IMG/VR virus record: IMGVR_UViG_3300036884_000356
Location: 1 to 42,235 of that record
DNA from: a virus
Reading direction: 5' to 3' (one strand)
Length of the DNA: 42,235 bases
Shown here: in pieces, positions 1 to 42,235 of the stretch
How positions within the stretch are numbered: position 1 is the first letter of the stretch
How the letters are laid out: the number at the start of each line of letters is the position of its first letter
Notes under the pieces: model-generated
What the model was told of the DNA's origin: nothing
What the model saw: the letters and a program-made list of their open reading frames with translations, nothing else
The model's database searches: none
Position numbers and translations under genes: made by a program

Positions 1-110
1 CCCCGCGAGAGGATCCGGCAGCGCTGCCCCTTCCGGTCGAGCGTCCGCATGAACTTCTTCTTCCAGACGTAAAGGTAAGGAAAGGCCGGCCTAGAACGGG
101 AGCTTTTCAT
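1..110 (-). CDS. Small conserved phage protein, N-terminal part only (runs off the left edge)
   Basis: The start is an ATG at 110 preceded by a strong AAGGAG site, and it overlaps the 3' end of the next gene by 20 nt. About 36 residues are visible, reading MKSSRSRPAFPYLYVW then KKKFMRTLDRKGQRCRILSR. The pattern of an aromatic stretch followed by a 'KGQRCRIL.RG' strand resembles small phage proteins with a beta-barrel-like 'G..CR(V/I)L.RG.MN..LVEFEDG' core, as far as I recall them. Function is unknown. The C-terminus lies outside the window. Confidence 0.6.
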   Translation of the reverse strand, partial: MKSSRSRPAFPYLYVWKKKFMRTLDRKGQRCRILSR

Positions 111-351
111 CGCGCTCCTTCATGACCAGCGCTGCGTGAGCCTTGCACCAGTCCTTGTCCGGCGGCTCATGCGTCGCGCACGCCACGCACATCGGGATGT
201 CGCACGTCTTGCCGGCCTTCGGTCCCCGCAGCGGATAATCGCATAACTTCTCGTGCGGCCGCCCGCAGTAATGGCACGGCTTCACGCGCTGGCCGCGTGT
301 GCAGACAATGGCATAGGATCCGTTCCCCAGATCAACAAAATTGCAGGCCAT
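91..351 (-). CDS. Small cysteine-rich zinc-binding phage protein
   Basis: An 86-aa protein with an ATG start and AAGGAG eight bases upstream. Paired cysteines and histidines (CHYCGRPH at residues 26-33, then C..PMCVACATH and WCKAH) suggest two zinc sites. Similar 'CxYCG...KLCDYP....CD.PMC..HA' proteins are common in phages of Gram-negative bacteria, usually of unknown function. It is the last complete gene of a run of small genes that begins downstream of the HNH gene. Confidence 0.7.
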   Translation of the reverse strand: MACNFVDLGNGSYAIVCTRGQRVKPCHYCGRPHEKLCDYPLRGPKAGKTCDIPMCVACATHEPPDKDWCKAHAALVMKERDEKLPF

Positions 352-355
352 AAAA

Positions 356-559
356 TCATCTCCTTGGCGAGCCGTCCAACAAAGGCAAGAGCTTGAAGCG
401 GTCCGCGTTCAGCTCTTTGAATCTTTCAAACATCTCTTCAGCTTTGAATTGTTGAACCATAAGCCGAATCATGCGATCCCACCCCGGCCGATCCAGCGCG
501 AGCTGCGCCAGGGCAAGAATCATGACCTGCGCATCCTCATCATCCCAGCTAACGAGCAT
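356..559 (-). CDS. Hypothetical small protein
   Basis: A 67-aa protein with an ATG start and an AAGGGGG site six bases before it. It sits tightly between two other small genes. It is mostly helical in appearance, with an acidic N-terminus (VSWDDEDAQVM) and a basic C-terminal end. I recognise no motif. The ribosome binding site and tight packing support it as a real gene. Confidence 0.6.
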   Translation of the reverse strand: MLVSWDDEDAQVMILALAQLALDRPGWDRMIRLMVQQFKAEEMFERFKELNADRFKLLPLLDGSPRR

Positions 560-571
560 TACAGCCCCCTT

Positions 572-838
572 TCACGTCTCCAAATAACACGGCGTGTACT
601 CCCCGGACCCGCACAGCATAAAGCGCCAGAACTTGAAAACTGCGACGTGCTGGCCACGAGTGTAGGCGACCATCATGCACTTGAACTCTTCATCCTGCTC
701 ATCCAGCTGCCTCAGCTCTCTTTCAATGACGGACTCCAAAACCTTCCCCTCGAACTCGTATCGATCGCAGACGCGGTTGACTGTTTCCCGGTCTTCGAAC
801 TCGAGCAAGCCACCTTCATGCGTGATGAGGATCGCCAT
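572..838 (-). CDS. Hypothetical small protein
   Basis: An 88-aa protein. Its ATG lies one base after the stop codon of the HNH gene upstream, so translation is probably coupled. It is acidic, with a predicted central helix (ERELRQLDEQDEEFK) between two short beta-rich segments. There is no recognisable domain or cysteine cluster. Confidence 0.6.
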   Translation of the reverse strand: MAILITHEGGLLEFEDRETVNRVCDRYEFEGKVLESVIERELRQLDEQDEEFKCMMVAYTRGQHVAVFKFWRFMLCGSGEYTPCYLET

Positions 839-839
839 G

Positions 840-1328
840 TCATTCTGCCGGCGCCGTGGCCGCCTTCTCCTTGCGCTCTCGGGCTGCCATGCCGTCCATC
901 CGGGCTCGCATCTTGAAGAATGCGCCCCCAGCCTTCATCATCCGATGGATGTATTCCTGGGCCTCCGGAGTGTAGGTCAGGACGTGCGCCCGGAAGCGGA
1001 CATATTCCTCCGCCGTCAGCTCACCCTTCTCCCGATTGCAGCCAACGTCGATGCATTCGATGTCCCACGGCTCGCCCCCACGCACAAGCGGCGTCGGATG
1101 GTCGGGACTCATCGTGGAAATCTTGATGATCTCGCGGCAGTAGCGGCAGGGCTTCCCCACACCCTTAGCCAGCGCCGCGCGGCCGTCTGCGAGCGGAAGA
1201 CGGCCTTTGAAGCCCTTCTTCTTCAGGCGTTGATTAAGGCTATTAATCAATTCCTGCGAACGCTTGAGAAAGAACTTCTGGCCCTCCGTGGTGAAGCCCG
1301 GAAGATCGAATTGAAGTGGCGCCGCCAT
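840..1328 (-). CDS. HNH endonuclease-like protein
   Basis: A 162-aa protein. The ATG overlaps the stop of the glycosyltransferase gene by one base (TGATG), with AGGGG upstream. A CRYC zinc knuckle near residue 65 is followed by SPDHPTPLVRGG and GCNREKGELT. This is the H..P...GG......C..CN..K pattern of HNH nucleases, with D-H as the metal and general-base pair and the N-R-K segment as the third element. Roles in this family include DNA packaging nicking, homing and restriction, and nothing here separates them. It lies far from structural genes, so a homing or accessory role seems likelier than packaging. Confidence 0.75.
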   Translation of the reverse strand: MAAPLQFDLPGFTTEGQKFFLKRSQELINSLNQRLKKKGFKGRLPLADGRAALAKGVGKPCRYCREIIKISTMSPDHPTPLVRGGEPWDIECIDVGCNREKGELTAEEYVRFRAHVLTYTPEAQEYIHRMMKAGGAFFKMRARMDGMAARERKEKAATAPAE

Positions 1329-2047
1329 CAAGGCACCCCTATGAAGGCAGCGTACCGCCGCTTCAGTTGCTCATAGAGGCAATCTGGCGGATACTCCCTG
1401 TCCGGATCTTGACCCGCCTGACGCCACATGGCACGCCAGAGATGGACGGCGCGCGCTGATGATGTAAAGGAAATCGTCGGTTCTACGAGAAGTCGATTCC
1501 ATTCCCACCACGCAAGCGGTTGGAACCATTCAGGCGGCAACGTGCTGATGTGGAACTTTGCCGCCGCCTGCAGGCAAAGGGTGTTCGCCGTCGCCTCCCA
1601 GGACATGGTTTGCCGGTCCACCTTCATAGCCTGCCGCGCGATCCAGGCCATGATGGGCGAGCCCGGCGAAGCGCGCAGGTAGGCATTGTTCACAGCGAAC
1701 CCGCCCTCCCGGTCATGCTGTTCCGGAATCACATGATCTAACCCTCTCCAGCCATCGAACGGATGCAGGCAAACCGTGTCGATGTCCACCCACCAGCCGC
1801 CTCGCTGAAGCAGCAGGTTATACCGGAACCAATCTGCAAAATGCGCAAGGTGGCGAAACTTGTTAATATCGGACGCTGGCACGATGGCTGCCCCGTTCTT
1901 AATCTCGATGCCGTCCGGCTCCCCTTGGACACCTTCCCGATAAGTGTAAAGGTGGTAAGGGTGGCCGTTGGCCACGTAAGATGCAATGGACAGCCGCTCC
2001 ATCATCGAGAGCCGTCCCCACCAAAGTGATTGTATGGTTTCCAACAT
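1328..2047 (-). CDS. Glycosyltransferase, GT32/capsular-polysaccharide-type (DXD sugar transferase)
   Basis: A 239-aa protein opening with IQSLWWGRLSMMERLSIASY, the N-terminal Rossmann-like motif typical of this group. The core motif is ADWFRYNLLLQRGGWW then VDID (residues 71-90). The arginine and the D-I-D triad correspond to the DXD nucleotide-sugar and metal site of the 'Gly_transf_sug' fold. It would transfer a sugar from a nucleotide donor to an unknown acceptor such as host surface glycan, phage protein or modified DNA. A strong AAGGGG site further upstream serves an overlapping 30-codon frame that may be a leader peptide. It sits downstream of the beta-propeller gene, separated by a 143-bp gap with a long inverted repeat. 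Confidence 0.8.
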   Translation of the reverse strand: MLETIQSLWWGRLSMMERLSIASYVANGHPYHLYTYREGVQGEPDGIEIKNGAAIVPASDINKFRHLAHFADWFRYNLLLQRGGWWVDIDTVCLHPFDGWRGLDHVIPEQHDREGGFAVNNAYLRASPGSPIMAWIARQAMKVDRQTMSWEATANTLCLQAAAKFHISTLPPEWFQPLAWWEWNRLLVEPTISFTSSARAVHLWRAMWRQAGQDPDREYPPDCLYEQLKRRYAAFIGVP

Positions 2048-2190
2048 AAGTTGAACCGTCCCTTCTCTTCGGCCGTTGTCGCCGAAGCCGCCATGATTTC
2101 CCCTTCATCCCAGAAGCGGGCGTGGCTTGGAATCTTCCCCTGCGTGCCTCCTGGCCGCTGCGACACGCCGCACGCCCGCCCCTGACTCGC
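2048..2190. repeat. Intergenic inverted repeat, copy 1 of a shared element
   Basis: No gene is evident here. GCGGGCGTG at 2116-2124 pairs perfectly with CACGCCCGC at 2171-2179 across a 46-nt loop. The 13-mer at 2165-2177 (ACGCCGCACGCCC) and the octamer GGGCGTGG at 2118-2125 recur in the same order and similar spacing in the gap at 10934-11007. On the minus strand the element follows the beta-propeller stop codon and precedes the glycosyltransferase leader. It could be a terminator-like or processing hairpin; there is no U-tract. Confidence 0.5.
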
Positions 2191-3300
2191 CTAACACATC
2201 TTGAATCCGCTCACCGCGTACATCTGCGGGATCCCCGAGACGTCACTCTCGAAAATGATGATTCCGCAGGCCATCCGAGCCTTGGCGATCCCGTTGAAAT
2301 TCTTGCCCGTGCTCGCGGCGTTCACGACGAATGACACCGCGGAGCCATCCGTCTTCATGAAATAGATCGGGCAGTCGTTGGGCCGCCCATCCGTGCAAAG
2401 GAATTGCGTCCCGTCAGCCGTCCAGACCGTGTAATTGCTCACGTATCCGGACGGCTGCGGGACCTGCTTCAGCACAGGCGATGCGAGCAAGGTTCCGCGC
2501 GCATCGCAAACCGCCGAGGTGTACAGCTTTCCCCCGGCGTGAAACACGATGGTGGTTCCATCGGGCGACCACGCGTTGTGGTCGCCGGCAAGACCCAGGC
2601 ACACGTCAACAGGACGCGGCGGATTTGCGCGAAGATCCACCACGTAAATCGGAGGCGTGGCGTGGCCGTCCGGATTCGGCATCGGCGCGTCCCTCTTGTA
2701 CCAGAGCAAGTGTGGGAAGCGCGGGTTGAGCCGCATCCGATGAAAAACGCAGCCCGGATAAGCATCCTCCAGGTTCACATCCGGCAAAACTCGCCCATCC
2801 TCATAGACCCGATGCAGGACGGTTCCCTCCGAGAACGGGATGATGTTCTTGTTCAGCGCAGTATCCAGGCAGGACGTGCCCATGATCAGGGCGCTCGCAG
2901 GAGGAACCAGATTCATCTTGAGAGCTGTCAGGCGCAGCAACGGGCCCGCCACGTCCAGGCGGGCTCCCCAGACATCCCGGCCCGCGTCCGGATTCTGTCC
3001 TTGCCAATAGGCAAGCTTCCCATCCCCCGAGACGAGCGCCCAGGAGCCCTGACGTTTCCCCGAGATGAGCTGGAAGGTCCGCGACGTGTTGTCATAGGCT
3101 GCGACGCCGGCCGGCGACGTGCCGTAATTGAAAATGATCTGACCGCCTCCATCACAGCGGATGTCTGGGTAGTTCCCGTATGCCCAAATCTTCGAGTCAT
3201 TCGTTAGCTGGATGACTCGCACTTTTCCCAGGCCTATCTTGAATTGTGCGGTCACATCTTTTGGAGCTAGAGTTGTGATCGGTGTTCCTGTGACTGGCAT
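2191..3300 (-). CDS. TolB/WD40-like beta-propeller protein
   Basis: A 369-aa protein. I chose the ATG at 3300 because GGAGGG sits four bases upstream; a TTG at 3333 would add 11 residues. Blades are marked by repeated 'SPDG/ADGT' turns, such as WSPDGTTIVFHAGGKLYT and WTADGTQFLCTDGRPN, and by SGDGKLAYW. This is the S/D-x-DG loop of TolB-type propellers. There is no signal peptide, so it is either cytoplasmic or carried in the virion. Propellers are mostly binding scaffolds; no catalytic motif is visible. It lies next to a glycosyltransferase and near the PEP-CTERM protein, so a surface-interaction role is possible but unproven. Confidence 0.7.
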   Translation of the reverse strand: MPVTGTPITTLAPKDVTAQFKIGLGKVRVIQLTNDSKIWAYGNYPDIRCDGGGQIIFNYGTSPAGVAAYDNTSRTFQLISGKRQGSWALVSGDGKLAYWQGQNPDAGRDVWGARLDVAGPLLRLTALKMNLVPPASALIMGTSCLDTALNKNIIPFSEGTVLHRVYEDGRVLPDVNLEDAYPGCVFHRMRLNPRFPHLLWYKRDAPMPNPDGHATPPIYVVDLRANPPRPVDVCLGLAGDHNAWSPDGTTIVFHAGGKLYTSAVCDARGTLLASPVLKQVPQPSGYVSNYTVWTADGTQFLCTDGRPNDCPIYFMKTDGSAVSFVVNAASTGKNFNGIAKARMACGIIIFESDVSGIPQMYAVSGFKMC

Positions 3301-3339
3301 TTTCCCTCCGGATGAAATGAGATTTTCCTTCAAAGCTTC

Positions 3340-3696
3340 TTACGGCTTCTTCCAATCTGGGAATGGCTTCTCTTCATTGCGCTTCCACCACACTTGACGC
3401 AGCCCCCGAAATCCGCGAATCCGCTTATCGATCGTGCAGGCGACGGCGCCGCCCATTCTGCAGATACTCCAGCCCTTTGTCCCACATCGCATTCTCAGGT
3501 TCGTCACGGGAGCATAACCTCGCAGCTTCCCGTGCGCAACGATGTAGAACCGATCCCCCGGCTCGATGCGCGGCTTGTGCACGAGCCCCGTGTGCCACTC
3601 ATAGGTCTTGCCCGAGTCCGGTTCTCCGGCCGCGTCACCTTCCGCGATCCATAATTGCCATAACTCCCTTGAGCAGGTTCCAACCAAGTCCGCCAT
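3340..3696 (-). CDS. ASCH/EVE-like (PUA-fold) small protein
   Basis: A 118-aa protein starting at ATG 3696 with GGAGG four bases upstream; a GTG at 3774 would extend it without a good site. The segment EPGDRFYIVAHGKLRGYAPV is typical of PUA-fold ASCH/EVE-like domains, which bind nucleic acid or modified bases through a pocket beside this strand. The C-terminal part, GFRGLRQVWWKR then PFPDW, matches phage members of the group as I remember them. It may sense or bind modified nucleotides; no experiment-based function is known to me. Confidence 0.55.
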   Translation of the reverse strand: MADLVGTCSRELWQLWIAEGDAAGEPDSGKTYEWHTGLVHKPRIEPGDRFYIVAHGKLRGYAPVTNLRMRCGTKGWSICRMGGAVACTIDKRIRGFRGLRQVWWKRNEEKPFPDWKKP

Positions 3697-3792
3697 GAAT
3701 CCTCCGAAGGGATAGGGCGCGTCACGGAAGGAGTGCGGCAGAGGGGGTGTCCACTCCCCAAGTGCCGATGGCACCGCAACGCGCCCACAAAA

Positions 3793-4029
3793 TCAGTCCG
3801 GAACCTTCATTGTTTCCGGATGCTCTTGCTCGTACCGTTTGAAATCCGCCAAGTGCGCTTTGGCAACATCCAACTTGAACTGATTCGCGCCCAACGCCTC
3901 AGCTTTCTTGAGCCAGGCTTCGATGGCGGCCTTCGCCGCCTTGTCATAACCGACCAGCGTAAACACGGGAACGTCCGGATACATCTGCATGATCCGCGCG
4001 AAAAACCTCTTACAGCATTCTCTTGGCAT
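3793..4029 (-). CDS. Hypothetical small protein
   Basis: A 78-aa protein with ATG at 4029 and AGGAGGG four bases upstream; an upstream in-frame start at 4092 would lie inside the hairpin of the leader. It has adjacent cysteines near the start (MPRECCKRFF) and an alpha-helical, charged C-terminus (KAAIEAWLKKAEAL, HLADFKRYEQEH). No domain is recognised. Confidence 0.6.
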   Translation of the reverse strand: MPRECCKRFFARIMQMYPDVPVFTLVGYDKAAKAAIEAWLKKAEALGANQFKLDVAKAHLADFKRYEQEHPETMKVPD

Positions 4030-4060
4030 GATGCCCTCCTGAGTCCGATATAACGTAATT

Positions 4061-4188
4061 TTCACTCCGCTCATCCGCCCGCCAAGTCTCAACTTCTTGA
4101 CGGGCGGACTCGCTCATGTAACTCGCAGTACTACTTCCGTCCCCCTGACGCTATCCTATCGCGTTGGTGGGCGGATGAGCGAAGTGAA
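4061..4188. repeat. 20-bp inverted repeat and stable hairpin between genes
   Basis: The 20-mer at 4061-4080 is the reverse complement of 4169-4188 with one mismatch; the arms are 88 bp apart. Inside the left arm starts a second hairpin: TCCGCCCG (4074-4081) pairs with CGGGCGGA (4101-4108), then four more pairs after one mismatch and a 9-nt loop. On the minus strand this lies between the PEP-CTERM stop and the start of the 78-aa gene. It has no U-tract. It could end or process the PEP-CTERM transcript, or be a relic of a small mobile element. Confidence 0.5.
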
Positions 4189-4189
4189 C

Positions 4190-4223
4190 GGCTGGCGGCG
4201 GAGCGCAGGCCACACCGCCAGCC
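4190..4223 (-). terminator. Hairpin just downstream of the PEP-CTERM gene
   Basis: GGCTGGCGG (4190-4198) pairs perfectly with CCGCCAGCC (4215-4223) around a 16-nt loop. It begins 13 nt after the stop of the minus-strand PEP-CTERM gene. It is not followed by a U-tract on either strand, so intrinsic termination is doubtful; 3'-end protection or pausing is an alternative. Confidence 0.35.
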
Positions 4224-4235
4224 TTCACCCTACCG

Positions 4236-4937
4236 TCAGGACAGCCATTTCCTCTTGCCGTAAAGGAGCCCGGCAAAAGCGAGAGTCCCGATCAGCGCCA
4301 AGCCCGTAGGTTCAGGAACCGGTTTGGTTTCGAAGATGAATTCCTGAGCTGGGGCTACTGCGAGCAAGGGTCGCGGGCCGGAACTGACCGTGGGCGTCGC
4401 AAACCAAAGGCTCGAATTCTCGTAGTTGTCATGGCTCAAGCCCAGAGCAATCCAAGAAGCTGTGCTCCCCGGGCCAGTCCATGAAAGGTCCGGACCGGAC
4501 GTCAGCTCCCAGATTGCGAACTGAGCACCATTGACGTCTGAGGTTGAACTCTTCAGAATCTGATCGGCCAGCCACCCCACAGAGTTATAAACTTGCTGCG
4601 GCGTGTAGCCTGCTATCCCATCAGCCGTCGCTGTGTAGGCGGACGGAGGGCCGGAGAACATTCCGTTGCCGGCCGTACCGACCGTGCTCAGCGAGAAGAT
4701 GTTGGCAAGCCATGACTGACCAGCCGTCAAAATATGGTTCGGGTCATCGCAGACGAACGAGGTCGCCTTCCCGTCCAGCGCTCCGGAATAAACGCCGGTG
4801 AAGACTCCCCCAAAACTCGTCCCCGATGGAGCGATGAATGTAACCGTCGCCGTGTTCGCGAAGGCGGTCATCGACAAACCGAGCATGATCGCAACGCCCA
4901 CCAGCAACGTCGAAATACTTCTCTTCATGGTGATCAC
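4236..4937 (-). CDS. Secreted protein with PEP-CTERM sorting signal
   Basis: A 233-aa protein. The start is GTG 4937 with AAAGG six bases upstream; ATG 4928 is the alternative. Residues 4-28 form a Sec signal peptide (KRS..LLVGVAIMLGL..AFA). The C-terminus is a classic PEP-CTERM tail: V-P-E-P at 207-210, a hydrophobic helix at about 212-226 and a basic end, KRKWLS. In bacteria exosortase (EpsH/XrtA family) recognises this tail at the membrane and delivers the protein to the surface or matrix. The body (residues 29-200) has a single CDDPNH segment and aromatic-rich strands like other PEP-CTERM proteins. No exosortase is present in the window, so the host would have to supply it. Confidence 0.85.
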   Translation of the reverse strand: MITMKRSISTLLVGVAIMLGLSMTAFANTATVTFIAPSGTSFGGVFTGVYSGALDGKATSFVCDDPNHILTAGQSWLANIFSLSTVGTAGNGMFSGPPSAYTATADGIAGYTPQQVYNSVGWLADQILKSSTSDVNGAQFAIWELTSGPDLSWTGPGSTASWIALGLSHDNYENSSLWFATPTVSSGPRPLLAVAPAQEFIFETKPVPEPTGLALIGTLAFAGLLYGKRKWLS

Positions 4938-5005
4938 CGTTTACCTTTCGTGCCTCCCTTGCTAGGATGAGGCCGGATGAATATGTTTCAAGAATAGATA
5001 ACAGC

Positions 5006-5680
5006 CTACGACTCTTCGAGCGCTTCCCTGACAGCCCCGAGATCGACCCCGTCCCGTTTGTTGGGAATCAGCGGCACAATAGCCCCTGCGGGCACTCTCG
5101 GAGGCTTTATATGATATCCGTGGCGCACTGCGCCAGGGTTTTTCCCAGCGTCATTCGGAACGACCCGTAGCGGAAGGCGGGGCCGCCCCGGACGACGCCG
5201 CTTAATCGATTCTGCATGCTTCTCCGGACGCCCACAATATCGGCAGAATCGAGCGGCCTGCTTCGCCCGCATCAGGATCCGATACCATCGATGGCAAGCC
5301 TTTGAACAAGTGTGCTGATTGCGGTTCTCGCGATCGATGGGAATCCATCCTCCACAGCAGATGCATGTTGTGCTTGAGAGCTTCGGCTCTTTACGGCGCC
5401 TCACGATCAGCCGCGCGAAATCCCCAATCATGCTCAGGACCGTAACCTTGTCGCGATAGGCCACGATCAGGGTCCCGACCAGCCAAGTTAATTGTTTCGG
5501 GAATGGCGACTTGATTCCACTCGGGCTCGCTGGCTTTCGCAATGCCTCTTGCGCCCGCCGAACGTAGCTGTTGATATCCCGCGACGGGACGTGATAGCAG
5601 AGGTCGTGAATGATTTCAAATACGTCACGCGGCAAGTCATCGCGCCGGATCAGATCATCATTGAAGCGTGGCGTTTTCAT
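5006..5680 (-). CDS. Zinc-finger protein of unknown function
   Basis: A 224-aa protein whose start overlaps the methylase stop by 4 nt (ATGA), so it is translationally coupled. Residues 104-150 hold CICCGGWIP, then HTCSKACHRWY, then RFCRYCGRP, giving two or three treble-clef or ribbon-type zinc knuckles. The N-terminal half is helical (DVFEIIHDLCYHVP, YVRRAQEAL). The C-terminus is proline- and arginine-rich. Such Cys pairs recall HNH and other phage zinc proteins, but no catalytic histidine set is clear. DNA binding is likely; more cannot be said. Confidence 0.65.
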   Translation of the reverse strand: MKTPRFNDDLIRRDDLPRDVFEIIHDLCYHVPSRDINSYVRRAQEALRKPASPSGIKSPFPKQLTWLVGTLIVAYRDKVTVLSMIGDFARLIVRRRKEPKLSSTTCICCGGWIPIDRENRNQHTCSKACHRWYRILMRAKQAARFCRYCGRPEKHAESIKRRRPGRPRLPLRVVPNDAGKNPGAVRHGYHIKPPRVPAGAIVPLIPNKRDGVDLGAVREALEES

Positions 5681-6486
5681 CTCTTACCCTTGTTTAAGAT
5701 CACCAGAACGGAGTTGACCATCGTGCCGGACTCCTTGAAAGAGCCCTCCGGAAGCTCTTCGATTCTACCGCATGACTTCACGAATGTTCTGAAGGCCACG
5801 GCTCGCGGCTCCCGTCGAAAGGTGATGCTGGCGCTTGCCACAGAGACAAGTCGGCCCCCAGGCTTGAGGCAATCCCAGGCATGCAAGATGTGAGTGATCT
5901 CGGAAAGCCGGATGAACGGCGGGTTCATGAGCACCCGATCAAAATTAGGTTGCACTGCTCCGAGACTTGGCCACGGGTAGGTGAGAAAATCGCCTTCCAA
6001 GATCACAACGCGCGCACGGTTGCTATTTTCAAGGTGTCCGAATCTCTCATGAAGTGCGCGGACCAGCTTCGGATCTTGCTCGATGCAAACCAGATGGACG
6101 CCGGACACATTCACGTGATCCGCTAGGTCACCGCTGCCAGCGCTCGGTTCAAGTACGAACATTCCTGGGCGGATGTCGGCGATGTCCATCATCTGACAAG
6201 CCACCGCATCTGGCGTGACAAAGTATCCGTTTGGCCGAAGCGGTGTCGCAATTCCGGTTTGAATGCAGCCTTCCAGCATGTCAGCAATTTCGCTGTCCGG
6301 TTCCGTGAACACGTGCAGCCGGGAATGCGTGTTCCATTTCCCGCCGATGGCCCGCAGGACCTCATCAACTTCCTTGTAGAGCGGCCGCTCGAGCTGGCCG
6401 CTGTTGATCTTGACCGTCTGCCCGAACGTAGTGCATTCACTCAGCACGGCCAGGGCAGCCTCCGAGATTTGATTTCCTGTTTTCAT
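5677..6486 (-). CDS. N6-adenine DNA methyltransferase (NPPF type)
   Basis: A 269-aa SAM-dependent methylase. Motif I (VLEPSAGSGDL, residues 111-121) binds SAM, and motif IV is NPPF (188-191), the catalytic motif of amino-methylases acting on adenine. The N-terminus (YKEVDEVLRAIGGKWN, 37-52) is a short domain often fused to phage methylases. A target-recognition domain is not obvious, so specificity cannot be read. No restriction enzyme flanks it, which favours an orphan methylase protecting phage DNA from host restriction. It overlaps both neighbours by 4 nt. Confidence 0.85.
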   Translation of the reverse strand: MKTGNQISEAALAVLSECTTFGQTVKINSGQLERPLYKEVDEVLRAIGGKWNTHSRLHVFTEPDSEIADMLEGCIQTGIATPLRPNGYFVTPDAVACQMMDIADIRPGMFVLEPSAGSGDLADHVNVSGVHLVCIEQDPKLVRALHERFGHLENSNRARVVILEGDFLTYPWPSLGAVQPNFDRVLMNPPFIRLSEITHILHAWDCLKPGGRLVSVASASITFRREPRAVAFRTFVKSCGRIEELPEGSFKESGTMVNSVLVILNKGKR

Positions 6487-6725
6487 CGTCCCCCCTCATC
6501 GTATCCGGTCATGCAGGGGCAGAGGACGGGGATGACCGGTTCCCCGTCCAGTGTCACTCCGCTTGCCTCGAACAGCGGTGCGGAGAACGTGCCCGGATCG
6601 TCAGACTGCCGCTCCCAACTGACGACCACCGTGCATCCGATGCCCACCAGATGATGACCACCGGCATGGTTACAGTCCGGACAGATGCGCCCATTTCCGC
6701 CCGATATTTCAACTGGCATTCCCAT
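6483..6725 (-). CDS. Small zinc-binding protein
   Basis: An 80-aa protein starting at ATG 6725 (AAGGG eight bases upstream), just after the stop of the ParB-like gene. CPDCNHAGGHH near residue 15 and a later C...CPC set suggest one zinc site. Longer in-frame starts would lie inside the ParB-like gene and are unlikely. Function is unknown. Confidence 0.6.
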   Translation of the reverse strand: MGMPVEISGGNGRICPDCNHAGGHHLVGIGCTVVVSWERQSDDPGTFSAPLFEASGVTLDGEPVIPVLCPCMTGYDEGGR

Positions 6726-6736
6726 TTCAGACACCC

Positions 6737-8683
6737 TTACACTTCTTCGGACTGCGGTTCGGTAGTTCCCTTCGCCATATTCTCCTTCACGACGCACTCC
6801 GGGTTCGAGCAGACCCCGGCAATGATCTCGCCCTTGACTTTCTTCGGCTTCACGACCCAGGAACACGGGACGCCATCCACAAGACAGGCCCGCGCTTCGG
6901 TACAGCCGCAGTGACGGCACATCTTGCCAATGGTGCGCGCCTTGATCCGCTCCACTTCTCCGTCGATCTTCTTCTGGTCAGCGGCCAGCCGCCCAGCCTG
7001 ATCCTTCAGCTTGGCCTCCGTAGCCTTGAGCATCTTCCCCTTCTTGCCGGCGCCCGGCAGCTCCTTCACGCTGGCCCGCTCCCCGGCCAGCCGCTTGTCG
7101 CGCTTCTCATAGCTCGCGCGCTTCTTCTCATTCCATTCTTTCTCAACGGGAGCCGAGACCTTCTTGATTGGGACCAGATAGGCCTTCGCCAGCTCTTCAA
7201 TCTTCTCTCCATCCGAGAACTTCCCGGCCACGTCTTGGGCCACGGTTAAGTCGCTTAGGATCCTGAGAAGCGTTGGGCGGTCCGGTGCACTATGAATCAG
7301 TTTATCCAGATGCCCCGAGCGATAGTCATCAGACGCCTTAGCCCCCTTGGGCAGCGGCCAAAAATCCTCGAAGTACTTTACTCCGTCCTGCTGCGGCCGC
7401 AGCGCGTAGGCGCATTCCTTGACGATGAATCGAAACGCTTCGAGCGAGATACTTGCGAAAGCATCCTTGGTCTTAGCCTGCCCCGCGCGCACGGCCGCAT
7501 GAACGACCATCCGGACCGCCTTATCGGTCCTGCGTTGCCAAAGCTGCTCGACCTGCCTCTTGCGCTCTTCATTCATAATCCCGGGAGTCCGATTTACCAC
7601 CCGCCCACCTGCAGAGCGCCGGGAGCCATGTAGCTTGCAGCCTTCCTCCGCACAGACGTACCGGCTCTTCCCCAATCCCGTACCGGCAACGATGAGCGCC
7701 TCTTTCGTGTGCTCGCAGGAATCCTTTAGACTCTCGGTCCAGCCGCCCTTCTCATATTCCTGGCGCGCCAAGATCACTTTCTTCTTGCGGAGCTGATCCC
7801 TCTCTGAATAGCCAAGCCCCTCCCTGGAGGCAATCTCAAGGGCACCCGGCAGCTCCTTCTTGCGAAGCTCGAGGAACGCCCGGCACTTATTGCCGTAGCA
7901 CTCGGCGTCCGTGCAGGTGTCCGTCTCCTTGATGTCCGGAAAGAGCATCGGGCTGGCCCCGGATCGCTTTGGACAGGTCGTGCAGGATCCCGCAGCCGGA
8001 ACCAAATCCGCCGAATCGATCGGAAAGGACGCCTTCGAGAGAAGCGTCATCACGTGGCGTTCAAGAAAGCGTCCAATGGCTGCGGCGCCGAAGTTTCCAT
8101 CTTCATTCATGCCATACCGATTGAACTCCTTCCAGGCCGCTAACTGCGCTCCCGGCGTCAAGCGTGCGAGCATGAGCGCCGAGCCCAGGAGCAGCGTGCC
8201 CTTGTAGGCTTCCGCCGTCCATTTCAGGTTCAGGTTATTCAGCGCCATCCGGAGATGCACGTACACTTCCGGCTTGCCGACCATCTCCGCGACCGTCTTC
8301 GGAGCAACCCCGCCGCTCAGAAGTTTCTTGAAGCCCGCGGCTTCATCCATGAAATGAATGTCCGCCCGTTGCAGATTTTCAACCATCGCGAGCGTGAGCG
8401 CCTCTTCCGCCGACATCTCACGTACCACGGCGGGAATGGTTTCCTTCCCCGCCATCTTGCTCGCGTCAGCGCGGCGCGTCCCGAAGACGATCTCGTACTT
8501 CCCAGCCCCGTCCGGCCGGACCAGAATCGCCTGCTGAACGCCATGTACCGCAATGTCCGCAGCCAGTTCTTTCAGTTGTTCGGGGTCGCGACTATACTTT
8601 CCCCGTGGGTTGTAGGGTGATGGCACCAGCCACGCCAGAGGAACTTGCTCGACTGTCATTGTCCGTGCGTCTGTTATTTCCAT
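6737..8683 (-). CDS. ParB-like nuclease/CTPase-domain protein with cysteine clusters
   Basis: A 648-aa protein. The N-terminal ParB domain (about 10-110) includes VPLAWLVPSPYNPRG, then GTRR (68-71) and ENLQRADIH (102-110), the positions of the phosphate-binding motifs of ParB CTPases. A KorB-like helical DNA-binding region follows. Further on are CTTCPKRSG, CTDAECYGNKC, a second Cys set around CAEEGCKLHG, and a C-terminal CRHCGC region. Plasmid and phage ParB proteins of this long type share these clusters. I see no ParA partner or parS repeat. It could act in DNA partition, transcription control or as a nuclease. Start: ATG 8683 or TTG 8692, both served by a GGGGGA run. Confidence 0.8.
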   Translation of the reverse strand: MEITDARTMTVEQVPLAWLVPSPYNPRGKYSRDPEQLKELAADIAVHGVQQAILVRPDGAGKYEIVFGTRRADASKMAGKETIPAVVREMSAEEALTLAMVENLQRADIHFMDEAAGFKKLLSGGVAPKTVAEMVGKPEVYVHLRMALNNLNLKWTAEAYKGTLLLGSALMLARLTPGAQLAAWKEFNRYGMNEDGNFGAAAIGRFLERHVMTLLSKASFPIDSADLVPAAGSCTTCPKRSGASPMLFPDIKETDTCTDAECYGNKCRAFLELRKKELPGALEIASREGLGYSERDQLRKKKVILARQEYEKGGWTESLKDSCEHTKEALIVAGTGLGKSRYVCAEEGCKLHGSRRSAGGRVVNRTPGIMNEERKRQVEQLWQRRTDKAVRMVVHAAVRAGQAKTKDAFASISLEAFRFIVKECAYALRPQQDGVKYFEDFWPLPKGAKASDDYRSGHLDKLIHSAPDRPTLLRILSDLTVAQDVAGKFSDGEKIEELAKAYLVPIKKVSAPVEKEWNEKKRASYEKRDKRLAGERASVKELPGAGKKGKMLKATEAKLKDQAGRLAADQKKIDGEVERIKARTIGKMCRHCGCTEARACLVDGVPCSWVVKPKKVKGEIIAGVCSNPECVVKENMAKGTTEPQSEEV

Positions 8684-9116
8684 TGGATTCAATCCCCCTT
8701 TTAATTTGAAGTTTTCTAGACGCTTTCCCGCCCTGATTATCTTCCTCATCATGGCAGCGCCCGCAGAGCGGCCGCAGGTTTTCCCGCGTGTCTCCCGGGC
8801 AAAACGGCGAGCTTTGCTTGATGATGTGATCGAAGAGCCGCGTTGAAAACTCTGGGAGCGATCGCCCGCATTTCGCGCATTGCTTCCCTGTGTCCATCCA
8901 GATTTCATAGCAAAGCCCGACATAATGATGCCGTGACAGATTAACCCGTCCTCCTTTCGTCACATGGGATGGCTTGGGCTTCCCCTGCCGCGCCATCGGA
9001 TGGCGTGGCCGTGGCGCTTCTCCCTGGACGCGCCAGGAACAGCCATGCACGATGCAGATCAGCCAAGCTCCCAACTTCCGAAGTGGCCGCCGATGCTCGG
9101 GACAGCGCGGTTTCAC
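8592..9116 (-). CDS. HNH endonuclease
   Basis: A 174-aa protein starting at GTG 9116, with AGGAGG five bases upstream and a 4-nt overlap (GTGA) with the preceding SWIM gene. The HNH core is CAKCGRSLP, then RLFDHIIKQS, then CPGDTRENLRPLCGRC, giving two zinc-binding Cys pairs, the D-H pair and N-L-R-P-L. The N-terminus has an extra CPEH...CIVHGC knuckle. The last 30 codons overlap the ParB-like gene by about 92 nt in another frame, longer than usual here, so the C-terminal tail is probably non-essential or recently extended. Confidence 0.75.
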   Translation of the reverse strand: MKPRCPEHRRPLRKLGAWLICIVHGCSWRVQGEAPRPRHPMARQGKPKPSHVTKGGRVNLSRHHYVGLCYEIWMDTGKQCAKCGRSLPEFSTRLFDHIIKQSSPFCPGDTRENLRPLCGRCHDEEDNQGGKASRKLQIKRGIESNGNNRRTDNDSRASSSGVAGAITLQPTGKV

Positions 9117-9514
9117 TCTTCCCTCCTGATTTTGCGCCGCCCATAGGTTGCGACCGGCAGCGGCTCCGGAGCTGGCTTTGAAGAAGTAGGCTCCTTCCGC
9201 ATGAGCTCTATTGCGGATGCGGGCCCCTGCCAAGCCTTCAACTCTTCCTCCGTGGTGATCAGCAAAGGCTTCGGCGGCGCCAGAACTTTCGCTTCCACCT
9301 GAAGCTGAAACAGCTCCGCGTTGATTTGTCTTTCTCGTTCATACGGATCCGGTCGATTATCTTGGCTACGGATCATCACTTCTGACATGTGCCGGCAGAT
9401 GATGTCCGGCTGGCCTTTCAAGTGTTTCTGACAGGAGCAGCCCATCCCCCCATTTGGGTAAACCGACACCGTCGCATCAACGAACTTGAAAACGCTCGGT
9501 TGCGTCATCGGCAT
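9113..9514 (-). CDS. Small SWIM-type zinc-finger protein (paralogue 1)
   Basis: A 133-aa protein; start at ATG 9514 or 9508 (MPMTQPSVFKF). The motif GCSCQKHLKGQPDIICRH fits the SWIM consensus C-x-C...C-x-H, a zinc finger that binds DNA or proteins. The C-terminal half is charged and proline-rich and ends in YGRRKIRREE. The 87-aa protein at 25594-25857 has the same SWIM core and the same ending (FGKRKIRE), so the two look like paralogues. No helicase or transposase domain accompanies the finger. Confidence 0.65.
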   Translation of the reverse strand: MPMTQPSVFKFVDATVSVYPNGGMGCSCQKHLKGQPDIICRHMSEVMIRSQDNRPDPYERERQINAELFQLQVEAKVLAPPKPLLITTEEELKAWQGPASAIELMRKEPTSSKPAPEPLPVATYGRRKIRREE

Positions 9515-9525
9515 GGGTTTTCTTC

Positions 9526-9744
9526 TCAAGATCGCTCCCACCCAATCTCTTTCGAAGCCCGGACGTGCTCCACTTCTCCGTCCGGAGATGCATGCCGCTC
9601 GCGCTGTACCTTGAGAAGATACTCTCCGGTATCCCCCGTGAACATCGGATCCCCCACAGGAGCAAACCGGATCTTGTAAAGCAGATCACGGTAGCTTGCC
9701 TTGTCAATCCAGTCTTTTTCTTCCTTCGTTATCGGGGTGCTCAT
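9526..9744 (-). CDS. Conserved small phage protein
   Basis: A 72-aa protein starting at ATG 9744 with GGGGGAG close upstream. The sequence MSTPITKEEKDWIDKASY then GDPMFTGDTGEYLL resembles small phage proteins often annotated as hypothetical. It lies directly after the DUF5131 gene. No function is known to me. Confidence 0.65.
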   Translation of the reverse strand: MSTPITKEEKDWIDKASYRDLLYKIRFAPVGDPMFTGDTGEYLLKVQRERHASPDGEVEHVRASKEIGWERS

Positions 9745-9754
9745 CGTCTCCCCC

Positions 9755-10450
9755 TCATTTCGGATATTCGTTCCACTCCCGGCCGTCCAGCAGGCGATCA
9801 AGGGCCTTTGGACGGGTCGCGCTCTTTTGCTTGAAGAAAAACGGGATGCCCCGTTCGATGCAGGCATCCCGAATCTGCCGGACCCAATCTAGATTAAGTG
9901 GCCGGAATCCCGCCCCGGATTCTCCACCGACGATGATCCAATGAATCCCCTCAAGCGGCAGATCCGGCATCGGGCCGAGCAGCGGCTCGATGGAGAGAAA
10001 GCGCACCGCGCAATCGATGTGCTGCAAGGTCTTGATGCGTGAGTAAAAACGATGATTCTCAACCGATACCCCCATCCAGGTTTGCTCTGGCCAATCCGCA
10101 ATCTTGGCTCGCTCCGGCCGCTTCGTCAAAATCTGGTAAGTGTGTCGTGGAGTCCTGGCCATTATCTTGTAGGCATCCTCACGCCATGGATCGGCCTCTT
10201 CGATAAAGAAATCTGACCACGAGCACGTAAAGATGCGCCGAGGCTCCTTCCAGTTCAGCGGCGCGTTGAACGTCGCGGGCTTGGTGCGCATGACGATATC
10301 CGGATCGCGGCCGTATTGCCTCATCCCGCGAAACATGTAACAGTGCGCGCAGGCCGGAGAGACTTTCCGGCAGCCCATCCAGGGATTCCATGTGGAGCCC
10401 GGTTTTCCATCTGACCCTCGAGTCCACTCGATCGCTGTTACTTTACCCAT
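9755..10450 (-). CDS. DUF5131 (phage Gp37/Gp68 family) protein
   Basis: A 231-aa protein starting at ATG 10450 (GAAAGG upstream). It shows the family signature: IEWTRG...TWNPWMGCRKVS followed by CAHCY (cysteines near 27, 34 and 37), then TCSWSDFF, YQILTKRPERA, WMGVSVEN, FLSIEPLLG and IIVGGESG. The cysteine arrangement and barrel-like layout resemble radical-SAM proteins, although an iron-sulfur role has not been shown to my knowledge. The family is widespread in phages and prophages and its function is unknown. It overlaps the HNH gene upstream by 8 nt. Confidence 0.9.
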   Translation of the reverse strand: MGKVTAIEWTRGSDGKPGSTWNPWMGCRKVSPACAHCYMFRGMRQYGRDPDIVMRTKPATFNAPLNWKEPRRIFTCSWSDFFIEEADPWREDAYKIMARTPRHTYQILTKRPERAKIADWPEQTWMGVSVENHRFYSRIKTLQHIDCAVRFLSIEPLLGPMPDLPLEGIHWIIVGGESGAGFRPLNLDWVRQIRDACIERGIPFFFKQKSATRPKALDRLLDGREWNEYPK

Positions 10451-10919
10451 TCCAATGAGCCTTTCGGTGGCATGATAGGCACATCGGTTCGACGTCAAGC
10501 TCGTGCCCTGCATAGCTCCGAGAATGATGATATTGAGCCGCTCGTTTGCCACATTTACACTTTTTCATTGTCGGCTTTGATAGTGTTCCGCGGCGGATCG
10601 ACCAACGAACCGCATCATGTGCCTTTTGAATGGCGGACTTGGTCTCGCTGCTCTTGATTCGTTCACGTCTAACACTAACCCGTCTGCAGGGAATACATCC
10701 TGCCGTCTTACCGTCATAGCGACTTCGGTCAACATCAAACTCTTCCCTAGGCTTCCAAGCTTTACACGCGGTGCATCTCTTCAATCCCAGAGTGACCCGT
10801 CGCTTATATTCAGCGACAGGAATCTCAGCCTTTTTTGCCGCAACCTTAATCGCGCCTTCTTTTGTTTGTGCCATTTCGTAATTATAAAATAGAGTGGACA
10901 GGAACTCAATCCATTCCAT
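10443..10919 (-). CDS. HNH-type zinc protein/endonuclease
   Basis: A 158-aa protein; ATG 10919 follows AAAGGA directly, and ATG 10874 (MAQTKEG) is an alternative. A first knuckle, CTACKAWKP...CIPCRR, is followed by KCKCGKRAAQYHHSRSYAGH and MCLSCHRKAHWNG. The H-H...C..CH arrangement is the compact HNH-like domain common in phages. A very similar arrangement is inserted in the initiator protein at 19382-20482. Nuclease activity is plausible. Confidence 0.7.
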   Translation of the reverse strand: MEWIEFLSTLFYNYEMAQTKEGAIKVAAKKAEIPVAEYKRRVTLGLKRCTACKAWKPREEFDVDRSRYDGKTAGCIPCRRVSVRRERIKSSETKSAIQKAHDAVRWSIRRGTLSKPTMKKCKCGKRAAQYHHSRSYAGHELDVEPMCLSCHRKAHWNG

Positions 10920-11072
10920 TCCTTTCAGCAGGTCGGGCGTGGCCGGACTCCCTAACGCTCCCGCGAGAAATCTGGTAAGTCTCAGTTACGCTTTACGCCG
11001 CACGCCCACCCCGCCTCTGGCAGTACGGTTTCACGGCGGAGCTTTCCTTCGACATGCCGCGTGCTGCCAAGC
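10920..11072. repeat. Intergenic element, copy 2 of the shared inverted repeat
   Basis: No gene is visible in these 153 bp. GGGCGTG (10935-10941) pairs with CACGCCC (11001-11007). The GGGCGTGG octamer and the ACGCCGCACGCCC 13-mer are the same as in the gap at 2116-2179. In both places the element follows the stop codon of a gene for a propeller or helix type protein and precedes another gene on the minus strand. Confidence 0.5.
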
Positions 11073-12668
11073 TCAATTCTTTGGCGCTAAGCCCGGCAAC
11101 GGACCCGGCACCTTGGGGGAGGTCGTCCCTCCCATGATGGCCGCTCCCCCGGTTAACCCATGAACTCCAAACGCTCCGATGTCCCATGGACCCGTGCTAG
11201 GCCGCGGCTGTCCTGCGGCATCCGTTTTGAAGAGCGCCGAAAGGTTTACGCCCTTGCCGATGGCGGGCGAGCCAGGAAGCAAGCAGAAATTCCCACTTCC
11301 CAGCGTCCCATTGGGAATGGCAGTAAACATCGGCACGGCGGCCAGCGAATGCATCTCGTAGCCCCAGGTTTTTTGAACACAGGCCAGAGTCTTGCATTGC
11401 GTGCTGGCGGTGCCAGTCGGGTTCATGAAGTAGGCGAAGTCCCCATAGCCGTGAGCCAAAGAGAGATTATGTAAGTTGTAATCAATCGTGACCGAACTCC
11501 AGTTCGACGGGACGAGTCCGGACCAGTCGATGCCGAAGCCGCTCGAGATGTTATTCTCAATCACCAGCGCGCCGTAGTGCGGCTGGTAGGATGGAGCGAG
11601 AACGATGGCACCTGAATATCCTGCATCCTTTCCAGGCGCAGCATCACTCGAAAACGTGTTGTTCACGATTGAAATGTTGCCATCGTGAGACTGAAACCTG
11701 ATGGCATAGCCCAAAGCAATGGGCACAGGCCCCTCAATCGAAAACACGTTGTTATAGATCAACGTGTAGTTCGTGCAGGAGTTTGCGAAGTACTGTGCCG
11801 TTCCTCCCCCAGGCCAGAGGCCCTTAAACCAATTGTCGTGAAACGAAATGTGCGTCACGGTGGGGTTCAGGTTAAGCACCTTGGGTGGCGTGGGCCTGGT
11901 GCAGTCGCTGGTCGGGTTGCCGATCATCAAACCGTCCTGATGATATCCAGCCGGGTTGTACGTGCCCGCGCCCTGGATCTCGTTGCCGTACACCTCGACG
12001 TCATCCACCACGGAGCCCGTGTACCCATAGACGATGAAACGGCCACCCCACATGATCTTATTGTCGTGAATCAGGATGTGGCTGGAGAGCGATCCTTTGG
12101 GTAGGTAGCTGTTGGAGTAGGCAATCGACTGCACGGACAACGGCTGAAGCGTGCACCGGCTGATCTCGATGTTGTTTCCGCCCCCACCGAAACTGATAGC
12201 CGTTCCCGACGAGTCGGTTTTGTTCCCGCTATTCTTGACGAGGAAATTATCGATCTTGATAAATGAAATCCTCCCATGCCACCCCCCATCCCCGATGAGA
12301 TACGAGTTGGGTCCGGAGAGCTGCTGCCCGTCGATCACCGGCTGACTCCACATCGGGCCGGTGAACCACGTCTGATCTTCCCCGCCGTAGACGTCCGTGG
12401 CGCCGGCCGCGCCGCTGTACTTGATGGTGAGCGGAAGAGCAACCTTAGTCCACGTCACCCCGCCCTTGAAAATGAACTGGTCGCCGGGCTTGTGCACATA
12501 GAGAGGTTGCGCGAATCCCGGCATCCCGGGCGCCAGCTTCCAGGGCGCTGCTTTGGAAGTACCCGCGTTCGCGCTCGAGCCGCCCACAAAGTCGATGTAG
12601 TAGGTCGCGGCGCTCGCCGATACCGCCAGCAAAAACATCAAAGTGACTGCCTGCATGATCCTTTTCAT
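11073..12668 (-). CDS. Secreted parallel beta-helix (pectate-lyase-like) protein
   Basis: A 531-aa protein with a clear Sec signal peptide (MKRIMQAVTLMFLLAVSASA, residues 1-20). The mature part starts ATYYIDFVGG and carries repeated short strands ending in asparagine or aspartate ladders (ILIHDNKIMWGG, DVEVYGNEIQGAG, HISFHDNWFKGL, LIYNNVFS, ISIVNNTFSS, LVIENNISSG). This is the right-handed beta-helix pattern of polysaccharide lyases and phage tailspikes. The C-terminus has a 'LLPGSPAIGKG...WDIGAF' segment, typical of bacterial choice-of-anchor beta-helix proteins. The signal peptide argues for export by the host rather than assembly into a tail. Enzyme activity on glycans is possible; catalytic residues are not clear. 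Confidence 0.8.
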   Translation of the reverse strand: MKRIMQAVTLMFLLAVSASAATYYIDFVGGSSANAGTSKAAPWKLAPGMPGFAQPLYVHKPGDQFIFKGGVTWTKVALPLTIKYSGAAGATDVYGGEDQTWFTGPMWSQPVIDGQQLSGPNSYLIGDGGWHGRISFIKIDNFLVKNSGNKTDSSGTAISFGGGGNNIEISRCTLQPLSVQSIAYSNSYLPKGSLSSHILIHDNKIMWGGRFIVYGYTGSVVDDVEVYGNEIQGAGTYNPAGYHQDGLMIGNPTSDCTRPTPPKVLNLNPTVTHISFHDNWFKGLWPGGGTAQYFANSCTNYTLIYNNVFSIEGPVPIALGYAIRFQSHDGNISIVNNTFSSDAAPGKDAGYSGAIVLAPSYQPHYGALVIENNISSGFGIDWSGLVPSNWSSVTIDYNLHNLSLAHGYGDFAYFMNPTGTASTQCKTLACVQKTWGYEMHSLAAVPMFTAIPNGTLGSGNFCLLPGSPAIGKGVNLSALFKTDAAGQPRPSTGPWDIGAFGVHGLTGGAAIMGGTTSPKVPGPLPGLAPKN

Positions 12669-12711
12669 CTGATGGCTCCTTTTTCATTTGATTTGTTTAG
12701 CTTCTCTTCAC

Positions 12712-13125
12712 TCATCCCCCGCTTCCCTCTCGCAGCCGCTTGATCTCGGCCCTGATATCGTCAAAAGCATTGAAACTCTTCTCTGGCGGCATCCGTCGAA
12801 TGAAATCATCCAGCGCGGCGAGAGCGGCGTCGCCCTTCATCCCGATGTCACCGCACGCATCCTTGGCATCGCAGAGAACTGAGTACTCCGCAACCCCCAC
12901 GGAGACATAAGGTGGCATGTGTCCTGGAGCTCTCCGAGCAGATTCAATCAAGTTCTCGATGGCTTGTCGCATCATCAGGCAGGTCAGATCAGCCTTCTCG
13001 GCCCGCTCGCGGAGCGTGGCGTTCTTGCCATCCAGCCGCAGAATTTCCTGCGCGGCCTTGGGAACGATCACCGCGCTGTAGTTGATTCGCGCCTTGGATA
13101 TGTGTTCCATCTCTTCAGGTGACAT
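12712..13125 (-). CDS. Hypothetical helical protein
   Basis: A 137-aa protein starting at ATG 13125 (MSPEEM) with AAAGGA nine bases upstream; ATG 13146 is possible. It is mostly alpha-helical, with a likely coiled coil (DGKNATLRERAEKADL), and has conserved-looking cysteines (CLMM, LCDAKDACGD). No domain recognised. Confidence 0.55.
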   Translation of the reverse strand: MSPEEMEHISKARINYSAVIVPKAAQEILRLDGKNATLRERAEKADLTCLMMRQAIENLIESARRAPGHMPPYVSVGVAEYSVLCDAKDACGDIGMKGDAALAALDDFIRRMPPEKSFNAFDDIRAEIKRLREGSGG

Positions 13126-13156
13126 TGTGAACCATCCTTTCAGCATGGCGGCCAGC

Positions 13157-13408
13157 CTACCGCGAGAACTGGCGCAGCAGGCTGACCGCCAAGAACACCC
13201 AAACCGCGAAGCAGATGGCGCCCGCGATGATGACGCACCGCGTGAACCCTCGCGTATCGCGCGCATCCTGCAGACGCCATTCATCAAAGCAAGCTCTTAG
13301 TTTTGCTTTCCGGACCGCAAGGCCGCCGTCATCCCGAACGAAGGGATTGGGCGCAGGATCCCCCGGATTACTAGTTGAGAGTTTGCATGAACCGCTTCGT
13401 TTCATCAT
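13157..13408 (-). CDS. Small tail-anchored membrane protein
   Basis: An 83-aa protein whose ATG overlaps the preceding stop by 4 nt (ATGA). The first 58 residues are polar and basic. Residues 59-79 form one transmembrane helix (CVIIAGAICFAVWVFLAVSLL), followed by RQFSR. This is a C-terminal anchor topology. Function unknown. Confidence 0.55.
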   Translation of the reverse strand: MMKRSGSCKLSTSNPGDPAPNPFVRDDGGLAVRKAKLRACFDEWRLQDARDTRGFTRCVIIAGAICFAVWVFLAVSLLRQFSR

Positions 13409-14178
13409 TGCACCTTATAACTCCCGGCCGGGCTTGTTGCCCCAGCCACCGCTATCTCCGGATCCTCGGCCTTTGACGGCGGGCGCTTGAAACCGAAGAC
13501 TTCCCCGAGCCGGTTGACCACCGCAATGACCGCGCTCCAACCCACCTCGCTTGGTGTCGCCTCAGGATTGACGTCACCGACCTGCGCCTGCACGGTAAAG
13601 AACACAAGTCGCGCGGCGATGTAGTATGGAGACTCACCCTCCCCGATGACAATCTGAGCGCAGAGCCATTCCAGCGCAGCGCTGTCTGTTATCAGTCCTT
13701 GCCGCTCCCGCACGAGCTCCAGCGCTTGATCGATAATCTTCAACTGAGACTTCTCAAGCTGAAAGCCGCGGTAACTTCGCTCTTCCAGGGCCAGCCCCGG
13801 CACGGCCACATTGAGCTGCTTCCGGAACTGATTGTTGGGCATCTCTGTGGCGTCCTGTACCATCGCCGCAGTTCGCCGAGCGACCGGAACCCGCGCGAAA
13901 TCCTGCGCATTCGTGAACGTCATCTGACTCAACGCCTTTTCCGGAACGCTCTGCTCAAGATCCCGGTAGGTTCTTGCCATGGCATAAGCCTGACTGGCTT
14001 TCTTGTCTCCAACCGCATCCAGCCAGTCTTCGAACGACCCAAACTCCACGTTCCATAATTGCCCGTCGATCACTTTGGAGAAGATGCCGGCGAGCGCCGT
14101 CCACTCTCGGCCGATCCGCTTGTAGGATTCCTTCGCCTGCTCGGTCAACTTCTTGGCTTGCTGTTCCCTTTCTGTCAT
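13405..14178 (-). CDS. DUF3102-like/ParB-associated helical protein
   Basis: A 257-aa protein starting at ATG 14178, with GGGAG five bases upstream. The N-terminus is helical (TEREQQAKKLTEQAKESYK) and leads into FGSFEDWLDAVGDKKASQAY, a helix-turn-helix-like pattern seen in DUF3102-type and related phage DNA-binding proteins. The C-terminal domain (QAQVGDVNPEATPSEVGW) is unassigned. It overlaps the small membrane protein gene by 4 nt and sits between the methylase/nuclease genes and secreted-protein genes. DNA binding is an inference. Confidence 0.5.
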   Translation of the reverse strand: MTEREQQAKKLTEQAKESYKRIGREWTALAGIFSKVIDGQLWNVEFGSFEDWLDAVGDKKASQAYAMARTYRDLEQSVPEKALSQMTFTNAQDFARVPVARRTAAMVQDATEMPNNQFRKQLNVAVPGLALEERSYRGFQLEKSQLKIIDQALELVRERQGLITDSAALEWLCAQIVIGEGESPYYIAARLVFFTVQAQVGDVNPEATPSEVGWSAVIAVVNRLGEVFGFKRPPSKAEDPEIAVAGATSPAGSYKVQ

Positions 14179-14235
14179 CGACTGCTCCCTTCTGGTGAGG
14201 CCGGGGCCGGGACCGGCCTTCGTGGTAACCTTCAA

Positions 14236-14640
14236 TCAATACAAGATTTTCTTTCCTTCCACCAATTCACGCCAAGTTTTGATATGTTCTTTGAGTTTTT
14301 TCAGGTCGGACGGAACGACTCGCCTGACTTCTCCGTGATCAATCGAGTAATAGCTGTTGACGGTCATCGTTCGTGCATCACCGTCAACGATGAGAACGGA
14401 ATTATTGTTGTTCTCGGTGAAGCGCTGGAAAGCGATTCGCTGTCCGGTTGGAAGAAGTTTCTCAGGACCCTTCCATTCCTGAATACCGAAAGATCTGTCA
14501 ATTTCAACGAAGGCATCGATGTCTGTATATCCGATTCCCCGAGAGAAGCACTCATCAAAAACCCCCAATCGAATCCGCTTTATCAGATTGAAGCAATTTG
14601 TGCCGTTCTTGCAGTCCCACTCCATTCTACGTCCTGACAT
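14236..14640 (-). CDS. Putative PD-(D/E)XK-fold nuclease
   Basis: A 134-aa protein starting at ATG 14640 with GGAGG five bases upstream, overlapping the methylase gene stop. The segment GYTDIDAFVEIDRSFGIQEW followed by K is the sort of D-x-D...E-x-K arrangement found in small phage nucleases of the PD-(D/E)XK fold ('TDIDx..E....f..iEwK'). A basic C-terminal helix follows. Next to an adenine methylase it could form a nuclease/methylase pair, but small resolvase-like phage nucleases are equally possible. Confidence 0.5.
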   Translation of the reverse strand: MSGRRMEWDCKNGTNCFNLIKRIRLGVFDECFSRGIGYTDIDAFVEIDRSFGIQEWKGPEKLLPTGQRIAFQRFTENNNNSVLIVDGDARTMTVNSYYSIDHGEVRRVVPSDLKKLKEHIKTWRELVEGKKILY

Positions 14641-15628
14641 CTTTGCCTCCATAGGGAATCACAATGAATCCCACCGTCCGGAACTGCTCGGCAAAGGCTT
14701 CCAAGTCCTTGCCGAAATATAAGAAAGTTTGCCCTTGAATCGGCTGCATGCGTCGCGATCCGGTCGAATCGATGAAATTTAACCTTCCCCTTGTAAAGCA
14801 GATCGCCGTACAGGCGGAAGCTGCCTCATGAAACCAGACCGTATCCGTATAATTGTTTGTCAACAGGATCGCCGCCGTTATTCGTCCCGCTCGATACTCT
14901 CCGATGAGCTTTGAAATGAACTGCGCCATCAAGGGCTGACTGTAGGGTGGATTCAACCAAACGTTACCATGCCACTCTCGCTTCAGCCCGTCATCTTTCC
15001 TCGTGAAGAACTTCGTGGCCCTCACCGTCTCCTGAGCCGCAGCACTCGATGCCGGGTCCAGATCGATTCCATTAAGAACGGACCGCGCCAGCTCGATGTG
15101 CTCCGCAGGCGTGTACCATTCATCTTCACCCGCGCCAAAAGTACCGCGCGGTTTCTTACCGGCGTTCAGGATATCTTTGCCAACAAGGCCATCAGATTTC
15201 TCTTCAAACTCACGCCACTTTGCAATCTTCTGCTCGAATTCCTCTTTCGACAGCGCGGCAAGTTTATGAGCGTAAGCGCTCTTTTTCTTGTCCACGCCCA
15301 GCTCTTCGAGGGTGGGTGTGTCTATTGGCGGTTCATTTCCGGAACCGCCAATAACTCCCGGCCCCACAAGCTGGCTTCTTGTTCCCTTCGCCTTCATCGT
15401 CTCGTGAAGCTCAGCCCACTTCTTTTCGGCGCGCCCACGAACATCAAGCGCGTCGATTTCCAACTTTCGATCTCCCATCAGCCGGACATACACTGCGATG
15501 GCTTCGGCCTTACTAGAAAAGACTTTCGCCTCATCCATCGTCTTTGCCTGTTCAATCTCCCGGCAGGCCGCGTCATAATGGAGTTCTGCCTTCGGCCCAT
15601 TCGCGAGCGCTGTCATCTTGCCCTTCAT
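14627..15628 (-). CDS. dam: Phage N6-adenine DNA methyltransferase (Dam family) fused to a helical N-terminal domain
   Basis: A 333-aa protein; ATG 15628 or 15615. Residues 14-135 match a domain usually found as a separate phage protein (A..EI..A....EA.....KAEAIAVYVRL, LEIDALDVRGRAEKKW, then PTLEELGVDKKKSAYAHKLA). The second half is a Dam-type phage methylase: DEWYTP at 169-174, GIDLDPASS at 187-195 (SAM pocket), and VWLNPPYSQP with the catalytic NPPY at 226-229. It would methylate adenine N6, probably against host restriction. The fusion of these two parts is the odd feature. Confidence 0.85.
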   Translation of the reverse strand: MKGKMTALANGPKAELHYDAACREIEQAKTMDEAKVFSSKAEAIAVYVRLMGDRKLEIDALDVRGRAEKKWAELHETMKAKGTRSQLVGPGVIGGSGNEPPIDTPTLEELGVDKKKSAYAHKLAALSKEEFEQKIAKWREFEEKSDGLVGKDILNAGKKPRGTFGAGEDEWYTPAEHIELARSVLNGIDLDPASSAAAQETVRATKFFTRKDDGLKREWHGNVWLNPPYSQPLMAQFISKLIGEYRAGRITAAILLTNNYTDTVWFHEAASACTAICFTRGRLNFIDSTGSRRMQPIQGQTFLYFGKDLEAFAEQFRTVGFIVIPYGGKDVRT

Positions 15629-15661
15629 TCCCCCCTCGCTTCCTGCGGCGGTCCGCCGCCC

Positions 15662-16048
15662 TCATCCCACGATAATGATTCTCTTCCCCCAGGGCGCCGG
15701 CACGGGCACGCCGTAGATCACCACGAACAGGTGGGCCAAGCCCGGAAGGTTGGCCGAAGGGAAGAGCGTCCACAAGCCCGGAGTGATTTCCTCCAAGCCA
15801 AAAACGAGCAGCCCCCCCGCATCGCCCTCCGGGCCAGCTTCGGAAACGCGCACTCGAACCCCGGCATCCAGACCCATCATGAGAATCAATGAATCCCGGC
15901 CCCCCGTGCTGGCGGCCAACAACCCCTCATGATAATCAGCGAGGGCAGGCACGTATTGAAAGAATGCCTGACCGACCGGAATCGTCGGATCCCCGAACTC
16001 CTCGATGGCTCCCTCGCGCCAATGGATAAACTCCGCGATCGTTTTCAT
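15662..16048 (-). CDS. Hypothetical protein
   Basis: A 128-aa protein starting at ATG 16048, with GAGG seven bases upstream and a 4-nt overlap with the RNase H stop. It has a glycine- and hydrophobic-rich C-terminus (GLWTLFPSANLPGLAHLFVV) and no cysteine. No domain recognised. It is coupled to RNase H, so co-expression is likely. Confidence 0.55.
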   Translation of the reverse strand: MKTIAEFIHWREGAIEEFGDPTIPVGQAFFQYVPALADYHEGLLAASTGGRDSLILMMGLDAGVRVRVSEAGPEGDAGGLLVFGLEEITPGLWTLFPSANLPGLAHLFVVIYGVPVPAPWGKRIIIVG

Positions 16049-16539
16049 GCTCGCGCCTCTTCTCTTGGCGGCGCTTCCGGTTGCAAGCGAAAGCGCACAC
16101 CCCGGCGATGCAGCTCGTTCTTGGAGAGCACGTCGCATTCCCCGTTCTCCTCGCGCGGAATCCATATGAGTTTCACCTTGCTGCCCGCCTGCTTTGAGAC
16201 CACGGCCAGCGCCTCGACCGCCTGCTGATAGACGGGCACGTAAAGCCCGCCGTGAACTTTCCACTTCCGCCGGAGCTGCATGATGACGAGCTGCGAATCT
16301 CCCCGGATCATGATGGGCCCGCTTAGACCCCTCTCCTGACGCATCCGCAGCTCTCTCAGAAGCGCTAGCACGCCGGAATACTCCGCGAAATTATTGGACA
16401 TATCCGGCCCATAACCACAGTAGTTGCCCCAGGCATGCACCACCTTCCCGTCCAGCTTCAGGAGCGCACCCCAGGCGGCGTGACCGCCCGGGTTTACCGG
16501 TTCACAAACTCCGTCAAACCATCCTTCGATCAAAGCCAT
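16045..16539 (-). CDS. Ribonuclease H-like protein
   Basis: A 164-aa protein; ATG 16539 overlaps the previous stop, with AAGGGGG six bases upstream. It has the RNase HI-type layout: WFDG (catalytic D9), NNFAEYSG (E53), RGDSQLV (D81) and REENGECDVLS (D136), the D-E-D-D metal-binding set. It would remove RNA from RNA-DNA hybrids, such as primers or R-loops at an origin. That fits its place between the replication genes and the methylase. Confidence 0.85.
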   Translation of the reverse strand: MALIEGWFDGVCEPVNPGGHAAWGALLKLDGKVVHAWGNYCGYGPDMSNNFAEYSGVLALLRELRMRQERGLSGPIMIRGDSQLVIMQLRRKWKVHGGLYVPVYQQAVEALAVVSKQAGSKVKLIWIPREENGECDVLSKNELHRRGVRFRLQPEAPPREEARA

Positions 16540-16721
16540 CACTTCCCCCTTTTCGGATCACGCCTTCTCAGGCCGTATGAAACGATCATTCGATCACAAG
16601 CCTTTTTCATCCTTCGCCACTCTGCGGTCTCCGAGAGTGCATCCATCGCCTTGAGAACTTCCATCTGCAACTCTCCCAGGTTGACATCCCGCTTTTTACT
16701 CTTTTTCACTTTAGCTTTCAT
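16539..16721 (-). CDS. Small basic hypothetical protein
   Basis: A 60-aa protein starting at ATG 16721 with AAGGG eight bases upstream. It is very basic (MKAKVKKSKKRDVN at the start, RRRDPKRGK at the end) with a helical middle. It may bind nucleic acid. Longer in-frame starts would overlap the upstream zinc-protein gene. Confidence 0.5.
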   Translation of the reverse strand: MKAKVKKSKKRDVNLGELQMEVLKAMDALSETAEWRRMKKACDRMIVSYGLRRRDPKRGK

Positions 16722-16740
16722 GGTCCGCACCCTTTTCGGC

Positions 16741-17046
16741 TCACGCCGTCGCGTTGTGAAGCAGGAGAATTTCCCCGCCCCAATGTTTGAAGAACCCGTC
16801 ATGGAGAGTCTTGATGCCCGCCGTCGCTCCCCCGAGCGTGAATTCATCAAGCTCTTCCTTTGCGATAAACGTGATGACGGACCGTACGAGCAAAGCGTCC
16901 CGGTCGCCCGCACGAACCAGCTCCTCACAGACGGCGCAGGCCGCCCAACTCCCTCTCGAGGTGTAGCGGAACTCCGGAAGCGAAAAGCTCTCTGCCGGCA
17001 ATTCCGCCACCACCTTGACCTCGCTGCAAAAGTCGCACTGGTTCAC
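16741..17046 (-). CDS. Zinc-binding hypothetical protein
   Basis: A 101-aa protein beginning MNQCDFCSEV. CDFC (4-7) and CAVCEEL (37-43) form a Cys4 site; the rest is a mixed helical and strand domain. Small proteins with this 'CDFC...W.AC..C...I' layout occur in phages and bacteria. Function is not known. Confidence 0.6.
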   Translation of the reverse strand: MNQCDFCSEVKVVAELPAESFSLPEFRYTSRGSWAACAVCEELVRAGDRDALLVRSVITFIAKEELDEFTLGGATAGIKTLHDGFFKHWGGEILLLHNATA

Positions 17047-17064
17047 GGCTCCCCCCTTCCCGAT

Positions 17065-17673
17065 TTACTTCTTGGCCTTCCGTCCCGCCTTCTTCTTCTT
17101 ATTCCCTTCCACCAACGGCACAGGCTCCCCAAACGTTGCTTCAGGCGCCTCCGCCCCTTCATCGTCGATGATCCGCTGATTACGCGCGTCCTGAGAATCC
17201 GGCGCCGACTCTTCGAGCGGCAGCTCGCCTTGAAGCTGTTCAAGAGTCATGAGCAGATCATCCCCGAAATTCTTGACCGCCCACGCTCCGGCATCGTCGA
17301 GCGGAACGGTGAAACCGAAGTCCAACTCGACGCCCGTCCCTCGATCTTTCTTCATCGTCCCGGCCTGAGTTGCCGTCTCCCGGTTGAGCGTGAAACCCGT
17401 CAACTCCTTCGGGTCGAACTGGCGAACCGCACCCGTGCTTGAGCCCGCCTGAAACAGCACGCGCACGTTGACCAACTTCTGCTCCGTCGTGATGGCATCG
17501 AGCGCGGTATCCTCGGTCATCAGCTTGTACGCCTGGAGCAGCGGAGGCTTCAGGCTCGCCTTCCCGTCCAGCTTCATCGTGAGAACCAGTGTGGCCCACT
17601 TCCCCCCCTCGGAGTCCGTCTTGAGCCGGACCTTTCCCAACCTCACATTGAGTTGCGTGTTCATTGCCAGCAT
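17065..17673 (-). CDS. Hypothetical protein of the replication module
   Basis: A 202-aa protein starting at ATG 17673 with AGGAGG six bases upstream. The first 150 residues look beta-rich (LNVRLGKVRLKTDSEGGKW, ATLVLTMKLDG). The tail is acidic (LPLEESAPDSQD, IIDDEGAEAPE) and ends in a lysine cluster. It lies immediately after dnaB. An acidic tail on a beta domain recalls single-strand binding proteins, but the basic end is unlike them and no OB-fold motif is definite. Confidence 0.45.
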   Translation of the reverse strand: MLAMNTQLNVRLGKVRLKTDSEGGKWATLVLTMKLDGKASLKPPLLQAYKLMTEDTALDAITTEQKLVNVRVLFQAGSSTGAVRQFDPKELTGFTLNRETATQAGTMKKDRGTGVELDFGFTVPLDDAGAWAVKNFGDDLLMTLEQLQGELPLEESAPDSQDARNQRIIDDEGAEAPEATFGEPVPLVEGNKKKKAGRKAKK

Positions 17674-17699
17674 CTTCAACCTCCTGACGAAGCGGCCTT

Positions 17700-19133
17700 C
17701 TAGCTATCGTTCCCGGCCGCCGCGGCCTTCTGGTCATAATCAAAGCCATCCGCGGCTTTGTTCTCAAACTTGACGTAGGGGCGCAGGAATATCAACGTAG
17801 CGTCGCCCACGGGCCCATTGCGCTGCTTCGCAATGTTGGCCCCAATCTCCACCCCTTCGGCCATACCCAGCTCTTCATCCTCAGGCTCTCCCCGGAAAGC
17901 TTTGGGTGGGAAACGGTAAAGAAAGATCACGGTATGCGCGTCCTGCTCAATCGCTCCCGAATCGCGCAGATCGGAGAGCATGGGCTTGGGTCCGCGGCGC
18001 TGCTCCGGAGGCCGGCTGAGTTGGGAGAGCGCCACGACGGGACGCTTCAACTCCCGCGCCATGTGGAGAAGGCCATGAGAGACGTTGGAAACTTCCTGCG
18101 TCCGGTTCTCCCCCGTGCCTTTGATCAGTTGCAGATAATCCGCGATGATCAGATCCACGTGATGCTCGGCGACCAGCCGGCGCGCCTTCGCCCGCATCTC
18201 CATGATCGAGATCCCGGGCGTGTCATCGATATAAATCCGGGCCTCGGCCAGCCGCCCCAGGGCCGCCGTCATGCGCCCCCAATCATCTCTTGAAGCGAAG
18301 CCCGTCCGCAGCTTGTGGCTGTCGACCCGCGCCTCTGAGCAAAGCATGCGAAGGATCAGCTCCGATCGCGCCATCTCCAGGGAGAAAATCCCGACTGCCT
18401 TCTGCTGCTTCATCGTAACGTGCGCGGTGACATTCAGCGCCCAGGCCGTCTTGCCGACCGAAGGCCGGGCTGCGAGCACGATGAACTCCTGATTGCGCAG
18501 GCAGCCGAGCATCCCATCCAGGTCCATGAAGCCCGTTTCGACTCCATCGCCCGTCCCGCCCCGCTCAAAGAGCCGATCAATCGTCCCGAAGCTTTGTTGG
18601 ATAGCTTGGCGTATCGTAACAAAGCCCGTACTGACCCGCTCCTCAGCCAGCTCAAAGAATTGCTGCTGCCCCATTTCGATGAGCGTCTTCGCGTCATCCG
18701 ATCCTTCCAGGGCTCGGGTCATCAGGCCACTTGAAACATGGATGGCGCGCCGCAGCGTGGACTTCTCTTTCACGATCCGGCTGTACTCCCCTACCGCCGC
18801 CGTCGTCCCGATCGGCACGCCGTCGACCAAGCTGGCAATGTATCCGGCGCCCCCGGCCTTCTCCAGGCATCCATCCCGTGAGAGCACTTCTCCCAGGGTG
18901 ATGAAGTCAATCGGCTGGCCCAACTCCCCGAGGTCCACCATGCGCTGAAAGAGGATGCGATGGCCATCCCGGTAAAAGTCTTCGGGCGCCACGCTTAACT
19001 CCAAAGCGATATCGAGCGCTCCTGGGTCCAATATAACGGACCCCAGGAGCGCCCTTTCTGCTTCAGCATTATTCGGCAACGTCCGCGGTTCGTCCGGCGC
19101 CGAAACTTGTTTATTGGGTTTTGGGCTTGCCAT
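17700..19133 (-). CDS. dnaB: Replicative DNA helicase, DnaB family
   Basis: A 477-aa protein. N-terminal DnaB domain: LPNNAEAERALLGSVILDP (19-37) and the EDFYRDGHRILF helix. RecA-type core: Walker A ARPSVGKTA (222-230), catalytic glutamate in SLEMAR (251-256), Walker B DLIIADYLQL (327-336), then ALSQLSR and SDLRDSGAIEQDA. Length and order match full hexameric helicases that unwind the lagging-strand template and bind primase. The start at ATG 19133 lacks a strong ribosome binding site and overlaps the loader gene by 23 nt, so translation is probably coupled. Confidence 0.95.
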   Translation of the reverse strand: MASPKPNKQVSAPDEPRTLPNNAEAERALLGSVILDPGALDIALELSVAPEDFYRDGHRILFQRMVDLGELGQPIDFITLGEVLSRDGCLEKAGGAGYIASLVDGVPIGTTAAVGEYSRIVKEKSTLRRAIHVSSGLMTRALEGSDDAKTLIEMGQQQFFELAEERVSTGFVTIRQAIQQSFGTIDRLFERGGTGDGVETGFMDLDGMLGCLRNQEFIVLAARPSVGKTAWALNVTAHVTMKQQKAVGIFSLEMARSELILRMLCSEARVDSHKLRTGFASRDDWGRMTAALGRLAEARIYIDDTPGISIMEMRAKARRLVAEHHVDLIIADYLQLIKGTGENRTQEVSNVSHGLLHMARELKRPVVALSQLSRPPEQRRGPKPMLSDLRDSGAIEQDAHTVIFLYRFPPKAFRGEPEDEELGMAEGVEIGANIAKQRNGPVGDATLIFLRPYVKFENKAADGFDYDQKAAAAGNDS

Positions 19134-19443
19134 CGCTGGCCGGGCCGTCCATCCCGGCGCGTCGTGCTTCGGCTGCGGCGTTCTCCCTTTCATACTGCGC
19201 GAAGAGCTTCTTCGCGGTCGGCGTCCCTGAAAGCATCGCGGGTTTCTGGATGCGGCTTTCATCTTCAACAATGGCCCGGATGTCTGCCACGGTCGGGAAG
19301 AACCGGCTGTGCTGCAGATGCTCTTGACAGGCCATCTCGAAACCATCCTCCGTCAGGTCTCCGAGCGCTCGCATCCAAATCTCAGGAAGCATCGGACCCA
19401 CCGGGCGTTGATAGTTCTCCGAAAATATCGCCTGCCACTTCAC
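19111..19443 (-). CDS. Putative helicase loader, G39P-like
   Basis: About 110 aa from GTG 19443; the start is uncertain because an ATG at 19518 would overlap the initiator by 137 nt. The core LPEIWMRALGDLTEDGFEMA followed by RFFPTVADIRAIVE matches the N-terminal domain of the SPP1 helicase loader/inhibitor G39P ('W...L.....v..A...h......fPtiadIr'). The C-terminal tail is polar and disordered, as in G39P, where it contacts the helicase. Its place between initiator and DnaB agrees. It would bring DnaB to the initiator-bound origin. Confidence 0.65.
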   Translation of the reverse strand: MKWQAIFSENYQRPVGPMLPEIWMRALGDLTEDGFEMACQEHLQHSRFFPTVADIRAIVEDESRIQKPAMLSGTPTAKKLFAQYERENAAAEARRAGMDGPASDGKPKTQ

Positions 19444-20482
19444 CACGACGGGCAAGCGCAGCCTTAAAGACCTTGCGATTGGACTCAGTGATCTGCTCAG
19501 CTTTGTTTTTGAATCCATTCCCTCCCCCCGCTATCGGCTCCATGAACTGATCATAGTTGGCCGCGAAATACCGCAGCGATCCCTTTCGCTTCTGGTGGAA
19601 CGCGTCCCCACTTTCCATGAAATTCAGCCAGCGCTCCCCGAACTCTTCCGGTGTGATCCCGGGCCGGACCCGGACCAGCAAGGCGAGTTGGCAATAATCG
19701 GCAGCTCGCCAAGTGGGCTTGGTCCCGTACTTTTTCACAAAACTGTCCATGGCGAGATCCGAGAGCTTTCGCTGCCGCGAAGTCTCCAGGTTTCGCAGAG
19801 ACTTCGCGCCTGAAGTACTCTCTGAAGTACTCACTGAAGTACTATGCTGAACGTCCTTCAGCAAGTTCTTGTCGTCACGTTCAGCAAGTTCGGAAGGAGG
19901 TTCAGCAGGTTCGGTGAATAAACTTGCTGAACCTCCTTCAGCAGCTTGCTTTTTTAGCTGCCGTTCAAGAGATTGGTGGTGAGCTCGACATAACCAGTGG
20001 ACTTCCAGGGGTTTGGAGTAATCCGGGTGATGCGATTCCGAGTTGATGTCTCCGCAGACCTCACAAGGTTTCCGGGTGAGGGTGCCCCGCCCAATCGCGC
20101 CGGCCACGATCTTGTGGGCCCGGATGCGCTCGGAACTCTCATAGGTGGGCGCGTCATCGGTATATCGGCTGGGATCATTCGGATCCTGTCCAGGAAAGTT
20201 GACCACGTACTCATAGGCAGAGTATCGCTGCCCTGCAAAGCCATGAATCCGGCGTCCTATCCAGCCTTCAACGGTGGATAGCTGAAGATGCGTAATGACG
20301 GCACGCTCCGACAAGCCCGTCTCCCGGGACAGTCGCTTTGTGGAGGGAAAGCATCCCTCCCCCAGCTCATTCATATGACATCCCAGGGTCAGGAGCACGT
20401 GCCGGGTGGTCGGGGATAGGTCAGAATTTAAGATTGCGGCGCGCCAAGAAAAATATAAAGGCTTTTCATTATGGAGCTTCAT
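19382..20482 (-). CDS. Winged-helix replication initiator with inserted HNH-like zinc domain
   Basis: A 366-aa protein, start MKLHNEKPLYFSWRAAIL. Residues 20-95 form a helix-turn-helix/winged-helix domain (SPTTRHVLLTLGCHMNE, FPSTKRLSRETGLSERAVITH), as in phage O-like and G38P-like initiators. Residues 121-172 are an HNH-like zinc unit: RAHKIVAGAIGRGTL, CEVCG, ESHHPDYSKPLEVHWLC. Residues 175-230 are a low-complexity linker whose DNA carries iteron-like repeats. Residues 240-315 form a helical domain that probably contacts the loader. Loader and dnaB follow, so the order matches SPP1 genes 38-39-40 and lambda O-P. Confidence 0.8.
   Translation of the reverse strand: MKLHNEKPLYFSWRAAILNSDLSPTTRHVLLTLGCHMNELGEGCFPSTKRLSRETGLSERAVITHLQLSTVEGWIGRRIHGFAGQRYSAYEYVVNFPGQDPNDPSRYTDDAPTYESSERIRAHKIVAGAIGRGTLTRKPCEVCGDINSESHHPDYSKPLEVHWLCRAHHQSLERQLKKQAAEGGSASLFTEPAEPPSELAERDDKNLLKDVQHSTSVSTSESTSGAKSLRNLETSRQRKLSDLAMDSFVKKYGTKPTWRAADYCQLALLVRVRPGITPEEFGERWLNFMESGDAFHQKRKGSLRYFAANYDQFMEPIAGGGNGFKNKAEQITESNRKVFKAALARRGEVAGDIFGELSTPGGSDAS
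19810..19947. repeat. Iteron-like repeat cluster, candidate replication origin
   Basis: Three exact copies of CTGAAGTACT start at 19810, 19822 and 19834 (12-bp period). Next come TTCAGCA(A/G)GTTC at 19857, 19880 and 19901, an inverted copy at 19921-19931 and a partial one at 19937. GAAGGAGGTTCAGCA (19893-19907) and its exact complement (19925-19939) make a 15-bp inverted repeat. All lie in the linker-coding part of the initiator gene, as the lambda origin lies in gene O and an SPP1 origin in gene 38. Confidence 0.6.
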
Positions 20483-20631
20483 CCGTTCCGTCCCTCCAAT
20501 CAGGGCAGGGTAGCCGGGGTGATTGGCCCCCGGCTCCCCTCAGGCCACGTCTCGGGTCGGGCGACCTTTGGCGCAACCGAACTTTACTAAAAGTCGAAAG
20601 TCACTGCAAGCACTTCCAGCATGCCTCATCA
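20483..20631 (-). terminator. Intergenic gap with a strong hairpin before the initiator gene
   Basis: No gene is visible. AGGG-T-AGCCGGGG (20507-20519) pairs with CCCCGGCT-C-CCCT (20528-20540): 12 pairs, one mismatch and an 8-nt loop. On the minus strand it falls just before the initiator's ribosome binding site. There is no U-tract. The rest (20541-20631) is AT-richer and could hold a weak promoter, but no clear -35/-10 pair stands out. Confidence 0.4.
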
Positions 20632-20856
20632 TTATTTTTTCCCACACCGATGCTCACGCAGAATATCCACCAGCGGCCGCTCTATCAGCATGTTCCGGTG
20701 AATCCCAATCACCCGGGAATGGCAGCGATCGCAGAGGATCTCGATGAATCCCGGGCCGGGCACGAACTGCACCCACAGCCGAAAGGTGGCGCTCTTGCCG
20801 GCCGCTTCGGCCAGGGCCACTTTCTGTTCAACGGGGAGTTCCTTAGTATGTAACAC
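20632..20856 (-). CDS. Small protein with a CxxC knuckle
   Basis: A 74-aa protein starting at GTG 20856, with GGAGG nine bases upstream inside the preceding gene (14-nt overlap). It contains CDRCHSRV and ends REHRCGKK, which together could bind one zinc. Function unknown. Confidence 0.55.
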   Translation of the reverse strand: MLHTKELPVEQKVALAEAAGKSATFRLWVQFVPGPGFIEILCDRCHSRVIGIHRNMLIERPLVDILREHRCGKK

Positions 20857-21058
20857 GGCTCAAGACCTCCCCCACGGCTTGCTTTCGCCACTCTTTCAAC
20901 TCCGGCTGCTCCATGACGTAGAGTACCAGGGCCGTGAAGACTTCGGCCTCAAGGTAGATCGTATTGCTGGGATCATTCTCTTTGCCGTTCTCCGTGGTAA
21001 GGTGGAGTCCTGCCGCGTCCACCTCCACGTACACGCTATCCCCCAGGTAAGCTTTCAT
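20843..21058 (-). CDS. Conserved phage protein (MKxYLGDSVYVE family)
   Basis: A 71-aa protein beginning MKAYLGDSVYVEVDAAGLHL, then NTIYLEAEVFTALVLYV. This N-terminus followed by 'sNTIYLEPEV..aL..Y' is a very common small phage and prophage protein of unknown function. It overlaps the gene before it by 4 nt (ATGA), so it belongs to the same translational run. Confidence 0.8.
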   Translation of the reverse strand: MKAYLGDSVYVEVDAAGLHLTTENGKENDPSNTIYLEAEVFTALVLYVMEQPELKEWRKQAVGEVLSRVTY

Positions 21059-21255
21059 GGGGTTGGCACTCCCTTCTCCCGCACCGGATACTTCGCCATC
21101 AATGCCTTGAGCGCGGGCTTCACGATCTCGAAATTCTGCATGTTAGCGCACTGACAGCAGTTAAGAAACGCCCGGAGAAACGAGCGGGGATTCTCGGCCA
21201 GCTTATCCATGACGTAACGGTGTAGCTCTGGCTGCTGGTATAGGTTTGGCATCAT
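21055..21255 (-). CDS. Hypothetical small helical protein
   Basis: A 66-aa protein with double ATG start after AAGGGGG. It is helical (LHRYVMDKLAENPRSFLRAF) and contains CCQC, possibly half of a metal site. It overlaps both neighbours by 4 nt. Confidence 0.55.
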   Translation of the reverse strand: MMPNLYQQPELHRYVMDKLAENPRSFLRAFLNCCQCANMQNFEIVKPALKALMAKYPVREKGVPTP

Positions 21256-21512
21256 CCACCCCCTTTTTTCTGATCAAACACTTTCCAAATGAATCGTCTG
21301 TAAGCTTCATCAAAAGCCTGGGCCGATGAGCCCTCTGGCGGGAACTCGGCGGGACAGCCATAGTAAATCTGCCCGGCGCTGAAGGAGATGGCCCTCCAGT
21401 TGGAGTCCGTGGCCGGGCCACTTTTTTCCTGCCGGCCGCAGAAGATGCAGGTCATCATTTCGCCCATGAAAGGAATCTTCCCCAGGTTGCGCAGGTTACC
21501 GTTACCGCCCAT
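21252..21512 (-). CDS. Conserved small phage zinc protein
   Basis: An 86-aa protein with AAGGGAGGG just before the ATG. CIFCGRQEKSG...SNWRAISF...YYGCPAEFPPEGS matches a frequent small phage protein with 'C.fCg.......ySNWR.i.....yvCP.EFPp..s' layout. It probably binds zinc. Function is unknown. Confidence 0.7.
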   Translation of the reverse strand: MGGNGNLRNLGKIPFMGEMMTCIFCGRQEKSGPATDSNWRAISFSAGQIYYGCPAEFPPEGSSAQAFDEAYRRFIWKVFDQKKGGG

Positions 21513-21523
21513 GATCCCTCCCT

Positions 21524-21760
21524 TCAGCCTCGCCGCACGGGCACAGGTTGTGGCGCCACAATAGGGTCTAAGTGAGGCTTTCCATCATGGAGACATTCCC
21601 CATCACTCCCCAGGCCCATCTCTTTCGTGCGGTGAATGGACACCGTGTTGCGGAGCTCTATGTCCAGCAAGCTCAGGTCATCCCGTTCATCCGCATAGAG
21701 GAGGCGCCGGTCGCCCCCCCTGAATCTCACTTCCCATTGTTGCAGCCTGATGATCGCCAT
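21524..21760 (-). CDS. Hypothetical small protein
   Basis: A 78-aa protein with AGAGAGG upstream of ATG 21760. A beta-rich start (AIIRLQQWEVRFRGGDRRLL) is followed by an acidic helix (DERDDLSLLDIELRN). Single cysteine; no domain recognised. Confidence 0.5.
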   Translation of the reverse strand: MAIIRLQQWEVRFRGGDRRLLYADERDDLSLLDIELRNTVSIHRTKEMGLGSDGECLHDGKPHLDPIVAPQPVPVRRG

Positions 21761-21772
21761 ACATGACCTCTC

Positions 21773-23158
21773 TTAGCGTTGGGTGAGCTTCGGCTCCGGG
21801 ATCACCGTCACACCGGCCACCTTGAGCTGCATGTTCTGAGCCCGCGCCGCAGCTCGAAGGCGAGGGTAACTATCCGGATCATAGAGATTGTCATCCTGCG
21901 GCAGCAACCAAGCGGCCGGGATGTCGTAGGGGTTATCGATTCGAATCGTGTAAAGCGTCCTGCGGCCCTGTCCGGTCACCTTGGGCGTTTGAGCCTGCGC
22001 CACGGCCGGCGCTATGGCGCGAGCCGGAGGCGGAGGGGGAGCCTCAATCACCACCGGAGCAGATTTCTGTTCTTCCAACTCTTTGACCACGTCCGGCATA
22101 TCCAGGCTCTTCGCTGTCTCGATGGCTTCCGCCAGCTCCCTTTCCTGATTCTTCGTCTCTTCTTCCAGGAGCTTTTCCCGGAGCCGCATTTCTAGGGCCC
22201 GGACGTCCTGCGCCGTAACCTCCTCGAGGGGATGGCTGAGAAGGGTTTGGCAGGATTCCACCTTCTCTCCATGTTCACAGAGTTGACGAATCCAGTGCCG
22301 CGCGGCTTCCGTCCGGCCTTCCTGCTCCTGGCGCAGCTTATCGAGCCGCTCTGCTTCTTGTTTCCTAGCCCGCTGCTCATCATCCCAGGTTAGAATTGCC
22401 CTTTCAAGGAGATTTCGCGTGGCTTCAATCCGCCCTGAAACTTCCGCCCTCCCCTGAGTCGTGGCCTTGTGCAGCTTATCGAGGAGGGTGGAGAGCGGTC
22501 CGTATAGATCATCCACGGACTTCGTCCCAATCGTCGTCTCTGCCGCAACCGCGATCCTCTGCCCGGCATCGTCCATAATGCCCATCGTGATCCGCACCCG
22601 TAGCCGGCCCGGGTCGCTGGGGTCGCCCTTCATCGTGATAAGCCCCTTGAGAGTCTTCCGGTGTTCGGATGCCTGGGTGTAGCTTTGTCCGTCCGTGATG
22701 GTCTGATAATCGATGGCCTGTTCGATGGCCGCGTCAATCGTTTCATGGAGCGCCGTCCCGACGGATTGCGTAATGGCGCTGGCGAGATCGGCCAGCGCGC
22801 CACTGGTGATCACAATGGGCTGAGGCGTCACCGGAGCCACGGGCGCCACGGGCGCCGTGACCACGGCCGGCAAGGTTTCAACGTTCTCTGTCTTGGGTTT
22901 TTCTTTCACGTTTTTTGCCACTGGTGCTTCCCCCTGTATCGTCGCGGCGGGCGTCGTCTGCCGCTCGCGCTGTTTAAGCTTCTGATGAACCAGACTGATA
23001 GCTTTTTCAGCCAGCGATTGATTCATGTGCATGAGTTCCCCGTCCGCATTGATGAAGCCAAAGGCCCGCAGCTCATCGTCTGTGAGCCGTGAGAGTTGGG
23101 CCATTTGAACGCTCCCCCAATATCGACTCAAAGCTTGTTTGAAAGGTTCTTTCAGCAC
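21773..23158 (-). CDS. Coiled-coil phage protein next to the recombination genes
   Basis: A 461-aa protein starting at GTG 23158 with AGGAGG seven bases upstream. Order of parts: an N-terminal helical region; an alanine/proline/valine-rich linker (about 88-115); a mixed domain around 130-215; a long charged coiled coil (about 225-345); a proline-rich stretch; and a C-terminal domain beginning TLYTIRIDNPYDIPAAWLLP and ending VAGVTVIPEPK. The last domain resembles the 'v.d...vPreyl.pd......a......iPGV..y' unit at the end of coiled-coil proteins found beside phage annealing proteins and exonucleases. The role in recombination is unknown. Confidence 0.6.
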   Translation of the reverse strand: MLKEPFKQALSRYWGSVQMAQLSRLTDDELRAFGFINADGELMHMNQSLAEKAISLVHQKLKQRERQTTPAATIQGEAPVAKNVKEKPKTENVETLPAVVTAPVAPVAPVTPQPIVITSGALADLASAITQSVGTALHETIDAAIEQAIDYQTITDGQSYTQASEHRKTLKGLITMKGDPSDPGRLRVRITMGIMDDAGQRIAVAAETTIGTKSVDDLYGPLSTLLDKLHKATTQGRAEVSGRIEATRNLLERAILTWDDEQRARKQEAERLDKLRQEQEGRTEAARHWIRQLCEHGEKVESCQTLLSHPLEEVTAQDVRALEMRLREKLLEEETKNQERELAEAIETAKSLDMPDVVKELEEQKSAPVVIEAPPPPPARAIAPAVAQAQTPKVTGQGRRTLYTIRIDNPYDIPAAWLLPQDDNLYDPDSYPRLRAAARAQNMQLKVAGVTVIPEPKLTQR

Positions 23159-23159
23159 A

Positions 23160-23351
23160 CTACGTCCTCCTTATTAAGGATGCTGTCTCAAGAACACATT
23201 CCGCCACCCGCAAAAGCAGCTCACGATACAGACCATCCTTATTCATGGGGATGAGATCCGGATGTCGCTGCATCCACTCAAAAGCTTTCATCGGACCGGA
23301 TCGCGTCCGCAGGGCCTCGATGATTTCCCGTAGGCGTACTTGAGCTTCCAT
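23160..23351 (-). CDS. Hypothetical small helical protein
   Basis: A 63-aa protein starting at ATG 23351 with AAAGGAGG four bases upstream. It is all-helical in appearance (VRLREIIEALRTRS, LLLRVAECVLETAS). It lies between the exonuclease and the coiled-coil gene. No domain recognised. Confidence 0.55.
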   Translation of the reverse strand: MEAQVRLREIIEALRTRSGPMKAFEWMQRHPDLIPMNKDGLYRELLLRVAECVLETASLIRRT

Positions 23352-23362
23352 GTCCCCTCCTT

Positions 23363-23995
23363 TCATTCTCCGTAGGCGTTCCGGTTCCACACCGCGATGT
23401 TGAGGCTCTGCCGGAAGATGGCAAAGTCCATCGGGTCCAGATAAGGGATTAGTTTGTAGGTTCCGTTGACGAAGAGCTGCGCGGCCCAGCGCTGATATTT
23501 GAAAGGGCGCACCCGCGGCGGTCCTAGGTTGGCGACGGTCGCCATCTCCTGCCCGGCCAGTTGCACGCCCCAATAAGGCTCTTTCAGTTGAGGGGTTTTC
23601 AGTTCGATTAGCGCGGGCTCGCCGCGCCTCAGACCCTCACGATCAATCGTCGTCGCGAAGGCGGTGATTTCAAGCTTGGCGAAGAAGCTGTGTTCAACGA
23701 GGTGAACGACAATCTCCTGCTCCTCCTTGCAGCGCTCCCAGGCATGACAGAAACCGCGCACTTCATGGCTGACGGCATCATAGGGCTCAATCCACTCTCG
23801 CGGCGCCGTGTCCCAGGTTTGCCCGTTGCAGTCCAGGATGGCACAAGCCTGATGAACGGCTGATCCAATCTTTCGCCTCCGATCCCAACTGCGCTTGTTC
23901 CCGCTCCACCGCCGCACTCGGGCTGCGGTAAGAGCCTCCGTAACGCTGACGATATGAATGCCGTCCTGATAGTATCCCCCCTCCGGTCTGGCCAT
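23363..23995 (-). CDS. PD-(D/E)XK exonuclease, RecB/Cas4-like
   Basis: A 210-aa protein with the RecB-family motifs: GSAVHQACAILD (H48), TTIDRE (D118), ALIELKT (E131-x-K133) and YWGVQLAGQ (Q145/Q149). These make the D-E-K catalytic centre plus the Q motif of phage 5'-3' exonucleases. The candidate annealing-protein gene lies directly upstream, giving the usual phage recombination pair: the exonuclease makes 3' single strands and the partner anneals them. Confidence 0.8.
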   Translation of the reverse strand: MARPEGGYYQDGIHIVSVTEALTAARVRRWSGNKRSWDRRRKIGSAVHQACAILDCNGQTWDTAPREWIEPYDAVSHEVRGFCHAWERCKEEQEIVVHLVEHSFFAKLEITAFATTIDREGLRRGEPALIELKTPQLKEPYWGVQLAGQEMATVANLGPPRVRPFKYQRWAAQLFVNGTYKLIPYLDPMDFAIFRQSLNIAVWNRNAYGE

Positions 23996-24024
23996 GTTCT
24001 CCCCCTCTGTTCTATTTAATTCTT

Positions 24025-24058
24025 CTGGCGAGGCGGCCCCGTCCGACCGCCTCGCCAG
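24025..24058 (-). terminator. Perfect 12-bp hairpin between recombination genes
   Basis: CTGGCGAGGCGG (24025-24036) pairs with CCGCCTCGCCAG (24047-24058) around a 10-nt loop. On the minus strand it follows the annealing-protein stop by 6 nt and precedes the exonuclease start. It is followed by an A/T-rich stretch but no U-run. It may set the expression ratio of the two proteins by partial termination or RNA end protection. Confidence 0.5.
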
Positions 24059-24064
24059 CCCGAT

Positions 24065-25189
24065 CTATGCCACCGGGGTGAAGCCTGCCTTTTCCGGACC
24101 TTCCTTGAGCTTAATGAGCAGATCCTTGAAATCCACCTTCTGGATTTTCGTCACGGAATCAATGGTCCATTCTCTCTTTAGGAACCGGTGAAGAGGATCA
24201 TCCGGAACGGATTTCCCGGGAAGAGCCCACTTCTTGTTTCGTGCGAGTTGCCAGACCAGCCCTTTCTCCGAGTCGTCGATGAGCCCCGATGTCTTGCCGT
24301 TGCCCGGTGAGGCCGCAGCTTCGGTCGACGTCGTGACCACCGCCGCTTGATTCGTACTGGAGGCGGGAGCGTTAGCAGGGGGCTTGTCTTTCACGGGAGC
24401 CTCGGGCTTCCCGATATACTCGGCCCAGGTTGAGTTGCCATCCTCGATGCTCTTGTAGATTCCGCGTAGCTTCTTGATTTCAGCCGGAGACGCGGAAGCC
24501 AGTCCATGTTTGAGGTAGGTCTCCAACTCCGCGACCGGAACCCCGATCGCGTCAAACGCGCCGATGATCTTCTTCTTCTCCGCGTCCGGATCTTTCTTGG
24601 CCTCCGTCGAGAGCGTCTTTTCGACTTCCGCCATGGCATCATCAATGAAGTCACTCGGGATGAGCTGCAGGAGCGCGTTACGAACCAGGAAGGCTCCCCG
24701 GCGTGCCGTAGCCTCCCGAAGTCCGCGCTCATTGAGAGGCTTGTATCCGTCGCGCCGGGTGTAGCCAATCTTCGTGAAGGTATCCTGCCCGGACACTCGC
24801 GTGTTGGTTTCCAGATCATAGCCCCAACCCTCGACGGTCCGGGTGTCTTCCCCGTCCGCGATTACGAAGAGGCCCCACCGCATATTGCCCCAGACTCGAG
24901 CCGCCTCCCGAGCCAGCTTGACGCTGGGCCCGGTGATGTCCACGTTCTTGCCCTCGTCGGAATCGAACCGTGGAAAGGAGTACATCGCATCCTCGGCAAA
25001 ATTCGTCCGCTGGCAGGCGTGCATGATCTTCTGGTAGGCCGCCTGCTCATTGCGCGGGAACTTTCGCGCTACGATGATCGCGCTCTGGATGTCAACTCGG
25101 GCTTCTTCCGCCAGCCGCTCCGGAGCGATCTCTTCCGACGCGCTCACTTGCCGTCCCATCGCGTCATCCTTCTGTTTCTTCGCTGCCAT
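24065..25189 (-). CDS. Candidate single-strand annealing protein (conserved phage recombination-associated family)
   Basis: A 374-aa protein starting at ATG 25189 (GGGGGAG upstream). It belongs to a phage family I recognise by AIIVARKFPRNEQAAYQKI, CQRTNFAEDAMYSFPR, ITGPSVKLAREAARVWGN, VEGWGYDLETNTR, then an arginine-rich ARRGAFLVRNALLQLIPS stretch. Members usually sit beside PD-(D/E)XK exonucleases and coiled-coil proteins, as here, and are proposed annealing proteins. I cannot name a Pfam family with certainty. The C-terminal 100 residues are a disordered linker plus a small domain, perhaps for partner binding. Confidence 0.6.
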   Translation of the reverse strand: MAAKKQKDDAMGRQVSASEEIAPERLAEEARVDIQSAIIVARKFPRNEQAAYQKIMHACQRTNFAEDAMYSFPRFDSDEGKNVDITGPSVKLAREAARVWGNMRWGLFVIADGEDTRTVEGWGYDLETNTRVSGQDTFTKIGYTRRDGYKPLNERGLREATARRGAFLVRNALLQLIPSDFIDDAMAEVEKTLSTEAKKDPDAEKKKIIGAFDAIGVPVAELETYLKHGLASASPAEIKKLRGIYKSIEDGNSTWAEYIGKPEAPVKDKPPANAPASSTNQAAVVTTSTEAAASPGNGKTSGLIDDSEKGLVWQLARNKKWALPGKSVPDDPLHRFLKREWTIDSVTKIQKVDFKDLLIKLKEGPEKAGFTPVA

Positions 25190-25256
25190 AGTCTCCCCCT
25201 GCCCCCGGATGCTTTCCGGCGCTGTCACCCCTTCCGGAGTTCAGCCGCCCTCCGGG

Positions 25257-25427
25257 TTACTTCACTTTGCGCCGCTTCAGGAATTCATCCACTGCCTTGC
25301 GAACCATATCCGAGACGTTTCGATCATCCGCCTTCGCCATCAGGGAAAGCTGATCGACCATGAACTGCGGAAGGCGCACGTAAAACGTCGCCATTTTCTC
25401 TTGGTATTTCGTGGGTCGTCCTGCCAT
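25257..25427 (-). CDS. Ribbon-helix-helix (Arc/CopG-like) regulator
   Basis: A 56-aa protein starting at ATG 25427 with AGGAGG seven bases upstream. The N-terminal strand KMATFYVRLPQ (11-21) would pair with that of a second subunit to insert in the major groove. Two helices follow (FMVDQLSLMAKA, then NVSDMVRKAVDEFLKRR), with the usual turn at DDRN. A perfect palindrome lies a few bases upstream of its ribosome binding site, pointing to self-repression. It heads the transcript for the annealing protein and exonuclease. Confidence 0.8.
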   Translation of the reverse strand: MAGRPTKYQEKMATFYVRLPQFMVDQLSLMAKADDRNVSDMVRKAVDEFLKRRKVK

Positions 25428-25433
25428 CGGAGA

Positions 25434-25480
25434 GCCTCCTATGCATATTTATGCATATTAGGACATAGAAGTCCACATAT
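25434..25480 (-). promoter_or_regulatory. Palindromic operator overlapping a weak promoter before the RHH gene
   Basis: ATGCATA-TT-TATGCAT (25441-25456) is a perfect 7-bp inverted repeat with a 2-bp centre, directly behind the AGGAGG site (25434-25439). Read on the minus strand, TGGACT and TAAATA, 18 bp apart, could be -35 and -10, with the palindrome covering the -10. A second short repeat, GGAC-N6-GTCC, covers the -35 side. The stretch is clearly AT-richer than its surroundings. Confidence 0.55.
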
Positions 25481-25487
25481 ATTTTTC

Positions 25488-25596
25488 TTGCACGGAGATG
25501 ACGTTCTCTGCTATGTATGCCTTGCACGTTGGTATGGATGTTTCCCCCTTTGGCGGTCACTTGGGCCCGTCCCCTGAGTGGCCGCCTTCCTTTTTA
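25488..25596 (+). ncRNA. Possible short plus-strand RNA: promoter plus terminator, no ORF
   Basis: TTGCAC (25488-25493) and TATGTA (25512-25517) are 18 bp apart, with a TG one base before the -10. Some 35 nt later comes a 10-bp stem, GGCGGTCACT (25552-25561) with AGTGGCCGCC (25577-25586), one G-U pair, then TTCCTTTTTATT. That is a fair intrinsic terminator on the plus strand. A transcript of about 70 nt would be antisense to the gap between the SWIM gene and RHH gene. On the minus strand the same hairpin may end the SWIM transcript. Confidence 0.3.
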
Positions 25597-25857
25597 TTCC
25601 CGAATCTTTCGCTTGCCGAATTCTCCGGCCGGCGCGGGTGCGCTGGGTTGAGCGCGCTTCTGAATTTCAATCGACTGCCGTGGCTTCACGGGCGGGAGGA
25701 TAACGAAGCGCGGCGCCGTCTCATCTGCAACCTTCTTCTGTACGAGGAGGATGTGCCCGCACTTCCCGGCTCGCTTATACAGCATGCAGGTACAAGAAAA
25801 ACTTCCGCGGTTGGCCAGTGAAACCGTATGACTGCCCACGATGAATTGTTGTGACAT
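25594..25857 (-). CDS. Small SWIM-type zinc-finger protein (paralogue 2)
   Basis: An 87-aa protein. GSFSCTCMLYKRAGKCGHIL fits C-x-C...C-x-H, the SWIM finger. The tail is proline/alanine-rich and ends FGKRKIRE, like the 133-aa paralogue at 9113-9514. In larger proteins SWIM fingers sit in transposases, SWI2 ATPases and Shu2-like recombination factors. Here the finger is nearly the whole protein, so it may be an adaptor. It closes the AAA ATPase cassette. Confidence 0.7.
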   Translation of the reverse strand: MSQQFIVGSHTVSLANRGSFSCTCMLYKRAGKCGHILLVQKKVADETAPRFVILPPVKPRQSIEIQKRAQPSAPAPAGEFGKRKIRE

Positions 25858-25899
25858 CTTCCTCCAGACTGAAGCCTATCCTCCCAGGTGGGGGGAATC

Positions 25900-25921
25900 G
25901 GGCCGGTCGCAGGGCCGGCCC
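25900..25921 (-). terminator. GC-rich hairpin between the DUF3150-like gene and SWIM gene
   Basis: GGGCCGG (25900-25906) pairs with CCGGCCC (25915-25921), 8-nt loop. It follows the stop of the 300-aa gene by 12 nt. There is no U-tract. Confidence 0.35.
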
Positions 25922-25933
25922 TGGGGGGGAAAA

Positions 25934-26836
25934 TCAATCATCACTTCTCAGCTTGCGAATGCCCGCCGTCATGGTATTCAGCGTCTCGGATGCCTCCTTG
26001 ATGATCAGCCCGGTACGCTCCTTCAGCGTCTCACTCTCCCGCAACTGCTCAGGCGTGATCCCCTGCATGAGGTCTTTGAGTTGCCCCGAAACAATGGCCA
26101 GCTCCGTATCATCCGTGACGTTGCGAAATTCAAAGGTATTGAGGAATTCCCGCAGGCGGTTAACGGAGCTATCCGTCAAGCGCTTGGTCTTCCCATCCGC
26201 TCCCGGCACCAGAGAATCCTTTAGCCGCTCCACCAGGTCGGCCATCCCGACCCTCAGCATGGTGCGCCACTCCTCATAGCTGTCCTGCATCTTCTGCTGG
26301 ATCTTGTCGCGCTCCTTCTCAAATAAATCGGCGCTCAGCTCCTTCAAGGAGGCGGGCGTGGAGAGCGTCACGTAATTCCAGGTCATGCGAAAGCGCGCCC
26401 GGACCTGTTCCTGAGTCGGATAATCCGCCCGTTCAAACAGCACGCCCAGAGGCTCCCGGGCTGTTTCCAGAAGCTCCGGATATTTCTCCGTGAAGCTTTC
26501 TGCCATCAGCTCCCGGCGCTCGCTAAACTCCTGAAGCTTGGCTTCCACCTGCCCGACGAGGCCGATGGGCAAAACGTGCAGGCCCTTCTCATAGGGCAGG
26601 CACTTCGAATCGATGTAAGAGAGAACGTCCGCATCCAACCGGCTGATGGACTTCAGCTCCTCGCTGTCCAGCAGCCGCTTCGTAACGTTGATCCGCCGCT
26701 TGTCGGCGTCCACCTCGACGCGTGAAGAAGCCACGTGCCGAGTATTTCCGAATGCCTCAAAGTGAATGCTGAGAAACACGGCTTGCTCCGTGATGCTTCG
26801 CATCCCGCGAGGCCGTTCAACCGTCATCGTGGGCAT
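25934..26836 (-). CDS. DUF3150-like protein
   Basis: A 300-aa protein with GGGGGAAGG upstream of ATG 26836. An N-terminal beta-type segment (TEQAVFLSIHFEAFGNTRHV) leads into helices with EELKSISRLDADVLSYIDSK, then a 'G.hvLP..lv..ve..L.ef' stretch and VRARFRMTWNYV. This order resembles DUF3150 proteins, which accompany MoxR-like or CobS-like AAA ATPases in phages and plasmids. The C-terminal half is long and helical. As part of a run headed by an AAA ATPase it may be that enzyme's partner. The assignment rests on pattern and context. Confidence 0.5.
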   Translation of the reverse strand: MPTMTVERPRGMRSITEQAVFLSIHFEAFGNTRHVASSRVEVDADKRRINVTKRLLDSEELKSISRLDADVLSYIDSKCLPYEKGLHVLPIGLVGQVEAKLQEFSERRELMAESFTEKYPELLETAREPLGVLFERADYPTQEQVRARFRMTWNYVTLSTPASLKELSADLFEKERDKIQQKMQDSYEEWRTMLRVGMADLVERLKDSLVPGADGKTKRLTDSSVNRLREFLNTFEFRNVTDDTELAIVSGQLKDLMQGITPEQLRESETLKERTGLIIKEASETLNTMTAGIRKLRSDD

Positions 26837-26859
26837 GGTATCCTTCCCCCTCTGCGGGC

Positions 26860-27102
26860 TTAGTGGCCCGCCTTAAGCACGTCCTGCCCGTGCGTGTGAG
26901 CCGGATCGTGGCTGTGATGCTTAGCCCGGCTCATGGCCGCGGGGTCCGTCCGTGCAACCCGGGTCGTCTCGCCGCCTGCCAGGATCGACATCGCCTTGAT
27001 GAATCTCTCAGCGGAATCGTGGTTCGCCGGTGAAACCGGATCGGTCGTGGTCTTGATGGTGCCGTCCGGAAGAATCTCAATGGTCATCGTGTCCGCGTTC
27101 AT
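26860..27102 (-). CDS. DUF2997-like small protein
   Basis: An 80-aa protein starting at ATG 27102, with GGAGGG four bases upstream and a 4-nt overlap with the DUF1257-like gene. TIEILPDGTIKTTTD followed by a helix (SAERFIKAMSILAGG) fits the short 'I.i.pdG.i.te...G..C.....le..lG' layout of DUF2997. The usual cysteine is missing. The C-terminus is histidine-rich (AKHHSHDPAHTHG), which could bind a metal. A hairpin, GCGGGC...GCCCGC, overlaps the stop codon. Confidence 0.5.
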   Translation of the reverse strand: MNADTMTIEILPDGTIKTTTDPVSPANHDSAERFIKAMSILAGGETTRVARTDPAAMSRAKHHSHDPAHTHGQDVLKAGH

Positions 27103-27431
27103 GAAGCCCTCCGTTTCACGGTCGCCACCAGATTGCCAGCGGCGTTGGTTTTCCAGTCGAATTTCCAACCGAAGCGCTTTCCCTGGGACTCGACCACTTG
27201 CTTCGAGTAGGCGATCTTGATTTGGCCTTCGGTTCCCTCGTCTGCGTTCCGGATGGTCATCTGGCAGGTTTCGGTATTGAAGTATCCCGAGACCGTACCC
27301 CTTGAGAATCGAACCACGCTCCCACTTTGCTGCGCGACATAGCCGGCCGCGCGCAATGACTCCACCAGGATCGTGGGATTCGTTGTGCTGGCCCAGGCCA
27401 TCTCCGCGGTTATCACTGTATCGCAAGGCAT
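27099..27431 (-). CDS. DUF1257/Ycf35-like protein
   Basis: A 110-aa protein with AAGGGAGGG before ATG 27431. The order of elements is a start like MPCDTVITAEM, a helix (PTILVESLRAAGY), a two-strand middle (SGSVVRFSRGTVSGYF), then IKIAYSKQVVESQGKRFGW and a final strand ending ATVKRR. It matches Ycf35/DUF1257 ('...Yay..v...a...Gf....e...dG.i.l...r'). In cyanobacteria and phages such genes often neighbour DUF2997 and Ycf46-like ATPases, as here. Biochemical function is not known. Confidence 0.55.
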   Translation of the reverse strand: MPCDTVITAEMAWASTTNPTILVESLRAAGYVAQQSGSVVRFSRGTVSGYFNTETCQMTIRNADEGTEGQIKIAYSKQVVESQGKRFGWKFDWKTNAAGNLVATVKRRAS

Positions 27432-27541
27432 GTCGATGCCCTCCCTTCATGGATCCCGCACGGGCTTGCCGCCGTGCTGCGGGTTACGTCCCACCAGTCC
27501 GTTATAATGGACTGGCGGGATGGCTCACCGTTTCCTCCTTT
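27432..27541 (-). terminator. Gap with a hairpin pair upstream of the DUF1257-like gene
   Basis: CCC-A-CCAGTCC (27490-27500) pairs with GGACTGG-C-GGG (27509-27519) around GTTATAAT. A second GC-rich stem, CCCGCACGG with CCGTGCTGCGGG, lies beside it at about 27456-27482. No gene is visible. On the minus strand both come after the zinc-ribbon stop and before the DUF1257-like start. Confidence 0.4.
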
Positions 27542-27721
27542 CTAAACATCCGGCTCAATCGGTTCGTCGACGTCCGCTTGGGTGTAACCGGTCAAGATTT
27601 CCGGCCGGTACCGTGACAGTTCTTTCTTCTCGCAATCCTCGCAGGTGTAACAGAGGAAAATTCCCTGCGCGTCGAACTGCGCCTCGCGCGGTTTCCCGCT
27701 ACCACATGGACAGTCTCTCAT
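27542..27721 (-). CDS. Small zinc-ribbon protein
   Basis: A 59-aa protein. Its ATG overlaps the stop of the YkgJ-like gene by 4 nt. MRDCPCGSGKPREAQFD then FLCYTCEDCEKKELSRYRPE gives a Cys4 ribbon (C-x-C ... C-x2-C-x2-C). The acidic end is DVDEPIEPDV. 'CxCGSGK...G...C..C...k...yRPEI' proteins are frequent in phage genomes. The function is unknown; its position suggests it belongs to the ATPase cassette. Confidence 0.75.
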   Translation of the reverse strand: MRDCPCGSGKPREAQFDAQGIFLCYTCEDCEKKELSRYRPEILTGYTQADVDEPIEPDV

Positions 27722-28239
27722 CGCTCAACTCCTTTCTCCATAAGCCCTCGCGCAACTTCTGGTCTGGGCGCGCGCTTGCCCAACTTCCAAAGGTGTTCCC
27801 AGATCATGCCGTACAGCGATGAGCGGTCAAGCTGCGCCCGATAGACATCCTCAAGCGCCGAGTGATTCGCCCACATCTTCATGGCCGTGTACTGATCACA
27901 GCCGAAGAAAGCGCATCCGAACGGCGCCACGGGATAAATCGTGCAGCGCCGCTCAGCCGTGAAGTGAATGCAGACTCCGCTCTCCTGCCGAGTAGGTACC
28001 AGCGTGTGGATCCGGAACAGTTCAAACCCCTTGGACACCAGCGCCCCCGGCGAAGCCAGGAGGTTTGATTCCGCCCAGGTGAGCGGATCATGGGTTGGGT
28101 CCGGATCATTCAGTTCCCATTTCGGAATGATCCGGTCCAGGTCAGCCGGGATCAAATATCCCGGCATGATCTCACAGAAGCGCGAGCAGGCTGCGCAAGC
28201 GCAGGACGTTCGCTCGATACCAAACTCAGTCCGCTTCAT
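27718..28239 (-). CDS. YkgJ-like cysteine-cluster protein
   Basis: A 173-aa protein with GGGAAGG just before ATG 28239 and overlap with the AAA gene stop. SCACAACSRFCEIMPGYL gives cysteines at 13, 15, 18 and 22; later come GVCIHFTAERRCTIYPVAP and FGCAFFGCD. This is the YkgJ-type layout (C..C..C...pG......C.fl....C.iY..RP..C), proposed to bind zinc or an iron-sulfur cluster. The usual R-P pair is V-A-P here. It sits between an AAA ATPase and a zinc ribbon. Confidence 0.65.
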   Translation of the reverse strand: MKRTEFGIERTSCACAACSRFCEIMPGYLIPADLDRIIPKWELNDPDPTHDPLTWAESNLLASPGALVSKGFELFRIHTLVPTRQESGVCIHFTAERRCTIYPVAPFGCAFFGCDQYTAMKMWANHSALEDVYRAQLDRSSLYGMIWEHLWKLGKRAPRPEVARGLMEKGVER

Positions 28240-29771
28240 ACCTTCCCGCCTTTCCTGTCGAAGGCGAGCGGGCCATCATCAAGCTGTAGGCGGCGCTTCC
28301 CGCCCCCGCTTGATTCAGCCTGCTCCTCCCAGCGATAGATCCCCGGCTCTGAAGCCGAAACATACTTCCCCGTCGCAAGCTGACGGAGCGAACGAACCTT
28401 GTCCGCGGCCGCCCGGCAGACCGGAACGATGAACGCCGCAGCTTGTCGTAATGGAATTTGAAGCTGGTCGGCGAGCTTCGAGCACTCCTTGATTTCCCGG
28501 CCCGTCCAACCGTCATCGTCTGGAACCGGATCCCCTGCTGACAGTGAGTACTTCTTGCCGTAGAATTTCCAGCAGGCTTCTCGCTCATCCGCTCCCATCA
28601 AGTCAAAGAAGAACGTCCCGAGCGTGAACCGGCTCAGGATTTCCGGAGGCATCTGCCCGATCGCATTGCAGGTGCCGATGACCAGCGTGTTCCCCTGGGA
28701 GATGGCATCCACGGTTTTGAGCGCGGTGCGAAGGCGCTCTTCCGTCGAGCCGATGATGCCGGACTGCATCCCGGCCAGATCGAACATGATGGTCGGGATT
28801 CCCGCCACGCTGCCGGCCCACTTGGCGAGCAAGGTTTTGCCCCCGCCCGGAACTCCAATGCAGAGCATGCCGTCCGACTCCCGCTCCGTGGTCCATGAGA
28901 GCCACGTTCCGGTCATCCCCGTCTTCACGCCGGAGAGGTCTGTCCCGGTGCCGGCGAACGCCTTCTCGATCTCATCGATGAAAAGGATGCAACGGTACTT
29001 CTTCCGTCCCGCCAGAACTTGCTTGAGAAAGGCGCGGACGTTCTCCAGGCCGACCGGCTCCGGAGTCGAGCCCCGCGAAACGGTCATCCCGGCCTGCTGC
29101 TCGATCTGCTGGCGCTTGCGTTCCCACAAGCCCTCCACGTCGATGCCTTTTTTTGACGCCGACATGGCCATCGCCTGCTCTGCCGGGAAGGCGGCCAATC
29201 CCGCAACCGCGTCGATCGCGGCCGCTTCTTGCTCCGCCGTCAACGCCGGACAGCCCGCGGCCTGAACGATGTTCCTCAGAATGACGAGCAGCTCTTCCGG
29301 AGTCGGCAACGGCTCATCGATCACCAGAACATCCTCGGACAGCTCCGGAGGAAGAACCGACCCCGCCGTGGTCGTCATGACCAACATCTGACCTTTCATC
29401 TTGAAAGACTCCCGCAGGTTCCAGATGCCTTGCTTCACGCCCTCGTTCGTCCAAAACATGTGCGCGTTGACCATGACGATGATCACGTCCTCCGTGCTGA
29501 TCTTCCCGAGGAGCATCAGAAAATCAGTGGGGCGCGTGGAGACTTCCAGCGGATCCCCGCCATCGAGAAGCCGCGCGGCAACTTCACTCCCGGGCTTGTT
29601 CAGCCCTTGCAGGCCGCGCATCAAGTCCCAAATCAGAAATGGAGCTTGATTGATGTTGCCGTTTAGAGGTTCCGTGATTTCATTGATGGCCGACCAAGGG
29701 TCAGCCGTCCGAACCGCGACGAGCGGAGTCGCCGCTTTGCGAGCCGCCCGGAATTGCTGTTTGAATTCCAT
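28236..29771 (-). CDS. AAA-family ATPase, Ycf46-like, with Walker B before Walker A
   Basis: A 511-aa protein, ATG 29771 after AAGGGGG. The N-terminal half follows Ycf46: APFLIWDLMRGL (43-54), EDVIIVMVNAHMFW (94-107) and LPPELSEDVLVIDEPLPTPE (140-159). The ATPase core is in an unusual order: a Walker B-like ILFIDEIEKAF (262-272), then a Walker A GVPGGGKT (306-313), a sensor-1-like LVIGTCN (363-369), an SRF arginine-finger candidate (380-382) and a GWTGREIKE sensor-2-like helix (421-429). In ordinary AAA proteins Walker A comes first, so this looks like a circular permutation inside the core. I recall phage relatives with the same order. Substrate unknown; partners are probably the downstream cassette proteins. 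Confidence 0.8.
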   Translation of the reverse strand: MEFKQQFRAARKAATPLVAVRTADPWSAINEITEPLNGNINQAPFLIWDLMRGLQGLNKPGSEVAARLLDGGDPLEVSTRPTDFLMLLGKISTEDVIIVMVNAHMFWTNEGVKQGIWNLRESFKMKGQMLVMTTTAGSVLPPELSEDVLVIDEPLPTPEELLVILRNIVQAAGCPALTAEQEAAAIDAVAGLAAFPAEQAMAMSASKKGIDVEGLWERKRQQIEQQAGMTVSRGSTPEPVGLENVRAFLKQVLAGRKKYRCILFIDEIEKAFAGTGTDLSGVKTGMTGTWLSWTTERESDGMLCIGVPGGGKTLLAKWAGSVAGIPTIMFDLAGMQSGIIGSTEERLRTALKTVDAISQGNTLVIGTCNAIGQMPPEILSRFTLGTFFFDLMGADEREACWKFYGKKYSLSAGDPVPDDDGWTGREIKECSKLADQLQIPLRQAAAFIVPVCRAAADKVRSLRQLATGKYVSASEPGIYRWEEQAESSGGGKRRLQLDDGPLAFDRKGGKV

Positions 29772-29842
29772 GGTGTTTTCCCCCTTCGTTTGAATGATGA
29801 GCCCTTGCCAGCCCGTCCTGGGCCTGGGCCCCGTTCCTGTTT

Positions 29843-29863
29843 GCCGTGGATCCCCGCCACGGC
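29843..29863 (-). terminator. Hairpin upstream of the AAA gene, copy 1 of a related pair
   Basis: GCCGTGG (29843-29849) pairs with CCACGGC (29857-29863). The flanking sequence (GCCC, TTGCCAGC, CCTGGGC, TTTGCCG) is alike in the next gap, where the hairpin is at 30156-30177. The two intergenic regions therefore look related by duplication or share a function. Confidence 0.4.
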
Positions 29864-29871
29864 GCGGCGTG

Positions 29872-30090
29872 CTAGTGGTATTGCTTGTTTCTCGGGAAGC
29901 CGCATACGGTGCAGAATCGCGCGCCTACGCAGCTATGCACTGGAGGCACCCAAGGCCGTGTGGCCTTCACCGCCTGCTCGCGGTCCACGGTACGTGAGGC
30001 TAACTTCACGACGCGCACCATGAAGAAGATCATGAGCATCGCGGCCAAGATGAAAATAGTTGCGCTTGCCAGAAAGTTGATGACATCCAT
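29872..30090 (-). CDS. Small membrane protein with a zinc knuckle
   Basis: A 72-aa protein starting at ATG 30090 with AGGGGGG upstream. Residues 6-30 are a transmembrane helix (FLASATIFILAAMLMIFFMV). The C-terminus, HSCVGARFCTVCGFPRNKQY, could bind a metal on the cytoplasmic side. Its partner is unknown. Confidence 0.55.
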   Translation of the reverse strand: MDVINFLASATIFILAAMLMIFFMVRVVKLASRTVDREQAVKATRPWVPPVHSCVGARFCTVCGFPRNKQYH

Positions 30091-30155
30091 GTGAGTTCCC
30101 CCCTTTTTGATTTTCTGCCCTCGCCAGCGCCGAGCGCCTGGGCAGGTTTCCCGTT

Positions 30156-30177
30156 TGCCGGAGATCGCGCTCCGGCA
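30156..30177 (-). terminator. Hairpin, copy 2 of the related pair
   Basis: TGCCGGAG (30156-30163) pairs with CTCCGGCA (30170-30177), 6-nt loop. It lies 10 nt downstream of the stop of the 64-aa gene on the minus strand. No U-tract follows. Confidence 0.4.
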
Positions 30178-30187
30178 CAACTTCTCT

Positions 30188-30382
30188 TCATGCCGCTGCT
30201 TGGAAAGCGTGTTCATTCTGAGCGAGCTTCAATTTCACCATCTCGATCGATAGCTCGTCTTCGTCAATGGCCAGCGTACTGGGATCCGGCCCGATGGGGT
30301 TGAACCAAATCATCCCTTCCGCCGTTCCGAGATACGTTGCCCCAGCCATGACCACAACTCGTTCATGATCCGCGTTGAACAT
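30188..30382 (-). CDS. Hypothetical small protein
   Basis: A 64-aa protein with AGGGAGGGG five bases before ATG 30382. A beta-type start (VVVMAGATYLGTAEGMIWF) is followed by an acidic helix (IDEDELSIEMVKLKLAQ). It overlaps the 55-aa gene by 20 nt. No domain recognised. Confidence 0.5.
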   Translation of the reverse strand: MFNADHERVVVMAGATYLGTAEGMIWFNPIGPDPSTLAIDEDELSIEMVKLKLAQNEHAFQAAA

Positions 30383-30530
30383 GGTCCCCTCCCTTTTCAG
30401 AGTTTCGGGCGCGGCCAATCTCGATGCCGAACGCCTCGAAGAAAATCACATTGAAGCACCCGAAGGTGCTCTCTGTTTCATCCGCGTCCAGGTCCAGCGT
30501 GAGGCTGCCTGCCGTCATATCCTGATTCAT
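30363..30530 (-). CDS. Hypothetical small acidic protein
   Basis: A 55-aa protein starting at ATG 30530 after a GGGGGCGGGGG run. Sequence starts MNQDMTAGSLTLDLDADETE and continues with a hydrophobic FGCFNVIFFEAFGIEIG. The coding call rests on the ribosome binding site and position; the protein is too short to assign. Confidence 0.45.
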   Translation of the reverse strand: MNQDMTAGSLTLDLDADETESTFGCFNVIFFEAFGIEIGRARNSEKGGDHVQRGS

Positions 30531-30611
30531 GGCCCCCGCCCCCTTGTCTTAGATTCCAGCCGTCCATTCGGCCCAGGACCGGATGCCCTGAGCCGTAGCA
30601 CTTCTGGAGTG

Positions 30612-31394
30612 TTAAGGCAATTCGTAATGGTTGGCCTCGGCGTACTCCGGCTTCATCACGATGAAGACGTTCATGTGCTCATCGTCGATCTTTTCCTTGC
30701 GCGTGTAGCACTTGCCCGCCTCAATGACATCCGAGAAGTCATTGCCGTTTCCGATGGCCGCAAGAGCCATCCGGCGCGTCGGATGAGGCCCACTGGTCAG
30801 CTTGAGAACCCCCTCCATGCCGCCGTACCACTGCACCTTCCTGCCTTTCGGCAGGGTCGAAGCCGTGGGCGTAGCGGGAACATCAGCCGTGGGCACGCTG
30901 GCCCCAGGCGTAGCACCCTGCGAAGCTTCCTTGGATTTCTTGGGCTTCGCAGCCGGCTTGGGTTTTGCGTCTTTCTTAGACGCCTTCTTATTGGCCTTCT
31001 TCTCGGCCTTGGCCGCCTTCGCTTCAGCCCGCGCCTTCTCCTTCGCCGCGCGCGCCTGGGCGTGTAACAGCTCCCGATCTTCCTTCGTCAGCTTGTTGAT
31101 CTTCTGGACTCCCTCACTGACGCTCTTTGCAAGTTTTGACATAGCCGTATCCTCCCTGTTTGCTCGCCCTGGGATGGCCTCCTGGTGAAGAGGTTTCCCG
31201 GAGTCGAGTCTGTAGAACTTGTGTTTGAGTTTGCCTGTGCTGGCTGCGTTGGATAACACCGAGCGCAGCGCACCGGCCGTGCTGAGCGCATACTCTGAGG
31301 TGTAGTGCCAGGACTCCGTTTCAGAGTCTCTCCAGGAGACGCGCGCTAACTGACGTCCCGGGCCCGCCTCATCCTGAATGATGGGTGTGTTCAT
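30612..31394 (-). CDS. Lysine/alanine-rich linker protein, possible internal start
   Basis: A 260-aa protein from ATG 31394 (GGAGG twelve bases upstream). A second ATG at 31142 (MSKLAKSVSEG) has GGGAGG eight bases upstream and would give 176 aa, so two products or two fused genes are possible. The N-terminal part ends near RANREDTA. The middle is a long charged helix of AKAAKAEKKANKK type, then a proline/alanine/threonine linker. The C-terminal domain (VQWYGGMEGVLKLTSG, HMNVFIVMKPEYAEAN) is compact and unassigned. The lysine-rich part may bind nucleic acid. Confidence 0.55.
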   Translation of the reverse strand: MNTPIIQDEAGPGRQLARVSWRDSETESWHYTSEYALSTAGALRSVLSNAASTGKLKHKFYRLDSGKPLHQEAIPGRANREDTAMSKLAKSVSEGVQKINKLTKEDRELLHAQARAAKEKARAEAKAAKAEKKANKKASKKDAKPKPAAKPKKSKEASQGATPGASVPTADVPATPTASTLPKGRKVQWYGGMEGVLKLTSGPHPTRRMALAAIGNGNDFSDVIEAGKCYTRKEKIDDEHMNVFIVMKPEYAEANHYELP

Positions 31395-31551
31395 CGGTGG
31401 GTGCTTCCTCCTTCCGCAAGCGCTTCTCGATCCGGGTGACTTTATCGAGGTCCGCCTGGGTAACATGACCTCTTATCACCCGGTTCAGCAACCGGGCCGC
31501 TACTTTAATTCGGCTGATTTGCTCAGCCGACAAGTGAGCATGACTTTTCAT
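31369..31551 (-). CDS. Hypothetical small helical protein
   Basis: A 60-aa protein starting at ATG 31551 after AAGGGGGAAA. It is helical and basic (AEQISRIKVAARLLNRVI, LDKVTRIEKRLRKEE). It could be a small DNA-binding protein; no motif is definite. It overlaps the next gene by 26 nt. Confidence 0.5.
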   Translation of the reverse strand: MKSHAHLSAEQISRIKVAARLLNRVIRGHVTQADLDKVTRIEKRLRKEEAPTDEHTHHSG

Positions 31552-31584
31552 GATGGTTTCCCCCTTCGATTGAAATCCCGTGGC

Positions 31585-31618
31585 GGCCCTCCGCCCGTCG
31601 AGCGGGAACATGAGGGCC
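31585..31618 (-). terminator. Nested intergenic hairpin
   Basis: GGCCCTC (31585-31591) pairs with GAGGGCC (31612-31618), and inside it CCCG (31594-31597) pairs with CGGG (31603-31606). It sits between the 56-aa and 60-aa genes, like the other GC hairpins in this strand's gaps. Confidence 0.4.
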
Positions 31619-31635
31619 TCGGCGGTATCTCAACC

Positions 31636-31806
31636 CTACTCACCCTTGAGCTCGAGTACGGTGTACTGCCCGAGCTCTTCAAGCTGGTGAGTCAGAATGA
31701 CCTTGGCGGCCTCCCGGGCTTTCAGGGCCGTTTCCGCATTAACTACAACCGTCATGCTGCCGTTCTTACCAAACGGTGACGTGAAGATCACGACAAACTC
31801 TCGCAT
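31636..31806 (-). CDS. Hypothetical small protein
   Basis: A 56-aa protein starting at ATG 31806 with GGAGG five bases upstream. MREFVVIFTSPFGKNGSMTV then AETALKAREAAKVILTHQLE suggests a strand-helix-strand fold. It is the first well-supported gene after the strong promoter at 32250-32278. No known family. Confidence 0.6.
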   Translation of the reverse strand: MREFVVIFTSPFGKNGSMTVVVNAETALKAREAAKVILTHQLEELGQYTVLELKGE

Positions 31807-32249
31807 TGAATCCTCCTTATCGGTGGGTTTCGTCCTGATCGGACTCATCGGTGAGATAAAAACCTCAGACCCTTTGGTTGGTTTGGCGCGTCGCATCCGG
31901 CAACGCCTTCGGTCTTCTTCCCCCCTCGGAGGATGCGAGCAGGCTGGATTACCCTGCCATCGCGTGCCCCGCAAGCGTTCATCCTCAGTTGGCTTGCGTT
32001 GCTCCCAGCGGTCATTCGCCCGCTTTGCCGTCCGGACTATCTTTCTTGGACTCGAGCGCGTTGATCTGCGCATCCCAGCTGCTTTGTCTCTTTCGTCCCG
32101 CCCCGGGCTATCGCGTCTTTGCGCCCCAGTTCGGTGGATCCTGCTGGTTTGCCCATCCGGACAACCGTACAAGAAAATTCACGGGCTGCCGTCGTCCTTC
32201 CCGCTTCGCTTTGTCCCTGGCTCTTCATTTTGAATCCCCTTGCATCTTC
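31807..32249 (-). ncRNA. Leader/possible structured RNA region of the early transcript
   Basis: About 440 nt lie between the promoter and the next good ribosome binding site. Consecutive hairpins can be drawn: TCGCATCC (31891-31898) with GGATGCGA (31931-31938); GCAGG (31939-31943) with CCTGC (31954-31958); CGCAAGC (31970-31976) with GCTTGCG (31992-31998). A 63-codon frame (32037-32228, AAGGGG before its ATG) is present but has shadow-like composition. Either it is a weak gene or the stretch acts as RNA. Covariation would have to decide. Confidence 0.3.
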
Positions 32250-32278
32250 AATATATTGCATAATAGGGCAGAAGTCAA
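32250..32278 (-). promoter_or_regulatory. Sigma70-type promoter for leftward transcription
   Basis: On the minus strand TTGACT (32273-32278) and TATATT (32250-32255) are separated by exactly 17 bp. This is one substitution from consensus at -35 and close to it at -10. The start of transcription would be near 32243. It is the best promoter in the window and lies at the border between late-type genes (tail, lysis) and the early or replication genes, so it probably drives the latter. Confidence 0.7.
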
Positions 32279-32698
32279 GAGGTTTCAGGCATTCAAGCGC
32301 TGATAGTTGGGCCTGAGGTTGCAGACTGGATGAGGCTTTGAGGGTGGGTTGGTGCCTGGACGTCAAGTACGCGTGATGGGCTTTCCCGGTAGCTTCCTCG
32401 CTTCGGACTTCGCACCAGGCGGCTCGCAGGCGCGTTCATTGATGAAGACTTGCCGCACGTTTTCTACAACTTATGAAAATGACATATCCCAACCGCTCAG
32501 TTTACGTAACTGAGGCAAGCGTGGGACTTGCGTGAAGCGTCAGAAGTGGCAAATTGAGCCGCGCAGCTATGCACCATTTTATAAACAAAAATGCTGGAGC
32601 CTATTCGAAGGTTATAACCCGCTGGCAGGGGTATCCTAAGTTCTAAACAAAAACGCTGAGGGTGTTTCTAAAGTACGAAAGACCTGTATCGGGAAGGG
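32279..32698. other. 420-bp non-coding stretch with small repeats
   Basis: No gene with a credible ribosome binding site is present. It holds a 7-bp hairpin with a 5-nt loop (CTCAGTT 32496-32502, AACTGAG 32508-32514). The 15-mer TAAACAAAAATGCTG (32582-32596) recurs with one mismatch at 32644-32658. AT content is higher than in the flanking genes. It may contain the end of the late transcript and binding sites for early regulation. Confidence 0.45.
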
Positions 32699-32875
32699 TT
32701 AAATCTTCTTCCCTAAGCTGGTCCACTTGGCGGCGATCCATTCCGGCATGTGCACCAGCTCCCCCTTGGCCCAGGACTCTGCGGTGCGCAGCTTGCTCAA
32801 CGCGCTGGCATAAAAGAGGCGCGTCGCGACGATGCCGACCAAACAACCACCGATTACCGCTAGGACGTAATACAT
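32699..32875 (-). CDS. Small single-pass membrane protein
   Basis: A 58-aa protein starting at ATG 32875 with GGAGG six bases upstream. Residues 2-17 form an N-terminal membrane anchor (YYVLAVIGGCLVGIVA), followed by an amphipathic helix and a tryptophan-rich end (MPEWIAAKW). Lying after the lytic transglycosylase block, it could be a small lysis accessory. A weak GGGAAG/CTTCCC hairpin surrounds its stop codon. Confidence 0.55.
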   Translation of the reverse strand: MYYVLAVIGGCLVGIVATRLFYASALSKLRTAESWAKGELVHMPEWIAAKWTSLGKKI

Positions 32876-32890
32876 CTCAAGCCTCCAATT

Positions 32891-33208
32891 CTAGGAACTC
32901 GCCGTGGGCGGTTCTTCGCCCGTGAACCAGTCCACGATGCCCTGATACCAGGGCCTACTCTCAGGCGGTGCGGGCTCCTGAGACGGATTGGGATCCTGGG
33001 ACATCTGGAGCGGCGGCGGCGCTTCTTTTTCCACCACCACGAGTTCTTCAACCTTGCCCTCCGTGATGGCCCTTACCAATTCTACCAGCGGAGCGGGCGC
33101 TCCCGGAGGCGGCGCCGTGATGAAGCTATGTAGATCGGCAGGGATCTTTTTGATCGGGATTCGAATCTCTTTCTTCTTCCTTGGCTTTCCACTCTTCCTG
33201 TTCGCCAT
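32891..33208 (-). CDS. Hypothetical basic/proline-rich protein
   Basis: A 105-aa protein starting at ATG 33208 with AGGAGG six bases upstream. The start is very basic (MANRKSGKPRKKKEIR), the middle is helical (LVELVRAITEGKVEELVV), and the end is acidic and proline-rich with YQGIVDWFTGEE. The GIVDWF segment could be an amphipathic membrane-binding helix. No domain known. Confidence 0.5.
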   Translation of the reverse strand: MANRKSGKPRKKKEIRIPIKKIPADLHSFITAPPPGAPAPLVELVRAITEGKVEELVVVEKEAPPPLQMSQDPNPSQEPAPPESRPWYQGIVDWFTGEEPPTASS

Positions 33209-33268
33209 CGCAAGCCTCCTGTGCAAGAGTCAGTTCACTTTCTTGTTTTTAGCGGCCATCCGCAACCA

Positions 33269-33439
33269 TTACTCCGTGGGTGGCTTTGGCCCCGGTGTAA
33301 CCAACGGCATGACGACTACAACGGGGGCTCCCGGTACGACCACAGGAGCTACCACCGGGGTGGCCAGCGGAGTGACCGTCGGCATACCCACCACTTCAGG
33401 TTCCACTACCTTGAGATTTGCAATCGTAACTTTCGACAT
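33269..33439 (-). CDS. Valine/proline-rich microprotein
   Basis: A 56-aa protein starting at ATG 33439 with GAAGGAGA six bases upstream. After MSKVTIANLKVVEPEV the rest is almost only V, P, A, T and M (VTPLATPVVAPVVV). This may be an extended or beta-type structural linker. It lies in the late region and its strong ribosome binding site suggests high expression. Function unknown. Confidence 0.55.
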   Translation of the reverse strand: MSKVTIANLKVVEPEVVGMPTVTPLATPVVAPVVVPGAPVVVVMPLVTPGPKPPTE

Positions 33440-33531
33440 GGTTGTTCTCCTTCTGTCAGGGATTCAGTCCCCGTCTCTCCGGGGTGTCGCGGCTGGATCT
33501 CGCGTGCCGTTTCGCGGTTAGGGAGACTCGA

Positions 33532-34158
33532 TTAACTCTGGACCGCAGCCTTCTGCGCAGCGGTCGGAGGGATGGCAGCCTTGGCGCCGGCAACCGCCAC
33601 GTTGGCGGAGCTGCTCGTCAGGGGTGTCGCGGTTCCGAACAGGATGCCAGCCTTGCGGCCGCCCTGATTCGTGATCTCGGCCGTGTCGCTGACGGAGGCA
33701 TCGAGCGTGCCATCCGACAACGTGAAGTTCGCCGTCACGTTGATCGGAACGTTCGGCTGGGCCGGAGGATTTTTCACGATGACATCACCGCTGGTCACGG
33801 TGGGCGGGGCGGCAGGATCGGGGTCCTGCACCGAAATGGTGTCGATCGCAAAATCGACGGTCGCCGGGTCGTCTGAAACCACGGCCACGACTTCGCCGCG
33901 ATCCAGGGCTGAAAGGTAATTTCCTGCCGCGTCCATCAGCGTCAGGTAGAATTTTTCGTTTGCCGTACCGACTGGAATTTTCACTGACATGTTGGTTTGT
34001 GCTCCTTCGAAACGGATCGTGGCAATTCTGTTGGGCCCGGTCAGGGCCTTCAGGATCGCTTTCTGTACATCGAGATTGGCCTTGCTGATTTCAATGACCT
34101 CATCGAGCTTGTCGAGGAGCATCTTCCATTGATCTATCCGCAGCGTGAAGATCACCAT
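33532..34158 (-). CDS. Structural-type protein with a possible Ig-like domain
   Basis: A 208-aa protein starting at ATG 34158 (GAGG upstream). Residues 1-45 are helical (MLLDKLDEVIEISKANL). The rest is beta-rich with aspartate/proline loops (DTISVQDPDPAAPP, VTANFTLSDGTLDASVSD), recalling Ig-like phage virion domains. It sits in the late module next to the lytic transglycosylase. Exact role is unknown. Confidence 0.5.
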   Translation of the reverse strand: MVIFTLRIDQWKMLLDKLDEVIEISKANLDVQKAILKALTGPNRIATIRFEGAQTNMSVKIPVGTANEKFYLTLMDAAGNYLSALDRGEVVAVVSDDPATVDFAIDTISVQDPDPAAPPTVTSGDVIVKNPPAQPNVPINVTANFTLSDGTLDASVSDTAEITNQGGRKAGILFGTATPLTSSSANVAVAGAKAAIPPTAAQKAAVQS

Positions 34159-34242
34159 TGATTCACCTCGACGCCAAATTTTCTTGAAGAAAGCTAACAT
34201 ACGCCATATTGCGTGGCTAGTCAAAAGAGAACACCATCATTT

Positions 34243-34800
34243 TCAGCCCAGCGCTTCCCAGATGGCTTTCCTGAGCAGAAGATTGGAAACATACTCGGGA
34301 TCCGTGGTCACCCCGTTCGGGTTGCCGGCATTCCAGCACGTGGCCATCGCCGCGAAGTCCACTTGCGGGTCGAGCCCGAAATGATTCAAGAAGCCGACCA
34401 GCACTCCGGCCGCGATCGGATAATGCTTCTCCGGATCTTCCAGGTCAGCCACAGGTCGGCGCTGTACGTGCGCCTGATATCCCATGACCTGGGTGAGCCC
34501 GTGGCTGGAGGATAGAGCGCGGATCTCGGCATCGCCCATCACTTCAAGCTCCACCTGTTTCACCCCGGCATATGACAGGCTGATGCCGTGCAGCACGTCT
34601 TCGAAGTAGTGATAAACCTTCGGCTCGAAGTTGGGCGGCACGCTCAGGTTGTGGATGAGATAGCGGCCTGACTCCCCACAAGTTAAAGCTCCCCAAAAGG
34701 CTTCCGGCACAGAACTAGTTCGACAAAATGGGTCCAGGATGGGAATCGTAAGCCTTCGGACCCTTTGGACAAGTTCAACTTCTGCTGGGGGATATTGCAT
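34243..34800 (-). CDS. Lytic transglycosylase-like endolysin
   Basis: A 185-aa protein from ATG 34800 (MQYPPAEVEL); upstream starts are possible but overlap another frame. ALTCGESG (39-45) and NFEPKVYHYF (57-66) precede SSHGLTQVMGY (98-108), the S-x-G-L-x-Q-x-M motif of the transglycosylase/lysozyme fold, and later CWNAGNPNG and DPEYV. A glutamate in GESG or FEPK would be catalytic. It would cleave the glycan strand of peptidoglycan at lysis. The small membrane proteins upstream fit a lysis cassette. Confidence 0.75.
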   Translation of the reverse strand: MQYPPAEVELVQRVRRLTIPILDPFCRTSSVPEAFWGALTCGESGRYLIHNLSVPPNFEPKVYHYFEDVLHGISLSYAGVKQVELEVMGDAEIRALSSSHGLTQVMGYQAHVQRRPVADLEDPEKHYPIAAGVLVGFLNHFGLDPQVDFAAMATCWNAGNPNGVTTDPEYVSNLLLRKAIWEALG

Positions 34801-34876
34801 GCTTTTTGTGTCTGTACCTCTCTCGCTCCTGATTTCGATGACAGACCGCGCAGCGTCGCGCTTGCAATCCTCAGCT

Positions 34877-35266
34877 TCATTTTGTAGCCACAACAGCCGG
34901 AGACTGAATGGACATCCTGCTTACTGCCGCGCCCGAGTCGGTCGCCGTCACGGAGAAAGTGGTGGCCCCCGCCGTGGTCAATGTTCCAGAAAGCAATCCG
35001 CCCGTTGAAAGCGTCAAGCCAGCCGGCAAGGTCGAGCCAGGAGTCACCGTCCAGGTGATCGCCCCGGTTCCGTTCGTCGCCGTGAATTGGACGCTGTAGG
35101 GTTGTCCAATGAACCCGCCCGGCAAAGGTGAGATGGTCGAAATCGTCAGGCCCGGAACCACCGTGATCGTGAACGGCTTCGTCGTTTTCTGTTGAGGAGT
35201 TTGCGCGAACGCTTGCGGAACCGCGAATGATGCCAGCAGCAAAGCGATCCATAGGATGTTTTTCAT
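34877..35266 (-). CDS. Secreted Ig-like (He_PIG-type) protein
   Basis: A 129-aa protein with AAGGAG upstream. Residues 1-21 are a signal peptide (MKNILWIALLLASFAVPQAFA). The mature part, TISTISPLPGGFIGQPYSV then FTATNGTGAITWTVTPGSTL and PAGLTLSTGGLLSGT, is the putative Ig domain common in bacterial cell-surface and phage proteins. With only one domain it may bind a surface ligand. It overlaps the next upstream gene by 4 nt, so it is part of the late/lysis operon. Confidence 0.75.
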   Translation of the reverse strand: MKNILWIALLLASFAVPQAFAQTPQQKTTKPFTITVVPGLTISTISPLPGGFIGQPYSVQFTATNGTGAITWTVTPGSTLPAGLTLSTGGLLSGTLTTAGATTFSVTATDSGAAVSRMSIQSPAVVATK

Positions 35267-35523
35267 TCTGATACTCCTTGTGTCTGGGCAGTGCCGCTCT
35301 GATCTGGCCTCTGCCCGTTGTCCGTCATCTTGGCCGTCTGCATGTCCGTCTTGATCGAGTGGCCCAGGACGATGCTCATGAACAAGCTGAAGAAGGTGAT
35401 GTAAGTGGCGTCCAGGCGCTTCATGAATTGCAGCGCGTTGCCCGTGATGAAGAAAGCGACGAGGAAAGCCGTGGTCTTCCCCTGAAGAGTTGAGACAAGA
35501 CCGTCCGCAAACCTTTTAATCAT
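35263..35523 (-). CDS. Small membrane protein, possible holin
   Basis: An 86-aa protein starting at ATG 35523 (AAGGGG upstream). Two hydrophobic segments are visible: TTAFLVAFFITGNALQF (17-33) and YITFFSLFMSIVLGHS (40-56). A charged, hydrophilic C-terminus follows. Size, topology and position close to the lytic transglycosylase fit a class II holin, though the sequence alone does not prove it. Confidence 0.5.
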   Translation of the reverse strand: MIKRFADGLVSTLQGKTTAFLVAFFITGNALQFMKRLDATYITFFSLFMSIVLGHSIKTDMQTAKMTDNGQRPDQSGTAQTQGVSE

Positions 35524-35534
35524 GACCGATCCCC

Positions 35535-36284
35535 TTAGAAGATGTGCGCCGCCAGCCATCCGATCAGCGCCCCGCCGCCTCCGCAGGCTGCGATCACTTG
35601 CGGCTGAGACTTCGAGCAGATCGCGGCGCCCGTAGCCCCGCCCACCACCGCACCCCCTCCACTCTTCAGTTCCCGGCCGACTCGCTGCCAGAACGTCCCG
35701 CCCTTGACGGCCGCGACGGCCGAATCCCGCTCCTTGGTGAGCCCGAAAATCTTGGCGGCCGAGGCTTCGTTCTCTTTCTTGTCGGCGACGATCTCCTTGT
35801 TCAACTCCACCTTGTCATTGTTGGCCATGCCCAGGTTCGCCTTGCATTCATCGCAGGCCACTTTGAATTGATTGAGCGCGAGAAGCTGCTCGGCCGGAAG
35901 CTGTGCGATGGCGGGTTGCCCGGGTGCTTGAATCACGATGGGCTGCACGCCCGGGATCCCCTGCCCGATGGCCGTTGCGGCCTGCTGCGGAGTCCGGACT
36001 TGGGAAGCCTGCCGGCGAATCTCGGAAATCTGCTGTTGAAGATCCGAGGCATTGCGCGCGAGCTGATCCTGCGCGTCCTTGCGGTCCTGCTGCGCCTGCT
36101 TCGCGTCGGCGTTGGCTTTCTCAATTTGAACCTGCATGTCCTTGAAGGCCTGCTGCATCGTGGCCCGCGCCTCGACGTCCGTACTATGAACCCACCACGC
36201 GATAGGAATGAAAATAGCGAGGACGATGATGATGCCAATGATAACTCCGGTCAAGTGATGTTTTTCTGAATCGGTGAGAACCAT
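35535..36284 (-). CDS. Membrane-anchored coiled-coil protein (Rz/spanin-like layout)
   Basis: A 249-aa protein. N-terminal membrane anchor HLTGVIIGIIIVLAIFIPIA (10-29), then a long coiled coil rich in Q, A and D (about 40-95), a proline/glutamine linker, a second helical part and a glycine-rich hydrophobic C-terminal segment (GGGAVVGGATGAAIC, IAACGGGGALIGWLAA). The last part resembles glycine-zipper membrane segments. The inner-membrane anchor plus periplasmic coiled coil is like an i-spanin but much longer. Confidence 0.5.
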   Translation of the reverse strand: MVLTDSEKHHLTGVIIGIIIVLAIFIPIAWWVHSTDVEARATMQQAFKDMQVQIEKANADAKQAQQDRKDAQDQLARNASDLQQQISEIRRQASQVRTPQQAATAIGQGIPGVQPIVIQAPGQPAIAQLPAEQLLALNQFKVACDECKANLGMANNDKVELNKEIVADKKENEASAAKIFGLTKERDSAVAAVKGGTFWQRVGRELKSGGGAVVGGATGAAICSKSQPQVIAACGGGGALIGWLAAHIF

Positions 36285-36295
36285 CCGCGGCCTCC

Positions 36296-36934
36296 TTACT
36301 GCGCCATCGAGATGCGCTTCTTCTCCCGGTCGGATGCGATCATGGTGAGAATCTGGCTCACCTTGCCGTCCAGGCTCAGCAGCCAGTCATTCGTTTGCTT
36401 CTCATGCATTTCAAGGGAAGTCCTCACGGCCTGAAATTCTTTTTGACTGACCTGCTCCTCCGGGGAATGAGCCAGGAGGTCCAGGCGCTTCACATCTTGG
36501 GCCATCTCGAGCAGGGAATGATTGCTCGCGACGATGGCGGCCTGCGTGGTCGCGATGGCTTCCGTCGCATTTTCCATCTTCGCGAGGCGAGCATTCGTGA
36601 ATTCCAACTCTGTCGCGGTCTGCCGCGCGATAAGGGATCCGGTCTCTTCAAGTGTCTCCAGCCGCTTCGTGTTGACGTTGACCTGCCTCTCAGTCCCCCC
36701 GATGCTCTGAGGTATGGCTTCAACTTTCTCAAGCCGTGTATTAATGAGTCCTACCACTTGAAGCAGGTCTGCGATGGCCGTTTCATTCGTCGTCGTCCGA
36801 TGCTCCACCGCAATGCGATCCCAAAACATGGAAGCGGTGACGCCCAGGCCGAACATGATCAGCCCGACGACCAGCGTCCACATTCTTGTGCTTAACTTTT
36901 TGGTTACCCTTTCAGATGCAGGATGGTCCGCCAT
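36296..36934 (-). CDS. Membrane-anchored coiled-coil protein
   Basis: A 212-aa protein starting at ATG 36934 with GGAG upstream. One membrane helix near 20-38 (WTLVVGLIMFGLGVTASMFW) is followed by a long coiled coil (IADLLQVVGLINTRLEKVE, KRLETLEETG, RLAKMENATEAIATT, VSQILTMIA). Such proteins occur next to holins and lysis genes in several phages. Function not established. Confidence 0.5.
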   Translation of the reverse strand: MADHPASERVTKKLSTRMWTLVVGLIMFGLGVTASMFWDRIAVEHRTTTNETAIADLLQVVGLINTRLEKVEAIPQSIGGTERQVNVNTKRLETLEETGSLIARQTATELEFTNARLAKMENATEAIATTQAAIVASNHSLLEMAQDVKRLDLLAHSPEEQVSQKEFQAVRTSLEMHEKQTNDWLLSLDGKVSQILTMIASDREKKRISMAQ

Positions 36935-36988
36935 GTAGTGCTCCGATCTCAAAACGAAGGATGCTGTGCTCATAGTCAACCTCCGCCC

Positions 36989-38254
36989 TCAATCGTGGCT
37001 GATTCTGTTGATCTGACCCCGTTCTACGGTATCTGTGGCGCACTGCGCCATGGGTTTATTTTCGCTGAGGCCGGACTCGCCTGCGGTATTAGACTCGACC
37101 GGCCCTTGAAGCTCTAATTTTGGCATTGGACGGTCCCCTTCATGCCGTTGCCAGATACCGCGCGCCCGCATCTGATCCGCCGCGTGGCTCATGTTCCGTT
37201 TGATACGGTCCGTCTCCCCCTCGGGCGCTCGGCCATCCAACAGCTCCCGGCAGGCATCGAGACAGACTTCATGAAGCCCGGTCCAGTACGCGCAGATGGA
37301 ATACTCATCGAGCATCTTCCAGCGATAGATTTCCTCATCGATGAACAGGGAATCCACAGGCCGTGGGATTCGTAGCCCGCGCTCCGCGAAGATCAGGCCC
37401 GCATGGTACATCCCTCCCACACGGCAGAAGCGCGCCGCCTGCCAGAGAGGTTCCGCCCGCGTCGGCCGCAGCTCGTAGCAAGAAAGATAGGACATCAAGA
37501 TCAGCTCGGTGGGTCGGTGAAGCAGCTCTCGCAGGATAGCGGCCTCATAGTGGGCCCACCAGTGCTCTTCGAGATCCCCCGGCATCTGGATGCGCCGCTC
37601 GTAACTGTCCAACGCCGCTTCGCGCCGGCCCATGTCCTTGTAGGTCTGCGCGAGATAGAACCGTGAGCGAGCATCATTCGGCGCAATCGCTACAGCCTCC
37701 AAAAGAAGCCCCACGTCCCGGCCCAGCTTCGCGAGGATCTGTCCCGGTCGCTTGCCGCCGCGCTGGCGGTACATCCCCATGATCCGTTGACGGGATGCTG
37801 GCAATGCTTCGCCGTCCAGCGTGAGGCATTCGTGCGTCTTGCCGATCCAGCGCCACGGCAGGTTGGCCCGCACGATGAAGGGCCGCCAGAAGCGGAGGTT
37901 CTGATCGTGCTCTTCAATGTCGTAACATGAGGCGGCACCGATATAGAGATCCATGCCTTCATTGACGATCCAATCGTCGGCGTCCATGAACAAGATGTAA
38001 CCGTCCGGACCCGCAAAGGTTTTCGCATGCGCGAGCGCGCTGTTCCGGTTCATCTCAAAATCTTTCCACGGCTCTTCGTAAAGCGCCCCGGGAAGATCGG
38101 CTAGCCGATCGCCCACCAGCTTCCGCGTATTATCCTTCGAGCCCGTATCGCAGATGACCCAGGCGTTGATAAAGGGTAGGACGGAATCCAGGCAGCGCCC
38201 GATGCGCTGCCCTTCATCTTTCACGATCATGTTGAGGCAGATGTTCATGTTCAT
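36989..38254 (-). CDS. Glycosyltransferase family 2 protein with TPR-like repeats
   Basis: A 421-aa protein. NICLNMIVKDEGQRIGRCLD (4-23) and VICDTGSKDNT (33-43) form the UDP-sugar binding fold, and YILFMDADDW (86-95) is the DXD metal site. A C-terminal helical region with TPR-like helices (ARSRFYLAQTYKDMGRREAA) is typical of the 'glycosyltransferase + TPR' proteins found in bacteria and phages. It lies between tail and lysis genes, so glycosylation of virion proteins or of host surface is plausible. Confidence 0.85.
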   Translation of the reverse strand: MNMNICLNMIVKDEGQRIGRCLDSVLPFINAWVICDTGSKDNTRKLVGDRLADLPGALYEEPWKDFEMNRNSALAHAKTFAGPDGYILFMDADDWIVNEGMDLYIGAASCYDIEEHDQNLRFWRPFIVRANLPWRWIGKTHECLTLDGEALPASRQRIMGMYRQRGGKRPGQILAKLGRDVGLLLEAVAIAPNDARSRFYLAQTYKDMGRREAALDSYERRIQMPGDLEEHWWAHYEAAILRELLHRPTELILMSYLSCYELRPTRAEPLWQAARFCRVGGMYHAGLIFAERGLRIPRPVDSLFIDEEIYRWKMLDEYSICAYWTGLHEVCLDACRELLDGRAPEGETDRIKRNMSHAADQMRARGIWQRHEGDRPMPKLELQGPVESNTAGESGLSENKPMAQCATDTVERGQINRISHD

Positions 38255-38257
38255 GAT

Positions 38258-38371
38258 TCAGGACTTCTTTTTCGACTTCTTCGCTTTCTTCGCTTTCTTC
38301 TTCTTCGATGGAGCAACGGCCATTCCCGGCTCCGCCCCTTCGGGACTTCCACCTGTTTTGATCACTGGCAT
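38258..38371 (-). CDS. Lysine-rich 37-aa microprotein
   Basis: Start ATG 38371 with AAAAGGAG seven bases upstream. MPVIKTGGSPEGAEPGM is followed by SKKKKAKKAKKSKKKS. The stop is 4 nt before the glycosyltransferase start. It resembles the lysine-rich tails of phage proteins that bind nucleic acid or acidic surfaces. The excellent ribosome binding site is the main evidence. Confidence 0.5.
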   Translation of the reverse strand: MPVIKTGGSPEGAEPGMAVAPSKKKKAKKAKKSKKKS

Positions 38372-38414
38372 GCCTAATCTCCTTTTCTTGAGCAAGAGTT
38401 TAACATCAACGCTC

Positions 38415-38624
38415 TCAGGAAACGTACCCGTAATTCGATGTGCTCGTTATCACTGTGATCGTGACACCTCCCGTAATAAATATCTTGCGAGGGAATCCAA
38501 AAAACCCTACTCCAACGCCGCCTCGGCAGGTCTTCGCGGATGCGGTAAAAGTCACCGAGCTTGCAAGCGGTGAAATATCCGCTTCTGTGCACGGTGTTTT
38601 GAAAGCAATCGAGATATCAGCCAT
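38415..38624 (-). CDS. Small beta-rich tail-region protein
   Basis: A 69-aa protein. Its ATG overlaps the stop of the 410-aa gene by one base (TGATG). The end is rich in glycine, valine and threonine (GVGVGFFGFPRKIFITGGVT), typical of beta-structured virion proteins. No domain recognised. Confidence 0.5.
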   Translation of the reverse strand: MADISIAFKTPCTEADISPLASSVTFTASAKTCRGGVGVGFFGFPRKIFITGGVTITVITSTSNYGYVS

Positions 38625-39856
38625 CAGGGTGTCACCAAGAGCAAAGCTCCGGGTCCATTGGTACAAACGACGGAGTTAAAAAACCCGCTTTGGTTGTCCG
38701 TAACCACGACCCAGTTGTGGGAATCAAAAGTTGTCGCTGTGTCTCCCGCGTAAGCTTGGTTGACCACGCAAGCGTCCCACAGGTATCCCCTGTAGAGAGC
38801 CATCGTCGTAGCATTGACACCCCAAGCCACAATGGCATCGAAAATGAACGAAGAACTATCATGCCAAGACTGGAGCCAACTTCCCTGAACCTGCACACCT
38901 CCCATCCATGCCAAGCTCAGCAAGCCGACGTTGTAAGCACTCGTACTATTCTGCTGCATGAGGTTGCCATTGACTATTCCAGCTTGGTTGGCAGCAGTTG
39001 AATTGTAACCGTACAGCCACAAGAAATTGCGCCAAGATGCACCAATCGCCGAGGCTGCTTCGGCCCCAGCATTGGAACTGCCCCACATCGCTTCTACCAC
39101 GGCACCTTGTAAGAAGGAGGGAATCATCGGAACGCCAAAAGCGGCATACCCCTTGACCGCCGTGGGTATCGGCGTGTAGATAAAGGCTTGGTACTTGTTC
39201 AAGACGAAAATCCATGTTTTGCCCACAGCGGGCAGCAACGGGAATCCTGCCGTAGTGCTGTTCGTGCTCGCAAGCCCTCCCGAAACATTCTGAATGGAGA
39301 TATCGACACACGTGCCGGAATTGGTTTTAATCGTCACGCGCATTTGCAAGTCTTGCCCTGGAGGAGTGAGTGCCGACTGCATCAGCAAAGTCCCGGTTCC
39401 ATGCCCGCTGATAGTTGTCCAGCCAGCAGCAAGCAGGTATGTCTCAATCTGGTTGATAAGCTCTTGTATCGTTCCAAGAGTCGCCGTCCATGAGTACTTC
39501 TGGCGAACGAATCCCGTCGTAGTACCAGCCGCCAGCCCAAGGATGGTATTGGCGTTACTTCCAGGCGTCCCGATCAGAATGGTTGAACTAGCACCATTTG
39601 AAGACGTGCTCCGTATCCTCACCATCCCAGCCTGTGGTCCATAAGTCGGAGCATAAGCAGTACCTCCGGTCAAAACGGCGTTGATGTCTGCGGCGACTTG
39701 AGCTGCCGTCCTTGCAGCCCCATGCGTCAGCGTGATGTTCGCCGTCGTTCCTCCGTCAATCGTGATCTGAAGCTGGTCGTTTGCCGCGCTGATGTTGTAG
39801 TTCTGAGCGACCGTCCCGATCAGGTCTGCGTTTTGGTCCACGTATTGGATTGCCAT
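38624..39856 (-). CDS. Tail fibre/structural protein
   Basis: A 410-aa protein. The N-terminal 110 residues (MAIQYVDQNADLIGTV, QLQITIDGGTTANITL, then TAAQVAADINAVLTGG) look like a flagellin/tail-type beta domain of 'd.l.i.idg.....i.lt.g..tA.qva..In' design, seen in phage structural proteins. The remainder is rich in W, Y, S and N and resembles a fibre or baseplate head. It sits between the collagen-like fibre and a small coupled gene. Confidence 0.6.
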   Translation of the reverse strand: MAIQYVDQNADLIGTVAQNYNISAANDQLQITIDGGTTANITLTHGAARTAAQVAADINAVLTGGTAYAPTYGPQAGMVRIRSTSSNGASSTILIGTPGSNANTILGLAAGTTTGFVRQKYSWTATLGTIQELINQIETYLLAAGWTTISGHGTGTLLMQSALTPPGQDLQMRVTIKTNSGTCVDISIQNVSGGLASTNSTTAGFPLLPAVGKTWIFVLNKYQAFIYTPIPTAVKGYAAFGVPMIPSFLQGAVVEAMWGSSNAGAEAASAIGASWRNFLWLYGYNSTAANQAGIVNGNLMQQNSTSAYNVGLLSLAWMGGVQVQGSWLQSWHDSSSFIFDAIVAWGVNATTMALYRGYLWDACVVNQAYAGDTATTFDSHNWVVVTDNQSGFFNSVVCTNGPGALLLVTP

Positions 39857-40774
39857 CTATGCCTCCAACTGAACAGAGAACTGCCAACTCGCAGAGCCCT
39901 GCAAAATATCAATGGTGATCACGTCGCCTTGCGCAATGTTCACCGGGCTGGTTATAAGAGCAAACGTTGACACGGTGCCTGAAGCAGTCCCTGCGCTTAT
40001 CTGTTTCACCGCACTGAATACGCTCACCGCATTCCGATTGATGACGAAGCGCAAGGCGATGGCAGGGTCAGAGGATTTCACGACAACAGCGCACTGGTTA
40101 ACCGTACCTGCGCGGGCTGCCACAAGCATCGGCCCAGCATCTATGGCGACCGTCCCGTTGCCGATGCAAAAACCGATCACGATGCCAGCGGCGGTGCCAG
40201 TGGCGCCGGTCGCACCCGTGGCGCCGGTTGCCCCCGTCGCCCCCGTCGCGCCCGTGCCGCCCGTAGCACCCACAGCTCCCGTAGCACCGTCAGATCCGGC
40301 AGAGCCCGTGGCGCCCGCAGCTCCCGTGGCACCCGTGGCGCCGGTTGCTCCCGTCGAGCCCCCGCCCCCGCCGGCCCGCACCGTGAAGAAGTTCGCTCCG
40401 TCTGAGAAGATCAAGGCGCTCGAGGCGGCCGCCAGGACCAGCGTCGCCGCGCCGTCAATGGTTCCGGCTGCCGGCGTGATGGTGACGGTGCCGGTCCCGA
40501 GGTTCTCAACCCCGCAGAGGAATTCCGCTCCCAGGGTCGCGGCAGCATCCAGGGTGACTGCCACGGTTGGCCCGTGCGAGAACGTGACCAGGTTCCCGCG
40601 CGAGGCCATGTCAATCGTGTAGGTTGCGCCCGCCTGCGGATTGACCGAGCCCCAGTTCGGGGACTCCGCCGAGACATTCCGCGGATTGGAAGCGTCGGCT
40701 TGCCAGCTGACGTTCCGGTTCCCCGTCGTCGCGGTTGGAGTCGAATCGTTCAGGTTGATGAGGGTTCCAGCCAT
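39857..40774 (-). CDS. Collagen-like tail fibre protein
   Basis: A 305-aa protein starting at ATG 40774 with GAGAGG upstream. The N-terminal beta domain (1-134) includes [18 protein letters not shown], the usual repeat of phage fibre knobs. Residues 141-190 are Gly-x-y repeats ([19 protein letters not shown] and similar), which form a collagen-like triple helix. The C-terminal domain (191-305) is beta-rich and may be the tip. The DNA of the repeats is highly similar within itself and could recombine to change length. Confidence 0.8.
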
Positions 40775-40884
40775 CAAAAACCTCTCTGGATTTCCAGACA
40801 GGGATGCCCTAAAATAAAGAGGCTGCCCAGATGTTTGAGGCATCGGAGCAGCCATCGACACATTGAGCGTTGGAGGCGCCCAAC

Positions 40885-41583
40885 ATGCCTAAGCCTAATT
40901 CTACAGCAGGAATCGAAAGAACATGCGAACGCTGTGGCGCAACTTTCAGAACTTGGCTGCATCGGCTCAAGAGCGGCAGAGGAAGATTTTGCTCCAAGGC
41001 ATGCCACTATGGGACTGCGCTCAATATCAAGAAGACCTGTGAGCGTTGCGGTCAATCCTTTCAAGTTTAACCTTCGTAGCAACATAAGCGTAGGCGATTC
41101 TGTTCGCGTGCATGCCGTGGGGATGTGACATTCCGATTCTGGAAGAATGTTGACAAAACTCTCGGCCAGGGACCTTGAGGGAATTGCTGGATATGGACGG
41201 GCTGTAGAACTCCGCGCGGATATGGCCTGCTTAGTATAGACCATCGAGCGCAGACGGCCCCTCGTGTGATGTGGGAACTGAAGAACGGACTGATTCCGGC
41301 AGGAAAAGATGTTCTTCATCATTGCGATAATCCGCCCTGCGTAAGGGATGACCACCTGTTTCTTGGCACGCAAAAGGACAACAATCAGGATTGCTGCCGT
41401 AAAGGCAGGAACAGCCGGGGCGAAAGACATTATCGTGCCATCCTGACAGAACAATCTGTCCGAGAAATCCGATCCTTGAAATCTGCTGGCGTCAAAGCGC
41501 GAACTATCGCCCGACGATATAGCGTTGCTAAGACCACAATTTACTCCATCACTGAGCGCCATAACTGGAAGCATGTTCTATGA
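40885..41583 (+). pseudogene. Decayed HNH homing endonuclease (three in-frame stops)
   Basis: The only clear gene remnant on the plus strand. From ATG 40885 (GGAGG eight bases upstream) one frame reads zinc knuckles TCERCGATF...FCSKAC and TCERCGQSF, then TAA (41068-41070), TAG (41077-41079), RFCSRACRG, TGA (41176-41178), CWIWTG, the HNH core HHCDNPPCVRDDHLFLGTQ and a C-terminal helix-turn-helix (RTIARRYSVAKTTIYSI). No frameshift is needed. Phage HNH homing enzymes of this class are free-standing. A shorter C-terminal product from an internal start near 41266 is possible. Confidence 0.8.
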
Positions 41584-42235
41584 CCCATTCACCAGGAAAA
41601 GTTGCTGCCCCTGTGGCATCCCTCCAGGGCTGACGATTGTCCCCCCACCTGCTGGAAGCGCCTGAATTGAACCGATTGCCGTGTATCCCACCACTCCGAT
41701 CTTCGAATCATTCGTCTCGCAATATGCCGTCAGCGTCGTTCCGCTTCCAACATCGCCCAACATCCCCGGATCGGCGATTGAAACCCAATACATCGTAGGT
41801 GCGGCCGGCGCGGAAATCGTGAATGTCCGCGCATTATAGTTCACCGTGTTACTCGGAAACTTCGCCGACACCTGCGCCATGTGAATCGTGGTAGAAGCCG
41901 GATTTGAAAGGGAGCTGGCCGGCGTAAGGACATAACCTAGATTGTTGATGTTCGCGGAGTTGCCGGTCCCCACCGGCGCGTAGGGGTAAGGCGCGGCATC
42001 GCTCAGGCTTTGCACTCCGCCCCCGAACGTGTTGAACGAGGGGAATTTGAAGTACAGGGTCTTCCCGATCCAGTTTGGATCCATCGCAACTTTGAGGATT
42101 CCTTCGGGCGCGCCCAGGAAGGCGAAGCGTGAACCCAGAGGGTGATCCACGCCCGCCGCTCCGGGAGCACCGAAGACGGCACGCCGCAGTTTGTTCGTGC
42201 CTCCGCCAGTGGCCGCCAGGGTGTAGTTGTAAGAG
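41578..42235 (-). CDS. Tail tip/receptor-binding protein, C-terminal part (cut by the window edge)
   Basis: The frame is open to the end of the window: codons before the possible GTG at 42150 read NYTLAATGGGTNKLRRAVF, so the gene continues outside. DPNWIGKTLYFKFPSFNTFG and a proline/tyrosine-rich stretch (AAPYPYAPVG) resemble the C-terminal section of phage tail-tip proteins that follows fibronectin-like domains. The segment APTMYWVSIADPG and later beta hairpins continue to the end (QGQQLFLVNGS). It convergently overlaps the decayed HNH gene by 6 bp. Confidence 0.65.
   Translation of the reverse strand, partial: SYNYTLAATGGGTNKLRRAVFGAPGAAGVDHPLGSRFAFLGAPEGILKVAMDPNWIGKTLYFKFPSFNTFGGGVQSLSDAAPYPYAPVGTGNSANINNLGYVLTPASSLSNPASTTIHMAQVSAKFPSNTVNYNARTFTISAPAAPTMYWVSIADPGMLGDVGSGTTLTAYCETNDSKIGVVGYTAIGSIQALPAGGGTIVSPGGMPQGQQLFLVNGS

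Follow-up and report, generated by a model that had tools for sequence, protein, structure and literature searches.

Gene content of the locus

The window, a linear viral fragment of 42,235 nucleotides from IMG/VR, encodes on its minus strand at 28236..29771 a protein of 511 amino acids (P0001), and a short way upstream of its ATG at 29771 there is a purine-rich stretch that resembles a Shine-Dalgarno sequence. The start of a CxxCxxCC-like gene (27718..28239, minus strand) overlaps the end of this gene; its product matches PF03692 (zinc/iron-chelating) at 17.7 bits, short of the curated cut-off of 23, and genes of the same kind are present at the related loci L007-L009, L033, L041, and L092. 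Next on the minus strand is a divergent DUF1257 (Ycf35)-like gene (27099..27431), which has no Pfam match but scores 19.3 bits (E 9e-6 among 145 nearby ORFs) and whose product clusters with the DUF1257-like neighbours of other loci. The small protein encoded at 26860..27102 (minus strand) is tentatively DUF2997-like, with a weak score of only 8.6 bits and a place in the DUF2997 cluster by single-linkage BLAST. A DUF3150 protein (25934..26836, minus strand) reaches 21.6 bits with the Pfam model, below its cut-off of 24.9, and 352 bits with the family HMM. For the same families at other loci, Pfam scores exceeded the cut-off for DUF1257 (39.4 bits) and DUF3150 (32.1 bits) at L095 and for DUF2997 (56.8 bits) at L011, and the remainder fell below it. 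Both in the window and at L095 the cassette lies within a region of DNA-metabolism genes.

Elsewhere the window has the content of a tailed-phage fragment, with genes for a ParB-like protein (6737-8923), a DNA methyltransferase (14627-15628), a DnaB-like helicase (17700-19346), a replication-initiation-like protein (19382-20482), and a tail-fibre-like protein (39857-40861).

Order of the ATPase motifs in P0001

The core motifs of P0001 run along the chain from Walker B (ILFIDEIEKAF, residues 262-272; 28956..28988, minus strand) to Walker A (GVPGGGKT, residues 306-313; 28833..28856, minus strand) and then directly to the sensor 1 strand (LVIGTCN, residues 363-369; 28665..28685, minus strand), which is recognised by its motif and conservation; SRF (residues 380-382) and GWTGREIKE (residues 421-429) follow. 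An earlier note on this DNA, made from the letters alone, had described this arrangement, and its ORF, strand, and residue numbers were all correct. Searches of the core against Pfam and NCBIfam returned AAA-type families only. The Pfam AAA model (PF00004) matched P0001 with 48.5 bits split over two stretches, as expected of a canonical-order model applied to blocks in another order. On the basis of this match, hhalign comparisons, and a predicted model, we annotate P0001 as a permuted, Ycf46-like AAA+ ATPase.

The same lines of evidence divide the protein, in minus-strand coordinates, into successive parts. Residues 1-228 (29088..29771) form an N-terminal domain that hhalign finds homologous to the canonical Ycf46-like N-domain, and residues 240-258 (28998..29054) contain helix α0 and the linker ahead of the core, in canonical position according to conservation, model, and hhalign. 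The moved block follows, comprising β3 (Walker B) and α3 (residues 260-298; 28878..28994; p97 584-627 profile match, hhalign, and model), and after it the block β1-α1-β2-α2 with the P-loop (residues 299-359; 28695..28877; p97 528-583 profile match and model). The sensor 1 strand β4, the arginine-finger region, β5, and the lid with GWTGxEI (residues 360-480; 28332..28694; p97 630-723 profile match) are again in canonical position.

Exchange of two adjacent core blocks

When searched against solved structures, the permuted-family profile tiled the D2 domain of p97 (6chs) in three pieces, with profile positions 298-353 aligned to p97 residues 528-583, 255-295 to 584-627, and 357-445 to 630-723. 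By hhalign, the permuted proteins matched the canonical Ycf46-like C-domain (100% probability, E 7e-56) except that no Walker B block was present at its usual place; a second alignment recovered the moved Walker B block alone (98.5% probability, E 1.6e-15). Because of the p97 tiling and these HMM-HMM alignments, we conclude at the level of sequence profiles that two neighbouring blocks have changed places, the canonical (β1-α1-β2-α2)(β3-α3) having become (β3-α3)(β1-α1-β2-α2) with α0 and β4 fixed. The earlier note had proposed that a Ycf46-like ATPase had its Walker B segment moved ahead of Walker A, and the HMM-HMM comparison agrees; its statement that the N-terminal half follows Ycf46 is borne out by an N-domain match of 99.8% (E 2e-29). 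It had also called the rearrangement an apparent circular permutation, a description that applies to the segment from β1 to α3, held between α0 and β4, but not to the whole domain.

These data also bear on whether IDEIEKAF is a decoy and a diverged but normal Walker B follows Walker A. Most permuted proteins have 7-8 residues between where the Walker A block ends and sensor 1, compared with about 46-48 in the canonical ones, and so short a stretch cannot accommodate another Walker B. The predicted model was examined for a genuine Walker B strand beyond residue 313, but the only strands in that part of the chain are β2, β4, and β5, and no extra one lies between α2 and sensor 1. The moved block itself matches both the canonical Walker B block and p97 584-627. 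Gap length, model, and block alignments all contradict the decoy, no support for it was found, and we regard it as scarcely credible.

The N-domains gave an additional result. The canonical N-domain resembles the sensor-1 and lid region of the canonical AAA domain (hhalign 91.8%, E 7e-7), whereas the permuted N-domain reached only 55% against the same domain. By this resemblance the N-domain is itself probably a degenerate, P-loop-less AAA module, and the whole protein may accordingly consist of two AAA modules in tandem, of which one is degenerate and the other active.

Predicted fold and residue couplings

An AlphaFold2 model built with 69 aligned family members (pLDDT 90.8, pTM 0.83) contains every element of the AAA core in the permuted order: β3 (261-265), α3 (282-297), β1 (300-306), α1 (312-323), β2 (327-330), α2 (340-358), β4 (362-368), and β5 (386-389). 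Foldseek searches against the PDB and viral models returned p97, Rix7, NVL, and phage Ycf46, and the best structural matches among viral proteins bear the name ycf46. The whole-chain TM-scores of 0.3-0.65 are no test of the position of the permuted block, since Foldseek aligns in chain order and therefore cannot superpose it.

Residue couplings were computed by mean-field DCA from 115 rows, equivalent to only about 75-85 effective sequences, with six settings and ten strand pairs. The pairs β3-β4 and β1-β5 were the strongest two of the ten in all six settings and β2-β3 ranked third in five of the six, and each of these pairs is adjacent in the normal sheet, whose order is 5-1-4-3-2; the pair β1-β4, also a normal neighbour pair, was only middling and lay outside the top pairs in most settings. 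The end of α2 (358/359) was coupled to the start of β3 (260/261), a contact that is a covalent junction in canonical proteins, at a background fraction of 0.001-0.009. At the other two of the three old junctions the same 115 rows gave no coupling signal. These couplings lend modest support to the normal neighbours within the sheet, most of all to the pairing of β3 with β4.

We consider it very probable that the Ycf46-like core is permuted and retains the AAA fold. According to the model, the three-dimensional arrangement of the five-stranded sheet (5-1-4-3-2) and of the ATP site is most likely the usual one, with the ATP site formed within one chain. The earlier note had made its reading depend on IDEIEKAF being beside the P-loop, and the confident model and the couplings agree, indirectly, with that position. 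An alternative is that the Walker B strand is swapped between subunits and completes the site of its neighbour in the ring. The linker from α0 to β3 is short, α0 lies near the subunit interface in AAA rings, and the model is of a monomer only, all of which would suit such a swap. The monomer model nevertheless places all elements confidently, and the β3-β4 and α2-end/β3-start couplings are consistent with an intrachain site, although this kind of analysis does not distinguish contacts within a chain from those between chains. We judge the swap to be highly unlikely.

Distribution of the permuted order

Separate HMMs for the Walker A block and the Walker B block identified the permuted order in 120 distinct ORFs, some of them near-copies and some cut off at contig ends, and the canonical order in 96 relatives. 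The sources of the permuted ORFs are IMG/VR contigs (some 80 or more), genomes of Bryobacterales, and Tunturi_3, a phage in culture. Possible intermediates, with a Walker B block on both sides, were absent from all 216 ORFs (120 permuted and 96 canonical). A scan with the 132-residue permuted core yielded about 75 viral contigs together with 15 loci in assemblies of Bryobacterales and other Acidobacteriota, and three additional scans yielded further viral contigs. Some acidobacterial genomes hold two to four permuted copies, which suggests that these genes may belong to prophages or other mobile elements. The earlier note had asked for the same order in relatives, and Tunturi_3 is among those that have it; the host of this phage is Tunturiibacter psychrotolerans (PMC11924767), and its full-length relative of P0001, gp103, is 38-40% identical.

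Since the window is a metagenomic viral fragment, the order of the blocks could in principle have arisen in assembly or binning. That order recurs in an isolate, in several assemblies of Bryobacterales, and in independent contigs numbering some 80 or more, which leaves a negligible chance for such an artefact, and a chance event or assembly chimera is likewise contradicted by four IMG/VR contigs, about 90% identical, that share the permuted order with the Tunturi_3 isolate.

Intein-like insertions favour conserved active-site motifs of important genes. The permuted AAA gene at L067:7227-9185 carries an in-frame, intein-like insertion between the Cys and Asn of sensor 1 (...IATC|LTGDTL...VVHN|CNN...).

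Conservation of catalytic residues and the P-loop

In 84 distinct permuted rows, Asp266 and Glu267 of Walker B and Lys312 of Walker A were invariant (100%), Asn369 of sensor 1 and Arg381 were kept in 99%, and the lid motif GWT-G-[AR]-E-I was retained, with columns 422-427 at 85-95%. The features of the AAA clade are therefore present, namely the Walker A Lys, the hhhhDE Walker B, the sensor 1 Asn, the arginine-finger region, the GxxGAE lid, and the Ycf46-type N-domain, but the clade order Walker A - Walker B - sensor 1 is violated, with Walker B first in 120 of 120 members.

The P-loop is less uniform. Its last glycine (in the region of residues 310-311) is Ala or Ser in 67 of the 120 permuted proteins, as in the type GPPGAAKS, and in none of the 96 canonical ones; P0001 retains GGGKT, and Tunturi_3 has GVPGVSKS. 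Judged by sequence, the Ala/Ser P-loop could mean altered or lost ATP turnover, and the relaxed GPPGAAKS form may mark an altered nucleotide cycle in many members. These substitutions are the case for a protein that is permuted, with its fold kept, but acts as a pseudo-ATPase or nucleotide-binding switch with weak ATP binding or very slow hydrolysis. Retention of the Lys, the Asp-Glu pair, the sensor 1 Asn, and the RRF arginine at 99-100% over deep divergence argues instead for retained catalysis, and the P-loop of P0001 is an ordinary GVPGGGKT. We consider the pseudo-ATPase unlikely. A reading that we regard as likely is that P0001 is a functioning ring motor of the AAA+ kind, in which a single internal block exchange has reordered the catalytic core.

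Genes beside the permuted ATPase

DUF3150 is the most constant partner of the permuted gene, being near 64 of the 67 representative permuted loci. A model of the DUF3150 protein (pLDDT 93.4) is a long helical protein with a small β part, and a fold search with it matched no solved structure below E 0.001; the fold therefore gives no hint of a role, and what this partner does is a guess. On some plasmids the DUF3150 gene is flanked by an AAA ATPase gene on one side and a VWA gene on the other, so DUF3150 may be a general AAA partner. The Tunturi_3 protein gp96 (L001:11696-12655) is annotated as an HNH endonuclease, yet it scores 328 bits with the DUF3150 family HMM and shows no HNH domain in Pfam. 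On the Manganitrophus plasmid CP114562 (L011:5094-6016), the DUF3150 sequence occupies two reading frames, as a frameshift would produce.

A radical-SAM gene that we label NrdG-like from its sequence was found near 46 of 77 canonical bacterial relatives and at 15 permuted loci (for example L095:10181-10801, L101:11142-11792, and L108:9958-10680). This association points to an unstudied, putative AAA-DUF1257-DUF2997-radical-SAM cassette in many bacteria. The cyanobacterial genes for DUF2997 and ycf35 (DUF1257) have a ferredoxin gene as neighbour (PMC4284462). Several of the neighbouring genes have an Fe-S character, which hints, speculatively, at a metalloprotein target.

A small conserved neighbour on the same strand, with the motif R[AV]SH[VI]EP ... 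[DN][ML]SP, is encoded at L057:10489-10899 and at 23 other loci.

Origin of the exchange

In a tree built from separately aligned blocks, all 67 permuted representatives fell on one side of a branch with SH-aLRT support of 100; the tree is unrooted and some of its rows are long. A second tree with more canonical viral members agreed on the permuted clade. Planctomycetes, viral contigs, and the Manganitrophus plasmid supply the canonical sequences nearest the permuted branch, and in most of these cases DUF3150 is encoded next to the ATPase. As read from these trees, the permuted proteins are one clade whose nearest canonical homologues sit in the same cassette of AAA, DUF1257, DUF2997, and DUF3150, and the permuted state is taken as derived because the canonical order is universal elsewhere. 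The exchange would have happened once, within a cassette that already encoded these four proteins, and the permuted gene would then have spread in phages and some acidobacterial genomes. The simplest route would be an internal duplication of the segment from β1 to α3 followed by loss of the outer copies.

Relation to known systems

The Ycf46-like AAA ATPases of cyanobacteria, plastids, many bacteria, and phages (for example Pseudomonas phage SM1 gp26) share with the permuted proteins the N-domain, the core blocks, the lid, and the DUF1257/DUF2997 neighbours; they differ in their canonical order, in usually lacking a DUF3150 neighbour, and in a P-loop that always ends in GK. Closest are the DUF3150-linked canonical Ycf46-like ATPases of Manganitrophus (CP114562), Rhodopirellula solitaria, and the viral contigs L094, L293, L294, and L360, which have the same cassette but in which Walker A precedes Walker B. 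Within the AAA clade, p97/Cdc48 and Rix7/NVL have the RRF arginines and the GxxGAE lid in common with the permuted family, and the three core blocks correspond one-to-one with those of p97 D2, but these eukaryotic or archaeal segregases are of canonical order and have another N-domain.

In permuted TRAFAC GTPases the motifs follow the order G4-G5-G1-G2-G3. We considered whether P0001 might be such a protein, with an NKxD G4 ahead of G1, and rejected this because what precedes its P-loop is the Walker B block of an AAA protein. The circularly permuted TRAFAC GTPases (RbgA/YlqF and RsgA/YloQ; PMC6912228) are a natural case of motif reordering in a P-loop NTPase with function kept, but they are GTPases in which the whole G domain is permuted and no Walker B stands ahead of Walker A.

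The MoxR-type AAA and VWA pairs (NorQ/NorD; PMC13036017) are activation systems that resemble the plasmid arrangement of DUF3150 between AAA and VWA genes; they differ from the permuted loci, near which no VWA or MoxR homologues were found. The anti-phage defence ATPase IetA was rejected as an identification, there being no canonical-order match over the whole ATPase. A search for a defence role with PADLOC gave no whole-protein match, and only the P-loop block matched IetA weakly (E about 2e-5).

We know of no AAA+ ATPase with a changed order of core strands, and a description of a permuted AAA+ core was absent from the open-licence literature searched, which is weak evidence of absence. The permuted family appears to be the first natural example of such a rearrangement known in the AAA ATPase class.

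Proposed mechanism and implications

The usual core runs β1 (Walker A)-α1-β2-α2-β3 (Walker B)-α3-β4 (sensor 1), and that of the permuted proteins runs β3-α3-β1-α1-β2-α2-β4. In the predicted structure β3 would remain beside β4, and Lys312, Asp266, Glu267, Asn369, and Arg381 would still meet at the nucleotide. Helix α2, which comes after the pore-loop 1 region, would lead straight into the sensor 1 strand and not into the Walker B strand. The protein would probably form an ATP-driven ring and, by way of DUF3150 and the small partners, might remodel or activate a target. We offer this adaptor-coupled remodeller, for which hydrolysis, ring assembly, and remodelling are all inferred, as a possibility with a little less than even prospects.

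Few protein machines have been studied as much as the AAA+ ATPases. Canonical-order profile searches see only fragments of the permuted proteins, as in the two pieces of the Pfam AAA match to P0001. Because the gene is present in the cultured phage Tunturi_3, the family is open to direct study. A permuted core that keeps its catalytic residues is a natural test of signalling among Walker B, sensor 1, and the pore loops, and if these proteins are indeed working ring motors, the AAA+ connectivity that has been assumed to be fixed would not be needed for function.
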